A DNA stretch of 64,000 nt, from contig CALMQM010000012.1 of NCBI GenBank assembly GCA_937871435.1, positions 1 through 64,000 of the forward strand. Direction: 5' to 3'. The position numbers and the translations under genes were made by a program. The number at the start of each line of letters is the position of its first letter. Position 1 is the first letter of the stretch. The DNA is from an uncultured Bacteroidota bacterium. Its GTDB lineage: Bacteria > Bacteroidota > Bacteroidia > AKYH767-A > 2013-40CM-41-45. The notes under the pieces are model-generated. The model had not been told where the DNA came from and did not search any database. It saw nothing but the letters and a program-made list of their open reading frames with translations. Below are positions 1 to 64,000 of this stretch, piece after piece.

Positions 1-1122
1 GCCCACAAACGCGTAATTATGTCTGTAATCAACGATCTGGCAACAGATCAGCGAGTTCACCGAACGGCCATGGCACTGCATCGCAAGGGTTTGAAGGTCA
101 CTTTGGTAGGAAGAATGAAAAAGGACAGCCTCCCGCTTGGGAACAGGGAGTATGATTGTATGAGATTCCGGCTTTGGTGGGAAAAAGGCCCGCTTTTTTA
201 TGCTGCCTATAACACAAGACTATTTTTTTATCTCTTGTTTCATCCTACCGAAATTTTGGTAGCAAATGATCTGGATACCTTACCTGCAAATTATTTCATC
301 AGTAAATTCAGGAAAGTAAAATTGTATTACGACAGCCATGAAATTTTTACAGAAGTGCCTGAACTTGTATCCAGGCCACGTGTTCAACGAATCTGGAAAA
401 GAATAGAAAAATGGATACTTCCCGGAATTCAAAAGATGTATACTGTCAATGAATCTATCGCTGGTATATACAGTCGGGAATACACCAAAGTCGTTGGCGT
501 AGTCAGAAATGTACCATTCAGAAGGGTTCCACAAACAACTTATGCCGACAGAAAATCACTTGGCTTACCGGAAGATAAAACCATTTTTATTTTTCAGGGT
601 GCCGGAATAAATGTTCATCGGGGCGCTGAAGAAGTACTTGCCGCAATGCAATACACAGAAGGAATTCTCCTGCTCTTTGTAGGGTCAGGTGATGTAATTG
701 ATTTTCTCAAAGCCGAACAAAAAAGGCTTGGCTTAGAAGATAAAGTGCTTTTCGTTTCGCGTCAACCGATGGAAAAGCTTAGAGTGTATACGAGCAATTC
801 AGACTTCGGTTTGTCGCTTGATAAGGACAGTAATCTCAATTACAGATATTCTCTTCCGAATAAATTATTTGATTATATCCAGGCGGAGATTCCTGTGTTA
901 GCTTCCGATCTTCCGGAAATTCGCAAAATTGTTGATGGATATTCGATTGGAGAAATTCTGCGCTCTCACGAACCACGTGCAATAGCGGATCAAATGATGC
1001 AACTCGCCGGAAATTCAGAAATGAGAGCTGTGTGGAAAGCAAATCTGAAAAAAGCATCTGAAGAATTGTGCTGGGAAAATGAAGTGAACAGACTATATGA
1101 AATTTATAAGGATGTCATCTGA
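1..1122 (+). CDS. Glycosyltransferase, GT4-like (5' end outside window)
   Basis: The reading frame is open from the first base (AHKRVI before the first visible ATG at 19), so the real start probably lies upstream. The fragment has an N-terminal donor/acceptor half with the SVINDLATDQRVHR motif common in Bacteroidota glycosyltransferases. A GT-B C-terminal half follows, with FQGAGINVHRGAEE near residue 200 and LPNKLFDYIQAEIPVLASD near residue 290, the usual nucleotide-sugar binding region. It likely adds a sugar to a surface polysaccharide at the inner face of the cytoplasmic membrane. It runs straight into a second glycosyltransferase, so both are the tail of a polysaccharide cluster. Donor and acceptor cannot be read from sequence. 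Confidence 0.88.
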   Translation, partial: AHKRVIMSVINDLATDQRVHRTAMALHRKGLKVTLVGRMKKDSLPLGNREYDCMRFRLWWEKGPLFYAAYNTRLFFYLLFHPTEILVANDLDTLPANYFISKFRKVKLYYDSHEIFTEVPELVSRPRVQRIWKRIEKWILPGIQKMYTVNESIAGIYSREYTKVVGVVRNVPFRRVPQTTYADRKSLGLPEDKTIFIFQGAGINVHRGAEEVLAAMQYTEGILLLFVGSGDVIDFLKAEQKRLGLEDKVLFVSRQPMEKLRVYTSNSDFGLSLDKDSNLNYRYSLPNKLFDYIQAEIPVLASDLPEIRKIVDGYSIGEILRSHEPRAIADQMMQLAGNSEMRAVWKANLKKASEELCWENEVNRLYEIYKDVI

Positions 1123-1123
1123 A

Positions 1124-2242
1124 ATGCATGCACATATTGTCAGCTTTGATGTTCCATATCCTGCCGATTATGGTGGTGTGATTGATGTATTTTATAAAGT
1201 GAAAGCATTGCATGCTGCCGGTGTAAAAATTCATTTGCATTGTTTTGAATATGGTCGTCCTCCTCAGAAGGAATTGAATCGCTATTGTGAAGAGGTACAT
1301 TATTACACACGACAAAATGCAAAGTCCATGCTCTTCAACACACTTCCCTATATTGTGTTGAGCAGACAATCGGAAGAATTAAAAAAGCGTTTGCTGAAAG
1401 ATGATTTCCCTATTCTCTTCGAAGGATTGCATTCTACTTTCTATTTGTCTGATCCGGAATTTTCAAGTCGTCACAAAGTAGTGAGAACGCACAATGTGGA
1501 ACATGATTACTACGATTCACTTGCGGCAGTTGAAAAGAACATTTTTAAAAGATATTACTTCTACAATGAAGCAGGCAAGCTGTTGAAGTATCAAAATATT
1601 CTTCGTCATGCACAGGGTATTGCGGCTATTTCACCGAATGATACTATTTATTTATCTTCTCTTTATTCCGGAGTAAAATTTGTCCCCGCTTTTCATCCCT
1701 ATGATGAGGTGAATATTCAGCCGGGAAAAGGAGAGTTCGCATTCTATCATGGAAATCTTGGTGTTGGAGAGAATAATGAAGCAGCAATTTACCTGGTGAG
1801 AAAAATTTTCAACGATTTACCATTTCAATTGATTATTGCCGGAAGCAAACCATCTGAAGATTTACGTAAAGCGGTCAGGGAGAGTAAAAATGTAAGCCTG
1901 CTGTCTGATCAAAGCCCTGAGCAAATCAGAACTCTGATCGCGGAAGCTCAATGCAATATCTTGCCAACGTTTCAGTCGACCGGAATTAAATTAAAATTAC
2001 TTGCAGCCTTGTTTGGCGGGCGACATTGTATTGTAAATTCTCCAATGGTCAGCAATACCGGATTGGAATCATTGTGTCTGATCGCCGATTCTACCGAAGA
2101 AATGAAAAAGATTCTGAAAAAGGTGATGAAAGCAAAGGAGTTTTCCGGCTTGAAAAAGAGAAAAGAAATATTGGAAAATAATTTTTCCAATTCAGTCAAT
2201 GCTGAAAGGATGCGTTCTTTACTATTCCCGGGAATAAAGTAA
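1124..2242 (+). CDS. Glycosyltransferase family protein
   Basis: GT-B type protein of about 372 residues, probably transferring a sugar during surface polysaccharide assembly. The start at 1124 is preferred because the product then begins MHAHIVSFDVPYPADYGG, a normal N-terminal Rossmann strand with a glycine-rich loop. In-frame ATGs at 1097 and 1112 would add up to nine residues and overlap the upstream gene. C-terminal hallmarks are FYHGNLGVGENNEA near residue 210 and LPTFQSTGIKLKLLAALFGG near residue 290. The start lies 1 nt past the stop of the previous glycosyltransferase, implying translational coupling. Substrates are unknown. Confidence 0.85.
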   Translation: MHAHIVSFDVPYPADYGGVIDVFYKVKALHAAGVKIHLHCFEYGRPPQKELNRYCEEVHYYTRQNAKSMLFNTLPYIVLSRQSEELKKRLLKDDFPILFEGLHSTFYLSDPEFSSRHKVVRTHNVEHDYYDSLAAVEKNIFKRYYFYNEAGKLLKYQNILRHAQGIAAISPNDTIYLSSLYSGVKFVPAFHPYDEVNIQPGKGEFAFYHGNLGVGENNEAAIYLVRKIFNDLPFQLIIAGSKPSEDLRKAVRESKNVSLLSDQSPEQIRTLIAEAQCNILPTFQSTGIKLKLLAALFGGRHCIVNSPMVSNTGLESLCLIADSTEEMKKILKKVMKAKEFSGLKKRKEILENNFSNSVNAERMRSLLFPGIK

Positions 2243-2279
2243 TTGCGTTATTGCTTAGAGGAATTATTTTTTATACAAA

Positions 2280-3824
2280 ATGAAAAGATATCTTTTTCTT
2301 GTTTTCCTTTTTATTCATCAGTTTTCATTTGCGCAATTGCAAATTAACTGGATTGACAATTTTTGTTGTTTCGATAGCATCGCTCCGCATACGTTCTCTA
2401 CTCCGATGGGAATTGTACAGAAAGGAGATTCTGTAATAGTTGGTTTTTGGGAGGATAATTATTTTAATATCGATGTGTTGAATTCTGTAAACGGGCAACA
2501 TCTTTCTGATCACATTTATACAAATGACACATTGAACACACCTTATTTTTTTGGTGGTTCATTTATTGAATCTAATGGAGTCTATGCATGTCTTGGAACT
2601 TATTCGGATAATTTTGGAAATTCAAAAATTGTATTGAAAGGTTTTAATGATCAGTTTCAGGAGATTTGGAGAAATTCAATTCTTGTTTCTGATGTGCACA
2701 CACAACCCTCCAAATTACTTCGGGATCCATCAACAGGCGATATTTATTTTACTCAATTGTCTGATTCGCTTTGCCTTTATCGTTTTTCAGTTAATGGTGT
2801 AGAGCAATGGAGAAGCTGCACAGACGATTCCTCATTTGTTTCAGTCGCAGAGGAGCAATTTATTTGTTCCGATTCTTCACTCGTATATGTGACTGACAAT
2901 AGTATTTCACCTGATATACGTCTTCCTCATTTTCGTAAATTAAATAAAGGCAGTGGTAATTTTTTACAGCAATTCACTTTTCCTGATCTGGTCGGAAAGA
3001 ATCATGTGTATCTTCAAAAGCAGGATGAGTTAATTTGTGCGTTCCTTGATTCCGGAACTTCTGAAATCAAATTCAAAAGGCTTGATCTGATTAACGGGAA
3101 TTCAAGTCCGGTTTCTGGAAGCGGAGTGATCACTTTTGAGAGGTTGAAAAATCTGGCATTAAGCCCCAATCAGCAGCATTACTATATTCAATCAACAGAG
3201 CATTTAGTAAAAACAGACACATTTTTCCAGTTAATTTATTCCAGATCACTCACGCCAGCCCGCTATCCTGCCGAAAATAAATCTCCTTTGCTCTTTGATG
3301 CAAATGAAAATCTCCTGTTGAACTTCAGTTATATTAATAACATGATTCCGAATGAAGATATCATGGTCTTGCGAATTGACGCAAACACAGGCGTAACACT
3401 TGATTCGCTCCTATACAATGATTCGCGTAATACAGCAGACCATGCAATGTTTCAGTATTTGGATAGTAACGGGAATCTCAATCTTGTATTTGCAAATGAC
3501 TACGATAATTTCGCCATACTTCAGGAAGAGACGCAACTCGGGATTTTTCAGATAAGCGGTGCCTTCTTGAATACAATTCAATTGGAATCCGGTGCTGGTG
3601 GAATTGTTATTTCACCAAATCCGTGTACAGAATCGATAACTATTGAAACGAATATTTCTGCTGCCGGAAACTACAGAGTAATAGATCTGAGTGGAAGAGT
3701 GGTGATGGATGGAAAACTCGGTAATCCAAAACTACAGGTGTCAGGATTAAATTCCGGTTGTTACTTTTTACAGATTCAATACAATTCGGGGAAAACTGAG
3801 AGCGCTTATTTTATAAAAAACTGA
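2280..3824 (+). CDS. Secreted protein with T9SS type A C-terminal sorting domain
   Basis: 514 residues. Residues 1-18 are a signal peptide (MKRYLFLVFLFIHQFSFAQ). The middle is a beta-rich region resembling a propeller of repeated strands, with no family I recognise. The last about 75 residues match a T9SS type A sorting domain: SPNPCTESITIE near 440, a DLSGRVV strand, SGLNSGCYFLQI, and a basic end. The protein should cross the inner membrane by Sec and the outer membrane by T9SS, ending on the surface or released. It lies 37 nt after the glycosyltransferase gene and is convergent with ftsE, with only 12 nt between stops. Function beyond export is unknown. Confidence 0.85.
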   Translation: MKRYLFLVFLFIHQFSFAQLQINWIDNFCCFDSIAPHTFSTPMGIVQKGDSVIVGFWEDNYFNIDVLNSVNGQHLSDHIYTNDTLNTPYFFGGSFIESNGVYACLGTYSDNFGNSKIVLKGFNDQFQEIWRNSILVSDVHTQPSKLLRDPSTGDIYFTQLSDSLCLYRFSVNGVEQWRSCTDDSSFVSVAEEQFICSDSSLVYVTDNSISPDIRLPHFRKLNKGSGNFLQQFTFPDLVGKNHVYLQKQDELICAFLDSGTSEIKFKRLDLINGNSSPVSGSGVITFERLKNLALSPNQQHYYIQSTEHLVKTDTFFQLIYSRSLTPARYPAENKSPLLFDANENLLLNFSYINNMIPNEDIMVLRIDANTGVTLDSLLYNDSRNTADHAMFQYLDSNGNLNLVFANDYDNFAILQEETQLGIFQISGAFLNTIQLESGAGGIVISPNPCTESITIETNISAAGNYRVIDLSGRVVMDGKLGNPKLQVSGLNSGCYFLQIQYNSGKTESAYFIKN

Positions 3825-3836
3825 AATTAATCCGGA

Positions 3837-4532
3837 TCAGGACAAAAGATCATGTGGAACTTTTGAATCGATAATACGGCCGTTTTCACACTTAATAATT
3901 CGCGCCGGAAATTTGTCAATCATCGAATAGTTATGTGTTGCCATTAGGACAGCACGACCGTTTTTACTGATATCAAAAAGCAGACGCATAATACCTTCAG
4001 AAGTTTCCGGATCGAGATTTCCCGTTGGTTCGTCTGCAAGGATAATTTCAGGATCATTTAGTAATGCGCGAGCTATCACAACTCGTTGTTGTTCGCCGCC
4101 ACTAAGTTCATGAGGCATTTTGAATCCTTTCGTTGAAAGAACTACCTTTTCAAGTACTTCTTTTATTCTTTCTTCGATTTTTGTTTTGTCTTTCCATCCT
4201 GTAGCCTGAAGAACAAACAATAAATTTGCATGCACTGTCCGATCTGTCAATAATTGAAAATCCTGAAATACAATCCCCAGTTTTCTCCTCAGAAAAGGAA
4301 TCTGGTTTTCTCTGATATGGTTCAAATTAAAACCGGCAACAGTTGCGTCACCTTGCTCAAGTTCAAGATCTCCGTAGATCATTTTCAGTAAACTGCTTTT
4401 GCCGGTACCTGTCTTACCAATGATATAGGCAAATTCACCCTTCTCCAGATCAAGATTTACATTGGATAAAATCAAATGTTTGGATTGGAAAATATTTACA
4501 TTTCGGAGTGAGATGGATGTGTTACCTGACAT
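3837..4532 (-). CDS. ftsE: FtsE-like ABC transporter ATP-binding protein
   Basis: 231-residue single-domain ATPase, the usual FtsE length. Walker A is GKTGTGKS at 39-46, Q-loop Gln is Q90, the signature LSGGE is at 143-147, Walker B IILADE at 163-168 and the switch His is H200. FtsE pairs with the permease FtsX at the division site to control peptidoglycan hydrolases. No ftsX is adjacent here: the neighbours are a small conserved protein upstream and a convergent T9SS cargo gene downstream. Assignment to FtsE rather than a LolD/MacB ATPase rests on overall length and sequence character, so it is likely but not certain. Confidence 0.8.
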   Translation of the reverse strand: MSGNTSISLRNVNIFQSKHLILSNVNLDLEKGEFAYIIGKTGTGKSSLLKMIYGDLELEQGDATVAGFNLNHIRENQIPFLRRKLGIVFQDFQLLTDRTVHANLLFVLQATGWKDKTKIEERIKEVLEKVVLSTKGFKMPHELSGGEQQRVVIARALLNDPEIILADEPTGNLDPETSEGIMRLLFDISKNGRAVLMATHNYSMIDKFPARIIKCENGRIIDSKVPHDLLS

Positions 4533-4574
4533 GACGAATTAGATTCAAATTAACTGTAGTTCAAAAGCTCGTTT

Positions 4575-4778
4575 TTATAAATCGAGTTTTTGAATCTTTC
4601 CATAAGGCATTTGATGAATCAATTGGATAATCTCTGATTCTTTTTCACCGAGTCCGGCCTTACTAAGAGCTTTTTCAGGTCGATCTACCCGGAAGTAGGC
4701 GAGAAGGGTAAAGTTGTCATCGCGCAACTGTACATAATCCGGGATCTTCGCTGTTCCTTTGATTTTTAAAATGTACAT
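4575..4778 (-). CDS. Small conserved protein, unknown function
   Basis: 67 residues, soluble, with no signal peptide. The compact alpha/beta pattern (MYILKIKGTAKIPDYVQLRD, then a helix around EKALSKAGLGEKESEII) looks like a real conserved Bacteroidota protein rather than a chance frame. I cannot name a domain. It is 42 nt upstream of ftsE on the same strand and may be co-transcribed with it. The octamer TACTTTTG on the minus strand (4790-4783), which fits TAnnTTTG, is only 4 nt before the ATG. If it is a promoter, the transcript would be nearly leaderless. Confidence 0.65.
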   Translation of the reverse strand: MYILKIKGTAKIPDYVQLRDDNFTLLAYFRVDRPEKALSKAGLGEKESEIIQLIHQMPYGKIQKLDL

Positions 4779-4798
4779 AGTGCAAAAGTAACAAAAGA

Positions 4799-4830
4799 AA
4801 AGGCCCTTTGTTTTTATCCAAAGAGCCTTT
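4799..4830 (-). terminator. Rho-independent terminator of the lipoprotein gene
   Basis: Inverted repeat AAAGGCCCTTTG / CAAAGAGCCTTT (one mismatch) with an 8-nt loop. On the minus strand it is followed by a T-rich tract. It lies 30 nt downstream of the stop of the minus-strand lipoprotein gene and should end that transcript before the 67-residue gene. Confidence 0.8.
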
Positions 4831-4859
4831 CTTCAACATAAATTTTTACCCGTTGTGAA

Positions 4860-5729
4860 TTACTGCAAGCGAATTCCGAAGCTGGAGCCATTCACCGTTA
4901 CAGTGGCACTGTCATCGCATACTCCGTTTCCATAATCCAGAGTCCGGGTAGGTTTACCACCGGGTGTGAGCTCGAAAATTCCTTCTTTAACGTAGCCGCA
5001 ATCCAATGCTATCCATAATTTCTTGGTGATGTTGACGCTAAAAGTATTTCCCTCAAAATTTGTTCCTGAAGCGCTTCCGGTGATATAATACTGATCGTCC
5101 AGCCAACCATTTATTCCACTTGTGGATTCGCCGGCAATCCATTCACGCTGGCGTTGAGATGACCAACTGAGTATCTGACCATTCCTGTTTTCGAGTTGAC
5201 CACTTACATTCACTGTGAACCACAAATGCTGGTCATTGTTGTGACCACGATTTGTAACTGTTTTAGTCCCTGTAACTTTAAACATGTTGGATGAATCACG
5301 ACCAACATAATAATTATTGAAGGTTGTCGTGATTACTGTTCCGGAATCCCTGTATCCGCCTGTGTAAACAACATGAATTATCCCTCTGCGGTATCTGTAA
5401 TCACGACAATAACAACTGCTCTGACCAAAATCCACATCAAGGGATCCTCCATGGCCGGAAGAATCCGGTGTGACTGTTACTGTTGCGCAAGTACTGAGCA
5501 GAGAATTGTCTTCCTGATTCCGATAGGTGAGCAGACCACTTTGACCATTTTCAATGGCTTGATTCGCAATGTTGTTTACATCATTGAAGGTAGATTCCGC
5601 AAGTGAATTGTCTCTCGAAGTCTGCGTATCAAATTCCAGTTCTGTCGTTTTTTCTTTTTTACATGCCATTAGGGCAAGGATTAAGCAGATTGCATTGATC
5701 GAAAGATGAAATATCCATTGCTTTTTCAT
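4860..5729 (-). CDS. Putative lipoprotein, unknown function
   Basis: 289 residues. The N-terminus has a signal with lipobox LMAC around residues 20-23 followed by KKEK, so the mature protein is probably a lipid-anchored envelope protein. An Asn/Ser-rich helical stretch (about 30-75) precedes a beta-rich domain (about 80-289). That domain has several aromatic strands and a small Cys set (SSCYC near 105, and later single Cys). Similar lipoproteins of unknown role are common in Bacteroidota. It is monocistronic, with its own terminator at 4799-4830. It is divergent from the TPR protein gene, separated by about 190 nt. Confidence 0.75.
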   Translation of the reverse strand: MKKQWIFHLSINAICLILALMACKKEKTTELEFDTQTSRDNSLAESTFNDVNNIANQAIENGQSGLLTYRNQEDNSLLSTCATVTVTPDSSGHGGSLDVDFGQSSCYCRDYRYRRGIIHVVYTGGYRDSGTVITTTFNNYYVGRDSSNMFKVTGTKTVTNRGHNNDQHLWFTVNVSGQLENRNGQILSWSSQRQREWIAGESTSGINGWLDDQYYITGSASGTNFEGNTFSVNITKKLWIALDCGYVKEGIFELTPGGKPTRTLDYGNGVCDDSATVTVNGSSFGIRLQ

Positions 5730-5920
5730 GTGGTAGATTTGGTTGAACAGAAATGTGACAGAATAATCCTTTGAAAAAAATTTATACTGGTAATCAATAG
5801 CATAGGTTACTCATGTTTAAAACTATGTTGGTAACTACACCGCTTGTAAAAGGTCTTACCGCATGGTTTCCAATAATTTTGCTCACACCCCGTTTCATTT
5901 ACAAATTCCCGCCAAACATT

Positions 5921-8900
5921 ATGTCAACACGACTTTTTTGGGTCTTCCTGTTCATTTCCATTCGTGCCTTGTCTCAGCAGACTGCAATTTATACAGACCC
6001 TGAACGAGGCTATCAGTTGGGGATGGAATTATTTAACAAGCAGAAATTCGTCGTTGCCCAAAGGGAATTTCAAAAAGTTTTGGAAAGCACAGCGCCACTC
6101 TCCCTGGAAGCAAGGGGAAATGCAGCTTTTTATTCTGCCCGATGCGCTGTGGAATTATTCCATAGAGACGCTGAATATTTGATGCTCAATTTCATGAATG
6201 AGTATCCGGAGAATCCTCATTACGATGAAGCGAATTATCATCTTGGAAACTTGTATTTCAAGCAGAAGAAATTCAAAAAAGCAGTTGAGACTTTTTCGAA
6301 ACTCGATAAAAATGATCTTACTCAGGAACGAAGGGATGAAGTGAATTTTAAACTTGGTTATTCGTATTACATGACGAATGATTACGACAAAGCAAGCAAA
6401 GCTTTTTATGAAGTAAAAGATGGTACAAGTAAATATGCCACAGCTGCGCAGTATTATTATGCGCACATGGCTTATGTGAATGAAAATTATGAAACAGCCC
6501 TGAATTGTTTTTTAAAGTTAAAAGATTCTGAAGCCTTTGCGCCGGTAGTTCCATATTACATTACACAGATTTATTACAAGCAGGGTAAATACGATGAGGT
6601 ACTTCGCTTCGCTCCGACAGTATTGGATTCTGTTGGACCGAAGAATGGAATGGAAATCGGTCGAATGGTAGCGGAATCTTATTACAGAAAAGGAAAATAC
6701 AACGAAGCGCTCCCTTACCTGGTCGATTATGAACGCAATTCCAGAAATGTGGGCAGAAACGATTACTATCAACTCGGTTATTGCTATTACAAGACTTCGG
6801 AGTTTGAAAAGGCTATTCCTTATTTTCAAAAAGTATGTACTGCGGCTGATGAGTTATCCCAAAGTGCTTATTATCATTTGGCGGATTGTTACCTGAAAAC
6901 GAATGCCAAGAGAAGTGCGAGAACGGCTTATCAATCTGCCGCACAAAGTTCTTTCGATACAGAGATTCAGGAAGAATCTCAATTTAATTTCGCGAAACTT
7001 TCATACGAATTGAGTTATCAGTCTGTAGCAATCGAAGCATTCAGAAATTTTACGACAAGTTTTCCAAAGAGTGCTCATCTTGATGAAGCCAATGAATTGA
7101 TGGTAGGGATATATACCAACACAAGGAATTACAAGGACGCATTGACTTCCATAGAAGCCATCAAAAATAAAACTCAACCGATACGTGCAGCTTACCAAAA
7201 GGTCGCTTATTACAGAGGGATTGAATTTTTCATGGATAATAATCTGAAAGAGGCGATCAGACTGTTCAAACTTTCAGTGGGCACTCCGGTAGATCAGGGC
7301 CTCGTTGCAGAAGCTTTGTATTGGATGGGAGAAACCTATTACAAAATGGATGACTTTGAAAATGCTGCGAAAGCCTACAATGATTACATTCTCACTCCGG
7401 CAGCTGTCACCCAGTCACAATACAATCTCGCCAACTACAACATCGGATATGCGAAATTTAAATCTGAAGATTATGCCGCTGCACAAACTGCATTCCGGAA
7501 ATATGTGAAGGAGAAATCTCAGACTGATAATGCCAGATATACAGATGCTTTGTTGAGAATTGCGGATTGTTTTTTCATGCTGAAAGATCAGGCAAGCGCG
7601 ATAGATTTTTACAATCAGGCGATTGGTTCTAATGCAAAAGCCAGTGACTACGGAATTTATCAGAAAGGTGTGATCCTTGGAATTCAGGGAAGAATGGCTG
7701 AAAAAGTTGCCACACTTCAAAAGCTTTTTGATAAATATCCAAAATCAGTTTACTACGATGACGCATTGTATGAAGCTGCTCAGGCTAGTCTGATTATTGG
7801 AAACAATGAGCAGGCGTTGAATTATTACCAGGAAATTATCCGCAATTATCCCTCCGGAAGCTATATGAAAAAAGCTGAGCTGGGCGAAGCTCTGGTGTAT
7901 TACAACGAAAAAGAAGACGATAAAGCGATGGCTGCCTATAAAAAGGTAGTTCAAAAATACCCCAATACAACAGAATCACATGAAGCTTTGGAACAGATCA
8001 GAAAAATTTCAGTGAGTCAGAATAAGGTTGATGAGTACCTGGCTTACGCGCAGAATGTTCCGAATGCTGATGTTTCCAAAGCTGCCCAGGATTCTCTGAT
8101 GTATGAAGCCGCTGAATTAAGGTATACACAAGGAAACTGTGATGATGCGGTAAAGGATTTTGATGCGTATTTGAAGAAATTCCCGAATGCGATTTTCCTG
8201 ATTAATGCTTCATACTATAAATCCGACTGCCTGTATCGTAACAAGCAATATGAAAAAGCATTGGAAGGATATGAAGTCGTAAACAATCAGCCAAAAAATC
8301 AGTTCAGCGAAAAATCATTGCTCAGCGCAGGACAGATTAACTATCGTTTGAAAAATTATCAACGTGCGTTGACAAATTTTGAAATGCTAGAAGGAACCGC
8401 GGAAGTGAAAGACAACATCATGGCGGCTCAGGCCGGTGAATTAAGATGCAGTTACAAATTAAACGACTATGATAAGGCTATCAGCAATTCACAGAAGGTT
8501 TTGAATTCAGGAGCTACTGATAAAGATCTGATTACTGAAGCACATTTCATTGCAGGGAAATCTTATTTCGCGAAAAATGATATGGCCAGTGCAAAATCTG
8601 AATTGAGTATCGTAGCAAAAAGAACAAACAGTGAGATGACAGCTGAAAGCAAATACCATCTCGCGTTGATCGAATTCAGAATGGACAATTACAAAGAAAG
8701 TCAAAAACTGATTTTCGAAATTCAGAATCAGGTTCCATCTTATGATTTCTGGATCGCCAAAGGATTCATTCTTCTGGGCGATAATTATCTGGCTCAACGC
8801 GATACTTTCCAGGCAAGAGAAACCTACAAGAGTATTGTGGATAACTTCCAGAAAGACCCCAATGATTCGGAAGATTTGAAAGAAGTTGCAAAGCAGAAAT

Positions 8901-9001
8901 TGGATGCAATAAATGCCTCTGAGTCAAAGAAAGAAAAAGAATTAATGGATAAAAAACTTGTTCCGGAAACAGTTGAACCGGATTCAACTGAGGAAAAATA
9001 A
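5921..9001 (+). CDS. Periplasmic TPR-repeat protein (about 1026 residues)
   Basis: The ATG at 5921 is chosen because it begins a clean signal peptide (MSTRLFWVFLFISIRALSQ). The in-frame ATG at 5813 would put 36 unrelated residues before it. Nearly the whole protein is tetratricopeptide repeat, with dozens of A-x-Y-x-G and Y-x-x-A-I/L helices at about 34-residue spacing. It ends in a charged tail (KEKELMDKKL). No lipobox is visible, so it is probably soluble periplasmic, or held by a partner. It is a protein-protein scaffold by architecture. The gene 118 nt downstream encodes an outer-membrane barrel, suggesting a two-part envelope complex. TPR-rich SprE of the T9SS is an analogue, but this is not clearly SprE. 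Confidence 0.85.
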   Translation: MSTRLFWVFLFISIRALSQQTAIYTDPERGYQLGMELFNKQKFVVAQREFQKVLESTAPLSLEARGNAAFYSARCAVELFHRDAEYLMLNFMNEYPENPHYDEANYHLGNLYFKQKKFKKAVETFSKLDKNDLTQERRDEVNFKLGYSYYMTNDYDKASKAFYEVKDGTSKYATAAQYYYAHMAYVNENYETALNCFLKLKDSEAFAPVVPYYITQIYYKQGKYDEVLRFAPTVLDSVGPKNGMEIGRMVAESYYRKGKYNEALPYLVDYERNSRNVGRNDYYQLGYCYYKTSEFEKAIPYFQKVCTAADELSQSAYYHLADCYLKTNAKRSARTAYQSAAQSSFDTEIQEESQFNFAKLSYELSYQSVAIEAFRNFTTSFPKSAHLDEANELMVGIYTNTRNYKDALTSIEAIKNKTQPIRAAYQKVAYYRGIEFFMDNNLKEAIRLFKLSVGTPVDQGLVAEALYWMGETYYKMDDFENAAKAYNDYILTPAAVTQSQYNLANYNIGYAKFKSEDYAAAQTAFRKYVKEKSQTDNARYTDALLRIADCFFMLKDQASAIDFYNQAIGSNAKASDYGIYQKGVILGIQGRMAEKVATLQKLFDKYPKSVYYDDALYEAAQASLIIGNNEQALNYYQEIIRNYPSGSYMKKAELGEALVYYNEKEDDKAMAAYKKVVQKYPNTTESHEALEQIRKISVSQNKVDEYLAYAQNVPNADVSKAAQDSLMYEAAELRYTQGNCDDAVKDFDAYLKKFPNAIFLINASYYKSDCLYRNKQYEKALEGYEVVNNQPKNQFSEKSLLSAGQINYRLKNYQRALTNFEMLEGTAEVKDNIMAAQAGELRCSYKLNDYDKAISNSQKVLNSGATDKDLITEAHFIAGKSYFAKNDMASAKSELSIVAKRTNSEMTAESKYHLALIEFRMDNYKESQKLIFEIQNQVPSYDFWIAKGFILLGDNYLAQRDTFQARETYKSIVDNFQKDPNDSEDLKEVAKQKLDAINASESKKEKELMDKKLVPETVEPDSTEEK

Positions 9002-9118
9002 TTTCTGACAGAGACTCCGATTGATAAAGGAGCATATTCGGAATAGTATTTTCTCTCCGTTTTTTAATAAAAAGTATAAATCGTTGCAATCAGTATACTC
9101 CAGTTCACCGCAAACGAA

Positions 9119-10792
9119 ATGAATAAAATGCATAAATTTTTGAGTGTAGCATGTGTACTCCTTTCCACAACAACTCTTTTCGCCCAGGATGGAAAAGAAA
9201 AGGAAGATCTGGGAAATAAAGAGTACATCATTGTAAAAGATTACAAACCGGTTCTTGCAGAGTCATACAAGATTTCCGATTTGCCTGAAGGAGACACTAC
9301 AACAGTGAATCCTCCGGCAATGAAATACAATGCTGTATCCAAAAAAATAGAAACGAATTATGAAACGGCCACAATTAAAGCCGTAAAAGTTACTGATGAG
9401 AAACTGCAAAAGTTGTATCGTAATCTGATTAAACTTGGAATAGGCAATTACACAACGTACAACGGTGAAGCATATATTAATTCTTTGCGTTCAAAAAAAG
9501 GCGCGTTGGGTTTATCGATGAAGCATCTTTCCGGTTCACCCAGTCTGAAAGGAGCGGGGGAAGCCGATTTTAGCAGGAACACTGCCGGATTGAACGGAAA
9601 ATATTTTCTCGAGAATGCCACGTTTGATGCAGACATTAATTTTGACAGAAACGTAATCCATTATTATGGTTACAATTCGGATGATACTATCATTGATAAA
9701 AAGGATACCAAGCAACGTTTTACTGAATTCGCGTTCAATGCCGGAATAACAAGTAATTATTTGAATAAGGGACACATTGATTATGGTGCACATGTTGGTT
9801 ACATCACTTTCAATGATCTTTTTGAGGTGAAAGAAAATGACTTCCTTTTTAATGGTAACATCGGAAAGCAACTGGATAACTTTTACCTGCGTGTTGATGC
9901 TTCACTCAACTACTTTAGTAAGTCGGATGCAAAATATGAAGTACTTACATTAAACAGTAATTTGAAAAGAAACATCATCCGGATCTCACCGGCTTTTATT
10001 TTTGATAAAGATAAAGTACATCTTGTAGTCGGAGGCCGGATGGAAGTTGAAAAAAATCGCGGAACAGATGTTCACTTTTTCCCACGTGTAGATTTTTCAT
10101 TGCCGATAGCTGAGCATATCCTTGCCGTATTTGCAAATGTTGACGGAAATATTGCCAAAAATAATTTTCGTACTCTTTCCTATGAAAATCCATTTATCAC
10201 TTCCGCCATTCATCCGGTTAATACAATCAACCTGATCAGTCTTACAGGAGGACTGAAGGGAAATTTTTCCAGCACCGTTTCATTTACCGCCTGGGCGAAG
10301 TATTCAAAAGTGGAAGACCTGATTCTTTTTGTGAACGACAGCACATATTTCAACAAGTTTAATTATGTGATGGATGACGGGAAGATATTAAACCTGCATG
10401 CTGAGATAGGTTTTATGTCAGATGACAAACTGAACCTTTCATTACATCTGGATCAAAATTCATATACACTTGATCAGTTTCAGAAAGCATGGCATCGTCC
10501 TGCAACCATCATTTCGTTTGTAGCGAAATACAATCTTCGGGATAAAATTCTTGTAAATGCGTCATTGTTTGCTCATGGAGTACAGTATGCCGGTATCAAA
10601 GAAGGCAACGGTTACAAATCTGAAAAAATAAATGGCTATCTGGATGGTAATTTGGGACTGGAATACAGATATTCTAAAATTCTTTCTGTTTTCGTGAACC
10701 TGAATAATCTTGGTTTCGCGAAATATTATACCTGGTACCAATATCCTTCAGAACGATTCAACGTTCTGGGAGGAATCACTTATTCATTTTAA
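9119..10792 (+). CDS. Outer-membrane beta-barrel protein
   Basis: 557 residues with a signal peptide (LSVACVLLSTTTLFAQ). The ATG at 9128 is an alternative start. A soluble N-terminal segment of about 100 residues contains the motif IIVKDYKPVLAESYKI. It is followed by some 20 amphipathic beta strands and ends in ITYSF, a typical barrel C-terminus with terminal Phe. It looks like a TonB-dependent-receptor-sized barrel but lacks an evident plug and TonB box. It is cotranscribed by position with the large TPR protein. Role unknown: a channel, a scaffold, or part of an export apparatus with the TPR partner. Confidence 0.8.
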   Translation: MNKMHKFLSVACVLLSTTTLFAQDGKEKEDLGNKEYIIVKDYKPVLAESYKISDLPEGDTTTVNPPAMKYNAVSKKIETNYETATIKAVKVTDEKLQKLYRNLIKLGIGNYTTYNGEAYINSLRSKKGALGLSMKHLSGSPSLKGAGEADFSRNTAGLNGKYFLENATFDADINFDRNVIHYYGYNSDDTIIDKKDTKQRFTEFAFNAGITSNYLNKGHIDYGAHVGYITFNDLFEVKENDFLFNGNIGKQLDNFYLRVDASLNYFSKSDAKYEVLTLNSNLKRNIIRISPAFIFDKDKVHLVVGGRMEVEKNRGTDVHFFPRVDFSLPIAEHILAVFANVDGNIAKNNFRTLSYENPFITSAIHPVNTINLISLTGGLKGNFSSTVSFTAWAKYSKVEDLILFVNDSTYFNKFNYVMDDGKILNLHAEIGFMSDDKLNLSLHLDQNSYTLDQFQKAWHRPATIISFVAKYNLRDKILVNASLFAHGVQYAGIKEGNGYKSEKINGYLDGNLGLEYRYSKILSVFVNLNNLGFAKYYTWYQYPSERFNVLGGITYSF

Positions 10793-10864
10793 AAGTTTCG
10801 AATCAATATTTAACAGCTTCACTTCAGCAAATCTGCCTGAATATGCTGTTAGACTTCTCAACTT

Positions 10865-11629
10865 TTATCTCGCGCCAGCTTTAAATTGTGCGATGGAGTT
10901 ACGTGTGAATTCTGAAAGCACAAGTTTTCCGCTTATCGCTGCCCGCTCAGTAAGTAATTGATCCCAGTGATCAGTCCCTTCCCAAAAAACTCTTTTTAAT
11001 TCACGCATTGCATCCGGATTACTGGATGCCAGTTTTTCAGACAATGCTTTTGTTGCTTTGTCTAATTCTTCAATCGTTGGATACAGCGAGGTATACATCC
11101 CTTTTTCTCTCGCCCATTCCGCACTCTGCCATTCTGTAGCATTGATTGACATCATCGAGAATGCGGCAGTTCCGATTTTTCTCTCTACAGCCGGACCGAC
11201 TACAAATGGTCCAATGCCTACCGCGAGCTCACTGAGTTTCACTGAGGCGACATCTGTTGCAAGAGTATAATCTGCCGCGCAGGCAATTCCTACTCCGCCG
11301 CCAACAGCTTTTCCTTGTACACGAGCAAGGACAAATTTCGGAGCCTTGCGTATCGCATTGATCACAGCCGCGAATCCTGAAAAGAAAATTGTTCCTTTTT
11401 CAAGTGAGTCGATCGCTACCAGTTCATCAAACGATGCCCCGGCGCAAAATGATTTTTCTCCCTCGCTTTGCAATAAGATGACTCTGACCTCAGGATTTTT
11501 TCCGGCCTTTTCAATTTCTTCAGCAAGTGAACGTAACAATACTCCCGGCATAGAATTACTTTGAGGATGAAAAAAAGTAATGGTTGAAATGTTGTTCTGA
11601 AGAGATGATTGAACGGTTCCTGATGACAT
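10865..11629 (-). CDS. Enoyl-CoA hydratase/isomerase family protein
   Basis: 254-residue crotonase-fold protein. FCAGASFDEL (61-70) and VGGGVGIACAADY (109-121) form the oxyanion pocket. The second catalytic Glu is present (E134 in KLSELAVGIGP). The first, which would sit in GGGxE, is replaced by Gly114. Crotonase hydratases normally use both Glu residues, while isomerases often use only one. It may therefore be an isomerase, or act on a different acyl-CoA. It is on the same strand as paaZ but separated from the 150-residue gene by a terminator. A role in phenylacetate or fatty acid/amino acid catabolism is inferred from position. Confidence 0.82.
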   Translation of the reverse strand: MSSGTVQSSLQNNISTITFFHPQSNSMPGVLLRSLAEEIEKAGKNPEVRVILLQSEGEKSFCAGASFDELVAIDSLEKGTIFFSGFAAVINAIRKAPKFVLARVQGKAVGGGVGIACAADYTLATDVASVKLSELAVGIGPFVVGPAVERKIGTAAFSMMSINATEWQSAEWAREKGMYTSLYPTIEELDKATKALSEKLASSNPDAMRELKRVFWEGTDHWDQLLTERAAISGKLVLSEFTRNSIAQFKAGAR

Positions 11630-11696
11630 TGTAATGGATGCTGTAAGATTATAAATCTGTATTTATGAAAATGAATTTCAATAATTGAGAAAAACA

Positions 11697-11724
11697 AAAG
11701 CCGTCTGCATATGCAGCCGGCTTT
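11697..11724 (-). terminator. Rho-independent terminator after the 150-residue gene
   Basis: Stem AAAGCCG-CTGCA / TGCAG-CGGCTTT with one mismatched pair and a 2-nt apex. On the minus strand it is followed by TTGTTTTTCTC. It separates paaZ and its downstream gene from the enoyl-CoA hydratase gene. Confidence 0.8.
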
Positions 11725-11740
11725 GAATGTTCTGATGGAA

Positions 11741-12193
11741 TTAATTTTTACCGTATGCCGGTAATTTCCCTTCCGTGATCATTTGCTGAGTTTTCAGTTT
11801 GTGTGCTTCGTAATCACCAAAACACAAAGCACTCAACATTTCATCACGAGACATAGCGGGGTTACCCAGTTGCTTTTTAATTTCTAAACTGCAACGGTCA
11901 ACAAAATGTTCAAATCGCTCAGGAGCCCAGATGTAATGCATTTTTTGCCAATCCGGTTTGGTGCGGTCAATGTTGAATTCCATTGGAAGGTCACCATGAA
12001 TAATCGCTTTCACGTCGAGACCTTCGAATGTTTTTGGGAGCAGTCGATTGTCAAATACAAGCGGGCGACTTACATCAATCACGTGTTTTTTTCGTTTGGG
12101 ATCAACCATTTTGAGCCCATTGATCCGGAGTCCTTTTTTCTTCAGATATCCGAATTTTTTTTCGAATCGTTCAAGTGTGTCATAGAGTAACAT
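11741..12193 (-). CDS. Conserved hypothetical protein next to paaZ
   Basis: 150 residues, no signal peptide, no membrane segment. It is basic at the N-terminus (FEKKFGYLKKKGLRI), with a beta-rich core (HVIDVSRPLVFDNRLLP) and a helical C-terminal third rich in Trp/His/Cys (WAPERFEHFVDRC, LCFGDYEAHKLK). I do not recognise the family. It starts 82 nt after the paaZ stop on the same strand and ends in its own terminator, so it probably belongs to the paaZ transcript. That placement makes an accessory role in phenylacetate catabolism possible, but nothing in the sequence shows catalysis. Confidence 0.7.
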   Translation of the reverse strand: MLLYDTLERFEKKFGYLKKKGLRINGLKMVDPKRKKHVIDVSRPLVFDNRLLPKTFEGLDVKAIIHGDLPMEFNIDRTKPDWQKMHYIWAPERFEHFVDRCSLEIKKQLGNPAMSRDEMLSALCFGDYEAHKLKTQQMITEGKLPAYGKN

Positions 12194-12275
12194 GGCCGGT
12201 TAATTTTATGTGGTGAGGTGGTTGGTCTTGATGGATTTGGAACTGATGATGACTCTTAAAAGTCCTTTATTATAT

Positions 12276-14321
12276 TCACTCTTTACAGGCGACAAGAGTC
12301 AGCACTGTTTCTAATGCAACTGTTTCGCCCCGCTGATTGGTTACTTCAACATACCATTCCACAACTCCTTGAGGAATCTGACCTTCGCGGTTTTCTTTTT
12401 TCGTTTTACGCTGACAGGTGAGTCTGACCTGGATCGTGTCTCCAACATAAACCGGTTGAGTGAAACGAAGATTGTCGAGTCCATAATTAGCAAGGACAGG
12501 TCCTTTCTTCGGGTCAACAAACAATCCTGCTGCTGCGGAAATGATAAAGTATCCATGCGCAACTCTTTTCTCAAATACAGATCCTTCCAATGATGTCTCA
12601 TCGGTGTGCGCGTAGAAGTAATCACCACTGATACCGGCAAAATTGACAATGTCTGCTTCAGTAACAGTTCGTTTGTGGGTGAGTAACGAATCTCCAACCT
12701 CGATCTCTTCAAAGTATTTTCTGAATGGATGAATTACGTCTTCTCGGGTTTTTGCACCTGGCAAATATGTGTTCAGAATTTTCGTCAAGGTTGTTGGTGA
12801 TCCCTGCAAAGCTGTACGTTGCATATAATGATGCACTCCGCGAATTCCACCCATCTCTTCACCACCGCCGGCACGACCAGGTCCACCATGAACGAGGTGG
12901 GCGAGTGGAGAACCATGACCGGTGGATTCAGCAGCACACTCTTTATTGATAATCACCATTCTTCCGTGCATGCAGGCAGAGCCGAGTACAATTTGTTTTG
13001 CAAAAGAATCACTACCTGTAAATACAGATCCTACCAAACTTCCTTTGCCCATCTTCGCCAATTCTATTGCTTCATCTGCATTCTTATAACTCATAACTGT
13101 GTTGACAGGGCCGAATGCTTCAATACTGTGAGGTTCGGATTTCTTCAAAGCATCTTTGCAATACATCAGCATTGAAGACATGAATGCTCCGCGTTCAGAA
13201 TCGGCTCCAACCACTTCCACTGAATCGATGTCGCCATAAACAACTTCACAGGAATTCATCAATTGACGAACTTTTTCCTTTACATCTTTCACCTGGCCTT
13301 TGTTTGCCAGCGGACCCATTCGAACGCCTTCTACTGCAGGATCTCCGATAATGTTGCTCTTTAATCTTTCCTGAAGAGCTTTGATTACCGCTTCAGTTAA
13401 AGATTCCGGGACAATAGTCCTTCTTATGGCAGTACATTTTTGTCCTGCTTTGGAAGTCATCTCACGGGTTACTTCTTTGATAAATAATTTGAATTCTTCC
13501 GTATCCGGTGTGGCGTCTTCTCCAAGGATAGAACAATTGAGAGAATCAGCTTCCATATTGAAACGAATGGAATTCTCAACAATCGCAGGATGACTTTTCA
13601 ATAATCGTCCTGTTTGTGCTGAACCTGTAAATGTCACTACATCCTGACAGGTTAAGTGTTCAAACATATTGCCTGTTGATCCGCAGATTAACTGCAAAGC
13701 ACCTTCGGGCAGAATTCCGGACTGGATGATGTGTTTAACTGTGAGTTCTGTGAGATATGCTGTGGATGTCGCGGGTTTTACAATCGCAGGAACACCTGCA
13801 AGGAGGTTCACGGCAATTTTTTCAAGCATTCCCCAAACAGGAAAATTGAAAGCATTGATGTGTAGAGCAACACCTTCCATGGGAACACAAATGTGATGTC
13901 CGGCAAAAGTTCCATTCTTGGAGATTTTCTCCATCCCGCCATCCACATAAAATGTTTCATCAGGCAATTCTCTTCTCCCTTTACTTGCATACACGAAAAG
14001 ATTACCAATTCCTCCGTCTATATCCACCCAGGAATCAGCTTTTGTTGCTCCGGTTGCAGCAGACAAAGTGTATAAGTCTTTCTTATTTTCGTTCAGGTAC
14101 AATGCCAGAGCTTTAAGCATTCTCGCTCTCTCATGGAATGTCATTTTTCTGAGTAATGGTCCTCCATTTCGCCTGCTATATTCCAGCATACCTTTGAAAT
14201 CCAAACCCTCACTATTTGCACTGAAAAGTTCCTCGCCCGTGACCGCATGATATAATAAAGTACCCTTTCCGGTACCTTCCTGCCAATGACCCTGAGAATA
14301 CGATGTGAGCTTTGTAGACAT
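12276..14321 (-). CDS. paaZ: Bifunctional oxepin-CoA hydrolase / aldehyde dehydrogenase PaaZ
   Basis: 681 residues, matching two-domain PaaZ of phenylacetate catabolism. Residues 1-525 are an NADP-dependent aldehyde dehydrogenase with general base E257 and nucleophile C296 (GQKCTAIRR), at nearly the same positions as in E. coli PaaZ. Residues 530-681 are a MaoC/hot-dog hydratase with D567 and H572 in ISGDYFYAHTDE. The hydratase domain opens the oxepin-CoA ring and the dehydrogenase oxidises the resulting semialdehyde. Both active sites look intact. The rest of the pathway is partly at 29.5-34.8 kb; the epoxidase genes are not in the window. Confidence 0.95.
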   Translation of the reverse strand: MSTKLTSYSQGHWQEGTGKGTLLYHAVTGEELFSANSEGLDFKGMLEYSRRNGGPLLRKMTFHERARMLKALALYLNENKKDLYTLSAATGATKADSWVDIDGGIGNLFVYASKGRRELPDETFYVDGGMEKISKNGTFAGHHICVPMEGVALHINAFNFPVWGMLEKIAVNLLAGVPAIVKPATSTAYLTELTVKHIIQSGILPEGALQLICGSTGNMFEHLTCQDVVTFTGSAQTGRLLKSHPAIVENSIRFNMEADSLNCSILGEDATPDTEEFKLFIKEVTREMTSKAGQKCTAIRRTIVPESLTEAVIKALQERLKSNIIGDPAVEGVRMGPLANKGQVKDVKEKVRQLMNSCEVVYGDIDSVEVVGADSERGAFMSSMLMYCKDALKKSEPHSIEAFGPVNTVMSYKNADEAIELAKMGKGSLVGSVFTGSDSFAKQIVLGSACMHGRMVIINKECAAESTGHGSPLAHLVHGGPGRAGGGEEMGGIRGVHHYMQRTALQGSPTTLTKILNTYLPGAKTREDVIHPFRKYFEEIEVGDSLLTHKRTVTEADIVNFAGISGDYFYAHTDETSLEGSVFEKRVAHGYFIISAAAGLFVDPKKGPVLANYGLDNLRFTQPVYVGDTIQVRLTCQRKTKKENREGQIPQGVVEWYVEVTNQRGETVALETVLTLVACKE

Positions 14322-14658
14322 AATAAAATAATATGATTTTCAGGGCAAATGCCACCAATCCGGCTGTTGATTGGAATTTTCAACTACCGGAGAAGTTTCA
14401 AAAGGGCCAAAATTACCTGAATTTGACCTTTTGGTGCTTTCCTGAAATCATTGAGGAGAATGCGTACGCAAAGATAACCTATCCCGCACTCATGTCAAGA
14501 AGTTATCAACATCTGTTGAAAATATATATCGTTTTTTTTTGACAATGAATCTTCAAACAAGGCAAAGTTGAAGATATTCTTGATTCTTTCTTGGATATCA
14601 GGCTGTTTTAATTATCTTTGCAGCCCATTAAAAAACTCCGTAAAACCTAAAATCAAAC
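14322..14658. other. Divergent intergenic region paaZ / rpsF
   Basis: 337 nt, AT-rich, no coding signal. It holds the rpsF promoter near its right end. A possible paaZ -7 octamer lies on the minus strand (TAATTTTG, 14415-14408), without a good -33 element. No hairpin resembling a ribosomal-protein autoregulatory leader is seen before rpsF; the inferred leader is only about 32 nt. Confidence 0.6.
14591..14620 (+). promoter_or_regulatory. Promoter of rpsF-rpsR-rplI
   Basis: TTG at 14591-14593, a 19-nt spacer, then TATCTTTG at 14613-14620. This matches the Bacteroidota housekeeping consensus TTG-N17-23-TAnnTTTG. Transcription should begin near 14627, about 32 nt before the rpsF ATG. Confidence 0.65.
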
Positions 14659-15018
14659 ATGTCAAATCAGTATGAGACGGTTTTCATCATGACGCCTGTT
14701 CTTTCGGAGGAACAGATGATGGATACAGTCACTAAATTCAAGAAAATCCTCACCGACAACGGTTCCGAAATTGTTCATGAGAACAACTGGGGATTGCGCA
14801 AACTGGCTTACCCGATCCAGAAGAAAAATACCGGGTTTTATTATCTGATCGAGTTCAAGGCACCGGGAGAGCTTATTAACAAGCTTGAAACGGAGTACAA
14901 ACGCGACGAACGTTTAATGCGCTTCCTCACTGTGAAACTGGACAGACACGCTGTCGCTTACAATGAAAAGAAACGCAAAAACGCTGCGTTGAAAAAAGAA
15001 GAAGAAAAAGCCTCTTAA
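14659..15018 (+). CDS. rpsF: 30S ribosomal protein bS6
   Basis: 119 residues with the bS6 core (YETVFIMTPVLSEEQ, then the GLRKLAYPIQKKNTGFYYL strand pair) and a Lys/Glu-rich C-terminal tail. bS6 binds bS18 on the 30S platform. It is first in the rpsF-rpsR-rplI order, with 12 nt to rpsR. No Shine-Dalgarno precedes its ATG, as usual in this phylum. Confidence 0.97.
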   Translation: MSNQYETVFIMTPVLSEEQMMDTVTKFKKILTDNGSEIVHENNWGLRKLAYPIQKKNTGFYYLIEFKAPGELINKLETEYKRDERLMRFLTVKLDRHAVAYNEKKRKNAALKKEEEKAS

Positions 15019-15030
15019 ACCCTGAACACG

Positions 15031-15300
15031 ATGGCATCACAATCTAACGAAGTAAGGTACCTCAACCCACCTACGGTTGACACCAGCAAAAAGAAATACT
15101 GCCGTTTTAAGAAAAACGGGATCAAGTATATCGACTACAAAGACGCGAACTTTTTACTTAAACTCGTGAACGAGCAGGGTAAAATTCTTCCCCGTCGCTT
15201 AACAGGCACATCGCTGAAATATCAGCGTCATGTTGGCCAGGCAATTAAAAGGGCACGCCATCTGGCATTGATGCCTTATGTATCTGATCTTTTAAAATAA
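15031..15300 (+). CDS. rpsR: 30S ribosomal protein bS18
   Basis: 89 residues with [29 protein letters not shown] and the basic C-terminal helix [20 protein letters not shown], all typical of bS18. It is partner of bS6 at the 30S platform, close to the 3' end of 16S rRNA. Its start has no Shine-Dalgarno. The stop is 15 nt before rplI. Confidence 0.97.
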
Positions 15301-15301
15301 T

Positions 15302-15308
15302 AAGGAGG
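15302..15308 (+). promoter_or_regulatory. Perfect Shine-Dalgarno before rplI
   Basis: AAGGAGG with a 7-nt spacer to the ATG at 15316. Shine-Dalgarno sequences are generally missing in this phylum and at the other starts I inspected in this window. It lies directly after the bS18 stop codon. Confidence 0.8.
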
Positions 15309-15315
15309 CTGAGCA

Positions 15316-15762
15316 ATGGAAGTTATCTTAAAACAAGACATGGACAACCTGGGCTATGCAGACGAAATCGTAAAGGTTCGCCCCGGTTATGCACGCAACT
15401 ACCTCATTCCGCGTAGCCTTGCTATTATTGCGAATGAAGAGAACCGCAAAGTGCTTGCTGAAACTCAAAAGCAACGCGCCCACAAAGCACAGAAAATTAA
15501 AGGTGATGCTGAATCAGTTGCTAAGCAACTTGAATCTATTACACTGAAGATTGGTGCTAAAGTTGGTGAAAGCGGTAAAATCTATGGTTCTGTTACTGCA
15601 TTACAACTTGCTGATGCATTGTCAAAGCATGGTGTAATTGTTGACCGCAAGAAAATTCATCTGGATACCGAGCATATCAAATCCCTCGGCGCTTATTCAG
15701 CAGTGGTGAATCTCCACAAAGACGTTAAGGCCAAAGTAAACTTTGAAGTCATCGCTGAGTAA
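15316..15762 (+). CDS. rplI: 50S ribosomal protein bL9
   Basis: 148 residues. The N-terminal domain (MEVILKQDMDNLGYADEIV, then VRPGYARNYLIPRSLA) carries the 23S rRNA binding surface. A long connecting helix and a C-terminal domain (GKIYGSVTALQLADAL) follow. It is last in the operon and followed by a strong terminator. Unlike rpsF and rpsR it has a full AAGGAGG ribosome binding site. Confidence 0.97.
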   Translation: MEVILKQDMDNLGYADEIVKVRPGYARNYLIPRSLAIIANEENRKVLAETQKQRAHKAQKIKGDAESVAKQLESITLKIGAKVGESGKIYGSVTALQLADALSKHGVIVDRKKIHLDTEHIKSLGAYSAVVNLHKDVKAKVNFEVIAE

Positions 15763-15781
15763 TTATCAGAACTAAAAAATG

Positions 15782-15811
15782 AAAGCGTCAGATTAATCTG
15801 ACGCTTTTTTT
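15782..15811 (+). terminator. Terminator of rpsF-rpsR-rplI
   Basis: Near-perfect palindrome AAAGCGTCAGAT / ATCTGACGCTTT followed by a run of T. It sits about 20 nt past the rplI stop and is a classical intrinsic terminator. Confidence 0.92.
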
Positions 15812-15851
15812 ATGCCCTGTAAAATAGAAAATCAGTTTTGATTTAGTATGC

Positions 15852-17084
15852 TTATTCGTAACGCAAGGCTTCAATCGGATCCAGCCTGGCAGCTTTGGAT
15901 GCCGGATAATACCCTGAAAGAATTCCTACCACAAAACAGATTATAATTCCAGTGATGATCCAGACCCACGGTATGATGAAGCCCGAGTCAAGAAGGAACG
16001 ACAACAAGTTTCCGAAAAGGATTCCCAGAATCACTCCCAGAACTCCTCCCATTTGACAGATCAAAATTGCTTCAAATAAAAACTGACGTCGGATGGCACC
16101 GGATGTAGCGCCAATAGCTTTGCGAATTCCGATTTCTCTGGTTCTTTCAGTCACAGAAACAAGCATGATGTTCATCAATCCGATGGCTGCACCTAACAAC
16201 GTAATTGCACTTATTATAAAGGCGATGTACTTCAGAAATGAAATTTGAGAAATAAAAATATTGGCCAGACTGTCGCTCTGCGTAATTTCAAACGAATCTT
16301 CTTCACCGATATGGACTCCGCGGATGATTCGAAAAAGACCTGTCGCCTCACTTACCGCAGGCTCCATCATTCCGATATCCTGCACACTCACATTGATCGC
16401 GAAGGACATATCAGGTCTTCCGAAATTTTGTTTCACATTAAACAAAGGGAGTATACATACTTTGTCACCACCGAAACCCATTGAAGATCCTTTTTCTTTC
16501 AGCGTACCAATCACCCTGTATTTGATTACTCCAACAGATATGATTTGATCCAGTGGATCTGTGTTTGGAAAAAGTTTATCCTGAATCTCCTTTCCAATGA
16601 TCACTACATTGGCACCGAATTGAATTTCTTGCGGTGAAAAATTTCGTCCGCGATCGATTGTATAGCCGGTAGTAATGAGGTAATTTTCATTTCCACCCAT
16701 CACGAGAACATTAGGGTTGGTTTTTTTATCATTAAATTTAATCGTGGAAATACGTGAAGCCGTAGTTGAAATCGAAACGGTTGCAGGGAAATGATATTCC
16801 TCTGCAAAGCGCATCGCCTGGTGATAATCGATTGGTTTGAATCGTTTCGGACGTTTGCCTTTATTACCAACACGGATGTGCATTCCACGATTCTGTATGG
16901 AAAAGGAATTCGCTCCCATATTTGAAAAGTTGTCGCTAATCGAACCTGTGATCGCATCCACAGCGGTGAGCATACCTACCAAGGCAATAATTCCGAATGC
17001 AATGATGAGTACAGTCAGAATAGTTCGTAAAAGTTGACTTCGTACACTTCCTATCGCGACTTTAATGTTTTCTTTGATATCCAT
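15852..17084 (-). CDS. MacB/FtsX-type ABC transporter permease
   Basis: 410 residues: N-terminal membrane segment (about 20-42, [19 protein letters not shown]), a periplasmic MacB-PCD-like domain (about 45-275) and three C-terminal membrane helices. The last part includes the conserved loop [18 protein letters not shown] and ends [20 protein letters not shown], the hallmark of this superfamily. Such permeases work mechanically with an ATPase on lipoproteins, peptides or drugs. No ATPase is adjacent, so it depends on a subunit encoded elsewhere. Substrate unknown. Confidence 0.88.
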
Positions 17085-17311
17085 AATGGGCGGCTGTGAA
17101 AGTACGAAATAGCTTTTCAGCTTAAAAAAATAGAAAATTAAACTTTGTTAATAATGATATCGGAATAAGACAGCCTTATTCCGGATGGGGGAATTGTAAT
17201 TTCAATCAAACTGAAGAATATAGGTGTAAATGAAACACTGAATTTTAGCAAAAAATGAGGTGTTTGTAAGAAATCTCACTTTTAACCCAAAAATGGACAA
17301 TAAAAAACCAG

Positions 17312-17319
17312 TATATTTG
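17312..17319 (+). promoter_or_regulatory. -7 promoter element of the Cys-cluster secreted protein
   Basis: TATATTTG fits TAnnTTTG exactly and would start transcription near 17326, about 32 nt before the ATG. No clear TTG is found at the -33 position. Confidence 0.5.
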
Positions 17320-17357
17320 TTCTAACATACTAAATCGTAACATCCAATCATCTAATC

Positions 17358-17666
17358 ATGAAGAAATTCCTCGCCATTTTGTCTCTTGTATGCTTTGTTG
17401 CATTTGTCAGCACTGCTCAAACTCCTAAAACTTCTGCTCCTGAAGCAAAGAAAGAAACATCTGTTGCAAAATCAGAAGTAAAATCAGAAACTCCTGCTTG
17501 CTGTGCAAAAGCAAACAAAGCATGTTGTAAGAACAACACAGCTGCAAAAAGCTGCACACCTGAACAAAAAGCTGAATGTGCCAAAGCTGGTGCTGAAGCA
17601 AAGGTGGAAAAAGCGGAAGTGAAAACTTCTCCTGCAAAAGCTCAAGCTACTCCACAGCAGAAGTAA
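17358..17666 (+). CDS. Small secreted Lys/Ala/Glu-rich protein with cysteine cluster
   Basis: 102 residues. Residues 1-20 are a signal peptide (FLAILSLVCFVAFVSTAQ). The mature part is low-complexity Ala/Lys/Glu/Ser/Thr. Six Cys are concentrated between residues 48 and 74 in the pattern CC-x6-CC-x8-C-x7-C. That arrangement could bind metal or form disulfides in the periplasm. No family is recognised, and low complexity makes homology hard to judge. It has its own -7 element and a strong terminator, so it is a stand-alone, probably well-expressed gene. The paired Cys recall the tail of the H+-PPase at 58 kb. Confidence 0.75.
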   Translation: MKKFLAILSLVCFVAFVSTAQTPKTSAPEAKKETSVAKSEVKSETPACCAKANKACCKNNTAAKSCTPEQKAECAKAGAEAKVEKAEVKTSPAKAQATPQQK

Positions 17667-17683
17667 GAATATTTTTCTCAAAG

Positions 17684-17713
17684 AAAAGCCTCCCGATCGG
17701 AGGCTTTTTTTTT
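17684..17713 (+). terminator. Terminator of the Cys-cluster gene
   Basis: AAAAGCCTCC-CGAT-CGGAGGCTTTT followed by more T. A textbook intrinsic terminator 18 nt after the stop. The flanking A run also makes it usable for transcription from the right. Confidence 0.92.
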
Positions 17714-17754
17714 GACTATTTTTTTCATTTGGATTTTATTCCTGAATCGGGATT

Positions 17755-18735
17755 CTATGAGTGATATCCTTTTTGAATAAAGGATCGCAGATGAAAGAGA
17801 AGGTAGAAGGTAGAAATGGACAACACTATTGAAACCAAAATAAATCCGATATATTTCAACCAAAATGGATATTCAGCTCCGGGTTTTGTCGGGACTGCAG
17901 GTTGAATGATTCTTATGTCAGGAAGAAAAAGCTGATTGCTTGTCTGCGAGATCATTTTGAAAATCTTATCGGAGGTTATGAAATTGTCCCATTTAGAAGA
18001 AAATTCTTTACTCAGTGATTTGAAGTCGTCCACGGAAGAAGTCCATCTTATGTCGTTTCTGGCAATATTTGTTTGACTGATTTCATTCAATTCCGACAAA
18101 CATTGCTTTAAATTGGTATTCGCTTTTTCGTATTCTGAAGTCATTTCATTTAATATCATTTCATTCATTCGGGCTTTTTTATTCAGAGAATTAACCATGA
18201 TAGTTTGGTTCAGCTCCTGAATCTTTGAGCCAATTTCATTGGCAACATTAGCCGCAAAAACCGCATCTTTATCGCGGAAGAGTATTGAAATGATATCTCC
18301 GTTTCCAAATTTGTAATTCATATTGCTTCGGATTTTATTCCGAACGATAGATTCACCATATGGTGAATTCTCAGGAACTTTGTAATGTCCATAAAGATTA
18401 AAGGTTTTGATGAGATGATCAAACATCTCTTTTGAAAATACTATTTGTTGAATTCGAACGGAAGTAATGGATTTGGACAGGATCATTGCCATACCGGCTT
18501 CATCCACTCCTCCTTGCAGATTTGGAAGAACATAATCATTCATAGCAATCTGCAATTCGCTTTCTGACTTTTCAAATAGCGTATCGGCAAACAATAGCAA
18601 TGAAATCATTAATGCAAAAGTGAACAGGAATTTCATTTTGTTTCCAAGAATGAACTCCGGAAAGGATAAGATTCCGGTATCTGATTTTTCTGAAAGTGTA
18701 CGTACAAAGCCTGGAGAGTTCTTTTTATAGTACAT
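17755..18735 (-). CDS. Wzz/chain-length-determinant-like membrane protein
   Basis: 326 residues. A membrane helix lies near residues 34-51 and a second near 291-311. Between them is a mainly helical periplasmic domain with coiled-coil character (about 170-225, KKARMNEMILNEMTSEYEKA). The sequence IQPAVPTKPGAEYPFW just before the second helix is the proline-rich motif of Wzz proteins. These set polysaccharide chain length during Wzy-dependent polymerisation. The gene follows the O-antigen-ligase-like gene by 27 nt, consistent with a Wzy/Wzz pair. The N-terminus before the first helix is unusually long (about 33 residues). Confidence 0.75.
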   Translation of the reverse strand: MYYKKNSPGFVRTLSEKSDTGILSFPEFILGNKMKFLFTFALMISLLLFADTLFEKSESELQIAMNDYVLPNLQGGVDEAGMAMILSKSITSVRIQQIVFSKEMFDHLIKTFNLYGHYKVPENSPYGESIVRNKIRSNMNYKFGNGDIISILFRDKDAVFAANVANEIGSKIQELNQTIMVNSLNKKARMNEMILNEMTSEYEKANTNLKQCLSELNEISQTNIARNDIRWTSSVDDFKSLSKEFSSKWDNFITSDKIFKMISQTSNQLFLPDIRIIQPAVPTKPGAEYPFWLKYIGFILVSIVLSISTFYLLFHLRSFIQKGYHS

Positions 18736-18762
18736 AGGGGATGTAAATTAGAATAAATAAAA

Positions 18763-20826
18763 TTATAAAGAAGTTGAGAAACAGGAATCTTTAAGTACTT
18801 TCATAAAATCAGTTTCAGATTGTTGTGAATATTGAAAAAGTCTGTAAAAAATTTCATTGTTTTCAATCGATTTGTAATAATTGTTTCGAATTTGAATATC
18901 ACTGACAGTTGAGTCTATGACTGATCTGGTATATGCTTTAGCTATTACTGTCGCGGCTGTTTTATATTGAACCTGATCCCAGGTGAATGAGCGAATTTCA
19001 TTGTAGGCTTCATTTATTTTTCCTGTATTGTAATAAGCTACAGTCAGATTGAATTTTCCTTCAATATAATTGGGAATAATAGTAAGTAATTTTTTGAAAT
19101 AAACTATTGCTTCATCATGTTTACCCTTATTTTCCAGACAGGCGCCAATATCACTTAGAATTTGTACATGATAGGGGTTTTGAAATTCAGCTTTTTTGAA
19201 ATAAAAATAGGCAGAATCTGGATTGCCGGAATGAAAATGTGCAAAACCTTTATACCAATTCATTGGTGTGCCGGTCAGATCCAATTGAAAATAATCATTT
19301 TCTGCTTTACGAACGTTTGTTAACATTCTGGGGAAATTGCCTGAGGTTTGACTTTTGAATGCTTTTCTCATATTAACTTCACCGTTGTAACGGTCGATAC
19401 AGATGTAAAACATCCAGACACAAATTGCAATCAACAGTGTCAGTGAAGTTTTTTCTATTAATTTATTTCTATTTGTTTCACTCTGTTCATCTGAATGAAC
19501 TAGAAGAGTTCCAATTGTTAAAGCTAATAGAAAAGCGGAATAAGGACGATGCAGCGGATATCCAAAACAAGAAACAATACAGAAAGCCAACAAGCCAAGT
19601 AACATTAAGAATATTATTTTTCTTTGTGTATCATCTTTTGATTTTCTGTAAGAAACAATTCCATGAAAAACAATCGAAAAAAAGATGAAAAGAAATAATC
19701 CTAAACCTATTAATCCGTGTTCAGCAGTGATGAATAAAAATTCATTGTGTGGATGTTCATAGTGCATTACTCCCGAGTTCAGGTAAGAAGCTCCTCCGAT
19801 TCCATACTTAGGCCAGAATAATATCCAATTCGCAGTACCCATTCCGGTCCAGGTATTTTCATGGATTAATTTACCTGTATTCTTCCAGAGATATAGACGT
19901 TCGAATAGACTATTTGCTGACGTTTCTTCAACGGAAAGAGTCTTGTCTGAGTTTAAATAGTTTAAAGCAAAATGAACCTTCTCTTTTATAGGACGAAAAA
20001 GTGATAAGTCCCTACACATCCATATAATTATAACTGATAAAAGCACTCCACATGTCAGAATTAATCTGATATTTACGTACCTCTTGTTGAAGAAAAATAT
20101 ACTCTTATCTTTCACGAAGAAAGCTCCAAAGATGCTTGCACAAACAAGTAATCCGATCCAGGCACTGAGTGTTTGGAGAATGATAATAAACACGATACAT
20201 AAAGCAGTTGACACAAGGCTGATTTTTTTCCACACTCCTGTCGATAGAATGTAACCTCCGATACAAAATGGTAGCGAAAGGAGGAGAGTTTCAGAGAAGA
20301 AATTTTTATTGGATAGAGTTGATCTGATGGAAAAATCTAATACAAATAATTCATCTTTTTGAATATGTCTTATAAACATTTCAATTAATTGGATAGAGCC
20401 GAATAGTAAAAAAAGTACAATTGCGACGTTAACCCATTTGAAAGAATTAAACTTTACACGCTTATTATTGACGAAAGCAATAAGGGGAATGGTTAAGACA
20501 AAGGAAAATAACAATCGAAGTGCTTCAAAAATACCCTCCGTTTGATTTTTACTTTTAGATGTTGAAAAAGCTATCCAGCCCGCAAATAATACCAAACTTG
20601 TAATTACAACTTTGTTAGCGGTGCCAGAAGGAATAATAAAATGTTGCGGTCTTAATAAAATCAAAAGGAGTACAAGGATTGACCATACAAGTAACGCTAT
20701 AGTTTTTGGCAATAAGTCATAGTCAAGTAAAAGTTCAGAGTGTAAAAGAGGAATTACGGTAAATAAAATCAGTCCAAAGAGAAAAGCAAAAGATGAAGTT
20801 GAAAGTTTAACACTTTTATTGGCCAT
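18763..20826 (-). CDS. O-antigen ligase/polymerase family membrane protein with C-terminal TPR
   Basis: 687 residues. About 12 membrane helices occupy residues 15-480. The large periplasmic loop contains WTGMGTANW and YEHPHNEFLFITAEHG, the signature region of the Wzy_C (WaaL/Wzy) family. Residues 520-687 form soluble TPR-like helices (AYFYFKKAEFQNPYHVQIL, AIVYFKKLLTIIPNYIEGKF). WaaL/Wzy proteins join or polymerise undecaprenyl-linked glycans on the periplasmic side. Ligase and polymerase cannot be told apart from sequence. In T9SS organisms such enzymes also build the LPS that anchors cargo. Its neighbour is Wzz-like, and a T9SS cargo gene diverges from it. Confidence 0.85.
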   Translation of the reverse strand: MANKSVKLSTSSFAFLFGLILFTVIPLLHSELLLDYDLLPKTIALLVWSILVLLLILLRPQHFIIPSGTANKVVITSLVLFAGWIAFSTSKSKNQTEGIFEALRLLFSFVLTIPLIAFVNNKRVKFNSFKWVNVAIVLFLLFGSIQLIEMFIRHIQKDELFVLDFSIRSTLSNKNFFSETLLLSLPFCIGGYILSTGVWKKISLVSTALCIVFIIILQTLSAWIGLLVCASIFGAFFVKDKSIFFFNKRYVNIRLILTCGVLLSVIIIWMCRDLSLFRPIKEKVHFALNYLNSDKTLSVEETSANSLFERLYLWKNTGKLIHENTWTGMGTANWILFWPKYGIGGASYLNSGVMHYEHPHNEFLFITAEHGLIGLGLFLFIFFSIVFHGIVSYRKSKDDTQRKIIFLMLLGLLAFCIVSCFGYPLHRPYSAFLLALTIGTLLVHSDEQSETNRNKLIEKTSLTLLIAICVWMFYICIDRYNGEVNMRKAFKSQTSGNFPRMLTNVRKAENDYFQLDLTGTPMNWYKGFAHFHSGNPDSAYFYFKKAEFQNPYHVQILSDIGACLENKGKHDEAIVYFKKLLTIIPNYIEGKFNLTVAYYNTGKINEAYNEIRSFTWDQVQYKTAATVIAKAYTRSVIDSTVSDIQIRNNYYKSIENNEIFYRLFQYSQQSETDFMKVLKDSCFSTSL

Positions 20827-20895
20827 GGTATTTTTAAAAAGATTACTTTAGTCTTGAGTTTGCAAGATAAATTTTAAATTATTAAATTTTATAAT

Positions 20896-23817
20896 ATGAG
20901 AAAATTAACTTTTATTATCGTTGTTTTGTTTTTTCATTTATTAAGTTTCATTTCATTCGGACAAACAATAGTGAGTGTTGTTCCAAACTCAGGTACCCCG
21001 GGAAATGTTATTTCATCTGTAATTACAGGGCAGAATACACTATTTATGAACGGCAGCCCAATGGGAATAAATTCTATTTATTTAGGGAATAATGATTGTG
21101 TGAATGCTGTTGGTTCTTCAATCAATGTAATAGATGATGAGCATTTGAATGTTGATTTTACGATTCCCCCGGCTTTAGGTAATGGTTCATATGACTTGCA
21201 TATTATAACAAATGACCAGAGTCAGTATTTTTTATCCGGAGGATTCAATATTACAGGTGGTACGACTTATGGACTTACTTCGGTAAGCCCGGATACGGTG
21301 CATGAAAATGCCACACTCAATGCCACGATAACAGGTACAGATCTCCAATCATTTTTTGCTGCAGGAAATGCACAGGTATCACTTGAAAACGGGGCAGTCT
21401 CTATCCCTGGTACTTCGGTGGTGGTTGTAAATGCAACAACTATAACGGTTGATTTCTTTGTACCTGGTTATTCAATTGATGCGAATTATGACATTCGATT
21501 AATCGGAAATGCCGGTTGTTTAAAGTTATCACAAAGTGTGCATGTGATTTCTGCTTCTACCCGAAACTTAGTATCAGTAACACCGAATACCGCAAATGCC
21601 GGAACTATCCTGAGTGCTGTTGTTACGGGACAGGATTTATATTTTATGTCAGGAACTCCACAAAATGGAATCGGTAGTATCTATCTGGAAAATTCATCCT
21701 GCAACCGATATTATGCTACCGGATTGAACCCGACTGATGAGGACCATATGAGTGTGAATTTTAGTTTCCCTGCGAATGCAACCAATGGATTTTACGCTGT
21801 GTATGCGAACTCTCTGGCCGGTGATTCATATTCTTTACCAAACGCAGTTTCATTGAGTGGAGGTGTGGACAGATTACTACAATCGCTTTCTGTGAATACA
21901 GGTGTAGCTGGTTCTTATATTGTGACACGTCTTACCGGATTGGGGTTGGATGATATTTTATCAGGCACTAATGTCAGCATCTGGCTTTCAGGACCAAATG
22001 TAACCGTGCATGATTCAGTTCACACTTTAATTTCACCAACGCAATTAGATATTGGATTCTTACTGCCCATTTATGGCGGAAATAATTTTTATGACTTACA
22101 TGTTTCATCTTCCAAAGGATGCTTCAAATTGTCTAACGCCTTTCAGATTACTGGAGGTGCTTACAGAGGATTGATTTCCATGCAACCGAATTCGGCAAAT
22201 AGGGCTGAGCAACTTACTGCTGTATTAACCGGACAATACGCCTATTTCCTCAACTCAACAAGCCCATCAATAAATTTCCAGGAAGCAAATGGTTCATTTC
22301 AGTTTAATGTCGGTGCTGCCAGCGTGACATATATTGATACAGACCATGTATCAATGGATTTCGTAGTTCCTCCAACAGCTCCCGCCGGATTTTACAATGT
22401 ACGTGCCGGACTGACTGCGCTCAACGACTCCTTAACTCTAATGTCAGGATTTGAGATTTTTGGTTATGTTGCTTCAGGTCGTGTTTTCCTTGATCTTGAT
22501 TCTAATGGAGTATTTAACACAGGTGAAATATATCTTGCGAATAAACGTGTTATACTATTGCCGGATAGCATTGTGACATTTACAGACAATAATGGCAACT
22601 ACTTCCTGCCTGTTGACAATGGAATGTATACAATTGCATGTGTCCTCGATTCTGATTGGAGCGTTACATCAGTTCCGGTGACACAAAATATTACTGTGAA
22701 TGGAGGAGATTTTTATGGATTGGATTTCGGGATTAAACCAAATCATCCTGAAGCTTCATGCGAAATCAGCATCGCTCCCGATAATCCAAGATGTCTGACG
22801 GTAAGAGATTATAGAATTAATTATACTTTCTACAGTACTGATACCTTAACAGCATACATTACCATGGTCATGGACAGTAACCTGAATTTTAGTAGTTCTG
22901 TACCATCACCTGTTTCTGTAAATGGTGATACTGTCACCTGGTCTTTCCAAATTCTACCTGTGATTGGATCAGGCATGCTGAATTGCTATGTACAAATGCC
23001 TGCAATATCAGGAACGCATCTTACCACGGCATTTCATATGGAAATCCGAGATGGCAGCGGAAATAGTATAGCAGAATCAATTGACACACTTAGACAAACT
23101 GTAACTTGTTCTTATGATCCGAACGACAAGAGTGTGAACCCTCAAGGTATTGATGCAGCTAACTATACACTCGTTGGAATGCCTCTCACTTATCAAATTC
23201 GCTTTCAAAATACTGGAAATGATACAGCCTATTTTGTACATATCCTGGATACTATAGATTCAGGATTGGATTTGAATACTTTCCAGTTTCTGTCAAGCAG
23301 TCATCCTGTTCAGGTTTTGATTCATCCAAATCGTGTTGTTGATTTCAGGTTCGATCAAATTATGTTGCCGGATAGTAACATAGATGAAACCGGAAGCCAT
23401 GGATATGTATTGTACAGGATTCGTCCAAATCAGCAATTGCAACTTCCATATGAATTATCCAACACAGGAAATATTTATTTTGATTTCAACTCTCCAGTTG
23501 CGACAAATACAACATTGAACACACTTGTAGAAACCATTCCTGTTGGTATTCCGGCTGTACATGTGGCAGCAGATGGTTCAATCCGATTGTATCCAAATCC
23601 GACTTCAAAGGATCTCTACATTGAATTCGATCAGTCGGTTCATGATCGGATGCTGGCCCAAATCTTTGACTACAAAGGATCACTTGTGATTGAGCAAACA
23701 GTGTACGGTGAAAATGCCAAACTCACTGTATCAAACCTGAATGCAGGATTGTATATGCTCGTGGTTACAGATTCAGGAAATGGACACAAGACTACCGCAC
23801 GCTTCATTAAATATTAA
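20896..23817 (+). CDS. T9SS-exported multidomain protein with five TIG-like repeats
   Basis: 973 residues. A signal peptide is followed by five about 100-residue IPT/TIG-like repeats starting near 25, 131, 226, 329 and 429. Each has SVxPNxxxxG then xxTGxxLxFM and GxYDLxV strands. Next are an SdrD_B-like fold (about 530-610, VFLDLDSNGVFNTGE) and a Bacteroidota surface domain (about 720-890) with the motif CSYDPNDKSVNPQG, recognisable as the DUF7619 type. A T9SS type A sorting domain (about 900-973, RLYPNPTSKDLYIEF) ends the protein. It probably is a surface adhesin or structural protein. No enzymatic motif is visible. It is convergent with the YjjG gene (19 nt). Confidence 0.88.
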   Translation: MRKLTFIIVVLFFHLLSFISFGQTIVSVVPNSGTPGNVISSVITGQNTLFMNGSPMGINSIYLGNNDCVNAVGSSINVIDDEHLNVDFTIPPALGNGSYDLHIITNDQSQYFLSGGFNITGGTTYGLTSVSPDTVHENATLNATITGTDLQSFFAAGNAQVSLENGAVSIPGTSVVVVNATTITVDFFVPGYSIDANYDIRLIGNAGCLKLSQSVHVISASTRNLVSVTPNTANAGTILSAVVTGQDLYFMSGTPQNGIGSIYLENSSCNRYYATGLNPTDEDHMSVNFSFPANATNGFYAVYANSLAGDSYSLPNAVSLSGGVDRLLQSLSVNTGVAGSYIVTRLTGLGLDDILSGTNVSIWLSGPNVTVHDSVHTLISPTQLDIGFLLPIYGGNNFYDLHVSSSKGCFKLSNAFQITGGAYRGLISMQPNSANRAEQLTAVLTGQYAYFLNSTSPSINFQEANGSFQFNVGAASVTYIDTDHVSMDFVVPPTAPAGFYNVRAGLTALNDSLTLMSGFEIFGYVASGRVFLDLDSNGVFNTGEIYLANKRVILLPDSIVTFTDNNGNYFLPVDNGMYTIACVLDSDWSVTSVPVTQNITVNGGDFYGLDFGIKPNHPEASCEISIAPDNPRCLTVRDYRINYTFYSTDTLTAYITMVMDSNLNFSSSVPSPVSVNGDTVTWSFQILPVIGSGMLNCYVQMPAISGTHLTTAFHMEIRDGSGNSIAESIDTLRQTVTCSYDPNDKSVNPQGIDAANYTLVGMPLTYQIRFQNTGNDTAYFVHILDTIDSGLDLNTFQFLSSSHPVQVLIHPNRVVDFRFDQIMLPDSNIDETGSHGYVLYRIRPNQQLQLPYELSNTGNIYFDFNSPVATNTTLNTLVETIPVGIPAVHVAADGSIRLYPNPTSKDLYIEFDQSVHDRMLAQIFDYKGSLVIEQTVYGENAKLTVSNLNAGLYMLVVTDSGNGHKTTARFIKY

Positions 23818-23836
23818 GCGTATGGACGACAAAGAT

Positions 23837-24532
23837 TCAGAGAAATGATTGCAATTCGGAAAGCTGACTGATTTCAAATGTAACAGCTTCCTGATGTGGT
23901 ATTTGCTCAGGATTGAAATATACCGTGTCCCAACCGGCATTTCTTGCGCCAACAATATCTATTTCTAATCCGTCTCCGATCATGAGGCACTCATCTGCTT
24001 TGGCTCCGGATTTATTCATAGAATAAAGAAAAATATTTATATCAGGTTTTTTATATCCTGTATGTTCACTGATAATTATTTCGGAGAAATATTTTGTCAG
24101 GTCAGAAGCATCCAGTTTGATTTCCTGTGCTTCCACAAAGCCATTCGTGATAATGTGCAAAGTGTATTTCTTATTTAAGTATGCAAGTGTTTCATGTGTA
24201 TGAGGAAAAAGGTGGGTCTTCCGCGGGCTCAATTGCAGATATGCCGATGGCAATTCTTTCGGAGCTGTTGTGGAATCCAATCCCAGATCCCAGAATGTGA
24301 GTTCGAACCGTTTGTCACGTAAAGTCTCTTTGTCAATAATTCCATGACGGTATTCATCCCACATCATGGCATTTCTTTCTTTGTATTTCTCGAGAAAGAG
24401 TTCAAGTGAACTCACGCCAAGACTTTCTAATTTGTATTCATGAAACAATTCCGTTAAAGTCTCTCGCGAATTACGTTCAAAGTCCCAGAGTGTATTGTCC
24501 AGATCAAAAAAAAGATGTACGTAGGATTTCAT
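23837..24532 (-). CDS. yjjG: YjjG-family HAD nucleotidase
   Basis: 231 residues of the HAD superfamily. Motif I is FFDLDNTLWDF (8-18), with a helical cap, motif II ITNG near 130 and motifs III/IV KKPDINIF and MIGDGLEIDI. The N-terminal signature and length match YjjG-type nucleotidases, which remove phosphate from (noncanonical) pyrimidine nucleoside monophosphates. It overlaps the upstream membrane-protein gene by 4 nt (ATGA). It sits in the same run as upp, so pyrimidine salvage/house-cleaning is a sensible theme. Confidence 0.82.
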   Translation of the reverse strand: MKSYVHLFFDLDNTLWDFERNSRETLTELFHEYKLESLGVSSLELFLEKYKERNAMMWDEYRHGIIDKETLRDKRFELTFWDLGLDSTTAPKELPSAYLQLSPRKTHLFPHTHETLAYLNKKYTLHIITNGFVEAQEIKLDASDLTKYFSEIIISEHTGYKKPDINIFLYSMNKSGAKADECLMIGDGLEIDIVGARNAGWDTVYFNPEQIPHQEAVTFEISQLSELQSFL

Positions 24533-25095
24533 TTAATAATTTCATTGAATGATCGGACATGTAATAGTTCAAATACAGTAGTCATCAGCAATGACCAGGT
24601 TGTGATGGAAACGAACATATAAAACAAAATCTTTCGGTTGTTTTTTTCCAGTCTCGTCATGAAAAATGTTCCAAGAGGAATAGAGAATAAGATAGGTGTG
24701 AGTATGGCCAGGCCGATCAACCCATAAGTTCTCCAGAGTTTCACCATACGTCTGTTCCTTGGAGTAAATATTTTTCTTGCCGGCAAAGTACTGTCTACAT
24801 ACTGATAATGTATCTGAATATTCTCAGAAGTATCGGCAACCGGTGGAGAGAAAAGATTATTCCGACGTTGTTTACGTTTGAAAAAAAACAAGCGGACACG
24901 ATCCCATAACTCAATCAGCCATTCACTGAAATGCATGAAAATGATTACTCCGATCATCCCACCTAAAATGGAGTACAGATTCGTTTCCAGCCAGGTGAAA
25001 TCATATTTTTCATTAAAATACACCATGGGAGGACCAACAGCAAACTTTACACTGCTGATCAGGATGAGCGATAGTATTTTGAGCAATTCCTCCAC
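24529..25095 (-). CDS. Conserved small membrane protein
   Basis: 188 residues starting at a GTG (25095). Membrane segments lie near 5-25, 42-60, 125-150 and 160-180, with a Lys/Arg-rich cytoplasmic stretch (FFFKRKQRRNN) in between. The third segment, YGLIGLAILTPILFSIPLGT, resembles the core of the putative small multidrug-export family (COG2426-like), but the match is weak. It is 47 nt after upp and overlaps yjjG by 4 nt. No transport substrate can be inferred. Confidence 0.68.
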   Translation of the reverse strand: MEELLKILSLILISSVKFAVGPPMVYFNEKYDFTWLETNLYSILGGMIGVIIFMHFSEWLIELWDRVRLFFFKRKQRRNNLFSPPVADTSENIQIHYQYVDSTLPARKIFTPRNRRMVKLWRTYGLIGLAILTPILFSIPLGTFFMTRLEKNNRKILFYMFVSITTWSLLMTTVFELLHVRSFNEIIK

Positions 25096-25142
25096 GCTTC
25101 AAAAGGAAATTTGGAATTGATTTTTGTGTGAGTGATTGCGAT

Positions 25143-25790
25143 TTACATCTTGTCGCCGTAAGCTAGATCCCCGGCATCACCAAGTCCCGGAACGATGTAA
25201 GATTGTGAAGTAAGCTCTTCATCAATGGCAGAACACCAGATGGTTACATTTTCTGACATGTGTGCTTTTACATACTCCACACCTTGTGTGCTTGCAAGTA
25301 CACTTACAATATGCGTGTGCTTGGGTGTACCGCGTTCCATCAGTGCTTTGTAAGTGGCTACAATACTTGATCCTGTTGCAAGCATTGGATCTGACAAAAT
25401 AAGTATGCGGTTGTCGAGAGAAGGGCTTCCGACATATTCCAATTTTATTTCAAAGCTTCCGTCTTTGTGATGTTTTCTGTATGCACTGATGAAAGCACTG
25501 TCGCCCTGATCAAAATAATTTAACAAACCTTCATGCAACGGTAAACCCGCTCGCAGAATAGTTCCGATAACCGGTTGTTCAGCAAGCACCGGTACATTGG
25601 CAATTCCAAGAGGTGTCGTGACTTCCCGCTCCACATAAGGAAAAGTCTTGCTGATTTCATACGCGAAAATTTCACCCAGTCTGGATAAATTTCTACGGAA
25701 TCGCATCCTGTCCTGTTGAATGTGCACATCTCTCAATTCGGAGATGTATTGATTTACGATGGAATTGTACAGACTGAGATTATTTACCAT
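25143..25790 (-). CDS. upp: Uracil phosphoribosyltransferase
   Basis: About 215 residues from the ATG at 25790; a TTG two codons earlier is also in frame. It converts uracil and PRPP to UMP. The PRPP-binding loop LILSDPMLATGSSIV, the uracil-binding tail SYIVPGLGDAGDLAYG and the RAGLPLHEG strand are all present. It follows the FemAB/GNAT gene by about 10 nt and precedes the membrane-protein gene in a minus-strand cluster. Confidence 0.95.
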   Translation of the reverse strand: MVNNLSLYNSIVNQYISELRDVHIQQDRMRFRRNLSRLGEIFAYEISKTFPYVEREVTTPLGIANVPVLAEQPVIGTILRAGLPLHEGLLNYFDQGDSAFISAYRKHHKDGSFEIKLEYVGSPSLDNRILILSDPMLATGSSIVATYKALMERGTPKHTHIVSVLASTQGVEYVKAHMSENVTIWCSAIDEELTSQSYIVPGLGDAGDLAYGDKM

Positions 25791-25800
25791 ACACAAAATG

Positions 25801-26724
25801 TCATTTGTTTTTTATCCAGCGAATCAGTGCCGGCAAGGTATTTTTTCTAATCTGTAAATATACAACTTCCTTCGAACCGAAACTCTTGTAAAAACGTGCG
25901 AGATTGGGATCCATGGATCCTTCAAAATCGAGAATCTTTTTCTCTTCCGCATGCGACTCGATAAAATGCTGAATGACTGCGCTCATTGCACCGGTTTCCC
26001 GGGCATGCTGCGAAGTACCGGAGAAGAGGAAAATATAGCCTGAATCGGTATGCAGAAAAACAGCTCCCGCAATGAATTTAGCATCAGGACTTTGCGCACC
26101 AATCAATTCAACAGACTGTTTTTTAGCAGCGGTTGAACATATGTCACGGAGGATTTGATAATCTCCTTCTTTCATCGAAGCAAATTCCTTTCCTCTTGTA
26201 GATTGGAACAATGAAATAATGGTGTCAGGAGTTATTTCTCTGCTGATGGCAATACCGGATTTTTCCGCTTTACGAATATTTCGTTTCAGGTTTTCTGAAA
26301 AACCTTTGTACAATTCTTCTTTACTCTGATTCAAATTCAGATGATGGGTCAGTTTTGGGAAAACTTCGAATTGTTTATTTTTTAAATCAAGTAAATTGGC
26401 GGTGTTCAATTGAATTTCAATTAACCTGAATTCAGTTGGAATCACATTGAGAAAATTCTCCAGGTATTCTTGTTTTATTTTTTGACTTGTAAATAATCCG
26501 AGTTGTTGTGTGAAAGACGGTTGGAACAAATATGTAAATCCGAATTTCTTTCTTTGAGTGAGCGGGAATACTGTTGTATAATTATCTTCTACCAAAGCTG
26601 ACCATCCTGGAGAAACAATATCAAGGTACCACGAGTAAGCATAAACGATGGCATTTTCGCTTTGCCTGATACAAGCGTCCCATTTTGCTTTGTCAATCTC
26701 TTTGTGTGTCAGATAAGTAATCAT
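25801..26724 (-). CDS. FemAB/GNAT-like acyltransferase
   Basis: 307 residues with two GNAT-like lobes. The second lobe contains NLKRNIRKAEKSGIAISRE (near 145-165), the pattern of FemAB/BioF2-like acetyltransferases, and ends in FEGSMDPNLARFYKSFG, typical of the family. Family members transfer aminoacyl or acetyl groups to peptidoglycan precursors, polysaccharides or lipids. Eight nt upstream is a deacetylase-like gene, so modification of an envelope glycan is the likely theme. Substrate unproven. Confidence 0.72.
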   Translation of the reverse strand: MITYLTHKEIDKAKWDACIRQSENAIVYAYSWYLDIVSPGWSALVEDNYTTVFPLTQRKKFGFTYLFQPSFTQQLGLFTSQKIKQEYLENFLNVIPTEFRLIEIQLNTANLLDLKNKQFEVFPKLTHHLNLNQSKEELYKGFSENLKRNIRKAEKSGIAISREITPDTIISLFQSTRGKEFASMKEGDYQILRDICSTAAKKQSVELIGAQSPDAKFIAGAVFLHTDSGYIFLFSGTSQHARETGAMSAVIQHFIESHAEEKKILDFEGSMDPNLARFYKSFGSKEVVYLQIRKNTLPALIRWIKNK

Positions 26725-26732
26725 CTTTTCAA

Positions 26733-28037
26733 TTATGGCTGTGCGGCCTTTACAACTTCTTCATATACATCCTGCCATCCTTCCCATGGTTTTCTGTTGC
26801 AAATGGTTTCATTGTGCCACAACGACATAAAATGACCGTTGACTGCTTTCACTTCTTTGATTAAAGGAAGCACATAACTAAGTACTTCAGCAGGCTGAAT
26901 TTTCATATAAAAGCGAAGTGTTGCGTCCATCACAACAAACGGATGAATGCGGAGTGAAGTACTTTGTTCATTATCGAGATCATAAAACAAAAACGAAGAA
27001 CAAATACCGGCCCTGAAACCAATCTGTGATGCAAATCCCATTGTGTAATCATCCGTGATATCGCAGTCGATCAGATGACGGTATGTAGCAGGAAATTGTA
27101 ATTTCAGGAAATGTTGTCTGCTCTTTGTAACGTCCCGTCGAATCACTTTTCTTAATCTGGATTGTTCAAGTTTCAAACGTTCAGGTTGCGAATTGGAAGC
27201 ATAGGAGGGATGTATGCCCACTTCATTGTAATCGGCAATGGATTTGATCAATGATTGAAGAGCTTTCCGACTCACAGAAACGTTTTTATCATTTACTCCA
27301 TAATCGCCCAGAAGAAAAAAGTAGATACACGTGAGTTGATAATTCTGTTGTATCTGGAATAATTTTTCGTATGTATCATATGGATCTTGTTTTCTTCCCG
27401 CGAGAACTGACAGCCGATCGAAAATTTCTTTGAAGTTAAATTGGGACAGACTTCTGAGTAAAGCGCCTCCGGTACGCATAATCCCTTTTTCAAGGTGTGC
27501 CCAGGCATTGTCTATATCTATTGTTGATGTATAGCGATATTTCCGTTCAGGAAATTTCAAATCCGGAAAATGTTGCATTAAAATTTCACGGAGCTTACTT
27601 GCATAAATATTGACCACAGGTTTGTGTAAAAAACCTTTTTGCCAGGCAAGGCTTTCATGTGCATCAAACCTGTCGTGTTCATCGCGTTTGTGTGGAAGGT
27701 ATTCTTCATACCTGCTGACCATATAAAATGTGCAGGAGAATGGATCAAAGGGAAGAATGAATTTTGGATGTGTTGCAAAAAATGCCTTTGTGTCCATCCA
27801 GTCGAAGATGGCTGGTTGTTGATCACGAATTCCGCGTTGTAATAAAAAACCCGTGGCATAAATAAACAATTCATTTCCAATTGGAGCTTCACTATAATTC
27901 AATTTTGCTCCGGTGTGAAAAATAAATTCATCCTGCGAATGAGTGATCTTATAGTCAATACCCATAAGTTCACGAAACACAAGATCAAATGTGTAGCGAA
28001 GTCTGGGTCCTGAAGCCGGTGTATAGATCAGCAACAT
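26733..28037 (-). CDS. Polysaccharide-deacetylase-like protein
   Basis: 434 residues from the ATG at 28037. A longer frame back to 28103 would start with TTG and an unlikely N-terminus. The N-terminal half (to about 170) is a Bacteroidota-specific domain (SRYEEYLPHKRDEHDRFDAH). The C-terminal half has a deacetylase-like TIM-barrel pattern: STIDIDNAW (first Asp/Asp motif), YNEVGIHPSYAS (His motif), ending SLWHNETI. Such proteins typically hydrolyse acetyl groups of surface glycans using a metal. It is first in the five-gene minus-strand cluster. Confidence 0.7.
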   Translation of the reverse strand: MLLIYTPASGPRLRYTFDLVFRELMGIDYKITHSQDEFIFHTGAKLNYSEAPIGNELFIYATGFLLQRGIRDQQPAIFDWMDTKAFFATHPKFILPFDPFSCTFYMVSRYEEYLPHKRDEHDRFDAHESLAWQKGFLHKPVVNIYASKLREILMQHFPDLKFPERKYRYTSTIDIDNAWAHLEKGIMRTGGALLRSLSQFNFKEIFDRLSVLAGRKQDPYDTYEKLFQIQQNYQLTCIYFFLLGDYGVNDKNVSVSRKALQSLIKSIADYNEVGIHPSYASNSQPERLKLEQSRLRKVIRRDVTKSRQHFLKLQFPATYRHLIDCDITDDYTMGFASQIGFRAGICSSFLFYDLDNEQSTSLRIHPFVVMDATLRFYMKIQPAEVLSYVLPLIKEVKAVNGHFMSLWHNETICNRKPWEGWQDVYEEVVKAAQP

Positions 28038-28214
28038 TTTAAATTGGTAAACATTGAAGGGAGCCTTGAGTTGCTTTCCTCTATCTGTGTGTTGGGATTG
28101 CAATTCTAACGAAAAAAGAGGTCATTTTGATTTATTTCAAGGAAAGAAATTCATAGAAAAAATAGCATCTGCATAGTTTTGGCTTAGACTGAAGCAAACG
28201 AGAATAAAACATTA

Positions 28215-28904
28215 TCACATCATTCCTTCGTCCGCGAAACTGTAAAATGCCTTTTGAGTAATGATGATGTGATCGAGTACTGATATTTCCAGAACTTTAC
28301 CTGCTTCCACCATATTTTTAGTAAGTCTGATATCTGCTTCACTCGGTTTTGCGGTGCCTGAAGGATGATTGTGGCATAAAATCAGTGCCTGAGCTTTTTG
28401 ATCCAACGCTGATTTAAATATCATTCTGGGATCCACCACGGTGCCACTCATGCCGCCACTGCTCAGCTGTTTTTTTGCAAGAATTTTATTCCCGCGGTTG
28501 AGATACACCACCCAGAATTCTTCGTGCTGCAAATCCCCCAACATACTTTGGAAGATGCTTACGATATCATTACTCGATGAAATTTTTTCAAGCTCTGCTT
28601 CCTGTGTGTCTTTTCTTCTTCTTGATAATTCCATTGCGGCAACAATAGTGATTGCTTTTGCTTCACCAATCCCTTTGAACTCCATGAGTTCAGATGCATT
28701 CATTTTTCCTAATGCAAGCAAACTGTTACCAGACTGAGCAAGTATTCTTCTCGAAAGTTCTACAGCTGTTTCCTCCGAATTACCTGAACCAATCAGGATA
28801 GCGAGTAATTCTGCGTCCGTCAATGAGTGCTTTCCTTTTTGCATTAGTTTTTCCCTCGGTCGGTCTTCTTCAGCCCAGGATTTAATTGGCAATTTTGTTT
28901 CCAT
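28215..28904 (-). CDS. radC: RadC/MPN domain protein
   Basis: 229 residues. An N-terminal helix-hairpin-helix region (DAELLAILIGSGN, MEFKGIGEAKA) precedes an MPN/JAMM-like domain. That domain has the metal motif LILCHNHPSGTAKPSEAD near 170-187 and a His/His/Asp ligand set. The family is annotated as DNA repair RadC, but its biochemical role is poorly defined. It sits upstream of the deacetylase cluster and downstream of rpsT. Confidence 0.93.
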   Translation of the reverse strand: METKLPIKSWAEEDRPREKLMQKGKHSLTDAELLAILIGSGNSEETAVELSRRILAQSGNSLLALGKMNASELMEFKGIGEAKAITIVAAMELSRRRKDTQEAELEKISSSNDIVSIFQSMLGDLQHEEFWVVYLNRGNKILAKKQLSSGGMSGTVVDPRMIFKSALDQKAQALILCHNHPSGTAKPSEADIRLTKNMVEAGKVLEISVLDHIIITQKAFYSFADEGMM

Positions 28905-28983
28905 TCAATTTCTTCTGATTGTAGCCGCAAGAAACTGAATTGAAGCTTGTGTGTCATTCTGAATATGATGGTTCTTATATGAA

Positions 28984-29013
28984 TAAAAAAAGCCTCCCTT
29001 ATGGGGAGGCTCT
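28984..29013 (-). terminator. Terminator of rpsT
   Basis: GAGCCTCCCCATAAGGGAGGCT on the minus strand followed by seven T. It forms a 7-8 bp stem 25 nt after the rpsT stop. Confidence 0.9.
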
Positions 29014-29036
29014 TCATATACGCAGAAAGCGAAAAC

Positions 29037-29291
29037 TTATTTAATGTGATTAAGATGAACAGCAAGTTCACTTTTCAGGTTAGATGCTTTGTTTTTGTGA
29101 ATCACGCTCTTCTTAGCAAGACGATCTAACATTGAAGAAAGATTGCTGAGTTCTGCAGATGCCGCTTTTTTATCAGTCAATGAAAGGAAAGCTTTGATCG
29201 CATTTCTCATTGTTTTTGCCTGGTAACGGTTACGCAGTCTTTTTGATTCACTGTTACGGATTCTCTTTAAGGATGACTTATGATTTGCCAT
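29037..29291 (-). CDS. rpsT: 30S ribosomal protein bS20
   Basis: 84 residues, highly basic three-helix protein ([20 protein letters not shown], then [10 protein letters not shown] and [15 protein letters not shown]). It binds 16S rRNA early in 30S assembly. Monocistronic, with a consensus promoter at 29392-29422 and its own terminator. Confidence 0.96.
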
Positions 29292-29391
29292 TGTGCTGTA
29301 TTTCGCTTAAAATATTGATTTTTATTCAAAATTTGCACTTTTTAAGTGCGAATTCGACCTTTGATTTTCCCGCATTTAATTTTTGGGATGG

Positions 29392-29422
29392 CAAATATAC
29401 GATTCTGCTTATTGAATACAAA
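29392..29422 (-). promoter_or_regulatory. Promoter of rpsT
   Basis: On the minus strand: TTTG (29422-29419), a 19-nt spacer and TATATTTG (29399-29392). This is an excellent match to the phylum consensus. Transcription should start near 29385, leaving a leader of about 95 nt. Confidence 0.72.
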
Positions 29423-29533
29423 CCTTTTAGTGAATTTCTTTTGTCGGAATAGGTTATCTCAAAGACTTGACAATTAGTAATTTCCTGACTGTTCCAGGGC
29501 TGTTTTGAAACCTTAGAGCCTTCAAAATATTGC

Positions 29534-29541
29534 TATTTTTG
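29534..29541 (+). promoter_or_regulatory. Possible -7 element of paaH
   Basis: TATTTTTG fits TAnnTTTG and is 13 nt before the paaH ATG, so the leader would be only about 7 nt. The nearest TTTG upstream is 26 nt away, slightly too far, hence low confidence. Confidence 0.38.
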
Positions 29542-29554
29542 TGCTCTTTCAACA

Positions 29555-30751
29555 ATGAAAAAAATCAACTCTACTTCCACCATTGGAATAATCGGAGCAG
29601 GAACCATGGGCAGTGGAATAGCTCAGGTGGCTGCTTCAGCAGGTCACAGAACAATACTTTTTGATTCCAGTTCTCAGATGCTGGAAAAATCATCTGCAGA
29701 ATTGCAGAAAACACTTTCCAGACTTAAAGATAAATCCAAAATCACGGAGGAAGAGGCGATTCAAATTCAGCAAAGAATCAGCTATGCCGCTTCGTTATCT
29801 GAAATGCTTCCATGCGATCTGATCATTGAAGCGATAATAGAGAACCTTGAAGTGAAACAAGAGTTGTTTCGTCAAATGGAAGAAGTAGTATCAGACGATT
29901 GTATTTTGGCAAGTAACACTTCTTCTTTATCTATTACTTCTGTCGCGGGAAATTCAAGAATTCCATCACGTGTTGCCGGACTTCATTTCTTTAATCCTGC
30001 TCCATTGATGCCGTTAGTAGAAATTATTCCAGGACTCGCGACAGATAATGACATACTTTTTGATTTGAAGCAATTGATGCAAGCCTGGAAAAAGTCTCCT
30101 GTCATTGTTAAAGATACTCCCGGTTTTATTGTAAATCGTGTTGCTCGATCCTATTACGGTGAAAGTATCCGGATTTATGAAGAACAGTGGAATGGATTGC
30201 CGGAAGGAACAACCGGACTGGCAACAATTGATTGGGCATTGAAAGAATTCGGTGGCTTCAGGATGGGGCCGTTTGAACTGATGGACATGATCGGGAATGA
30301 TATTAATTACACGGTCACAGAAACGGTATGGAAGCAATTCTTTCATGATGCTCGTTATAAACCTTCACTTACTCAAAAGCGTCTCGTTGAAGCAAAACGT
30401 TACGGTAAGAAAAGCGGTCATGGTTATTATAATTATATACATGATGATAAATTTCCTGAGCCTCTTCGAAATGAATTCCTTGGAAGAAAAATCAAAGATA
30501 GGGTACTTGCCATGTTGATCAATGAAGCGGTTGACGCTTTTTATCTGAAAATTGCAAGCCGTGATGATCTGGATTTAGCAATGACAAAAGGTGTTAATTA
30601 TCCAAAAGGATTATTAAAATGGTGCGATGAATGGGGCGCGGAAAATGTACTTGCTGTGCTGGAAGAATTGCATCGTGAGTACGAAGAAGAAAGATACCGA
30701 CCAAGCATTTTGCTGAAGAGAATGGTGAAAGAAAATACCAAATTTTATTGA
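29555..30751 (+). CDS. paaH: 3-hydroxyacyl-CoA dehydrogenase (PaaH-like)
   Basis: 398 residues. An NAD-binding Rossmann motif GIIGAGTMGSGIAQ (residues 11-24) begins the N-terminal domain; LHFFNPAPLMPLVEI carries the catalytic His near 148. Two 3HCDH C-terminal helical domains follow (about 195-290 and 310-395). It oxidises a 3-hydroxyacyl-CoA to the 3-oxo form. In phenylacetate catabolism PaaH makes 3-oxoadipyl-CoA. That role is inferred from paaI, paaJ and paaY downstream. It is 53 nt ahead of the DUF853 ATPase gene. Confidence 0.88.
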   Translation: MKKINSTSTIGIIGAGTMGSGIAQVAASAGHRTILFDSSSQMLEKSSAELQKTLSRLKDKSKITEEEAIQIQQRISYAASLSEMLPCDLIIEAIIENLEVKQELFRQMEEVVSDDCILASNTSSLSITSVAGNSRIPSRVAGLHFFNPAPLMPLVEIIPGLATDNDILFDLKQLMQAWKKSPVIVKDTPGFIVNRVARSYYGESIRIYEEQWNGLPEGTTGLATIDWALKEFGGFRMGPFELMDMIGNDINYTVTETVWKQFFHDARYKPSLTQKRLVEAKRYGKKSGHGYYNYIHDDKFPEPLRNEFLGRKIKDRVLAMLINEAVDAFYLKIASRDDLDLAMTKGVNYPKGLLKWCDEWGAENVLAVLEELHREYEEERYRPSILLKRMVKENTKFY

Positions 30752-30804
30752 ATCATTATCCGTAGCTCTCTTCCGTTAATTTTTTAACCAATGAGTAAAT
30801 CCGA

Positions 30805-32340
30805 ATGAAGTCAGTTGACGAATTAAAATCAGCCATCACAACAGGCTATACTTTTGAAGGTATAAGTATTGTGCTGGGCACCGCCATTCACGAAAAGCAA
30901 CCTGTTGCCGGAGCACAGGTTAAAGTTCCGTTGAATACCGTGAACAGACACGGTTTGATCGCAGGTGCAACCGGAACAGGTAAGACAAAAACCATTCAGC
31001 AATTCGCAGAAAGTCTTTCTGAAAACGGCATCAATGTTTTATTGATGGACATAAAAGGCGATCTCAGTGGTATTGCAAGACCCGGGACCGAGAATCCTAA
31101 AATAACCGCAAGGCATTCAGTGATTGGAACAACCTGGAAAGCCACCCAGTTTCCTGTAGAATTGATGTCTATCTCCAATGAAAAAGGTCTTCGTTTGCGA
31201 GCGACAGTTTCGGAATTCGGTCCGGTGCTTTTTTCGAAAATTCTTGAGTTGAATGAAAATCAACAAGGAGTGGTGACCATCGTATTTAAATACTGTGATG
31301 ACAAAAAACTTCCTTTACTCGATATCAAAGATTTCAGACAGGCCCTCCAATATATTTCTACGGATGGGAAAAGTGAAATGAGCGCATATGGTCAGGTGAG
31401 CCCGGCTACAGTCGGTGTGATCATGAGAAAATTGCTTGAACTGGAACAACAAGGCGCTGATAAATTTTTCGGAGAGAAGTCTTTTGATGTAGAAGATTTA
31501 CTGAGAAAAAAAGATGAACAAGGTTTCATCAATGTTGTGAGATTATGTGACATGCAGGATAAACCGAAATTGTTTTCGACATTCATGTTGTGTCTGCTCG
31601 CGGAGGTGTATGCAAAATTTCCTGAATTAGGAGATAAAGCCGCTCCTAAACTGGTCATCTTTATTGATGAAGCACATTTAATTTTCAGAGAAGCAACAAA
31701 AACTCTGCTCAGCCAGTTGGAAACGGTAATCAAATTAATTCGTTCAAAAGGTGTTGGAATTTACTTCTGTACTCAGATTCCGGGAGATATTCCGGATGAA
31801 ATTTTGAGTCAGCTCGGCGCTAAGTTTCAACATGCTATGCGGGCATTCACTGCGAAGGACAGAAAGGACATCAAATTGGTTGCAGAAAATTATCCTTCCA
31901 CAGACTTCTATGACACAGAATCATTATTGACGGAACTTGGTATCGGAGAGGCCCTGGTTACGGTGTTGAATGAAAAAGGAGCGCCAACACCGCTTGCTCA
32001 TACGCTGCTTTGTGCACCAAGATCAAGAATGGATGTTCTTACTTCTGAAGAGCAGGATGCAATTGTTCAGTCATCCGGTATTTATTCGGAATACAATGAA
32101 GAAATTGATCGTGACAGCGCATATGAAATGTTGAACCGGAAGTTGAAAGGGGACAACACAGAACCCGAAACTTCTGACAAACCAGAAAGAAAAGATAAAA
32201 AACAGGACGAGACACAAACATCTCTTGTAGATACTATTTCCGCGGTAGCAAATAATTCTACTGTCAAAACCGTCGTTCGTGAAGTTACACGCGGCTTGCT
32301 GGGTGCTTTGTTCGGTACTACTCCTCGTCGTAGAAGATAA
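30805..32340 (+). CDS. HerA-like ATPase, DUF853 family
   Basis: 511 residues. Walker A is GATGTGKTKT at about 53-62 and Walker B VIFIDEAH near 285. The middle region and FCTQIPGDIPDEILSQLG place it with the DUF853/YjgR branch of HerA-type ATPases. A C-terminal acidic/basic linker (KPERKDKKQDETQ) is followed by a short hydrophobic region (GLLGALFGT) and a basic end PRRRR. Family function is unknown: DNA translocation or membrane-associated ATPase work has been suggested. It stands between paaH and paaI in one direction, which is unexpected for a catabolic operon. Confidence 0.85.
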   Translation: MKSVDELKSAITTGYTFEGISIVLGTAIHEKQPVAGAQVKVPLNTVNRHGLIAGATGTGKTKTIQQFAESLSENGINVLLMDIKGDLSGIARPGTENPKITARHSVIGTTWKATQFPVELMSISNEKGLRLRATVSEFGPVLFSKILELNENQQGVVTIVFKYCDDKKLPLLDIKDFRQALQYISTDGKSEMSAYGQVSPATVGVIMRKLLELEQQGADKFFGEKSFDVEDLLRKKDEQGFINVVRLCDMQDKPKLFSTFMLCLLAEVYAKFPELGDKAAPKLVIFIDEAHLIFREATKTLLSQLETVIKLIRSKGVGIYFCTQIPGDIPDEILSQLGAKFQHAMRAFTAKDRKDIKLVAENYPSTDFYDTESLLTELGIGEALVTVLNEKGAPTPLAHTLLCAPRSRMDVLTSEEQDAIVQSSGIYSEYNEEIDRDSAYEMLNRKLKGDNTEPETSDKPERKDKKQDETQTSLVDTISAVANNSTVKTVVREVTRGLLGALFGTTPRRRR

Positions 32341-32389
32341 GAGCTATCATATTATACTTTCCAAATACTGAACTAAAATCAATTTACTC

Positions 32390-32833
32390 ATGTCCGAAAA
32401 AACTTTAGCCGAAAGAGTTGTTGGAAGAATGTATGAAAATGATTGGTTCAGTCAGTGGCTGGGAATCGAAAGAGTAGAGATTGCTTCCGGTCGTTGTGTG
32501 CTTAAAATGAAAATTCGCAAAGAAATGCTCAATGGTTTTTCTATCGCACATGGTGGAATTACTTATTCTTTGGCAGATAGTGCACTGGCATTTGCCTCCA
32601 ATAGCCACGGAAGAAAAAGTGTTTCTGTTGAGACTTCCATTTCACATACAGTTTCTCTACGAGAAGGAGAAGAGATTACAGCTGTTGCTGAAGAAGTATC
32701 ACTTACAGATAAAATAGCCGTATATTATATCACAGTGAGTAATCACACCGGAAAAACAGTAGCTCTGTTCAAGGGTACAGTCTATAGAACCAGTAGGGAA
32801 TGGGAGCCGGGTGAGGTACATGGAACACATTGA
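32390..32833 (+). CDS. paaI: PaaI-type hot-dog thioesterase
   Basis: 147 residues, a single hot-dog domain with the PaaI motif GFSIAHGGITYSLADSALAF (its Asp near position 64 is the expected catalytic residue) and the VETSISHTVSLREGE strand. PaaI hydrolyses phenylacetyl- or hydroxyphenylacetyl-CoA and is thought to rescue CoA when the pathway stalls. It lies 49 nt after the DUF853 gene and 92 nt before paaJ. Confidence 0.9.
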   Translation: MSEKTLAERVVGRMYENDWFSQWLGIERVEIASGRCVLKMKIRKEMLNGFSIAHGGITYSLADSALAFASNSHGRKSVSVETSISHTVSLREGEEITAVAEEVSLTDKIAVYYITVSNHTGKTVALFKGTVYRTSREWEPGEVHGTH

Positions 32834-32925
32834 AATAATTAATGAAGAAATTGTAAGGTTCCTCTTTAAAAATAATTAGACATTTTAATTGAAAATGTTT
32901 GGTGGAACCTTTTACATAAAATTGT

Positions 32926-34134
32926 ATGATGAACGAAGCATATATAATTGATACTATTCGAACACCCATTGGAAGTTTTGGTGGTAGCCTTGCACCTGTA
33001 CGCACAGATGATCTGGCGGTGATAGTGTTGAGGGAATTGTTAAAGAGAAATGCATCCATCGATCCGACACGAATTGACGATGTTATTCTCGGATGTGCGA
33101 ATCAGTCAGGTGAAGACAATCGCAATGTGTCAAGGATGGCTTTACTTATGGCTGGTTATCCGATCAATGTTCCCGGGGAAACAATCAATCGTTTGTGTGC
33201 TTCAGGATTGTCCGCATGCATTGCTGCATCCAGAGGAATCATGGTAGGAGATCTTGAATTGGTTGTAGCCGGTGGAGTAGAAAATATGACTCGTGGGCCT
33301 TGGGTTATTTCAAAAACATCTACGCCTTATGGTCGAGATGCACAAATGTTTGATTCAAGTTTTGGTTGGAGATTCATCAACCCGGTACTTAAAGAAAAGT
33401 ATGGGACAGATGCTATGGGGGAGACGGCGGAAAATCTGGCTGAACGGGATCATATCAGCAGGGAAGATCAGGATGCATTTGCTGTTTGGAGTCAACAGAA
33501 AGCAAAAGCTGCACGTGACCGCGGACGATTGGCGAAGGAAATTGTTGCTGTTGAAATTCCGGGTAAAAAAGGAGAGGTAAAGAAATTCGAGCACGATGAA
33601 TTCATCAAACCTGACACAACGATGGAAGGTTTGGCGAAACTAAAAGCTGCATTTCGAAAAGAAGGATCCGTCACTGCCGGAAATGCTTCCGGATTAAATG
33701 ATGGCGCTGCCGCATTACTGCTTGCATCCTCTTCGGCAATTAAAAAATATTCACTTAAACCATTAGCCAAAATAGTTTCATCCGCAGCGGTAGGAGTGGA
33801 GCCCCGAATAATGGGTATTGGTCCGGTTGAGGCAGCAAACAAAGCATTAAAAAAAGCGGGACTGAATTGGAAAGATATTGGAATCATTGAATTGAATGAA
33901 GCATTCGCTGCTCAGTCGCTTGCTTGTGTTCGTTCATGGGGACTATCAGATAAGGATACGCGTATCAATCCAAACGGTGGAGCGATTGCGCTTGGGCATC
34001 CATTGGGAATGAGTGGCGCAAGGATTATGGGATCAGCGGCACTTGAGTTGCATGAACAAAATGTCCGGTATGCACTGGTTACGATGTGTATTGGTGTCGG
34101 ACAAGGTTACGCTGCAATTATTGAAAAAGTGTAA
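32926..34134 (+). CDS. paaJ: 3-oxoadipyl-CoA thiolase
   Basis: 402 residues; ATG at 32926 or 32929. Thiolase nucleophile Cys is in NRLCASGLSACIAA (near 90). C-terminal His/Cys are in NGGAIALGHPLGMSGA and MCIGVGQGYAA. Sequence features (SFGWRFINP, AMGETAENLAE) fit the PaaJ/PcaF subfamily that cleaves 3-oxoadipyl-CoA to succinyl-CoA and acetyl-CoA. Placement after paaH and paaI supports this. A general acetyl-CoA acetyltransferase is the alternative. Confidence 0.92.
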   Translation: MMNEAYIIDTIRTPIGSFGGSLAPVRTDDLAVIVLRELLKRNASIDPTRIDDVILGCANQSGEDNRNVSRMALLMAGYPINVPGETINRLCASGLSACIAASRGIMVGDLELVVAGGVENMTRGPWVISKTSTPYGRDAQMFDSSFGWRFINPVLKEKYGTDAMGETAENLAERDHISREDQDAFAVWSQQKAKAARDRGRLAKEIVAVEIPGKKGEVKKFEHDEFIKPDTTMEGLAKLKAAFRKEGSVTAGNASGLNDGAAALLLASSSAIKKYSLKPLAKIVSSAAVGVEPRIMGIGPVEAANKALKKAGLNWKDIGIIELNEAFAAQSLACVRSWGLSDKDTRINPNGGAIALGHPLGMSGARIMGSAALELHEQNVRYALVTMCIGVGQGYAAIIEKV

Positions 34135-34183
34135 TCAAAAAGAATAATTACGAATTCCAATTATAAATTTAATTCAGCCTTTA

Positions 34184-34771
34184 ATGATTTACGAATTTAA
34201 CGGATACATTCCAGTAGTTCATGCTTCATCTTTTGTGCACCCGCTCGCGGCTGTAACCGGTAATGTTATAATTGGTAAAAATGTATACATCGGTCCTGGA
34301 GCTGCTATTCGAGGAGATTGGGGTGGGATTATAATTGAAGACGGTTGCAATGTGCAGGAGAATTGTACAATACACATGTTTCCGGGGATTACTATTACTT
34401 TAAAGGAAGGTGCTCATATTGGACATGGAGCTATCATCCACGGGGCGGCAATTGGCAAAAATGTTTTGATTGGAATGAATGCAGTTGTTATGGATCATGT
34501 TGTGGTTGGAGATAATTCCATTATTGGCGCATTGACTTTCGTTCCTGAAGGAATGCAAATACCTGAACGAAAAGTAGTAGTCGGTAATCCGGCAAAAATT
34601 ATAAAAGATGTAAGCGATGAGATGATAGAGTGGAAGACCAAAGGAACTTCCCTATATCAGGAGTTGCCTGCACAATTGTACGCTACCTTGCACGCATGCG
34701 AGCCATTGCGTGAAATGCCCGCGAACAGACCAACCCAACAGGATATCTACAAATCCTGGAAAAAGCAGTGA
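34184..34771 (+). CDS. paaY: PaaY hexapeptide-repeat (gamma-carbonic-anhydrase-like) protein
   Basis: 195 residues. Left-handed beta-helix repeats occupy about 15-140 (GNVIIGKNVYIGPGAAIRGD, IGHGAIIHGAAIGKNVLIG), with His at the metal positions of gamma-class enzymes (IHMFPG, GHGAIIHG). PaaY proteins are thioesterase/carbonic-anhydrase-like members of phenylacetate operons. Last gene of the plus-strand paa set, 49 nt after paaJ. Confidence 0.88.
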   Translation: MIYEFNGYIPVVHASSFVHPLAAVTGNVIIGKNVYIGPGAAIRGDWGGIIIEDGCNVQENCTIHMFPGITITLKEGAHIGHGAIIHGAAIGKNVLIGMNAVVMDHVVVGDNSIIGALTFVPEGMQIPERKVVVGNPAKIIKDVSDEMIEWKTKGTSLYQELPAQLYATLHACEPLREMPANRPTQQDIYKSWKKQ

Positions 34772-34863
34772 GTTAAACCACATATTATACAAAATCTGAT
34801 TCGTGATTTTAATTTATTTGAAGAGTAAAAAGAAGTTTAGCTGATTTTTTTATCTCGATTTCA

Positions 34864-34891
34864 AACAACTAACAACTAACAACCAACAACC
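34864..34891 (+). repeat. Tandem heptamer array abutting the SRAP gene start
   Basis: Four perfect 7-nt units: AACAACT twice, then AACAACC twice. The array ends 3 nt before the ATG at 34895, so it occupies the 5' untranslated region where ribosomes load. On the minus strand it is G/T-rich. Copy number may vary by slippage and would change the leader without changing the protein. Confidence 0.85.
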
Positions 34892-34894
34892 ACG

Positions 34895-35689
34895 ATGTGC
34901 GGCCGTTACGTAGTAGTTTCCAACGTTGAAGTCATTGAAAAACGATTTCAGGTAAAGGCGCCTGAGAAGGTACCGGAGTTGTTTCCAAATTACAATGTTG
35001 GACCCGGTGCTCTTGCTCCTGTTATTTGCAGTGACAAACCAAACGAGTTGCAGTTTATCCAGTTTGGTCTCACTCCTTTTTGGGCGAAAAAGAAAATTTA
35101 TTTGTTCAATGCCCGTAGTGAAGGAGATTCAAATAAAGAAAATGATCCGAATTACAACGGCGGAAAAGGAATTATCAATAAACCTTCATTTCGTAAGCCG
35201 ATCCGTTCACAGCGCTGTCTGGTTATTGCGGATGCATTTATTGAAGGAAGTACGAATGAAGGACTGGACAAACCTTTTGTTGTTTATTTAAAAGCACGTC
35301 GTCCGTTTGCGCTTGCCGGAATCTGGGATACGTGGACGGATCCTGAAAGTGGGGAAGTGTCACGGTCATTCGCGATCATCACTACAGTTCCAAATAAACT
35401 TTTACAATTGATACCACATCATCGTTCACCGGTGATTTTGCATGAAAGTGATGAACGTCGATGGTTAAGGGCGGAACATTTGAACGAAATCACCGGAATG
35501 CTGGAACCATATCCTGCAGATGAAATGAATGCCTATCCTATTTCTCCGAAAATTAAAAACCCGCGTGCAAACGGCAGAGAATTACTGGATCCGGTAGGTG
35601 ACCGTCTCACACCTGAAACAGTAACGCGTATTAATTCTGAAATTAAATTGCAGGGAATGGGATCGGGGAAGAGAGATGAGAAAAAGTGA
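34895..35689 (+). CDS. SRAP (HMCES/YedK) domain protein
   Basis: 264 residues beginning MCGRYVVV; Cys2 becomes the catalytic N-terminal Cys after Met removal. Other family residues: N72 (FNARSE), E117 (AFIEG) and H175 in HHRSP. SRAP proteins form a thiazolidine crosslink to abasic sites in single-stranded DNA, shielding them. The usual Trp after the active-site Glu is replaced by Gly. There is a heptamer repeat directly before the start and no obvious promoter in the 123-nt gap after paaY. Convergent with the VOC gene. Confidence 0.9.
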   Translation: MCGRYVVVSNVEVIEKRFQVKAPEKVPELFPNYNVGPGALAPVICSDKPNELQFIQFGLTPFWAKKKIYLFNARSEGDSNKENDPNYNGGKGIINKPSFRKPIRSQRCLVIADAFIEGSTNEGLDKPFVVYLKARRPFALAGIWDTWTDPESGEVSRSFAIITTVPNKLLQLIPHHRSPVILHESDERRWLRAEHLNEITGMLEPYPADEMNAYPISPKIKNPRANGRELLDPVGDRLTPETVTRINSEIKLQGMGSGKRDEKK

Positions 35690-35694
35690 TTGGT

Positions 35695-36078
35695 TTACTT
35701 TTCATACAATTCAATCGGCAATCCATCGGGATCGGAAATAAATGAAAAACGTTTCCCGGTTTGTTCGTCCTGACGAATGGGTTCTGCAACAATACCTTTT
35801 TCTAATAGTCGATCAATCGCTTTATCAATATTATTCACCTCAAATGCAAGATGTCGCAGACCACAGGCCTCCGGGCGCGTGAGTCTGGGTGGTGGTTCAG
35901 GAAACGAAAATAATTCCAGGATATAAAATCCGTTCAGCGCTAAATCGAGCTTATAGGATTTTCTCTCTTCGCGAAAAACTTCGCGAATGATTTCTAATTC
36001 TAAAGCTTCAGTATAAAATCTTTTGGATCGTTCGTAGTCGGAACAGATCAATGAAACATGATGTATCCGATTGAACAT
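35695..36078 (-). CDS. VOC/glyoxalase-family protein
   Basis: 127 residues, paired beta-alpha-beta-beta-beta motifs: NRIHHVSLICSDYERSKRFY (N-terminal His metal ligand), ILELFSFPEPP (Glu), GLRHLAFEVNNIDKAI (His) and GLPIELYE (Glu). That is the two-His, two-Glu pattern of glyoxalase-I-like (YaeR/GloA2) proteins. Substrate is not predictable. The upstream DNA (36129-36176) is a 14-bp tandem repeat, which separates it from the E1 gene. Confidence 0.83.
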   Translation of the reverse strand: MFNRIHHVSLICSDYERSKRFYTEALELEIIREVFREERKSYKLDLALNGFYILELFSFPEPPPRLTRPEACGLRHLAFEVNNIDKAIDRLLEKGIVAEPIRQDEQTGKRFSFISDPDGLPIELYEK

Positions 36079-36128
36079 TTTTTAAATTGTTGATTAATGA
36101 TCCAATAAAAATATTTTCCAAAAACAAG

Positions 36129-36176
36129 AACCAAAAACCAGGAACCAAAAACCAGAAACCAAAAACCAGAAACCAG
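36129..36176. repeat. 14-bp tandem repeat array, internally period 7
   Basis: Three units AACCAAAAACCAG(G/A) plus a 6-nt partial. The half-units AACCAAA and AACCAG(A/G) make a period of 7. Located in the 107-nt gap between the E1 gene stop and the VOC gene start, 51 nt upstream of the VOC ATG. Similar in composition and period to the array at 34864-34891. Confidence 0.85.
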
Positions 36177-36185
36177 TAATGCCGC

Positions 36186-38264
36186 CTAATAACCCAACAT
36201 CATTTCCATTGCCTTCGACACCTTATCAGCATTCGGAATCATTTCAAATTCCAGAATTGAATTCAGTGGGATTGCAGGCATATCTTGAGAACCTACAACT
36301 TCTACGGCTGCATCCAGCGACTCAAAACATTTTTTTGACACCAATCCTGCAAGAGCTTGGGCAAATGTGTTGTGGACAGGTTCCTCTGTAACAATCAGAC
36401 AACGGTTGTGCTTTCGTACAGCTTTATATATTGCTTCCTCATCAAGAGGGAATAAAGTACGGAGATCTAAAATCTCAATTCTTCCGGGGAAATTTTTCGC
36501 TGCACTTTTAGCCCAATAGACACCCATACCATAAGTAATAACGGCACATGAGGAAGAAGTTCCCGGTTCTGCACTGAGAATGGTATTTGCTTTTCCAAAA
36601 GGTAAGATGTAGTCTTCTCCCGGTTCTATAGATTTTGCATCTTCTGTTCCTTTAATTTTGGACCAGTACAAACCTTTATGTTCAAGGATCACACACGGAT
36701 TCGGATCATAATAAGCTGCTTTCATCAGACCTTTTAAGTCTGCTCCATTGGATGGATAAGCAATTTTGATCCCGCGAATATTGCTAAGTACACTTTCTAC
36801 ACTTGAAGAATGAAACGGACCACCGCTTCCATATGCTCCGATCGGAACACGCAGAATACAACTGACTGGCCATTTGCCATTGCTCAGATAATAGGATCGA
36901 CTAACCTCAGTAAATAATTGATTCAGTCCGGGCCAAATATAATCGGCAAACTGAACCTCAACAATTGGTTTCAATCCTACAGCACTCATTCCCACTGTGC
37001 TTCCTACAATGAAGGCTTCTTGTATTGGTGTATTAAAAACTCTTTTGTCTCCGAATTTTTGTGCAAGTGTGGCCGCTTCGCGAAATACTCCACCCAATCT
37101 GCCTCCGACATCCTGTCCGTACAATAAACATTCTTTGTGTTTGTTCATTAATTCCTGAACTGCAAATAAGGCGCAGTCCACCATCAATGTCTTTTCTTTA
37201 TCTTTTGGTTCACGTACTCCTGCTTCCATCGTTACCGGCGTGGGAGCAAAATCATAATTGAACAAATCTTCCGGACGTGGATCCTCTGATTTCATAGCTT
37301 TTTCGAAATCAGCGGCTACAAGAATTTTCGCTTTTTCTTCAATATTTTTTAATTCAATCTCGGTAAATCCTGCATTCAATAAGCTCTTGTAAAATTTTGG
37401 AAGAGGATCACGTTGTTTATGTTCTTCCAAATCGTCTCTGTACCACTCTCTGCGAACTCCTGATGTATGATGACCCAACAATGGTACTTTAGCATGAATC
37501 ATAAAAGGACGGCGCTCCCTCCGGATAATTTCCAATACTTCCCTTACAGTTTCATAAGACTGATTGAAATCAGTTCCATCGATGGAACGAACTTCCATCC
37601 CTTTGAATCCCTTCGCGTAATCAGGAGCATCCATCGCTCTGATTTCTTTTGCACTTGCAGAAATATCCCACTCATTATCCTGGATGAAATATAGAATGGG
37701 CATTTTTTTTAATACAGCCATCTGAAAGGCTTCCGCAACTTCTCCTTCTGTAATGGAACCATCTCCCATTGAACAAACGACAACAGGTTTTTCCTTTTCA
37801 TTCGGATCATCCATGCCGGTAGCTTCTCTATATTGAATCCCCATCGCGATGCCAGTAGTTGGAATGGCTTGCATTCCTGTAGCGGAACTTTGATGTGGAA
37901 TTTTTGGCATGTCATCCCGTCGCAAACTGGGATGACAGTAATACGTTCTGCCTCCTGAAAATGGATCATCTCTTTTCGCCAGTAACTGCAACATGAGTTC
38001 AAATGGTTGCATTCCTATTCCTAACAAAATACTATCATCACGGTAGTAGGCGGAAAGAAAATCCTGCGCTTTTAATTGCAAACCGAGAGCCAATTGTATA
38101 GCTTCATGACCCCTTGAAGTTGCATGCACATATTTCTGTGTAATCTGCGATTTTTCTTCATAAAGATCCGACATCGCCCTTGCTGTACACATCAAAGAAT
38201 ACGCTTTCAAAAGAATATCTCGATCAATTGGATGAGCCGGTTTTTTCCGAGTTTCAGTTAACAT
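36186..38264 (-). CDS. 2-oxoacid (branched-chain type) dehydrogenase E1, alpha-beta fusion
   Basis: 692 residues joining the E1 alpha and beta chains in one polypeptide. The alpha half (about 1-340) has the ThDP motif MGDGSITEGEVAEAFQ to IQDNEWDIS. The beta half (about 350-692) has LYGQDVGGRLGGVF and PIQEAFIVGSTVGMSAVGL. It decarboxylates a 2-oxoacid and passes the acyl group to E2 lipoamide. Fused E1 of this kind is usual in Bacteroidota and probably acts on branched-chain oxoacids, though substrate is not certain. No E2/E3 genes are adjacent. pdhB at 51 kb is a separate complex. Confidence 0.9.
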   Translation of the reverse strand: MLTETRKKPAHPIDRDILLKAYSLMCTARAMSDLYEEKSQITQKYVHATSRGHEAIQLALGLQLKAQDFLSAYYRDDSILLGIGMQPFELMLQLLAKRDDPFSGGRTYYCHPSLRRDDMPKIPHQSSATGMQAIPTTGIAMGIQYREATGMDDPNEKEKPVVVCSMGDGSITEGEVAEAFQMAVLKKMPILYFIQDNEWDISASAKEIRAMDAPDYAKGFKGMEVRSIDGTDFNQSYETVREVLEIIRRERRPFMIHAKVPLLGHHTSGVRREWYRDDLEEHKQRDPLPKFYKSLLNAGFTEIELKNIEEKAKILVAADFEKAMKSEDPRPEDLFNYDFAPTPVTMEAGVREPKDKEKTLMVDCALFAVQELMNKHKECLLYGQDVGGRLGGVFREAATLAQKFGDKRVFNTPIQEAFIVGSTVGMSAVGLKPIVEVQFADYIWPGLNQLFTEVSRSYYLSNGKWPVSCILRVPIGAYGSGGPFHSSSVESVLSNIRGIKIAYPSNGADLKGLMKAAYYDPNPCVILEHKGLYWSKIKGTEDAKSIEPGEDYILPFGKANTILSAEPGTSSSCAVITYGMGVYWAKSAAKNFPGRIEILDLRTLFPLDEEAIYKAVRKHNRCLIVTEEPVHNTFAQALAGLVSKKCFESLDAAVEVVGSQDMPAIPLNSILEFEMIPNADKVSKAMEMMLGY

Positions 38265-38268
38265 GAGA

Positions 38269-38299
38269 CAAACCTAAAGAATTGAGTCGAATACACCAA
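38269..38299 (-). promoter_or_regulatory. Promoter directly at the E1 start codon
   Basis: Minus strand TTG (38299-38297), 20-nt spacer, TAGGTTTG (38276-38269), fitting TTG-N17-23-TAnnTTTG. The ATG is at 38264, only 4 nt after the octamer, so initiation would fall at or near the start codon. Confidence 0.55.
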
Positions 38300-38427
38300 T
38301 GATGCAGGTATAATACCCTGAAAAAGTGGTTAATACAAGGACATGGGTGGTTAAAAATTGCATCAATCTCACTTCAATAACAGACTTTGTTCAGTCAAGC
38401 CAAAGTGCAATAATCAACGAGAAACTT

Positions 38428-39291
38428 TTACCCGATTTTTATACTCCTCATAGATATTGAACCCATAGTAGTTTTGTTGGCAAAAAAGGAAACTGACTCA
38501 TTCTTTTCCTGCAAAGCGATAGCATACAACATGGGTAAATAATGTTCATTGGATGGAATAGAAAGTGTCGCAGCTTTTCCGAAATTCTTGTAGTTGATTA
38601 ATGGTTGATGGTTTCCTTCTTCAATATGATTCGCGGCTATGGCATCAAATTCAATTGCCCAATCAAACGCTTTATCCGACCATTGAATCATTCCTAAATT
38701 ATGTACAATATTTCCGCTGCCGATAATCAATACACCTTTCCGGCGAAGGGCGGACAATTCTTTCGACAATGCATAATGATATTCAGGTGGCTTGGTATAA
38801 TCGAGTGATAATTGATATACCGGAATTTTTGCTTCCGGATACATCGGTGCGAGTACGGACCATGTGCCATGATCCAATCCCCATTCCATGTCAAGTTCTA
38901 CAGACGTTTTCTTGATTAAAGATTTTGTTTCAGACGCAAGAGTAGGGGAGCCGGGAGCAGGATATTGTTTGTCGAACAATTCCTGCGGAAAGCCACCGAA
39001 ATCATGAATGGTCTTTGGAGTTTGCATTGCAGTCACTTTTGTCCCATTCGTTTCCCAGTGTGCACTGATACACAATATCGCTTTTGGAACAGGTATTTTA
39101 CTTGCTGTTGCTTTCCATGCCTCACTGAATTCATTGTTTTCTATCGCGTTCATCGGAGATCCATGTCCGATAAACAACACCGGCATCTTATCGGATGCAC
39201 CGAGATTATCCATCTCGTTTTTGAAAGAAGAAAGCGTCATCATAGCAAGTGTACCTACAGAAAATTGGTGGAGAAAGTTTCTTCTGTCCAT
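38428..39291 (-). CDS. ygiD: 4,5-DOPA-dioxygenase-like (YgiD/LigB family) protein with Tat-like signal
   Basis: 287 residues. Metal-binding motifs of the family: FIGHGSPMNA (near 40), SAHWETNG (about 75), HDFGGFP (about 97) and LDHGTWSVL (about 138). The class B extradiol fold opens catechol rings in plants (DODA), but the role in bacteria is unsettled. The N-terminus MDRRNFLHQFSVGTLAMM resembles a twin-arginine signal (RRNFL plus hydrophobic run). Family members in E. coli are cytoplasmic and lack it, so this may be exported folded with its metal. Confidence 0.85.
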   Translation of the reverse strand: MDRRNFLHQFSVGTLAMMTLSSFKNEMDNLGASDKMPVLFIGHGSPMNAIENNEFSEAWKATASKIPVPKAILCISAHWETNGTKVTAMQTPKTIHDFGGFPQELFDKQYPAPGSPTLASETKSLIKKTSVELDMEWGLDHGTWSVLAPMYPEAKIPVYQLSLDYTKPPEYHYALSKELSALRRKGVLIIGSGNIVHNLGMIQWSDKAFDWAIEFDAIAANHIEEGNHQPLINYKNFGKAATLSIPSNEHYLPMLYAIALQEKNESVSFFANKTTMGSISMRSIKIG

Positions 39292-39349
39292 CTTTTCCAG
39301 ATAATATGAATACTAAGTTAATGAAAAATCAACTGAAAATTTTGAAGGT

Positions 39350-40423
39350 TCAGGAAACTCCTTCTTTCAGCCTCTCAGCATTTTCTGCTACCTGCAGCCC
39401 TTCGATCATTTCATAAATATCTCCTTCCATAAATGAAGAAAGGTTGTACATCGTAAGTCCGATGCGATGGTCTGTAATTCTACTCTGAGGATAATTGTAG
39501 GTTCTGATTTTCGCGGATCTGTCACCACTTGAAACCATGGTCTTTCGTTTCTTTGCTTCTTCTTCCATTCGCTTATTGTACTCCAGTTCATAGATGCGTG
39601 AACGCAGAACGGCAAGGGCTTTGTCGTAATTCTTCAACTGAGACTTCTGATCCTGGCATTGCGCGACAATTCCTGTCGGAATGTGTGTCAAACGTACGGC
39701 TGAGTAGGTAGTGTTCACGGATTGACCGCCGGGACCGGAACTACAAAATAAATCTTTACGGATATCATTCGCTTTTATTTCCACATCAAACTCGTCCGCC
39801 TCCGGAAGCACCACAACTGTTGCCGCTGAAGTATGTACCCTTCCTTGTGTCTCGGTTTGTGGAACACGCTGAACGCGGTGTACTCCGCTTTCGTATTTCA
39901 AAATTCCATATGCACCATCACCACTCACATTGAATATTACTTCTTTGAATCCTCCTGCGGTTCCTTCAGTCATATCAACCAGTTCTATCCTGAATCCTTT
40001 TCGTTCACAAAACTTCGTGTACATACGGTATAGATCTCCTGCAAAAATACTTGCCTCGTCTCCACCGGTTCCCGCACGAATTTCCATGATGGCATTTTTT
40101 CCGTCTTCAGGATCCGCGGGAACAAGCAGAAATTTTATTTCTTCTTCAAGAGTTTCATTTTCTTTTTGCAATGCATCCAGTTCAGATTTGGCCAATTCAC
40201 GAAACTCTTCGTCTTTTTCATTCGCTACAAGCTTCTTGGCATTTTCTAAATTGCTTTGAACATTTTTGTAGACATGATATTTCTCAACGATTTTTTGCAA
40301 ATCCTTGTATTCTCTGTTCAACTGTGCGAATCGTTTCATATCACTCATCACTCCGGGTGAACTGAGTTGCATTTCAACATCCTCGAATCGCTGTTTGATC
40401 GCTTCTAATTTATCTAAGAGCAT
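39350..40423 (-). CDS. prfA: Peptide chain release factor 1
   Basis: 357 residues. The stop-codon reading loop carries [13 protein letters not shown], placing it with RF1 (UAA/UAG). The peptidyl hydrolysis motif GGQ is in [18 protein letters not shown]. An N-terminal coiled-coil domain occupies about 1-100. Located between purM and the ygiD-like gene on one strand, with 58-nt gaps. Sequence is complete and intact. Confidence 0.95.
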
Positions 40424-40481
40424 TGTGTATTAAATTCTGTTGGTAAAATGTAGTAGTAATCCGGATTGAATTGATGATTGC

Positions 40482-41669
40482 TTATTCATAAACAAACTCA
40501 CCGGCCTCAGTTCGGATGCTTAATTTTTTATGGTCTGATGATTCCACCCGACCGACTATTCTTGCTTCGATATTAAATGAATTTGCCATTTGAATTAATT
40601 TCCCGGCAAGTTCAGGTCGACAATAAATTTCCATGCGATGTCCCATATTGAATACCTGGTACATCTCTTTCCATTCAGTATGGCTCTCTTGACGGATCAA
40701 TTCAAACAAAGTTGGAATTGGGAATAAATTGTCTTTGATCACATGCAGATTGTCTATGAAGTGCATTATTTTAGTTTGCCCTCCACCACTGTTGTGTACC
40801 ATTCCGTGAATCTCTTTACGGTATTCATCAAGAATGGATTTGATAAGAGGAGCATATGTCCTGGTAGGACTCAAAACTAATTTTCCTGCATGCATTGCAA
40901 GTCCGGAAACTTCCCTGATGGAAACCGGTTCGGTCAGTTTTCTGCTCCCTGTGTACACCACAGAATCATCCAGATTCAGGTCATACGTTTCAGGATATTT
41001 TCTTGCAATCTCTTTGTTGAAAACATCATGACGAGCCGAAGTAAGTCCATTGCTCCCCATTCCTCCGTTATATTCAGATTCATAACTGGTCTGACCGAAT
41101 GATGCAAATCCAACTATAACATCACCTGCAACGATTCTGTCATTCGAGATGACATCACTTCGTTTCATTCTGCATGTAACAGTAGAATCAACAATAATCG
41201 TTTTCACCAAATCACCGACATCCGCAGTTTCTCCTCCTGTCGAATGAATATTCATTCCATGTTCTCTCAACATTTGAAGAATTTCTTCGGTACCTTCAAT
41301 CAGAGCAGCAATCACTTCGCCGGGAATCAATTTTTTATTTCTGCCAATCGTAGAGGAAATCAGCATATTATCTGTTGCTCCAACACACAATAAATCATCT
41401 GTATTCATGACGATTGCATCTTGTGCGATTCCTTTCCAAACACTCATATCGCCGGTTTCTTTCCAGTAGGCATAAGCAAGAGATGATTTTGTTCCTGCTC
41501 CGTCAGCATGCATCACGATACAGTAATCATCATCACCGCTCAGCGTGTCAGGAACTATCTTACAGAAAGCCTTCGGGAAAAGCCCTTTGTCGAGATGGCG
41601 AATCGCGTGGTGGACATCCTCCTTTGCGGCTGATACACCACGACTGCTGTATTTCGATTCCTTATTCAT
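40482..41669 (-). CDS. purM: Phosphoribosylformylglycinamidine cyclo-ligase
   Basis: 395 residues (somewhat longer than the about 345 of E. coli PurM). ATP-dependent closure of the imidazole ring to give AIR in purine synthesis. Recognisable parts: YSSRGVSAAKEDVHHAI, VMHADGAGTKSSLAYAYW, INCMNTDD-like AIVMNTDDLLCVGA, HSTGGETADVGDL and GMVHNSGGGQTKIMHF. Bacteroidota have this longer form. It is preceded by a terminator of the upstream gene and followed by prfA. Confidence 0.93.
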   Translation of the reverse strand: MNKESKYSSRGVSAAKEDVHHAIRHLDKGLFPKAFCKIVPDTLSGDDDYCIVMHADGAGTKSSLAYAYWKETGDMSVWKGIAQDAIVMNTDDLLCVGATDNMLISSTIGRNKKLIPGEVIAALIEGTEEILQMLREHGMNIHSTGGETADVGDLVKTIIVDSTVTCRMKRSDVISNDRIVAGDVIVGFASFGQTSYESEYNGGMGSNGLTSARHDVFNKEIARKYPETYDLNLDDSVVYTGSRKLTEPVSIREVSGLAMHAGKLVLSPTRTYAPLIKSILDEYRKEIHGMVHNSGGGQTKIMHFIDNLHVIKDNLFPIPTLFELIRQESHTEWKEMYQVFNMGHRMEIYCRPELAGKLIQMANSFNIEARIVGRVESSDHKKLSIRTEAGEFVYE

Positions 41670-41720
41670 TGGATGATTTGTGGATACGATGGATTTGTTG
41701 ATTATTCATATGGATAAAAA

Positions 41721-41759
41721 CAAAGGCGTCCCGCCACACGAGGTGCGAGACGCCTTTGC
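41721..41759 (-). terminator. Terminator of the OmpA/LysM gene
   Basis: CAAAGGCGTC / GACGCCTTTG, 10-bp stem, with an inner CGCAC/GTG pair. On the minus strand it runs into GTTTTTATCC. Lies between the OmpA gene stop and purM start. Confidence 0.88.
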
Positions 41760-41772
41760 CAGAATCACGTAG

Positions 41773-44244
41773 CTACTTCGCGATGCGAATCTTCTTACCG
41801 GTGCGGAATTCATCCTCACCAACTCCTTTGTTCAGTTTCTTCAGATCAGCAGGTTTCATTTCAAGTTTCTTTGCGATCTCCGCCCACTTTTTATCGTCTT
41901 TACTGAGTGTGTAGAATTTTTTATCGTACTCTGAGTAATCACCCTTCAGATCAACTTTTAATTCCATGCCATCGTCAATCTGCTCACCTTTCAGACTATT
42001 CAGGTCTTTCAGTTCTTTCACAGTGATCCCGTGTTTCTTGGCAATCGAAGTATAAGTGTCTCCTTTTTTGCAGATATAAATTTCACCTGGACCGCTCTTT
42101 TCTACAACAGTCGGTGTACTGTCTTTTTTCGCTTCCTGTGCATTCGGTGCGTCTTTCACTTCAACTTTTGTAGCTACAGATGCATCTTCGAGAGGTTTTA
42201 CATTCAGACTGCTCGAGTCAACCAGAGTCTTTGATGGAGCCTCATTGATATTGTCGATTGCAGATTGACCTTTTACGAAGTTAGTGCGCAACACTTTAAA
42301 CTCCGTACGACGGTTTAACTGGTGAGCTTCTTCCTTAACTTTTGTAGATTTCAATTTACTGATAAATTCATCCGTCATCACATCACCAGCTTTGAAACTG
42401 CCGATTTCACGATCAAGAACACGAGGTTCATTGGCTCCATATCCTTTTGCATACAGACGTTCTGCATCGATACCGTGTTGGATCAAATATTTTACAACGG
42501 ATTCAGCACGACGTTGTGAAAGTGTGTCATTGGTCATCGGAATAGGACGCGAGTCGGTGTGTGAACCGAGTTCGATTACAATTGTCGGATTTTCATTCAT
42601 GGTTTCTACAAGTCCATCCAGAGCTTTTTTGGATTCAGGACGAAGATCCCATTTTGCAAGATCGTAATAGATGTCCGGCAATTCAATTGAACGAAGCATT
42701 GAACGAAGAGCGAAATCAAAATCACCGATAAAGTCTTTGCTTTGTTCCAGACCAATAGTGGACACTTCAAGGTATTTATTGAGGTAATTCTTATTCGTTG
42801 CGGATAATTTGTAAGTAGTTTCCGGTTTCAGATCGAATTTATAAGTACCGGTTGCATCTGTTTTAAACGGAATTGATGTACCATCACTTCCAAACAATTC
42901 AATACTTGCGCCTTCAATATTCGCTTTCGTATCTGCATCAAATACACGTCCTGATACAGTGAAGATAAGTGGTGGCAAATGCCATGTGTAAATATCGTCA
43001 CCCCCTTTACCGCCTTCTCTGTTCGAACTGAGGAAACCTTTATCACCGGTTAGTTCATCCACGATGAATGCAAAATCATCCGCGGAAGTGTTGACAGGGT
43101 AACGAAGATTGACAGGTTGTTCCCAGCCGCTTCCGCTTACTTTGGAAGAGAAAATATCCAGGCCACCCATTCCGGGATGACCTTTGGATGCGAAATATAA
43201 AGTTCCATCAGATGTAATTGACGGGAACATTTCATCTTGTGCCGTATTGATTTTATTTCCGAGGTTGGAAGGTTCTCCCCATTCTTTCTTCTTCTTGTCA
43301 TAAACCGTCATCCAGATATCCTTGCCACCTTGTCCACCCGGCATGTCAGAAACGAAATAAAGAGTTTGTTCATCCGCGGATAAACTTGGTTGACCGACTG
43401 TAAAGCTATCTCCGGAAAGAGGAATCAATTTCGGTTCATCCCAGGTTTGACCTTTTCTTTTTGTAAAATAAATTTCACAACCGCCCATTTTACCACGCTC
43501 AACATCACAACGCGTGAAGAACATGTCTACACCTTTGCTGTTAATGGTAGCGCTTCCATCATTTCCGCCTGTATTAATGGGTTCAAGTAGTGGTTTAGGA
43601 GAACTCCATTTCCCTTTTTTGTCAACGGTCGCTTCAAATAAATCCTGAAATTTTTCTCCTGTTCCTCCGTCATCACTTTTTCCCATTGATTCCTGACGAG
43701 CTGAAGTGTAGATGATGTGTCTGTGATCTTTGTTAGAATAATTCGCTCCGAAATCAGAATACTTTGTGTTAATAGCAGGAACATTTTCTACGCGATAACG
43801 GGTAGGTTTATCTTTCCACTTTTGTGCCTGCTGACAAGATGAAATGCCCAATTCGCCTCTTGGATCACCCGGACTCGCTTTTTGAAAATTTGTGTACTGA
43901 ACGATCGCTTCGTCGTATTTTCCGTTCACTTTCAATGCATCCGCATAATGAACAATGGCTTCCGGATCTTTAAAATTGGCTTTAATCGCTTTCGCATACC
44001 AGACTTCCTGATTTTTAAAATCGTTCGTCAGGCGATATGATTCAGCAACTTTATAGATGATCTCAGCGCGTTTAACTTTATTCTTTTCCTTGGTGAAAGC
44101 CTTCTTGTAAAGAGCTGCGGCATCATAATAATCGCCTTTGTTGAAGGCTTGTTCTGCCTGAAAGCTGGGTCCACGCTGGGCTATGGAAGCCTGAGAGATA
44201 CTTGCTAAAAGCAGGATAAAAAAGAATCTTTTGAATAGTCTCAT
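41773..44244 (-). CDS. TPR-PD40-OmpA-LysM envelope protein (PorE-like)
   Basis: 823 residues. Signal peptide (LLLASISQASIAQ), three TPR (about 25-150), PD40/WD40-like beta-propeller (about 160-430, repeated DGSATINSKG, PSLSADEQTLYFVSD), a carboxypeptidase-regulatory-like domain (about 432-510), an OmpA C-terminal peptidoglycan-binding domain (about 520-670, IELGSHTDSRPI, RLYAKGYGANEP) and two LysM-like repeats (about 718-765 and 775-823). The first four domains match PorE, which ties the T9SS to peptidoglycan. The extra LysM pair adds a second glycan anchor. No lipobox Cys, unlike PorE. Monocistronic with consensus promoter and terminator. Confidence 0.85.
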   Translation of the reverse strand: MRLFKRFFFILLLASISQASIAQRGPSFQAEQAFNKGDYYDAAALYKKAFTKEKNKVKRAEIIYKVAESYRLTNDFKNQEVWYAKAIKANFKDPEAIVHYADALKVNGKYDEAIVQYTNFQKASPGDPRGELGISSCQQAQKWKDKPTRYRVENVPAINTKYSDFGANYSNKDHRHIIYTSARQESMGKSDDGGTGEKFQDLFEATVDKKGKWSSPKPLLEPINTGGNDGSATINSKGVDMFFTRCDVERGKMGGCEIYFTKRKGQTWDEPKLIPLSGDSFTVGQPSLSADEQTLYFVSDMPGGQGGKDIWMTVYDKKKKEWGEPSNLGNKINTAQDEMFPSITSDGTLYFASKGHPGMGGLDIFSSKVSGSGWEQPVNLRYPVNTSADDFAFIVDELTGDKGFLSSNREGGKGGDDIYTWHLPPLIFTVSGRVFDADTKANIEGASIELFGSDGTSIPFKTDATGTYKFDLKPETTYKLSATNKNYLNKYLEVSTIGLEQSKDFIGDFDFALRSMLRSIELPDIYYDLAKWDLRPESKKALDGLVETMNENPTIVIELGSHTDSRPIPMTNDTLSQRRAESVVKYLIQHGIDAERLYAKGYGANEPRVLDREIGSFKAGDVMTDEFISKLKSTKVKEEAHQLNRRTEFKVLRTNFVKGQSAIDNINEAPSKTLVDSSSLNVKPLEDASVATKVEVKDAPNAQEAKKDSTPTVVEKSGPGEIYICKKGDTYTSIAKKHGITVKELKDLNSLKGEQIDDGMELKVDLKGDYSEYDKKFYTLSKDDKKWAEIAKKLEMKPADLKKLNKGVGEDEFRTGKKIRIAK

Positions 44245-44321
44245 CGAACGATTTGGATTAATGGCTGAAAGCGAAAATGAATTCCCTTTACAGGCAAAGA
44301 AAACAAGATTTTTCTGGATAA

Positions 44322-44350
44322 CAAAGGTAGAAATTGATGCTAAATTTCAA
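44322..44350 (-). promoter_or_regulatory. Promoter of the OmpA/LysM gene
   Basis: Minus strand TTG (44350-44348), 18-nt spacer, TACCTTTG (44329-44322). A full consensus match. Start of transcription near 44315, leader about 70 nt. Confidence 0.66.
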
Positions 44351-44600
44351 CTATTTAACAATGAGAAAGCCATAAATTCGATCATTTAATTCATCGCAGG
44401 TTCCTGTGACAGGATTTTATCACATTGTGCTGTGATTTAGTGAGATAGCTATTAAGTGTTCGTGAGTCAACCCAGGATATTGTGCTGCTCATTGACAGAG
44501 GTGCTGTTTTGCACTATGACGATGCTTGTAATGGAAACTTTTGAATAGGATTTAGTACCAATTTTTAAGAGAATTCTATCCTAAGAACTAACAATTGGTT

Positions 44601-44634
44601 AAAAAAAAAGTGACCGTTGAAACGGCCACTTTTA
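44601..44634 (-). terminator. Terminator of glnN
   Basis: Minus strand AAAAGTGGCCGTT-TC-AACGGTCACTTTT followed by more T. Begins about 20 nt after the glnN stop; one mismatched pair in the stem. Confidence 0.9.
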
Positions 44635-44654
44635 CTCTTTACTTGTGGAAAAGA

Positions 44655-46844
44655 TTATCGGATCATTACCAACTCACGATACTTTGCAAGTGGCCACAGT
44701 TCATCATCCACCATGATTTCAAGTTTATCGACATGGTAACGAATGACATCAAAATAAGAACGCACTTCATCACAATAAGCAACCGCTTTAGCGCGTACGT
44801 TTTCAATTTTGTTGGCTTTCTTTCTCGCCTCAATCATATTGTCAACGTTTGATTTGATCATGTTCAAATGTTCGGAAATCTCTTTGATCATATCCATCTG
44901 CATCGACATGCTGTCGGTTTTCATGCCGATATTCTTGAGACCTTCCACATTTTTTGCAAGAACTGTCTGATAACGAATCGCTGCAGGTATAATATGGTTG
45001 ATTGCCAAATCTCCCATCACACGTGATTCAATCTGGATTTTCTTGATATAAGTTTCCAGTAAAATTTCATGTCTGGCTTCTACTTCTCTGTGACTGAAAA
45101 TGCCCACTTCTTCGAACAGTTTCAATGAGCTTTTGCTTACGTAGGCATCAAGCGCCGGCGGAGTAGTTGTCAGGTTTGACAAACCGCGCTTCTTGGCTTC
45201 TTTCACCCACTCATCTCCGTAGCCATTTCCTTCAAAACGGATATTCTTCGAATCCACAATGTACTGACGAAGTACTTTCAAAATAGCTTCATCTTTTTTA
45301 GTTCCCTTGTCGATCAGTGTATCCACCTCTTTTTTGAACTTGCGCAATTGGTTTGCCATAATTGTATTCAACACCATCATGGCATTTGAACAATTCGCGG
45401 AAGAACCTACTGCACGGAACTCAAATTTATTTCCGGTAAATGCGAATGGAGACGTTCTGTTTCGATCGGTGTTGTCGAGGAGAATTTCCGGGATTTTGCC
45501 GATATCGAGTTTCAATGCGGTTTTCTCATCCGCTGTCATTTTCTTCTCGTTGACTTTTTGCTCGATTTCGTCCAACACATTGCTCAACTGACTTCCAAGG
45601 AAGATAGACATGATCGCAGGCGGTGCTTCATTTGCTCCAAGGCGGTGATCATTGCTTGCAGAAGCAATACTTGCACGCATGAGATCAGCATGATCATGCA
45701 CAGCTTTGATAGTATTCACAAAGAATGTGAGGAACATTAAATTGCTCTTTGGAGTACTGCCCGGACTCAATAAGTTTTTACCGGTATTAGTTCCCATACT
45801 CCAGTTGTTGTGCTTTCCACTTCCATTTATTCCGGCATATGGTTTTTCATGCAACAACACTTTGAAGTTGTGGCGACGAGCAACCTTTTCCATCAGATCC
45901 ATCAACAACGCGTTGTGGTCAACCGCAAGATTGATTTCCTCGAAAACCGGAGCACATTCAAACTGACTTGGTGCTACCTCATTGTGACGAGTCTTCAGAG
46001 GAATTCCCAGCTTGTATGCTTCTGTTTCCATGTCCTGCATGAATGCATACACACGTTCCGGAATAGATCCGAAATAATGATCTTCCAATTGCTGTCCTTT
46101 TGCAGGAGAATGTCCGAACAGAGTTCTGCCCGTTGTAAGCATATCAGGACGTGAATTCAATAATGCAGTATCAACCAGGAAATATTCCTGTTCAATACCC
46201 AATGTTGCGATCACCTTTGTGATGTCTTTGTCGAAATATTGACACACATCAACAGCAGCTTTATCAAGTGCATGCAATGCTTTGAGGAGTGGGGCTTTGT
46301 AATCCAGCGTTTCTCCTGTGTATGACACGAAGATGGTAGGAATACACAAAGTTTTACCGCTCGTGCTTTCCATGATGAAAGCAGGAGAGCTTGGATCCCA
46401 TGCTGTATATCCTCGAGCTTCAAAAGTATTCCGGATACCGCCGCTTGGGAAACTGGAAGCATCCGGTTCTTGCTGTGCCAGTGCATTTCCTGAAAAATGT
46501 TCGATTGCTTTTCCATCACTTAATTCAAAAAAGCTATCATGCTTTTCTGCAGTCAGTCCGGTAAGAGGCTGGAACCAGTGTGTATAAGAAGTGCAGCCTT
46601 TGCTGCTCGCCCAATCTTTCATTCCGAGTGCTATCAGGTCCGCCATTTTGCGATCAACTGGAACACCATGCTCGATTGCTGCAATTACTGCTTTGTAAGC
46701 ATCACGCGGAAGATATTTTTGCATGGCTTCGCGATTGAAAACATTGACACCATAAAAGTCACTCACTTTTCCTCCCGGAGGAACCACTTTTACCGGCAAA
46801 CGACCCAGAGTCGTTTCAAGGGCACGAAATCGAATGTTGCTCAT
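44655..46844 (-). CDS. glnN: Glutamine synthetase type III
   Basis: 729 residues, the length of GSIII (GlnN), much larger than GSI. Catalytic-domain motifs: TLGIEQEYFLVD near 218, PLKTRHNEVAPSQFE (about 287-301), GINGSGKHNNWSMGTNTG (about 340-358) and NDHRLGANEAPPAI near 397. It makes glutamine from glutamate, ammonia and ATP, and is the main assimilation enzyme in many Bacteroidota. The gene has a promoter with TTGACA and a palindrome near the transcription start, suggesting nitrogen-responsive control, though the regulator is unknown. Confidence 0.96.
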   Translation of the reverse strand: MSNIRFRALETTLGRLPVKVVPPGGKVSDFYGVNVFNREAMQKYLPRDAYKAVIAAIEHGVPVDRKMADLIALGMKDWASSKGCTSYTHWFQPLTGLTAEKHDSFFELSDGKAIEHFSGNALAQQEPDASSFPSGGIRNTFEARGYTAWDPSSPAFIMESTSGKTLCIPTIFVSYTGETLDYKAPLLKALHALDKAAVDVCQYFDKDITKVIATLGIEQEYFLVDTALLNSRPDMLTTGRTLFGHSPAKGQQLEDHYFGSIPERVYAFMQDMETEAYKLGIPLKTRHNEVAPSQFECAPVFEEINLAVDHNALLMDLMEKVARRHNFKVLLHEKPYAGINGSGKHNNWSMGTNTGKNLLSPGSTPKSNLMFLTFFVNTIKAVHDHADLMRASIASASNDHRLGANEAPPAIMSIFLGSQLSNVLDEIEQKVNEKKMTADEKTALKLDIGKIPEILLDNTDRNRTSPFAFTGNKFEFRAVGSSANCSNAMMVLNTIMANQLRKFKKEVDTLIDKGTKKDEAILKVLRQYIVDSKNIRFEGNGYGDEWVKEAKKRGLSNLTTTPPALDAYVSKSSLKLFEEVGIFSHREVEARHEILLETYIKKIQIESRVMGDLAINHIIPAAIRYQTVLAKNVEGLKNIGMKTDSMSMQMDMIKEISEHLNMIKSNVDNMIEARKKANKIENVRAKAVAYCDEVRSYFDVIRYHVDKLEIMVDDELWPLAKYRELVMIR

Positions 46845-46900
46845 TTTTTGTTTGAATAAAGAGTGTTACTGATCTGTGAAACTTATTGTTTTTTGAAAAG

Positions 46901-46916
46901 TTCCTATTTTTAGGAA
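46901..46916. promoter_or_regulatory. Inverted repeat at the glnN transcription start
   Basis: TTCCTA-TTTT-TAGGAA, a perfect 6-bp inverted repeat. It is just downstream of the predicted glnN start (about 46918), where a bound repressor would block transcription. Could also be chance in AT-rich DNA. Confidence 0.4.
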
Positions 46917-46924
46917 TTATTTTG

Positions 46925-46956
46925 CAAACATATCGAAAAAATAGGGGGTCTGTCAA
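46925..46956 (-). promoter_or_regulatory. Promoter of glnN
   Basis: Minus strand TTGACA beginning at 46956, 21-nt spacer after TTG, TATGTTTG (46932-46925). Matches TTG-N17-23-TAnnTTTG. Predicted leader about 75 nt. Confidence 0.6.
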
Positions 46957-47305
46957 GAAAAAATACATTTTTTTAAACAATCTTTGTTTAAAACATGGGG
47001 GTTGGCCAGAAAAAGTGTATGTTTTTTGTGAAAATGGTTATAAATCTTACATTTTAATTTTTATTTAAAATTCTTGAAATGTTTGTTTTTTTCAATAAAA
47101 TCAAAGAAATAATTTCTTCAACTGCGTGCTTTTGTGTTTTTCTTACAAAAACTACCAGTAGACAGAAAATTGGCATTTTAATTTGATCACCCCCCTAATA
47201 ATTCCCTGGGTATAGTTTAGAAATGTCAAATTTTTCAAAAACTCATTTAAAAAGGTGGATGCCAGCTTACAACTAATAGAAATGAATCCGAATATCAATC
47301 TTCAA

Positions 47306-47313
47306 TACCTTTG
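47306..47313 (+). promoter_or_regulatory. -7 element of the small lipoprotein gene
   Basis: TACCTTTG, an exact TAnnTTTG match, 16 nt before the ATG at 47330. It lies inside the longer alternative frame from 47255, supporting the shorter start. No good TTG at -33. Confidence 0.5.
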
Positions 47314-47329
47314 TCCGAAAATTCCGAAT

Positions 47330-47767
47330 ATGAAAAGATTGTTTTTTATTTCATTGCTCTTATTCAGTGCGTGTTCTTCAGAATCAGTAAAGGATAAAAT
47401 TAACAAGGCCGGGGATGTAACCGGACAGGCTATTGGCGAATTTACTGAAGGTGTTTCATCCGGTGTTGAAAAGGCATTTGACACCAAAGTTGAAATCTCT
47501 GAGAACTTAAAAGAAAAAGGAATTGAATGCGGGAAAACAACTGTGACGAGTGATTCAGGAGGAACAGATAACAAGCTCACTATCTATGTTATTTTCCATA
47601 AAGATTTTTCGGGTGAAATCACTGCTAAAGCATTCGATAAACAGAATGCGGAAATGGGTAGAGTGAAATTAAAAGCGGAAGGGAAGTTGGAAGGTTCGAC
47701 ATTTCTTGAATTTCATTTTGATCCAAGAACGAACATTGACCACGACAGCAGGCTTACCATTGAATAA
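47330..47767 (+). CDS. Small lipoprotein
   Basis: 145 residues from the ATG at 47330 (MKRLFFISLLLFSACSSE), a lipobox with Cys15. The 25-residue extension from 47255 would bury the signal. The first half is Gly/Glu helical (INKAGDVTGQAIGEFTEG), the second a beta-rich domain (about 75-145). No recognised family. Located between glnN and a terminator shared with the desaturase gene. Probably periplasmic-facing, function unknown. Confidence 0.7.
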   Translation: MKRLFFISLLLFSACSSESVKDKINKAGDVTGQAIGEFTEGVSSGVEKAFDTKVEISENLKEKGIECGKTTVTSDSGGTDNKLTIYVIFHKDFSGEITAKAFDKQNAEMGRVKLKAEGKLEGSTFLEFHFDPRTNIDHDSRLTIE

Positions 47768-47800
47768 AAAGGAAAAAAAATTCAGACAGAAATCTTTGTA

Positions 47801-47835
47801 AAAAAAAAGAGCCGGTTGTGTCCGGCTCTTTTTTT
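47801..47835. terminator. Bidirectional terminator, lipoprotein and desaturase
   Basis: AAAAGAGCCGG-TTGTGT-CCGGCTCTTTT flanked by A and T runs. Lies between two converging genes (stops at 47767 and 47841), so it can serve both. Confidence 0.92.
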
Positions 47836-47840
47836 ATCTT

Positions 47841-48908
47841 TTAGCTTCTTCCCATGTCTCTTAGAAAACGAATATGAGACAATATGGCTCCTCTTACGGT
47901 TGCCTGTTCATGGTAAGGCAAATTGTATTTCTGACAAACTTCCTTTACAATTTTACTTAGAGCAGGATAGTGAACATGCGCAATCTTCGGAAACAAGTGA
48001 TGTTCGACCTGAAAATTCAAACCGCCTACTGCCCATGTTACAAATTTATTTCTGGTTGCAAAATTTGCAGTAGTTCTTACCTGATGTGTTGCCCAGTCTG
48101 TATTAAGAACGTGAACTTCACTTTCCGGATAAATAAAATCTGTTTCCTCGACAGTATGTGCTAACTGAAACACTACACTGGTTACAAGTCCTGTTGTGAA
48201 TGCATAAATAAAATAACCGAAGAGATACGCGGGAAGAGAATAGAACTGAAGTGGCAAAACTACGAACAGAAATATGTAGGTGATTTTAGTCAACCAGAAA
48301 CCGATATGTTGAGAAACTGTCAGTTTAATATCTTCTCTGTCAGCAATTCTTCTTTGAAAATATTTTTTGAAATCTAAAAAGAATACCCAGGCAATATACA
48401 TCAGTCCATAGGCAATTGGAAAATAAAGATGCTGGTATTTGTGAGCACTCAGTTTCGGCTGACGTTTGGTCATTCTGAAAAATGGTTCATTCAGAATGTC
48501 GTCGTCATGATCATCTACATTGGTGAATGAGTGGTGAATAACATTGTGTTTGATATTCCACAGAAATGAACTTGCTCCAAGCATATTTAAACTCAATGCA
48601 GCGAGTTTGTTCACGAATGGACTTTTTGACAAACTTCCGTGTGCCCCATCGTGCATGATATTAAATCCAATTGCTGCAGTCACCAATCCCAGAACAACCA
48701 ATGCTAGGATTGACCATGCACCGGGAAGAAGATTAAAAACTAATAATGGATAGCAACCAAGAAATAAAGTCATCAACACAATGACTTTAATCAAACTCCG
48801 GTGATCTCCATGCGTGCTGATACTTTTTTCTTTAAAGTATGTATTCACACGTGCTTTAAGGTCACTGTAGAATGCTGAACTGTTGCCGCTGAATTTTATT
48901 GTAGACAT
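47841..48908 (-). CDS. Acyl-lipid/acyl-CoA fatty-acid desaturase
   Basis: 355 residues, integral membrane di-iron enzyme. The three His boxes are HDGAHG (near 86), HNVIHH (near 121) and QVEHHLFPKIAHVHYP (near 300). The Gln in the third box (QxxHH) is typical of front-end type desaturases. About four membrane helices. It would put a cis double bond in membrane fatty acids, perhaps in cold adaptation. No promoter found in the 181-nt gap upstream. Confidence 0.9.
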   Translation of the reverse strand: MSTIKFSGNSSAFYSDLKARVNTYFKEKSISTHGDHRSLIKVIVLMTLFLGCYPLLVFNLLPGAWSILALVVLGLVTAAIGFNIMHDGAHGSLSKSPFVNKLAALSLNMLGASSFLWNIKHNVIHHSFTNVDDHDDDILNEPFFRMTKRQPKLSAHKYQHLYFPIAYGLMYIAWVFFLDFKKYFQRRIADREDIKLTVSQHIGFWLTKITYIFLFVVLPLQFYSLPAYLFGYFIYAFTTGLVTSVVFQLAHTVEETDFIYPESEVHVLNTDWATHQVRTTANFATRNKFVTWAVGGLNFQVEHHLFPKIAHVHYPALSKIVKEVCQKYNLPYHEQATVRGAILSHIRFLRDMGRS

Positions 48909-49088
48909 TTTTTTTTAAAGTTTGTCGTCCATATTTTATCATGTGTTATTAAAGAAACACAACAACACATTTACTCAATACTTGGAGATTTTATGGATTT
49001 GCAAGTATACTCAATCGCAGTGAACAACCAAAGAGCCTGCATAGGAAGTAATCGACCGTGGATTGTTCAGGAATATTTAGAATGATTC

Positions 49089-50879
49089 TTACCAGGAAGA
49101 TTTATATTTCTTTTTCTTTCCGTCAGTTGACTTAGAAGGTTTTTCTCCCCATCCTCTTTTTCCTTTATTTTCCATTTCAGCACGAGTTTCCTTCTTGTAA
49201 TCCCTTTTTCCGTCTTTTTTAAAGTCCTTGTTGAAATCCTTTTTATGATCTTTCTTAAAATCCTTTTTTTCTTTCTCGCCGGACCTGTCTACACGCACTT
49301 TACGTCCGTTGTAAAATTCACCGTCGAATGCATTCAATGTTTTTTCCAGCGATGCTTCATCTTCAAATTCAATGAATGAATACACCGGTTTTAAATCGAT
49401 TTTTCCGATCGCGGATTTGTCAAGATTTGTTCCATCCAACAAATACCCAAGCATACTTCCTTTGTCAAACCCGTCTGCTGTCCCAAGATTGATAAACATA
49501 CGCGGTCCTGCATTGCGGTATCTCTCTTGAGTGGATTTTCCGGGATGAGCCAGATCAACATTAATATCCGGTGCATTTCTGTAGTCTTCAAGGAATCGAC
49601 TGAATTCAATGCTCACAATTCGTTTAATGATATCTTCTTTGCTCAAGTCTTCAAGTTCAGCAAATGCGGGCCCGATAAATTTATCGATCACTTTTTCATT
49701 GACTTGTGCATCGTGAATTTTTTTCACAAAATGCATCAGTTTCTGTTCACCAATGTCTCCGGCGTCAGGCACTTTTGACAAATGAAATTTTCTGTTGATC
49801 TTTTTTTCTATTTGTCTGATTTTATCTTTTTCACGGATATTCACCAGCGCGATGGATATGCCTGATTTTCCTGCACGCGCTGTACGTCCGCTTCGGTGAG
49901 TATAGTTTTCGACTTCATCCGGCAAATGGTAGTGTATCACATGTGTAATATCTTTCACATCAATACCTCTGGCGGCTACATCTGTTGCAACCAGAACCTG
50001 CAAACTGCGGTTCCGGTAACGCCCCATTACTTTGTCGCGTTGTTGCTGGCTCAAATCACCATGCAATGAGTCCGCGTTGTATCCATCTTTGACAAGATTT
50101 TCTGCGATCCTCTGTGTATCCATTTTGGTACGACAGAACACAACTCCGAAAATATCAGGAGTAGAATCCAGAATTCGTTTTAAAGCTGAGTATCTGTCCC
50201 GTTCATGGACAACATAATAATGATGCTCAATATTTTCAGCACTTGAATTCTGTTTGCCGACAGTCATTTCTTTCGGATTCTTCATGTAATTGGAAGAAAT
50301 CCTTTTTACTTCAGCAGGCATTGTCGCCGAGAAAAGCCAAACGTTTTTATCTCCGGGAGTATTCGATAGAATATCGTCAATGTCTTCCTGGAAACCCATA
50401 TTTAACATCTCATCCGCTTCATCGAGGACGACAAAACGAACGGTTTGTAACACGATTGCTTTACGAGTGATGAGATCAATCAAACGACCGGGTGTTGCCA
50501 CAACAATTTGTGCACCGCGCTTGATTTGTCGCATTTGTGTTGAAATACTGGCACCGCCATATACTGCCACAACATTGGCACCTGAAGTGAACTTTGAAAA
50601 ACGGATTAAATCATCCGTGATTTGCACACACAGTTCTCTTGTAGGAGCAAGAATGAGTGCCTGAGTTTCCTTTGAATTAAAATCGACTTTTTCTATCAAT
50701 GGTAAACCAAAAGCTGCCGTTTTTCCGGTGCCGGTTTGTGCGAGTCCAATAAAGTCAGAATGATCAGCGAGAAGGAGGGGGATTGCTTGTTCTTGAATCG
50801 GAGTTGGTTGCTGAAATCCGAGAGCTTCAATTGCTTTGATTACTCTTTCGCCCAACCCCAATTCGGGGAATGATAACAT
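49089..50879 (-). CDS. DEAD-box ATP-dependent RNA helicase with basic tail
   Basis: 596 residues. Q motif GFQQPTPIQEQA (21-32), Walker A AQTGTGKT (47-54), PTRELC, TPGRL, DEAD near 155, SAT, RGID and HRSGRTARAG complete the helicase core. A DbpA-like RNA-binding domain (about 455-530) follows, then a Lys/Asp/Phe-rich tail of about 65 residues (repeats of KKDF). The tail should strengthen RNA binding. Probable roles are ribosome assembly, mRNA turnover or cold response, as for DeaD/CsdA. A possible -7 element lies upstream. Confidence 0.92.
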   Translation of the reverse strand: MLSFPELGLGERVIKAIEALGFQQPTPIQEQAIPLLLADHSDFIGLAQTGTGKTAAFGLPLIEKVDFNSKETQALILAPTRELCVQITDDLIRFSKFTSGANVVAVYGGASISTQMRQIKRGAQIVVATPGRLIDLITRKAIVLQTVRFVVLDEADEMLNMGFQEDIDDILSNTPGDKNVWLFSATMPAEVKRISSNYMKNPKEMTVGKQNSSAENIEHHYYVVHERDRYSALKRILDSTPDIFGVVFCRTKMDTQRIAENLVKDGYNADSLHGDLSQQQRDKVMGRYRNRSLQVLVATDVAARGIDVKDITHVIHYHLPDEVENYTHRSGRTARAGKSGISIALVNIREKDKIRQIEKKINRKFHLSKVPDAGDIGEQKLMHFVKKIHDAQVNEKVIDKFIGPAFAELEDLSKEDIIKRIVSIEFSRFLEDYRNAPDINVDLAHPGKSTQERYRNAGPRMFINLGTADGFDKGSMLGYLLDGTNLDKSAIGKIDLKPVYSFIEFEDEASLEKTLNAFDGEFYNGRKVRVDRSGEKEKKDFKKDHKKDFNKDFKKDGKRDYKKETRAEMENKGKRGWGEKPSKSTDGKKKKYKSSW

Positions 50880-50903
50880 GATAAGTATTTAAAAATTAGG
50901 GGG

Positions 50904-50911
50904 CAAAGGTA
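50904..50911 (-). promoter_or_regulatory. -7 element of the DEAD-box helicase gene
   Basis: Minus strand TACCTTTG (50911-50904), 25 nt before the ATG. No TTG at the right distance upstream. Confidence 0.42.
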
Positions 50912-51023
50912 CACCAAATCCGCCGGCTATCCTTGTGAATTGGTGAATTTAAAAGAAAAGCCTTTAAAACGTTGAAAATCGAATCTTTCAGACATTTGAA
51001 AGCAATATCTGATACTTCTTGTA

Positions 51024-52004
51024 CTAAACCAGGTACATCACTTCCTTAACGGCTTTAATAACTCTTTCAGGATTCGGGAGATAAGCTTCAATCAGGGTTG
51101 GGGCATAAGGCAATGGAACATCTCCGCCCATAATCCGAACCACCGGAGCATCCAGATAATCAAAAGCTTTTTTCTGCACCATGAACGCGATTTCGCTTGC
51201 AATAGATGCCAATGGCCAGGACTCTTCAACGATAACCAGACGATTTGTCTTCTTTACTGATTCTATCACGGTTTTGTAATCAATCGGTCTCACACTTCTA
51301 AGATCTATCACTTCAGCATTAATGCTGTCCTTCGCAAGTTCTTCAGCAGCTTTCAATGCTATCTTCATCATTTTTCCAAATGATACAATGGTTACATCTG
51401 TTCCTGCACGTTTCACATCAGCAACACCAATTGGTATCAAATATTCTCCATCAGGAATCATTCCTTTGTCACCATACATCTGTTCGCTTTCCATGAAAAT
51501 GCAAGGATCGTTATCGCGAATGGCTGATTTAAGCAAACCTTTAGCATCAGCCGGATTGCTTGGGACAAGTACTTTTAATCCGGGACAGTTTGCATACCAG
51601 TTTTCAAAAGCCTGAGAATGCTGAGAACTCAACATTCCGGCAGAGGCAGTTGGTCCGCGGAATACAATTGGAACAGTGTACTGACCGCCACTCATACTCA
51701 TCATTTTCGCGGCGGAATTAATGACCTGATCGATCGCAACCAGAGAAAAATTGAAAGTCATAAATTCAATGATTGGCCGTAGTCCATTCATCGCAGCGCC
51801 AACCCCTATACCTGCAAAACCAAGTTCAGCGATGGGCGTGTCAATGATTCGTTTAGGACCAAATTCGTCCAGCATTCCCTGGCTTACCTTATAGGCGCCA
51901 TTGTATTGTGCAACTTCTTCTCCCATCAGAAACACCCGTTCATCACGGCGCATTTCTTCTGTCATCGCTTCTCTAAGTGCTTCTCGAAATTGTACTTCTC
52001 TCAT
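51024..52004 (-). CDS. pdhB: Pyruvate dehydrogenase E1 component subunit beta
   Basis: 326 residues, full-length PdhB. MREVQFREALREAMTEEM, GEEVAQYNGAYKVSQG, FGPKRIIDTPIAELGFAGI and the C-terminal TLIEAYLPNPERVIKAVKEV are typical. It pairs with an E1 alpha (pdhA) encoded elsewhere to decarboxylate pyruvate. The neighbours are the helicase and a TPR gene. Bacteroidota often keep pdhA and pdhB apart. A branched-chain E1 beta is the less likely alternative, since a fused branched-chain E1 is encoded at 36 kb. Confidence 0.93.
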   Translation of the reverse strand: MREVQFREALREAMTEEMRRDERVFLMGEEVAQYNGAYKVSQGMLDEFGPKRIIDTPIAELGFAGIGVGAAMNGLRPIIEFMTFNFSLVAIDQVINSAAKMMSMSGGQYTVPIVFRGPTASAGMLSSQHSQAFENWYANCPGLKVLVPSNPADAKGLLKSAIRDNDPCIFMESEQMYGDKGMIPDGEYLIPIGVADVKRAGTDVTIVSFGKMMKIALKAAEELAKDSINAEVIDLRSVRPIDYKTVIESVKKTNRLVIVEESWPLASIASEIAFMVQKKAFDYLDAPVVRIMGGDVPLPYAPTLIEAYLPNPERVIKAVKEVMYLV

Positions 52005-52086
52005 ATGGAATCAAATATCTTCTGGGGATAATAATCTGAGCAAAATTGTTTTTAATGTATTCCTTTCAAGCAGGTTAAAAGGATTG

Positions 52087-52094
52087 CAAAGGTA
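52087..52094 (-). promoter_or_regulatory. -7 element upstream of pdhB
   Basis: Minus strand TACCTTTG (52094-52087), 82 nt before the pdhB ATG. No TTG at -33. Same octamer as the promoters at 44322 and 60651. Confidence 0.4.
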
Positions 52095-52106
52095 GAAAAA
52101 TCCCGA

Positions 52107-52436
52107 TCATTCTTCTTCTTCATCCTCCTCTTTCAAGAGTCTTAATGCTGTTTCTAACTCATTGAAAGTGTGTTGGTTCTTCGCATTGCGAGCAACCTCT
52201 TTTCCCTTTTCATAAACTTTGATTGCAAGTTCAGTCTGTGAGCTTTGTTCACACACTCTAGCCAATTGATAATAGGTCGGAAGATAATCCGGGTCTCTTT
52301 TAGTAAGGTCAGAAAGAATTTTTTGAGCTGTAGGCAAATCATTTAAACGGATGTATTCCAGTGCTAAAGCATACCAACTGAATGAATCATCGGGATCTTC
52401 CTGCAAGTATCTCTTTAGCAATTCAATTCTGTCCAT
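52107..52436 (-). CDS. Small TPR protein
   Basis: About 109 residues: two to three TPR motifs (DSFSWYALALEYIRLND, LPTYYQLARVCEQSSQ, ELAIKVYEKGKEVA), then an acidic end (KEEDEEEE). ATG is preferred over the GTG one codon earlier. No signal peptide, so it is a cytoplasmic adaptor. Small TPR proteins like this often follow or precede pdhB in Bacteroidota; here the two may be cotranscribed. Confidence 0.8.
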   Translation of the reverse strand: MDRIELLKRYLQEDPDDSFSWYALALEYIRLNDLPTAQKILSDLTKRDPDYLPTYYQLARVCEQSSQTELAIKVYEKGKEVARNAKNQHTFNELETALRLLKEEDEEEE

Positions 52437-52661
52437 CACAGGTTATAAACAAGGTAAATTAGGGTTGATTATTTCTTTATCTTCGCGCCAAAATCAACAA
52501 AATTGGTTCCTGCGAAGATACAAAGACTGAGAATCCTGAAAGCAACCTTCCTGGCAATGTCATTCAGATACATCCGTAACTGCTTCCTTCTTTCTTTTGC
52601 AATTTGTGAATTTGAAATCAGTTTTTTTTCGCTTCGTTCAACACTATAATTCAGTACTCTT

Positions 52662-53396
52662 ATGAAAATCTTAGTTTGTATCGCCAATGTCCCTGACACC
52701 ACAGCGAAAATCAATTTCACTCCGGATAATAAAGAATTTGTTTCTACGGGTGTGACTTTCATTTTGAATCCATACGATGAAATTGCTCTTTCCAAAGCAG
52801 TTGATCTCACTGCAGGTGGTGGTTCGGTAACGGTAATTAACATCGGTGATGCTTCTACTGAACCAACAATTCGTAAAGCTCTCGCCATTGGAGCCAGCGA
52901 TGCTGTTCGTGTGAATGCCAAACCAAGAGACGGATATTTTGTGGCAAAACAAATTGCCGAATACGTGAAGAAAAATTCTTTCGATTTAATTTTATGTGGT
53001 CGCGAATCCAGCGATTCCAATGGTTCTTCAGTACCCGCAATGGTTGCAGAACTTCTTGATATACCTTGTATCTTGTTTGCAAAAAGCCTCAGTATTGAAG
53101 GAACTACTGCCACATTGGAGCAGGAAATTGAAGGCGGTAAAGAAATTTTATCGGCACCACTTCCATTGGTAGCAGGTGCTTCAGAAGGTATGGCGGAATG
53201 GAAAATTCCAAACATGCGCGGAATCATGTCTGCAAGAACTAAACCTTTGTCCGTTATTGAACCTGTTGATGTGCCTCAATATACTCAGGTGCAAAGTTTC
53301 GACAAGCCGGTTCCAAGAAGTTCCGTGAAATTGATTGCAGCAGAAGATGCAGGAAAATTATTCGATATCATACGAGAAGAAAAAAAAGTAATCTGA
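52662..53396 (+). CDS. etfB: Electron transfer flavoprotein subunit beta
   Basis: 244 residues. ILVCIANVPDTTAKINF at the start, INPYDEIALSKAVDL-like NPYDEIALSKAVDL (about 38-51), the beta-subunit signature GRESSDSNGSSVPAMVAELL (about 113-132) and C-terminal MRGIMSARTKPL. It binds AMP and pairs with EtfA to move electrons from acyl-CoA dehydrogenases to the quinone pool. 39 nt before etfA. Confidence 0.95.
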   Translation: MKILVCIANVPDTTAKINFTPDNKEFVSTGVTFILNPYDEIALSKAVDLTAGGGSVTVINIGDASTEPTIRKALAIGASDAVRVNAKPRDGYFVAKQIAEYVKKNSFDLILCGRESSDSNGSSVPAMVAELLDIPCILFAKSLSIEGTTATLEQEIEGGKEILSAPLPLVAGASEGMAEWKIPNMRGIMSARTKPLSVIEPVDVPQYTQVQSFDKPVPRSSVKLIAAEDAGKLFDIIREEKKVI

Positions 53397-53435
53397 ATTA
53401 ATCGTTGAATTGATCAACCGGTAAATAAAAAAGAA

Positions 53436-54413
53436 ATGTCAGTTTTAGTATTCATAGAAAACGTTCAGGGCAAATTCAAGAAATCCACCTTCGAAGTGAT
53501 TTCATTTGCAGCCGCGATTGCGCAAAAGCAAAATTTACCATTAGTTGCTTTATCTATTGGTAATGTTTCGGATGACGAGCTCGCAAAAGCCGGAAAATAC
53601 GGAGCAGGAAAAGTGTTGAAAGCAAGCGGTGCGCAACTCGACAGCATGAATGTTCAACCGTATGCAACAGTAATCGCTCAGGCAGCTAAAGCCGAGAATG
53701 CGAAAATTGTTGTTATGTCTGCGAGTTTCTCCGGTAAGGGAATAGCCCCCCGTGTGGCAATTAAGCTGGATGCAGGATTAGCAGACAATGTAATCGACCT
53801 GCCAAAAATGGACGGAGGATTCATAGTAAAGAAAGGAGCATTTTCAGGAAAAGCATTTGCTTTTGTTGATATCACATCAGATGTAAAAGTGATCAGCATG
53901 ATTCCAAACAGCTATAAAGTTGTAGAGTCTGCTGCATCTCCTGCAATTTCAACTTTCGATGCTCAGCTAAGTCCCCGTGATTTAGTTGTGACAATTAAGG
54001 ATGTAAAAAGATCAACAGATAAAGTTTCACTCCCGGATGCAGAGTTGGTAGTATCAGCTGGTCGTGGAATGAAAGGCCCTGAAAATTGGGGCATGATTGA
54101 AGAACTTGCAAATGTGCTCGGAGCTGCTACTGCCTGCAGTAAACCTGTTTCTGATGCTGGATGGAGACCACACTCTGAACACGTGGGTCAGACTGGGATT
54201 GCTATCAGTCCGAATCTATACATCGCCATCGGTATTTCAGGAGCTATCCAGCATCTGGCCGGTGTAAGCAGTTCCAAAGTAATTGTGGTGGTCAATAAAG
54301 ACCCTGAAGCTCCGTTCTTCAAAGCTGCGGATTATGGAATTGTCGGAGACGCATTTGAAGTAGTTCCTAAATTGATCGAAGCTGCGAAAGCATTTAAAGC
54401 TGGTCAAAACTGA
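53436..54413 (+). CDS. etfA: Electron transfer flavoprotein subunit alpha
   Basis: 325 residues. N-terminal domain pairs with EtfB; the C-terminal FAD domain (about 200-325) has GRGMKGPENWGMIEELA, then SDAGWRPHSEHVGQTGI and the motif GISGAIQHLAGV. It supports beta-oxidation and amino-acid catabolism, in keeping with the paa genes in this window. 79 nt to the next gene. Confidence 0.95.
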   Translation: MSVLVFIENVQGKFKKSTFEVISFAAAIAQKQNLPLVALSIGNVSDDELAKAGKYGAGKVLKASGAQLDSMNVQPYATVIAQAAKAENAKIVVMSASFSGKGIAPRVAIKLDAGLADNVIDLPKMDGGFIVKKGAFSGKAFAFVDITSDVKVISMIPNSYKVVESAASPAISTFDAQLSPRDLVVTIKDVKRSTDKVSLPDAELVVSAGRGMKGPENWGMIEELANVLGAATACSKPVSDAGWRPHSEHVGQTGIAISPNLYIAIGISGAIQHLAGVSSSKVIVVVNKDPEAPFFKAADYGIVGDAFEVVPKLIEAAKAFKAGQN

Positions 54414-54498
54414 TAAATAAATAGTAAGCGAAACAATATTTTTTTATTTTCGATAAAGAAAAGGAAGAAGGACGAAAGCCAGGTTCCCGGAATTGAAT

Positions 54499-55104
54499 AT
54501 GAAAAAGATTAAACTTGAAATTATCGGCCTTTCCTACAGCCAGACTCAATCCGGTGCTTATGCACTCGTACTTGGAGAAGAAAAAGGGAAACGCAGACTC
54601 CCCATTATCATTGGCGCTTTTGAAGCTCAGGCAATCGCAATAGAGCTTGAAAACATGACTCCCACCAGACCTCTCACTCATGATCTGTTCAAAAGCCTTG
54701 CTCAGTCGTTTGAAATAGAAGTGGAGGAAGTGATTATTTTCAATCTTCTTGAAGGAGTTTTTTATGCCAAGCTGGTTTGCAACAATGGCGACAAAAAAAT
54801 GGAAATAGATGCGCGAACCAGTGATGCCATAGCGATCGCCGTACGATTTGGTTGTCCGATTTATACTTACGAATTCATACTTTCAACAGCAGGAATTGTT
54901 CTGGAAGAAAATGCACCTATAGAAGGCATTGAAGAACAAGTGGAAAAACAAATTCCTACATCTGCTACCAAGCTTTCTGAAAACGAACTTTCGACAGCAA
55001 GTACAGACGAATTAAAAGAAATGTTGAAGAAAGCTCTCGATGAAGAAGCGTATGAGCGTGCTTCCAGAATCAGGGATGAGCTGAATAAGCGAAAAAGTAA
55101 TTAA
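54499..55104 (+). CDS. Bifunctional nuclease (BFN/DUF151) plus UVR-motif protein
   Basis: 201 residues from the ATG at 54499 (an in-frame TTG is 6 nt earlier). The BFN/DUF151 domain covers about 1-130 (SGAYALVLGEEKGKRRLPI, LLEGVFYAKLVC, DARTSDAIAIAVRFGCPIY). A UVR motif is at the C-terminus (about 165-201, LKKALDEEAYERASRIRDEL), as in UvrB/UvrC and Clp adaptor proteins. BFN proteins are linked to nuclease activity and redox stress. Placement after etfBA is probably co-transcription; function in this species is unproved. Confidence 0.88.
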   Translation: MKKIKLEIIGLSYSQTQSGAYALVLGEEKGKRRLPIIIGAFEAQAIAIELENMTPTRPLTHDLFKSLAQSFEIEVEEVIIFNLLEGVFYAKLVCNNGDKKMEIDARTSDAIAIAVRFGCPIYTYEFILSTAGIVLEENAPIEGIEEQVEKQIPTSATKLSENELSTASTDELKEMLKKALDEEAYERASRIRDELNKRKSN

Positions 55105-55158
55105 TTTTTTTTCGAATTATTTCAGCCGCTCAGCTTATAAAAATCCAATTTCTATTTA

Positions 55159-56400
55159 TTAGTGTTTCACTGCGCCGACAGGTATCGGCTTGTGTTCGTA
55201 TTTGAAAACGAACGGAAACAGGATGCCCAGAACCAACGCGTAACCGGCAAAAGCGAACCAGATATTTGGCCAATTGCTAATGCCGTTGACCGTAAAATGA
55301 TCCACCACCAAACCACTGCAATATCCTCCTATCATCGCTCCCAGACCATTGGTCATGAACATGAATAATCCCTGAGCACTTGCACGAATGTTAGCCTGCA
55401 CCTCCTGTTCCACGAACAAAGAACCGGAGATATTGAAAAAGTCAAATGCCATTCCGTAGATGATCATCGAGAGTACGAGCAATGGCAATCCGGTTCCCGG
55501 ATCACCGATTGCAAATAAACCAAATCGGAAAACCCACGCGAATATACTGATCAGCATAACTTTCTTAATTCCGAATTTGTGCAGGAAGAATGGAATTGTA
55601 AGGATGAACAGTGTTTCAGATATCTGCGAAATTGATAGGAGCAGAATCGGGTGTCTGACACCAAATGAATCCGGATGAGTTACCTGAAAGCTTTCCAGAA
55701 ATGAACCTCCGAATGCATTCGTGATTTGCAATGCTGCGCCAAGAAACATGGCGAACAGAAAGAAGATAAACATCTTTTTCTGCTTAAGTAATACGAAAGC
55801 ATCCAGGCCAAGAGAAGCAAACAGTGATTTTTCTTTTACTGATTTCACCGGTTTACATGCAGGAATAGTGAAGGCATATAATCCCAAAGCCAACGCAGAA
55901 ACACTGCTAAATATCAATTGCATGTTATTAGACTTCCATCCAAACATATCTACAGTCCACATGGCAGCAATGAATCCGATTGTTCCCCAAACCCGGATCG
56001 GAGGGAAGTCCTTCACGATATTGTAATTCGATTCTTCGAGTACGATATAGGATACGGTGTTGTTCAAAGCAATGGTGGGCATGTAGAACATCGAGTTGAG
56101 TAACATGGCCCAGAAAAAAAGATTCGGATCTGTGATCGTAGAAGCCCAAAACAAAAGACCGGCGCCGATTATGTGACAGAGTCCTAACACTCTTTCAGCA
56201 TTCATCCATTTATCCGCGATGATTCCCATGATAGCCGGCATGAACAAAGAGGCAATACCAAGGGTTGAAAATACAGCGCCTATTTGAACCCCGCTGAAAT
56301 GCAATGTCCCCCCCAGATAACCACCAATTGAAATCAGCCAGGAGCCCCAGACAAAAAATTGCATAAAATTCATAACGATCAACCGAAACCTGATGCTCAT
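55159..56400 (-). CDS. MFS transporter, nucleoside:H+ symporter (NupG-like) family
   Basis: 413 residues with 12 predicted membrane helices. N-terminal FRLIVMNFMQFFVWGSWLIS and GAVFSTLGIASLFMPAIMGIIADKW are typical of the NupG/XapB branch, which imports nucleosides with protons. Central loop after helix six is Lys-rich. Neighbouring thyA and folA (divergent) are consistent with thymidine/nucleotide metabolism, though that link is only positional. Confidence 0.85.
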   Translation of the reverse strand: MSIRFRLIVMNFMQFFVWGSWLISIGGYLGGTLHFSGVQIGAVFSTLGIASLFMPAIMGIIADKWMNAERVLGLCHIIGAGLLFWASTITDPNLFFWAMLLNSMFYMPTIALNNTVSYIVLEESNYNIVKDFPPIRVWGTIGFIAAMWTVDMFGWKSNNMQLIFSSVSALALGLYAFTIPACKPVKSVKEKSLFASLGLDAFVLLKQKKMFIFFLFAMFLGAALQITNAFGGSFLESFQVTHPDSFGVRHPILLLSISQISETLFILTIPFFLHKFGIKKVMLISIFAWVFRFGLFAIGDPGTGLPLLVLSMIIYGMAFDFFNISGSLFVEQEVQANIRASAQGLFMFMTNGLGAMIGGYCSGLVVDHFTVNGISNWPNIWFAFAGYALVLGILFPFVFKYEHKPIPVGAVKH

Positions 56401-56547
56401 ATGGATTGTTTTGAAATATTTAAATCGAAAGATAAGTGAAAAGTCTTTGAATTAACAAAATTGTTTTTTCAACAGTTTTTCTGTTTGTCAACAGCGGGTT
56501 TTCGTCAGGAATTTTCCTCTAACTTTACAGCATAAAGATCATTCCGC

Positions 56548-57342
56548 ATGAAACAATTTCACGACCTTTTGCGCCATGTAATGGAGCACGGCACTGATAA
56601 AAGCGACCGTACAGGAACAGGCACGCGTAGTGTTTTCGGATACCAGATGCGTTTTGATTTGCAAAAGGGTTTTCCTCTGCTGACAACAAAGAAGCTACAC
56701 ACTAAATCTATCTTTCATGAACTGTTATGGTTTCTGAAGGGAGATACAAATATTCAATATCTGAAAGACAATGGTGTAAGTATCTGGGATGAATGGGCGG
56801 ATGAAAAAGGAAATCTCGGTCCTGTTTACGGATCACAGTGGAGGAGTTGGCCAACTCCGGGTGGAGGCCACATTGATCAGATAAGTAACGTTATTCAACA
56901 GATTAAAAAATCACCTGATTCAAGGAGACTGATAGTTAGTGCCTGGAATGTGGCGGAAATCAACAACATGAAGTTGCCTCCTTGTCATGCTTTTTTTCAG
57001 TTTTATGTAAGTGATCGTAAGTTATCGTGTCAGTTGTATCAACGAAGTGCTGACATCTTTCTCGGTGTTCCATTCAACATCGCTTCTTATGCGGCACTCA
57101 CCATGATGGTTGCACAGGTTTGTGATTTGCAACCCGGCGAATTCATTCACACCTTTGGTGACGCTCATATTTACAGCAACCATTTTGATCAGGTGAATTT
57201 GCTTTTATCACGTGATTGCAGACCATTGCCTGGATTGAAATTGAATCCTGCCGTGAAAAATATTTTCGATTTCAAATTTGAAGATTTGGAGGTGGTCAAT
57301 TACAATCCGCATCCGCCCATCAAAGCAGCAGTAGCAGTCTGA
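56548..57342 (+). CDS. thyA: Thymidylate synthase
   Basis: 264 residues, same length as E. coli ThyA. Catalytic Cys146 in [12 protein letters not shown]. Other motifs: [12 protein letters not shown] (20-31), VYGSQWRSW (93-101), [18 protein letters not shown] (about 165-182) and [10 protein letters not shown]. It methylates dUMP to dTMP with methylene-tetrahydrofolate. 37 nt from the folA ATG: the dihydrofolate it produces is recycled by the next gene. Confidence 0.97.
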
Positions 57343-57379
57343 CAGCTTATTTTTGATTTTGATTCATTCAACAAACAAT

Positions 57380-57865
57380 ATGTCACTTTCAATTATCGTC
57401 GCGCTCTCAGAAAACAATGTAGTAGGCGTGAACAATCAATTGCCCTGGAAACTTTCGGCTGATTTAAAACGCGTGAAAGGACTTACGATGGGACATCATA
57501 TAATCATGGGCAGAAAGACCTATGAAAGTATAGGACGTCCCTTGCCCGGTCGAGTGAACGTAGTAATCAGTGGTAATCCGGAATATAAAGCTGAAGGTTG
57601 CAAAATAGTAGCATCACTCTCCGAAGCTTTGGATCTTGCCATGAATGATTCGGAAGTTTTTATTTTTGGTGGAGGAGTAGTGTTCCGTGAGGCGCTTTCG
57701 AAAGTGAACAAAATTTACATGACGAAAGTGCATCATGTTCTTGATGGTGATACTCACTTCCCACTCCTGAATCCAAAGGAGTGGAAAGAAACGGAACGAA
57801 TGGAATTTAAAGCAGATGAAAAAAACGAATACGATTATTCTTTCATCACTCTTGAACGTGTATAA
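57380..57865 (+). CDS. folA: Dihydrofolate reductase
   Basis: 161 residues from the ATG at 57380; the frame also opens at a TTG nine codons earlier, which I do not favour. MSLSIIVALSENNVVGVNNQ, LPWKLSADLKRVKGL (catalytic Asp in SADLKR), GRKTYESIGRPLPGR and FIFGGGVVFREAL are the DHFR signatures. NADPH-dependent reduction of dihydrofolate, coupled to thyA upstream. Confidence 0.95.
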   Translation: MSLSIIVALSENNVVGVNNQLPWKLSADLKRVKGLTMGHHIIMGRKTYESIGRPLPGRVNVVISGNPEYKAEGCKIVASLSEALDLAMNDSEVFIFGGGVVFREALSKVNKIYMTKVHHVLDGDTHFPLLNPKEWKETERMEFKADEKNEYDYSFITLERV

Positions 57866-57956
57866 TTTCCCTTTAGTATTTGGTCCGATCCTTATTCAAT
57901 GCAGATTGATCCATTCATCTTAAAATTTCAGGTCTTCCGGATTTAGAGAATATTTC

Positions 57957-57998
57957 AAAAAAAAATCCCGCTCTTGTTGAAGACGCGGGATTTTTTTT
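57957..57998. terminator. Bidirectional terminator, folA and H+-PPase
   Basis: AAATCCCGC / GCGGGATTT stem, 13-nt loop, flanked by A and T runs. Placed between converging stops at 57865 and 58011. Confidence 0.92.
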
Positions 57999-58010
57999 GT
58001 TTGAAGAGAT

Positions 58011-60626
58011 TTATTTTTTACAACAATCTTTTGCTTTTCCTTCGCAATTCATGCCATTCTCTTTGCATTTTTCCATGCATTCCTGTGAGCAACCGTTGGA
58101 ACATTGATGACCAGCTGACATTTTCATACAAGCATCACCTCCTTTGCATTCCATTCCGCTCTTCTTACAAGCGTCCATACAAGCCTGATCGCAGTTTTTT
58201 GCATGTCCCATTCCGGCACATGAATGGCCATTTTCCATATTCATTTCGCAGCATTTCATCGCTGCCTCATGACGAACGGTACACATACCATTTTCCATCT
58301 TGAGACAATCGCTGCTGTCGCATTTTCCTTCTGCCATCCACTGTGCACAAGTCGCAGAATCAACGAGACAATTTCCGGCTGAGTCCATTGTGCAGCCCAT
58401 TTCCGCGCCCATGTGACATTCCATTTGTTTACCTGCGCAACAGTTTTTATCCATCATCGCACCACCTGAATCATTACTATGTAGCGCAATCAATGGAGCA
58501 ATAGTCAATCCTACCAGTGAAGAAAGTTTGATAAGGATATTCATGGAAGGACCAGATGTATCTTTAAAAGGATCACCAACAGTATCACCTACAACTGCGG
58601 CTTTGTGAGGTTCAGATTTTTTATAATAGGTTTGACCGTTAATCTCAACTCCTTTTTCAAAAGACTTTTTCGCATTGTCCCAGGCTCCACCGGCATTGTT
58701 CTGGAATATTGCCCAGAGCACACCACTCACAGTTACACCTGCCATATAAGCTCCCAATGCTTCTGCGCCCATCACTAAACCAATGATAATCGGAGTCACG
58801 ATTGTGATAACGCCAGGTAACATCATTTCTCGCAAAGCGGCCTTGGTCGAAATTTCGACACAGCGGCTGTAATTTGGTTTGCCGGTACCATCCATGATTC
58901 CGGGAATTTCTTTGAACTGGCGTCGAACTTCATTCACCATGTCCATCGCAGCTTTACCTACTGAATTCATCGCGAGAGCAGAAAATACTACAGGTATCAT
59001 TCCTCCGATGAACAATGCGGCCAAAACTTTCGCGTCAAAAATATTTATCCCCTGAATTCCTGTAAGAGTAACATACGCTGCAAACAAAGCAAGAGCAGTA
59101 AGTGCCGCCGAAGCAATGGCAAATCCTTTTCCAATAGCTGCAGTTGTGTTACCTACTGAGTCAAGGATATCAGTTTTCTCACGTACTTCTGAAGGAAGCT
59201 CACTCATTTCAGCAATTCCACCTGCATTGTCAGCAATAGGACCAAAAGCATCAATCGCGAGTTGCATGGCTGTGGTAGCCATCATTGCAGATGCGGCAAT
59301 TCCAACTCCATAAAATCCGGCCAATGAATAGGCTCCCCAGATCGCTCCGGCAAACAAAATCACAGGAAGGGCGGTAGACATCATTCCGGAACCTAATCCT
59401 GCAATGATGTTCGTTGCAGCACCGGTCGCGGATTTTTGTACAATAGAGAGAACAGGTTTTTTTCCAAGTCCGGTAAAGTATTCAGTGATATAAGAAATAG
59501 CAGCACCAACAAACATTCCGATCACAACTGCCCAGAATACATTCATTGAAGTGGTAGTAAGATTAGTGAATTGTCCTGCATTAAAAACACTCATAGTGAT
59601 ACTCGCAGGCAACATCATTTGAATTAAAAAATATGAAGCAATCAATGCGATCAGGATGGAGAACCAGTTACCTCTGTTGAGAGCTTTTTGAACAGAATCA
59701 GTATTGGCTTGATCAGAATCTTTCACATTCACAAGGAAAGATCCAAAGATGGAAGCGATAATACCAACTCCGGCAATTGCGAGCGGTAAAAGAATGGGAC
59801 CAATTCCGCTAAATGCATCCTGAATTCCACCCATATCACGAATGATGTAGTTTCCAAGTACCATTGAAGCAAGAACAGTAGCGACATAAGAGCCAAAAAG
59901 ATCGGCACCCATTCCGGCTACGTCTCCAACGTTATCTCCAACATTATCCGCAATTGTTGCAGGGTTTCTTGGATCGTCTTCAGGAATTCCCGCTTCTACT
60001 TTTCCGACAAGGTCAGCACCAACGTCGGCTGCCTTTGTATAGATACCTCCACCAACACGAGCGAAGAGCGCGATGGATTCAGCACCAACAGAAAATCCGG
60101 CGAGTACTTCCAGTACACGGGTCATATGCTCATATCCGGTCATTTGTCCGCCCATGAAAAACTGGAAGAGGAAAATGAACAGCAAGCTTAATCCCAATAC
60201 TGCAAGACCGGCAACACCAAGACCCATCACAAGTCCTCCGTTGAATGAAACTTTCAACGCTTTTGCAAGTGAAGTTCTGGCAGCTTGTGTAGTTCTGACA
60301 TTGGCCTTTGTTGCAATTCGCATCCCGCTGAAACCGGCTATAGCACTGAAAAAGCAACCGAGAACAAAAGAAACAACAATAAGAATATGTGAATCCGGAA
60401 CAACCTGAGAAAGAATTCCCAGACCTGTTCCTGCCAATACCATATATATAGCGAGGATTCTGTATTCTGATTTTAAAAATGCCATCGCACCTTCTGCAAT
60501 TGCAGTCGCGATACCTTGCATTTTAGAATCACCTGCATCTTGTTTCACAACCCAGGATGACTTCACAAACATGAAGAGCAATCCGATGAGCCCCAGTACA
60601 GGTATTACATAAATGAAATTTTCCAT
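58011..60626 (-). CDS. hppA: Membrane-bound K+-dependent-type pyrophosphatase with 24-Cys C-terminal extension
   Basis: 871 residues from ATG 60626 (a TTG nine codons earlier is less likely). Core residues 1-715 carry the ion-pump PPase: about 16 helices, DNVGDNVGD (227-235), [13 protein letters not shown] (466-478) and [15 protein letters not shown] (680-694). Ala in [10 protein letters not shown] (492-501) marks the K+-dependent class. The Na+-pump gate Glu is Gly here (FGSY at 244-247), so H+ pumping is favoured but unproven. Residues 725-871 are extra: 24 Cys, many Met and His, with two copies of C-x3-C-x3-C-x6-C (812-827 and 846-861). Such a tail probably binds metal. The C-terminus of this family lies on the extracytoplasmic side. 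Confidence 0.93.
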
Positions 60627-60650
60627 ATCAATCTGATTTTTCGAGGGCTG

Positions 60651-60681
60651 CAAAGGTAAACGAAACCCTTAAAAATGCAAA
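60651..60681 (-). promoter_or_regulatory. Promoter of the H+-PPase gene
   Basis: Minus strand TTTG (60681-60678), 19-nt spacer, TACCTTTG (60658-60651). Near-ideal consensus. Transcription starts near 60644, about 18 nt before the ATG, which argues against the upstream TTG start. Confidence 0.72.
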
Positions 60682-60832
60682 TTCTGGCAGTATTTTGATC
60701 CAACATATCTGTTTGAGCTTCAAAATGCTCAATCCATTGGAAATGGGCACAATTCTTTAATCAGTCATTTTGAAAAACTGAATTACAAGCATCAGTATCT
60801 TCAATAATTCTTGAATTGAGCCGAAAACGATA

Positions 60833-62665
60833 TTAATCCTTCACAAAAGAAATGCGTTTGTACAGGGCTTTATCATTTGTCAACAGACTGATAAAATAAA
60901 TTCCACGTTGCAAGCCCAAATCCTCAAAATTGAATTGGTAATGATGACTTCCCATATTCAAGGTGGTATTTTCAGGAGAATAGACTAAACGACCTATTGC
61001 ATCCCTTACCTCAATTTTCACAGGAACTTTTTGTGCAAGACTAAAATCAATATTGATTACTTCTTTAGTCGGATTAGGGTACACTTTGTATGCAAAAATA
61101 TCTTCAGGTTCTACTTTTGAAATACCTGTGAGTGTGATGGAAAACGATTGAACTTGCTGATGAAACCCGCATCTGTTGTATGCCGTCAATACTACGTTGT
61201 AAGTTCCCGTTGAACTGTAAACATGAACCGGGTTCAAAAGCGTGCTGCTATCCCCATCACCAAAATCCCAGACAAGTGAATCAAAATCTGTTGTTGTATT
61301 GGTAAAGTTAACGGTGTTTGCATTAGCGGTATAGGTGAAATTCACTGTCGGGAATGGTAGATTGAGCTGATGTGTAAGAGACCACGGAACAGCCGCCCAG
61401 TTGTTACTGTCATTCATTTCAAGAATCCAGTTGTTTGGATCTGTAAATGAAACAACATAGTAGTCGCCATTGCATACGCTGTCAAGGGTAATCCATTGTC
61501 CATATAATGCTGCAGAATAAATATCAAGATAACCAACATAAATTCCCTGATCTGTTGTACATCCTGTTACTGTTCCGAGTCCATAATTTGGAAAACTATC
61601 TCGTCCTAAAATATTGCCTGTGGTATCGACACAGTATCCATTTCCATCAGTACATTGACCCAGATTGACAAGACAATAACTTTGTTTGTTTCCTGTACCA
61701 ACTACCGGCCACTCATACGGTTGTTTCCCGATCATCGGTTGTCTTAATGTATACTCTGCCCATCCATCTAAATGAATATGTCCGTGTTGTGGATGATAGG
61801 TCATAGTTCCCGCAGGTCTGTTGTAGGTTGTGATAGCGCCATTTGTTTTATGGTAAATTGTTTGTTCCACTAATTGTTTGGGTGGCTGGCCATTCGGACA
61901 AACAGGAGTTGAACAAGATACGAGCACAGTATCACAATAACATGTGTTGATACCATGTATCTCCAATGGACCCCAGCCAATATTTGGTGTAGCATTGTTC
62001 ACATACAAAGTATCTGTAACTTCATATGAACCATCCAGTATTGCCTGTGCTGAAGCTGTCATATCCGGGATCAGATCACAATCCTGTGAACCATCAGGAC
62101 ACTGACACCTTGTTGCATCCTGCCGGCTACACGGCATGATGGAATGGCTTGTAGGACTCGAGCCAAAAGTAATTGAGAAAGAATTTACATCGCCGCTGTC
62201 AGAACCGGCCAGATCTGTTACAACCAGATACCATGTTCCATTCGGATCTCTTCCGTCATTATACAGGGCAAGATCACCATCAGGATCATATTCACCTGTA
62301 AAAGGAGGATTATTTCCGGGATCACTTAATAATTGGTTTGCGGTATGTCCGCGAAAGCATGTTCCTGTGAAATTATCATCACCATCTCCATTTCTGTTTG
62401 ACAACATAATCATCATACTATCAGGACTCATCAACTGAATTTCGAGATCCCTGTCATAAGTATGTGTGATATCTATGCATACACGTTCCAGGCCGAATTG
62501 TACACTGTCAATGCTATTAGGTAAACCACTGACGACACAAGGAAGGTAAACAGGAATAGCAACTCCGGTATAGTCTGGTAGGTGCCCACCTGTACCGTTA
62601 AATGTTTGGGAAGTACAGATAAAAGAATAGCAAAGGAGGAGGAGGCTGAGGTAGAGTGATCGCAT
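60833..62665 (-). CDS. T9SS-exported lysyl-oxidase-like protein with P-domain and PKD
   Basis: 610 residues. Signal peptide 1-19; proprotein-convertase P-domain about 25-168 (CIDITHTYDRDLEI, NGTWYLVVTDLA); lysyl-oxidase-like domain about 215-430; PKD domain about 440-512 (SLVWDFGDGDSS); T9SS type A sorting domain about 526-610 (YKVYPNPTKEVINIDF). The copper motif YHPQHGHIHLDGWAEY has H294, H296 and H298 matching the three His ligands of animal LOX. K327 (NKQSYCL) aligns with the lysine that forms the LTQ cofactor, and Y383 (LDIYSAALYGQW) with a conserved Tyr in the cofactor region. Lysyl oxidases oxidise lysine side chains to allysine, causing crosslinks. Surface exported. Terminator not found. 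Confidence 0.85.
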   Translation of the reverse strand: MRSLYLSLLLLCYSFICTSQTFNGTGGHLPDYTGVAIPVYLPCVVSGLPNSIDSVQFGLERVCIDITHTYDRDLEIQLMSPDSMMIMLSNRNGDGDDNFTGTCFRGHTANQLLSDPGNNPPFTGEYDPDGDLALYNDGRDPNGTWYLVVTDLAGSDSGDVNSFSITFGSSPTSHSIMPCSRQDATRCQCPDGSQDCDLIPDMTASAQAILDGSYEVTDTLYVNNATPNIGWGPLEIHGINTCYCDTVLVSCSTPVCPNGQPPKQLVEQTIYHKTNGAITTYNRPAGTMTYHPQHGHIHLDGWAEYTLRQPMIGKQPYEWPVVGTGNKQSYCLVNLGQCTDGNGYCVDTTGNILGRDSFPNYGLGTVTGCTTDQGIYVGYLDIYSAALYGQWITLDSVCNGDYYVVSFTDPNNWILEMNDSNNWAAVPWSLTHQLNLPFPTVNFTYTANANTVNFTNTTTDFDSLVWDFGDGDSSTLLNPVHVYSSTGTYNVVLTAYNRCGFHQQVQSFSITLTGISKVEPEDIFAYKVYPNPTKEVINIDFSLAQKVPVKIEVRDAIGRLVYSPENTTLNMGSHHYQFNFEDLGLQRGIYFISLLTNDKALYKRISFVKD

Positions 62666-63185
62666 GTTGATGGATTGAGAAGCGAATATAAAAAATAGAT
62701 GTCAGGTTTGAATGCACTTCTTCATTGCAGCCTAAAAATCAATCTCTGAAAATTTTCTGAAGTTTGAATTCATAACTTTTCCACAGTATTCTTCAGAATA
62801 TGATGAACAACCCGAGAGAAATTAAGATCGTGATTGAGTTTAATTAAAGAAAAAATCAATTTCAGGAATTTTTTAACAGGAAACAACTGGTATTTTGAAT
62901 TCTATTTGTGCAAAGATTTTCCAGGATAAATGAATTCATACTAGTGTCGATGAATTACTATTCGATTTTTTCCATCAGGTGGAATCTTTGTAAAACAAAC
63001 AATTCGTAGTTTTCCTGAATTGAGAATTCTGATACTTTCGAATTGGAGATTTCATTTCTTCATTTTTCATCCAGAGTTTGAAGAGTTAAATATTTCTTGA
63101 ACGCAGATACATTCTTCTGAGGATTTCTCATTAATAAACCTATCTTTGCGCCCGCTTTCGGAACCTCCTCGAAATGCACTAACTA
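62666..63185. other. Divergent intergenic region upstream of typA
   Basis: 520 nt, AT-rich, no ORF with coding character. It has a -7 element for typA at 63141-63148, and a small 6-bp palindrome at 62787-62800. Nothing else identified. Confidence 0.55.
63141..63148 (+). promoter_or_regulatory. -7 element of typA
   Basis: TATCTTTG, the same octamer as in the rpsF promoter, 37 nt before the typA ATG. No TTG at the -33 position. Confidence 0.5.
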
Positions 63186-64000
63186 TATGGAAATCAGAAA
63201 TATTGCAATTATTGCTCACGTTGACCATGGCAAAACAACATTGGTTGACAAAATGCTTCATCAGGCGAAATTATTCAGGGACAACCAGCATACTGGTGAA
63301 TTGATTCTTGATAACAATGATCTGGAGCGTGAACGAGGCATTACAATCGTTGCAAAAAATGTATCTATCCGATACAAAGGAATTAAGATCAATATTATTG
63401 ATACACCTGGTCACGCTGATTTCGGCGGTGAAGTAGAACGGGTATTGACAATGGCAGATGGTGTTTTGCTTTTGGTTGATGCATTCGAAGGACCTATGCC
63501 ACAGACAAGATTTGTGACACAAAAAGCTTTGGCTTTAGGTTTAAAACCAATTGTGGTTATCAATAAAGTTGACAAAGAAAATTGCAGACCGGAAGAGGTG
63601 CATGAGCAGATCTTCGATTTGTTTTTCAATCTGTCTGCAACAGAAGATCAGCTAAATTTCCCTACTCTGTATGGTTCTTCCAAGCAAGGATGGATGAGTA
63701 CAGATTATAACAAACCAACTGAAGACATCACACCATTGCTTGATGCCATCATTGAGCATATTCCTGCTGCGAATGTAAAAGCAGGTACTCCGCAAATGTT
63801 GATCACTTCACTTGATTACTCTTCGTTTGTTGGTCGAATTGCGATAGGACGTGTCTCCCGTGGATCTATGCGTGAAAGCATGCCGGTTTCTCTCGTAAAA
63901 AGAGATGGAAGTATTGTAAAATCACGTGTAAAAGAATTACACAGTTTCGAAGGTCTTGGAAGGAGCAAACAGGAAACTGTGAATGCAGGAGATATTTGCG
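63186..64000 (+). CDS. typA: Translational GTPase TypA/BipA (3' end outside window)
   Basis: Begins at ATG 63186 and stays open to the window end (about 271 of roughly 600 residues). MEIRNIAIIAHVDHGKTTLV gives G1 at 10-18; RERGITI is switch I; DTPGHADFGGEVERVL is G3/switch II; INKVDKE is G4. GSSKQGWMSTDYN and the domain II start (SSFVGRIAIGRVSRGSM) distinguish TypA from EF-G and LepA. It binds 70S ribosomes and supports growth under stress and 50S assembly. Confidence 0.93.

Follow-up and report, generated by a model that had tools for sequence, protein, structure and literature searches.

Does a bacterium of the phylum Bacteroidota export a lysyl oxidase (LOX) with an intact active site, and what would such an enzyme act on? 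The question is raised by a minus-strand gene in the window, by which we mean the whole 64,000-nucleotide stretch of DNA analyzed here. An earlier note on this DNA had read the gene product as a P-domain, a LOX-like domain, a PKD domain, and a T9SS signal, in that order, with a copper triad at H294, H296, and H298, a cofactor lysine at K327, and a tyrosine partner at Y383. Pfam and NCBIfam matches reproduced the order, with the T9SS type A tail above the NCBIfam cutoff and a likely signal peptide preceding the P-domain, and all five residue numbers were exact in the 610-amino-acid translation. That note did not mention H291, the other five genes with LOX domains in the genome, or a branch of the family that has lost copper-binding histidines, all of which are taken up below. 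The features of the gene are as follows.

60833..62665, minus strand: LOX-like gene, 610 aa, complete ORF with an ATG start (ORF reading)
62606..62665, minus strand: likely Sec signal peptide, residues 1 to 20, MRSLYLSLLLLCYSFICTSQ (read from sequence)
62165..62482, minus strand: proprotein convertase P-domain, residues 62 to 167 (Pfam P_proprotein PF01483, 41.1 bits)
61367..62134, minus strand: LOX-like domain of the diverged Bacteroidota family, residues 178 to 433 (Pfam plus family and profile comparison)
61772..61795, minus strand: HPQHGHIH, residues 291 to 298, with H294/H296/H298 and H291 opposite LOXL2 H626/H628/H630 and H623 (alignment)
61685..61687, minus strand: K327, putative LTQ lysine, LOXL2 K653 (alignment; invariant in 72/72 relatives)
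61673..61675, minus strand: C331, opposite LOXL2 C657 (alignment)
61559..61561, minus strand: C369, opposite LOXL2 C673 (alignment)
61517..61519, minus strand: Y383, putative LTQ tyrosine, LOXL2 Y689 (alignment; invariant in 72/72 relatives)
61133..61333, minus strand: PKD domain, residues 445 to 511 (Pfam PF18911, 44.6 bits)
60851..61084, minus strand: T9SS type A C-terminal sorting domain, residues 528 to 605 (Pfam Por_Secre_tail and NCBIfam)

Active-site residues align in register with those of LOX

The Pfam Lysyl_oxidase match (PF01186) in the window protein covered residues 369 to 425 only (27.3 bits; cutoff, 20.4), which is the tyrosine half of the domain, and the C-terminal end of the LOX-like domain also resembles CARDB, which matched 30 of 52 family members. 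The Pfam match was therefore rejected as sole proof of register, and the His/Lys half required a separate test. When a profile of the 52 window-family members was aligned with a canonical LOX profile, the match had a probability of 98.6% (E = 1e-15); against LOXL2 alone, the E value was 1.7e-10. In both profile-profile alignments, K327 pairs with K653, Y383 with Y689, and the HxHxH motif with the LOX copper triad. The LOXL2 alignment also pairs the entire HPQHGHIH of the window protein with HDCHRHYH, so that a fourth histidine, H291, is kept opposite LOXL2 H623. The CARDB likeness nevertheless raises the alternative that the LOX match is spurious and arises from CARDB-like C-terminal strands, the more so as in some proteins from other Bacteroidota the match is confined to that end. 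That alternative is contradicted by the His/Lys half, which by itself, without the CARDB-like end, scored 44.9 against canonical LOX, compared with 9.4 to 16.5 for 30 column-shuffled controls, and we regard it as highly improbable. Against the single LOXL2 sequence, the His/Lys half aligned around the lysine only.

A second route to the register ran through a canonical LOX paralogue encoded in the same genome (G000:C72). In its alignment with human LOXL2 (5ze3; E = 6e-19), the CHxHxH, GHK, and DxY motifs of the two proteins coincide, and the same pattern is seen for 16 relatives from other genomes; the paralogue and the window protein also align to each other in the same register. The earlier claim that the triad and K327 follow the LOX register was thus borne out by both routes, and the proposed tyrosine partner is present opposite Y689. 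The earlier note had named a shifted triad or K327, or a missing tyrosine, as grounds for abandoning its reading; we looked for these and found every residue in place. On these alignments, the window protein is a diverged member of the LOX family.

Differences from animal LOX

The window protein shares with human LOXL2 and LOX (PF01186; PDB 5ze3) the HxHxH copper triad, the extra upstream histidine, K-x3-C, and D-x-Y, all in register, but it has no SRCR domains and carries a P-domain, a PKD domain, and a T9SS tail instead. LOXL2 C657, C663, and C673 are matched by C331, C338, and C369, whereas three other LOXL2 disulfide cysteines, C625, C685, and C695, have Q293, Y379, and G389 as their counterparts; in LOXL2, C673 pairs with C657 in a disulfide (PMC9180022). 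The full set of ten conserved cysteines, which make five disulfides in the animal LOX family, is not present in the window protein. Disulfides are highly variable (PMC6452851), and the ten-cysteine pattern is a trait of animal LOX rather than of the family as a whole. Near-invariant cysteines particular to the window family are C187, C189, C196, C244, and C345. The spacing from lysine to tyrosine is 56 residues (K327 to Y383) compared with 36 in LOXL2, or about 20 residues longer, and N326 stands in place of LOXL2 H652, the replacement of which leaves less than half of the LTQ in LOXL2 (PMC9694262). A structure model of the window protein, made from three sequences only, had a pLDDT of 39.7 and was too poor for a fold search.

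A diverged family with many copies and architectures

The source genome encodes six LOX-domain proteins, namely, the canonical G000:C72 (777 aa) and five members of the diverged family to which the window protein belongs. The canonical protein has the LOX domain, a T9SS tail, and the same five active-site residues but is far nearer to LOXL2 (83.7 Pfam bits), lacks the first histidine, and had no P-domain that we could find. Members of the diverged family occurred in 26 of the 42 genomes of the order examined (E <= 1e-20). Outside the order the family is rare in the phylum: among 395 genomes sampled evenly from the phylum, only two others had full-length or near-full-length matches, with 31 to 32% identity to the window domain. 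We found no relatives on viral contigs.

Across the family, the P-domain may precede or follow the LOX domain, the accompanying domains are of the fn3, Ig-like, or PKD type, and a T9SS tail is usual. In one paralogue (L011:6512-9121), the P-domain follows the LOX domain and the C terminus has a weak dockerin-like match, with no T9SS tail by Pfam. Genome G006 (7% contamination) gave about 19 family matches scattered over different contigs, two of them fragments of a single broken frame; in the G006 matches (L027, L066-L075, L077-L080, L084, and L085), D or N replaces the first histidine. G112 (L048, L053, L055, L057, and L059) has a 1,359-residue open frame with repeats whose match to the LOX domain is limited to its CARDB-like end.

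Conservation of the active site and a clade without the full set of copper ligands

K327 and Y383 were invariant in all 72 distinct domains compared, whose identity to the window domain ranged from 31 to 75%. K327 is the sole lysine of the window domain that is conserved throughout, and Y383 is one of three invariant tyrosines. H294, H296, and H298 were all present in 65 of the 72 domains. Among the 63 main-family members with the triad, each of these histidines is at least 97% conserved. The first histidine (H291 position) occurs in 46 of the 70 family members.

The seven domains that lack the full triad form a single clade (support, 100/99) spread over six genomes, three families, and six genera (L095, L096, L097, L098, L099 [two genes], and L040; genomes G002, G004, G008, G018, G019, and G033). 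Six of the ORFs are intact and begin with signal-peptide-like sequences; in the seventh, the start contains masked letters. T9SS tails were found in all three members that were scanned, and a P-domain was found in none of them. G018 shows the His-less type only. Thirty-seven positions are at least 97% conserved among the 63 triad-bearing main-family members, and the His-less clade keeps 31 of them in at least six of its seven domains. None of the seven retains H294 or H296, and three retain H298; the remaining three weakened positions survive in five of the seven. The loss appears to be specific to the metal site. These proteins share the domain family, T9SS export, and the lysine and tyrosine with the window protein, but two or three of their copper ligands are replaced. 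In LOXL2, LTQ requires H626, H628, and H630, and its formation is aided by H623 (PMC9694262); by this mutagenesis, the His-less clade should lack LTQ, and we predict that it is inactive. Since its members keep the lysine and tyrosine without the copper ligands, conservation of that pair is by itself no proof of LTQ in this family. We considered a compensating metal site built on H326 and H411, which are enriched in the clade, and rejected it: both histidines also occur in a triad-bearing sister (L038) and so are probably older than the loss of the ligands.

Export and gene neighborhood

The earlier claim of surface export held up well. The window protein carries the T9SS type A sorting domain, and its genome has at least 150 T9SS sorting domains (150 of 441 candidates scored) and a gene for the SprA translocon. 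Export of the window protein to the cell surface by the type IX secretion system is therefore well supported by its sequence and that of its genome.

The next same-strand gene after the LOX gene encodes an H+-pyrophosphatase. G004 and G008 retain this pair, whereas the close relatives G002 and G005 do not (G004 and L007 appear to be one genome), and paralogues of the window protein have other neighbors; an operon or partner gene was rejected on these grounds. No functionally linked neighbor of the LOX gene was conserved among the relatives compared, and promoter or terminator signals at the gene did not rise above chance. The H+-pyrophosphatase has a Cys/Met/His-rich C-terminal tail of about 160 residues past its Pfam domain (58011-58502, minus strand); the tail is also present in relatives (L007 and L130) and looks metal binding.

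Proposed activity and alternatives

We favor the view that the window protein is a surface amine oxidase, a diverged LOX that is exported by the T9SS and depends on copper and LTQ, and we consider this probable. H294, H296, and H298 would bind copper; copper and O2 would oxidize Y383 to dopaquinone, to which K327 would add to form LTQ; and LTQ would then oxidatively deaminate primary amines (peptidyl lysine, polyamines, or other small amines), yielding aldehydes, H2O2, and ammonia. We infer copper binding, LTQ formation, catalysis, and the nature of the substrate for the window protein; its homology to LOX, the register and conservation of its active-site residues, and its export signal can be read from the alignments themselves. 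As a precedent, amine oxidase activity has been shown for the LOX of the archaeon Haloterrigena, which has the three copper-binding histidines and both LTQ residues, lysine and tyrosine (Pestov et al. 2019; PMC6452851). Several features weigh against our view: the missing LOXL2 disulfide cysteines, the longer stretch from lysine to tyrosine, N326 in place of LOXL2 H652, and the His-less clade with its retained lysine and tyrosine.

Alternatively, the LOX fold could act as a noncatalytic binding or structural module at the surface, with the P-domain, PKD domain, and LOX domain as parts of an adhesin or scaffold and the lysine and tyrosine in structural roles. Adhesion-type domains do flank the LOX domain across the family, and the seven His-less relatives have persisted across six genera after losing two or three copper ligands while keeping 31 of the 34 other near-invariant positions, the lysine and tyrosine included. 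Set against this, the window protein and 64 other domains retain the whole triad, the near-complete conservation of each triad histidine in the main family is not expected from drift, and H291 is retained as well; we regard a purely noncatalytic module as unlikely. It is less likely still that the Lys-Tyr pair does something independent of the copper ligands (another crosslink, another metal site, or binding), in which case a nonoxidase role could extend to the window protein too.

If the window protein is an amine oxidase, its role is a separate matter. The earlier note had suggested that lysine oxidation crosslinks the matrix or biofilm. This did not gain ground: a search of the source genome for a collagen-like protein, a candidate crosslinking substrate, gave no match, no linked neighbor is conserved, and the characterized archaeal LOX is of relaxed specificity, accepting many different small amines (PMC6452851). 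Matrix crosslinking is thus one of several possible roles and is unsupported at present. The oxidase might instead scavenge amines or release H2O2 and aldehydes against competitors, a possibility that we hold tentatively. The archaeal enzyme oxidizes taurine, cadaverine, histamine, and polymyxin (PMC6452851), which would suit such a role, as would the failure to detect a collagen-like protein; however, no catabolic or transport genes are conserved beside the LOX gene, and T9SS export is equally compatible with a protein substrate.

Relation to known prokaryotic LOXs

Grau-Bove et al. (2015) described LOX from five bacterial clades, Bacteroidetes among them, used the same residues to predict activity, and noted architectures that were mostly simple (PMC4448552). 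These prokaryotic LOXs (PMC4448552; PMC6452851) share the five key residues with the window protein; in contrast to those of PMC4448552, the window family is multidomain, T9SS exported, and multicopy. Judged by its sequences, it is a diverged, expanded, multidomain variant of the known LOX family. In the library of papers that we searched, no published work on T9SS lysyl oxidases of Bacteroidota was found. A surface-exported family with up to about 19 copies per genome and a natural copper-less branch offers a comparison for testing LOX function in bacteria; the copper-less branch in particular could be used to test whether the LTQ lysine and tyrosine act apart from the cofactor, a question that bears on LTQ formation in human LOXL2. 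Finally, the first histidine was stated to be absent from bacteria (Grau-Bove et al. 2015; PMC4448552), and the 46 of 70 window-family members that have it are an exception to that statement.
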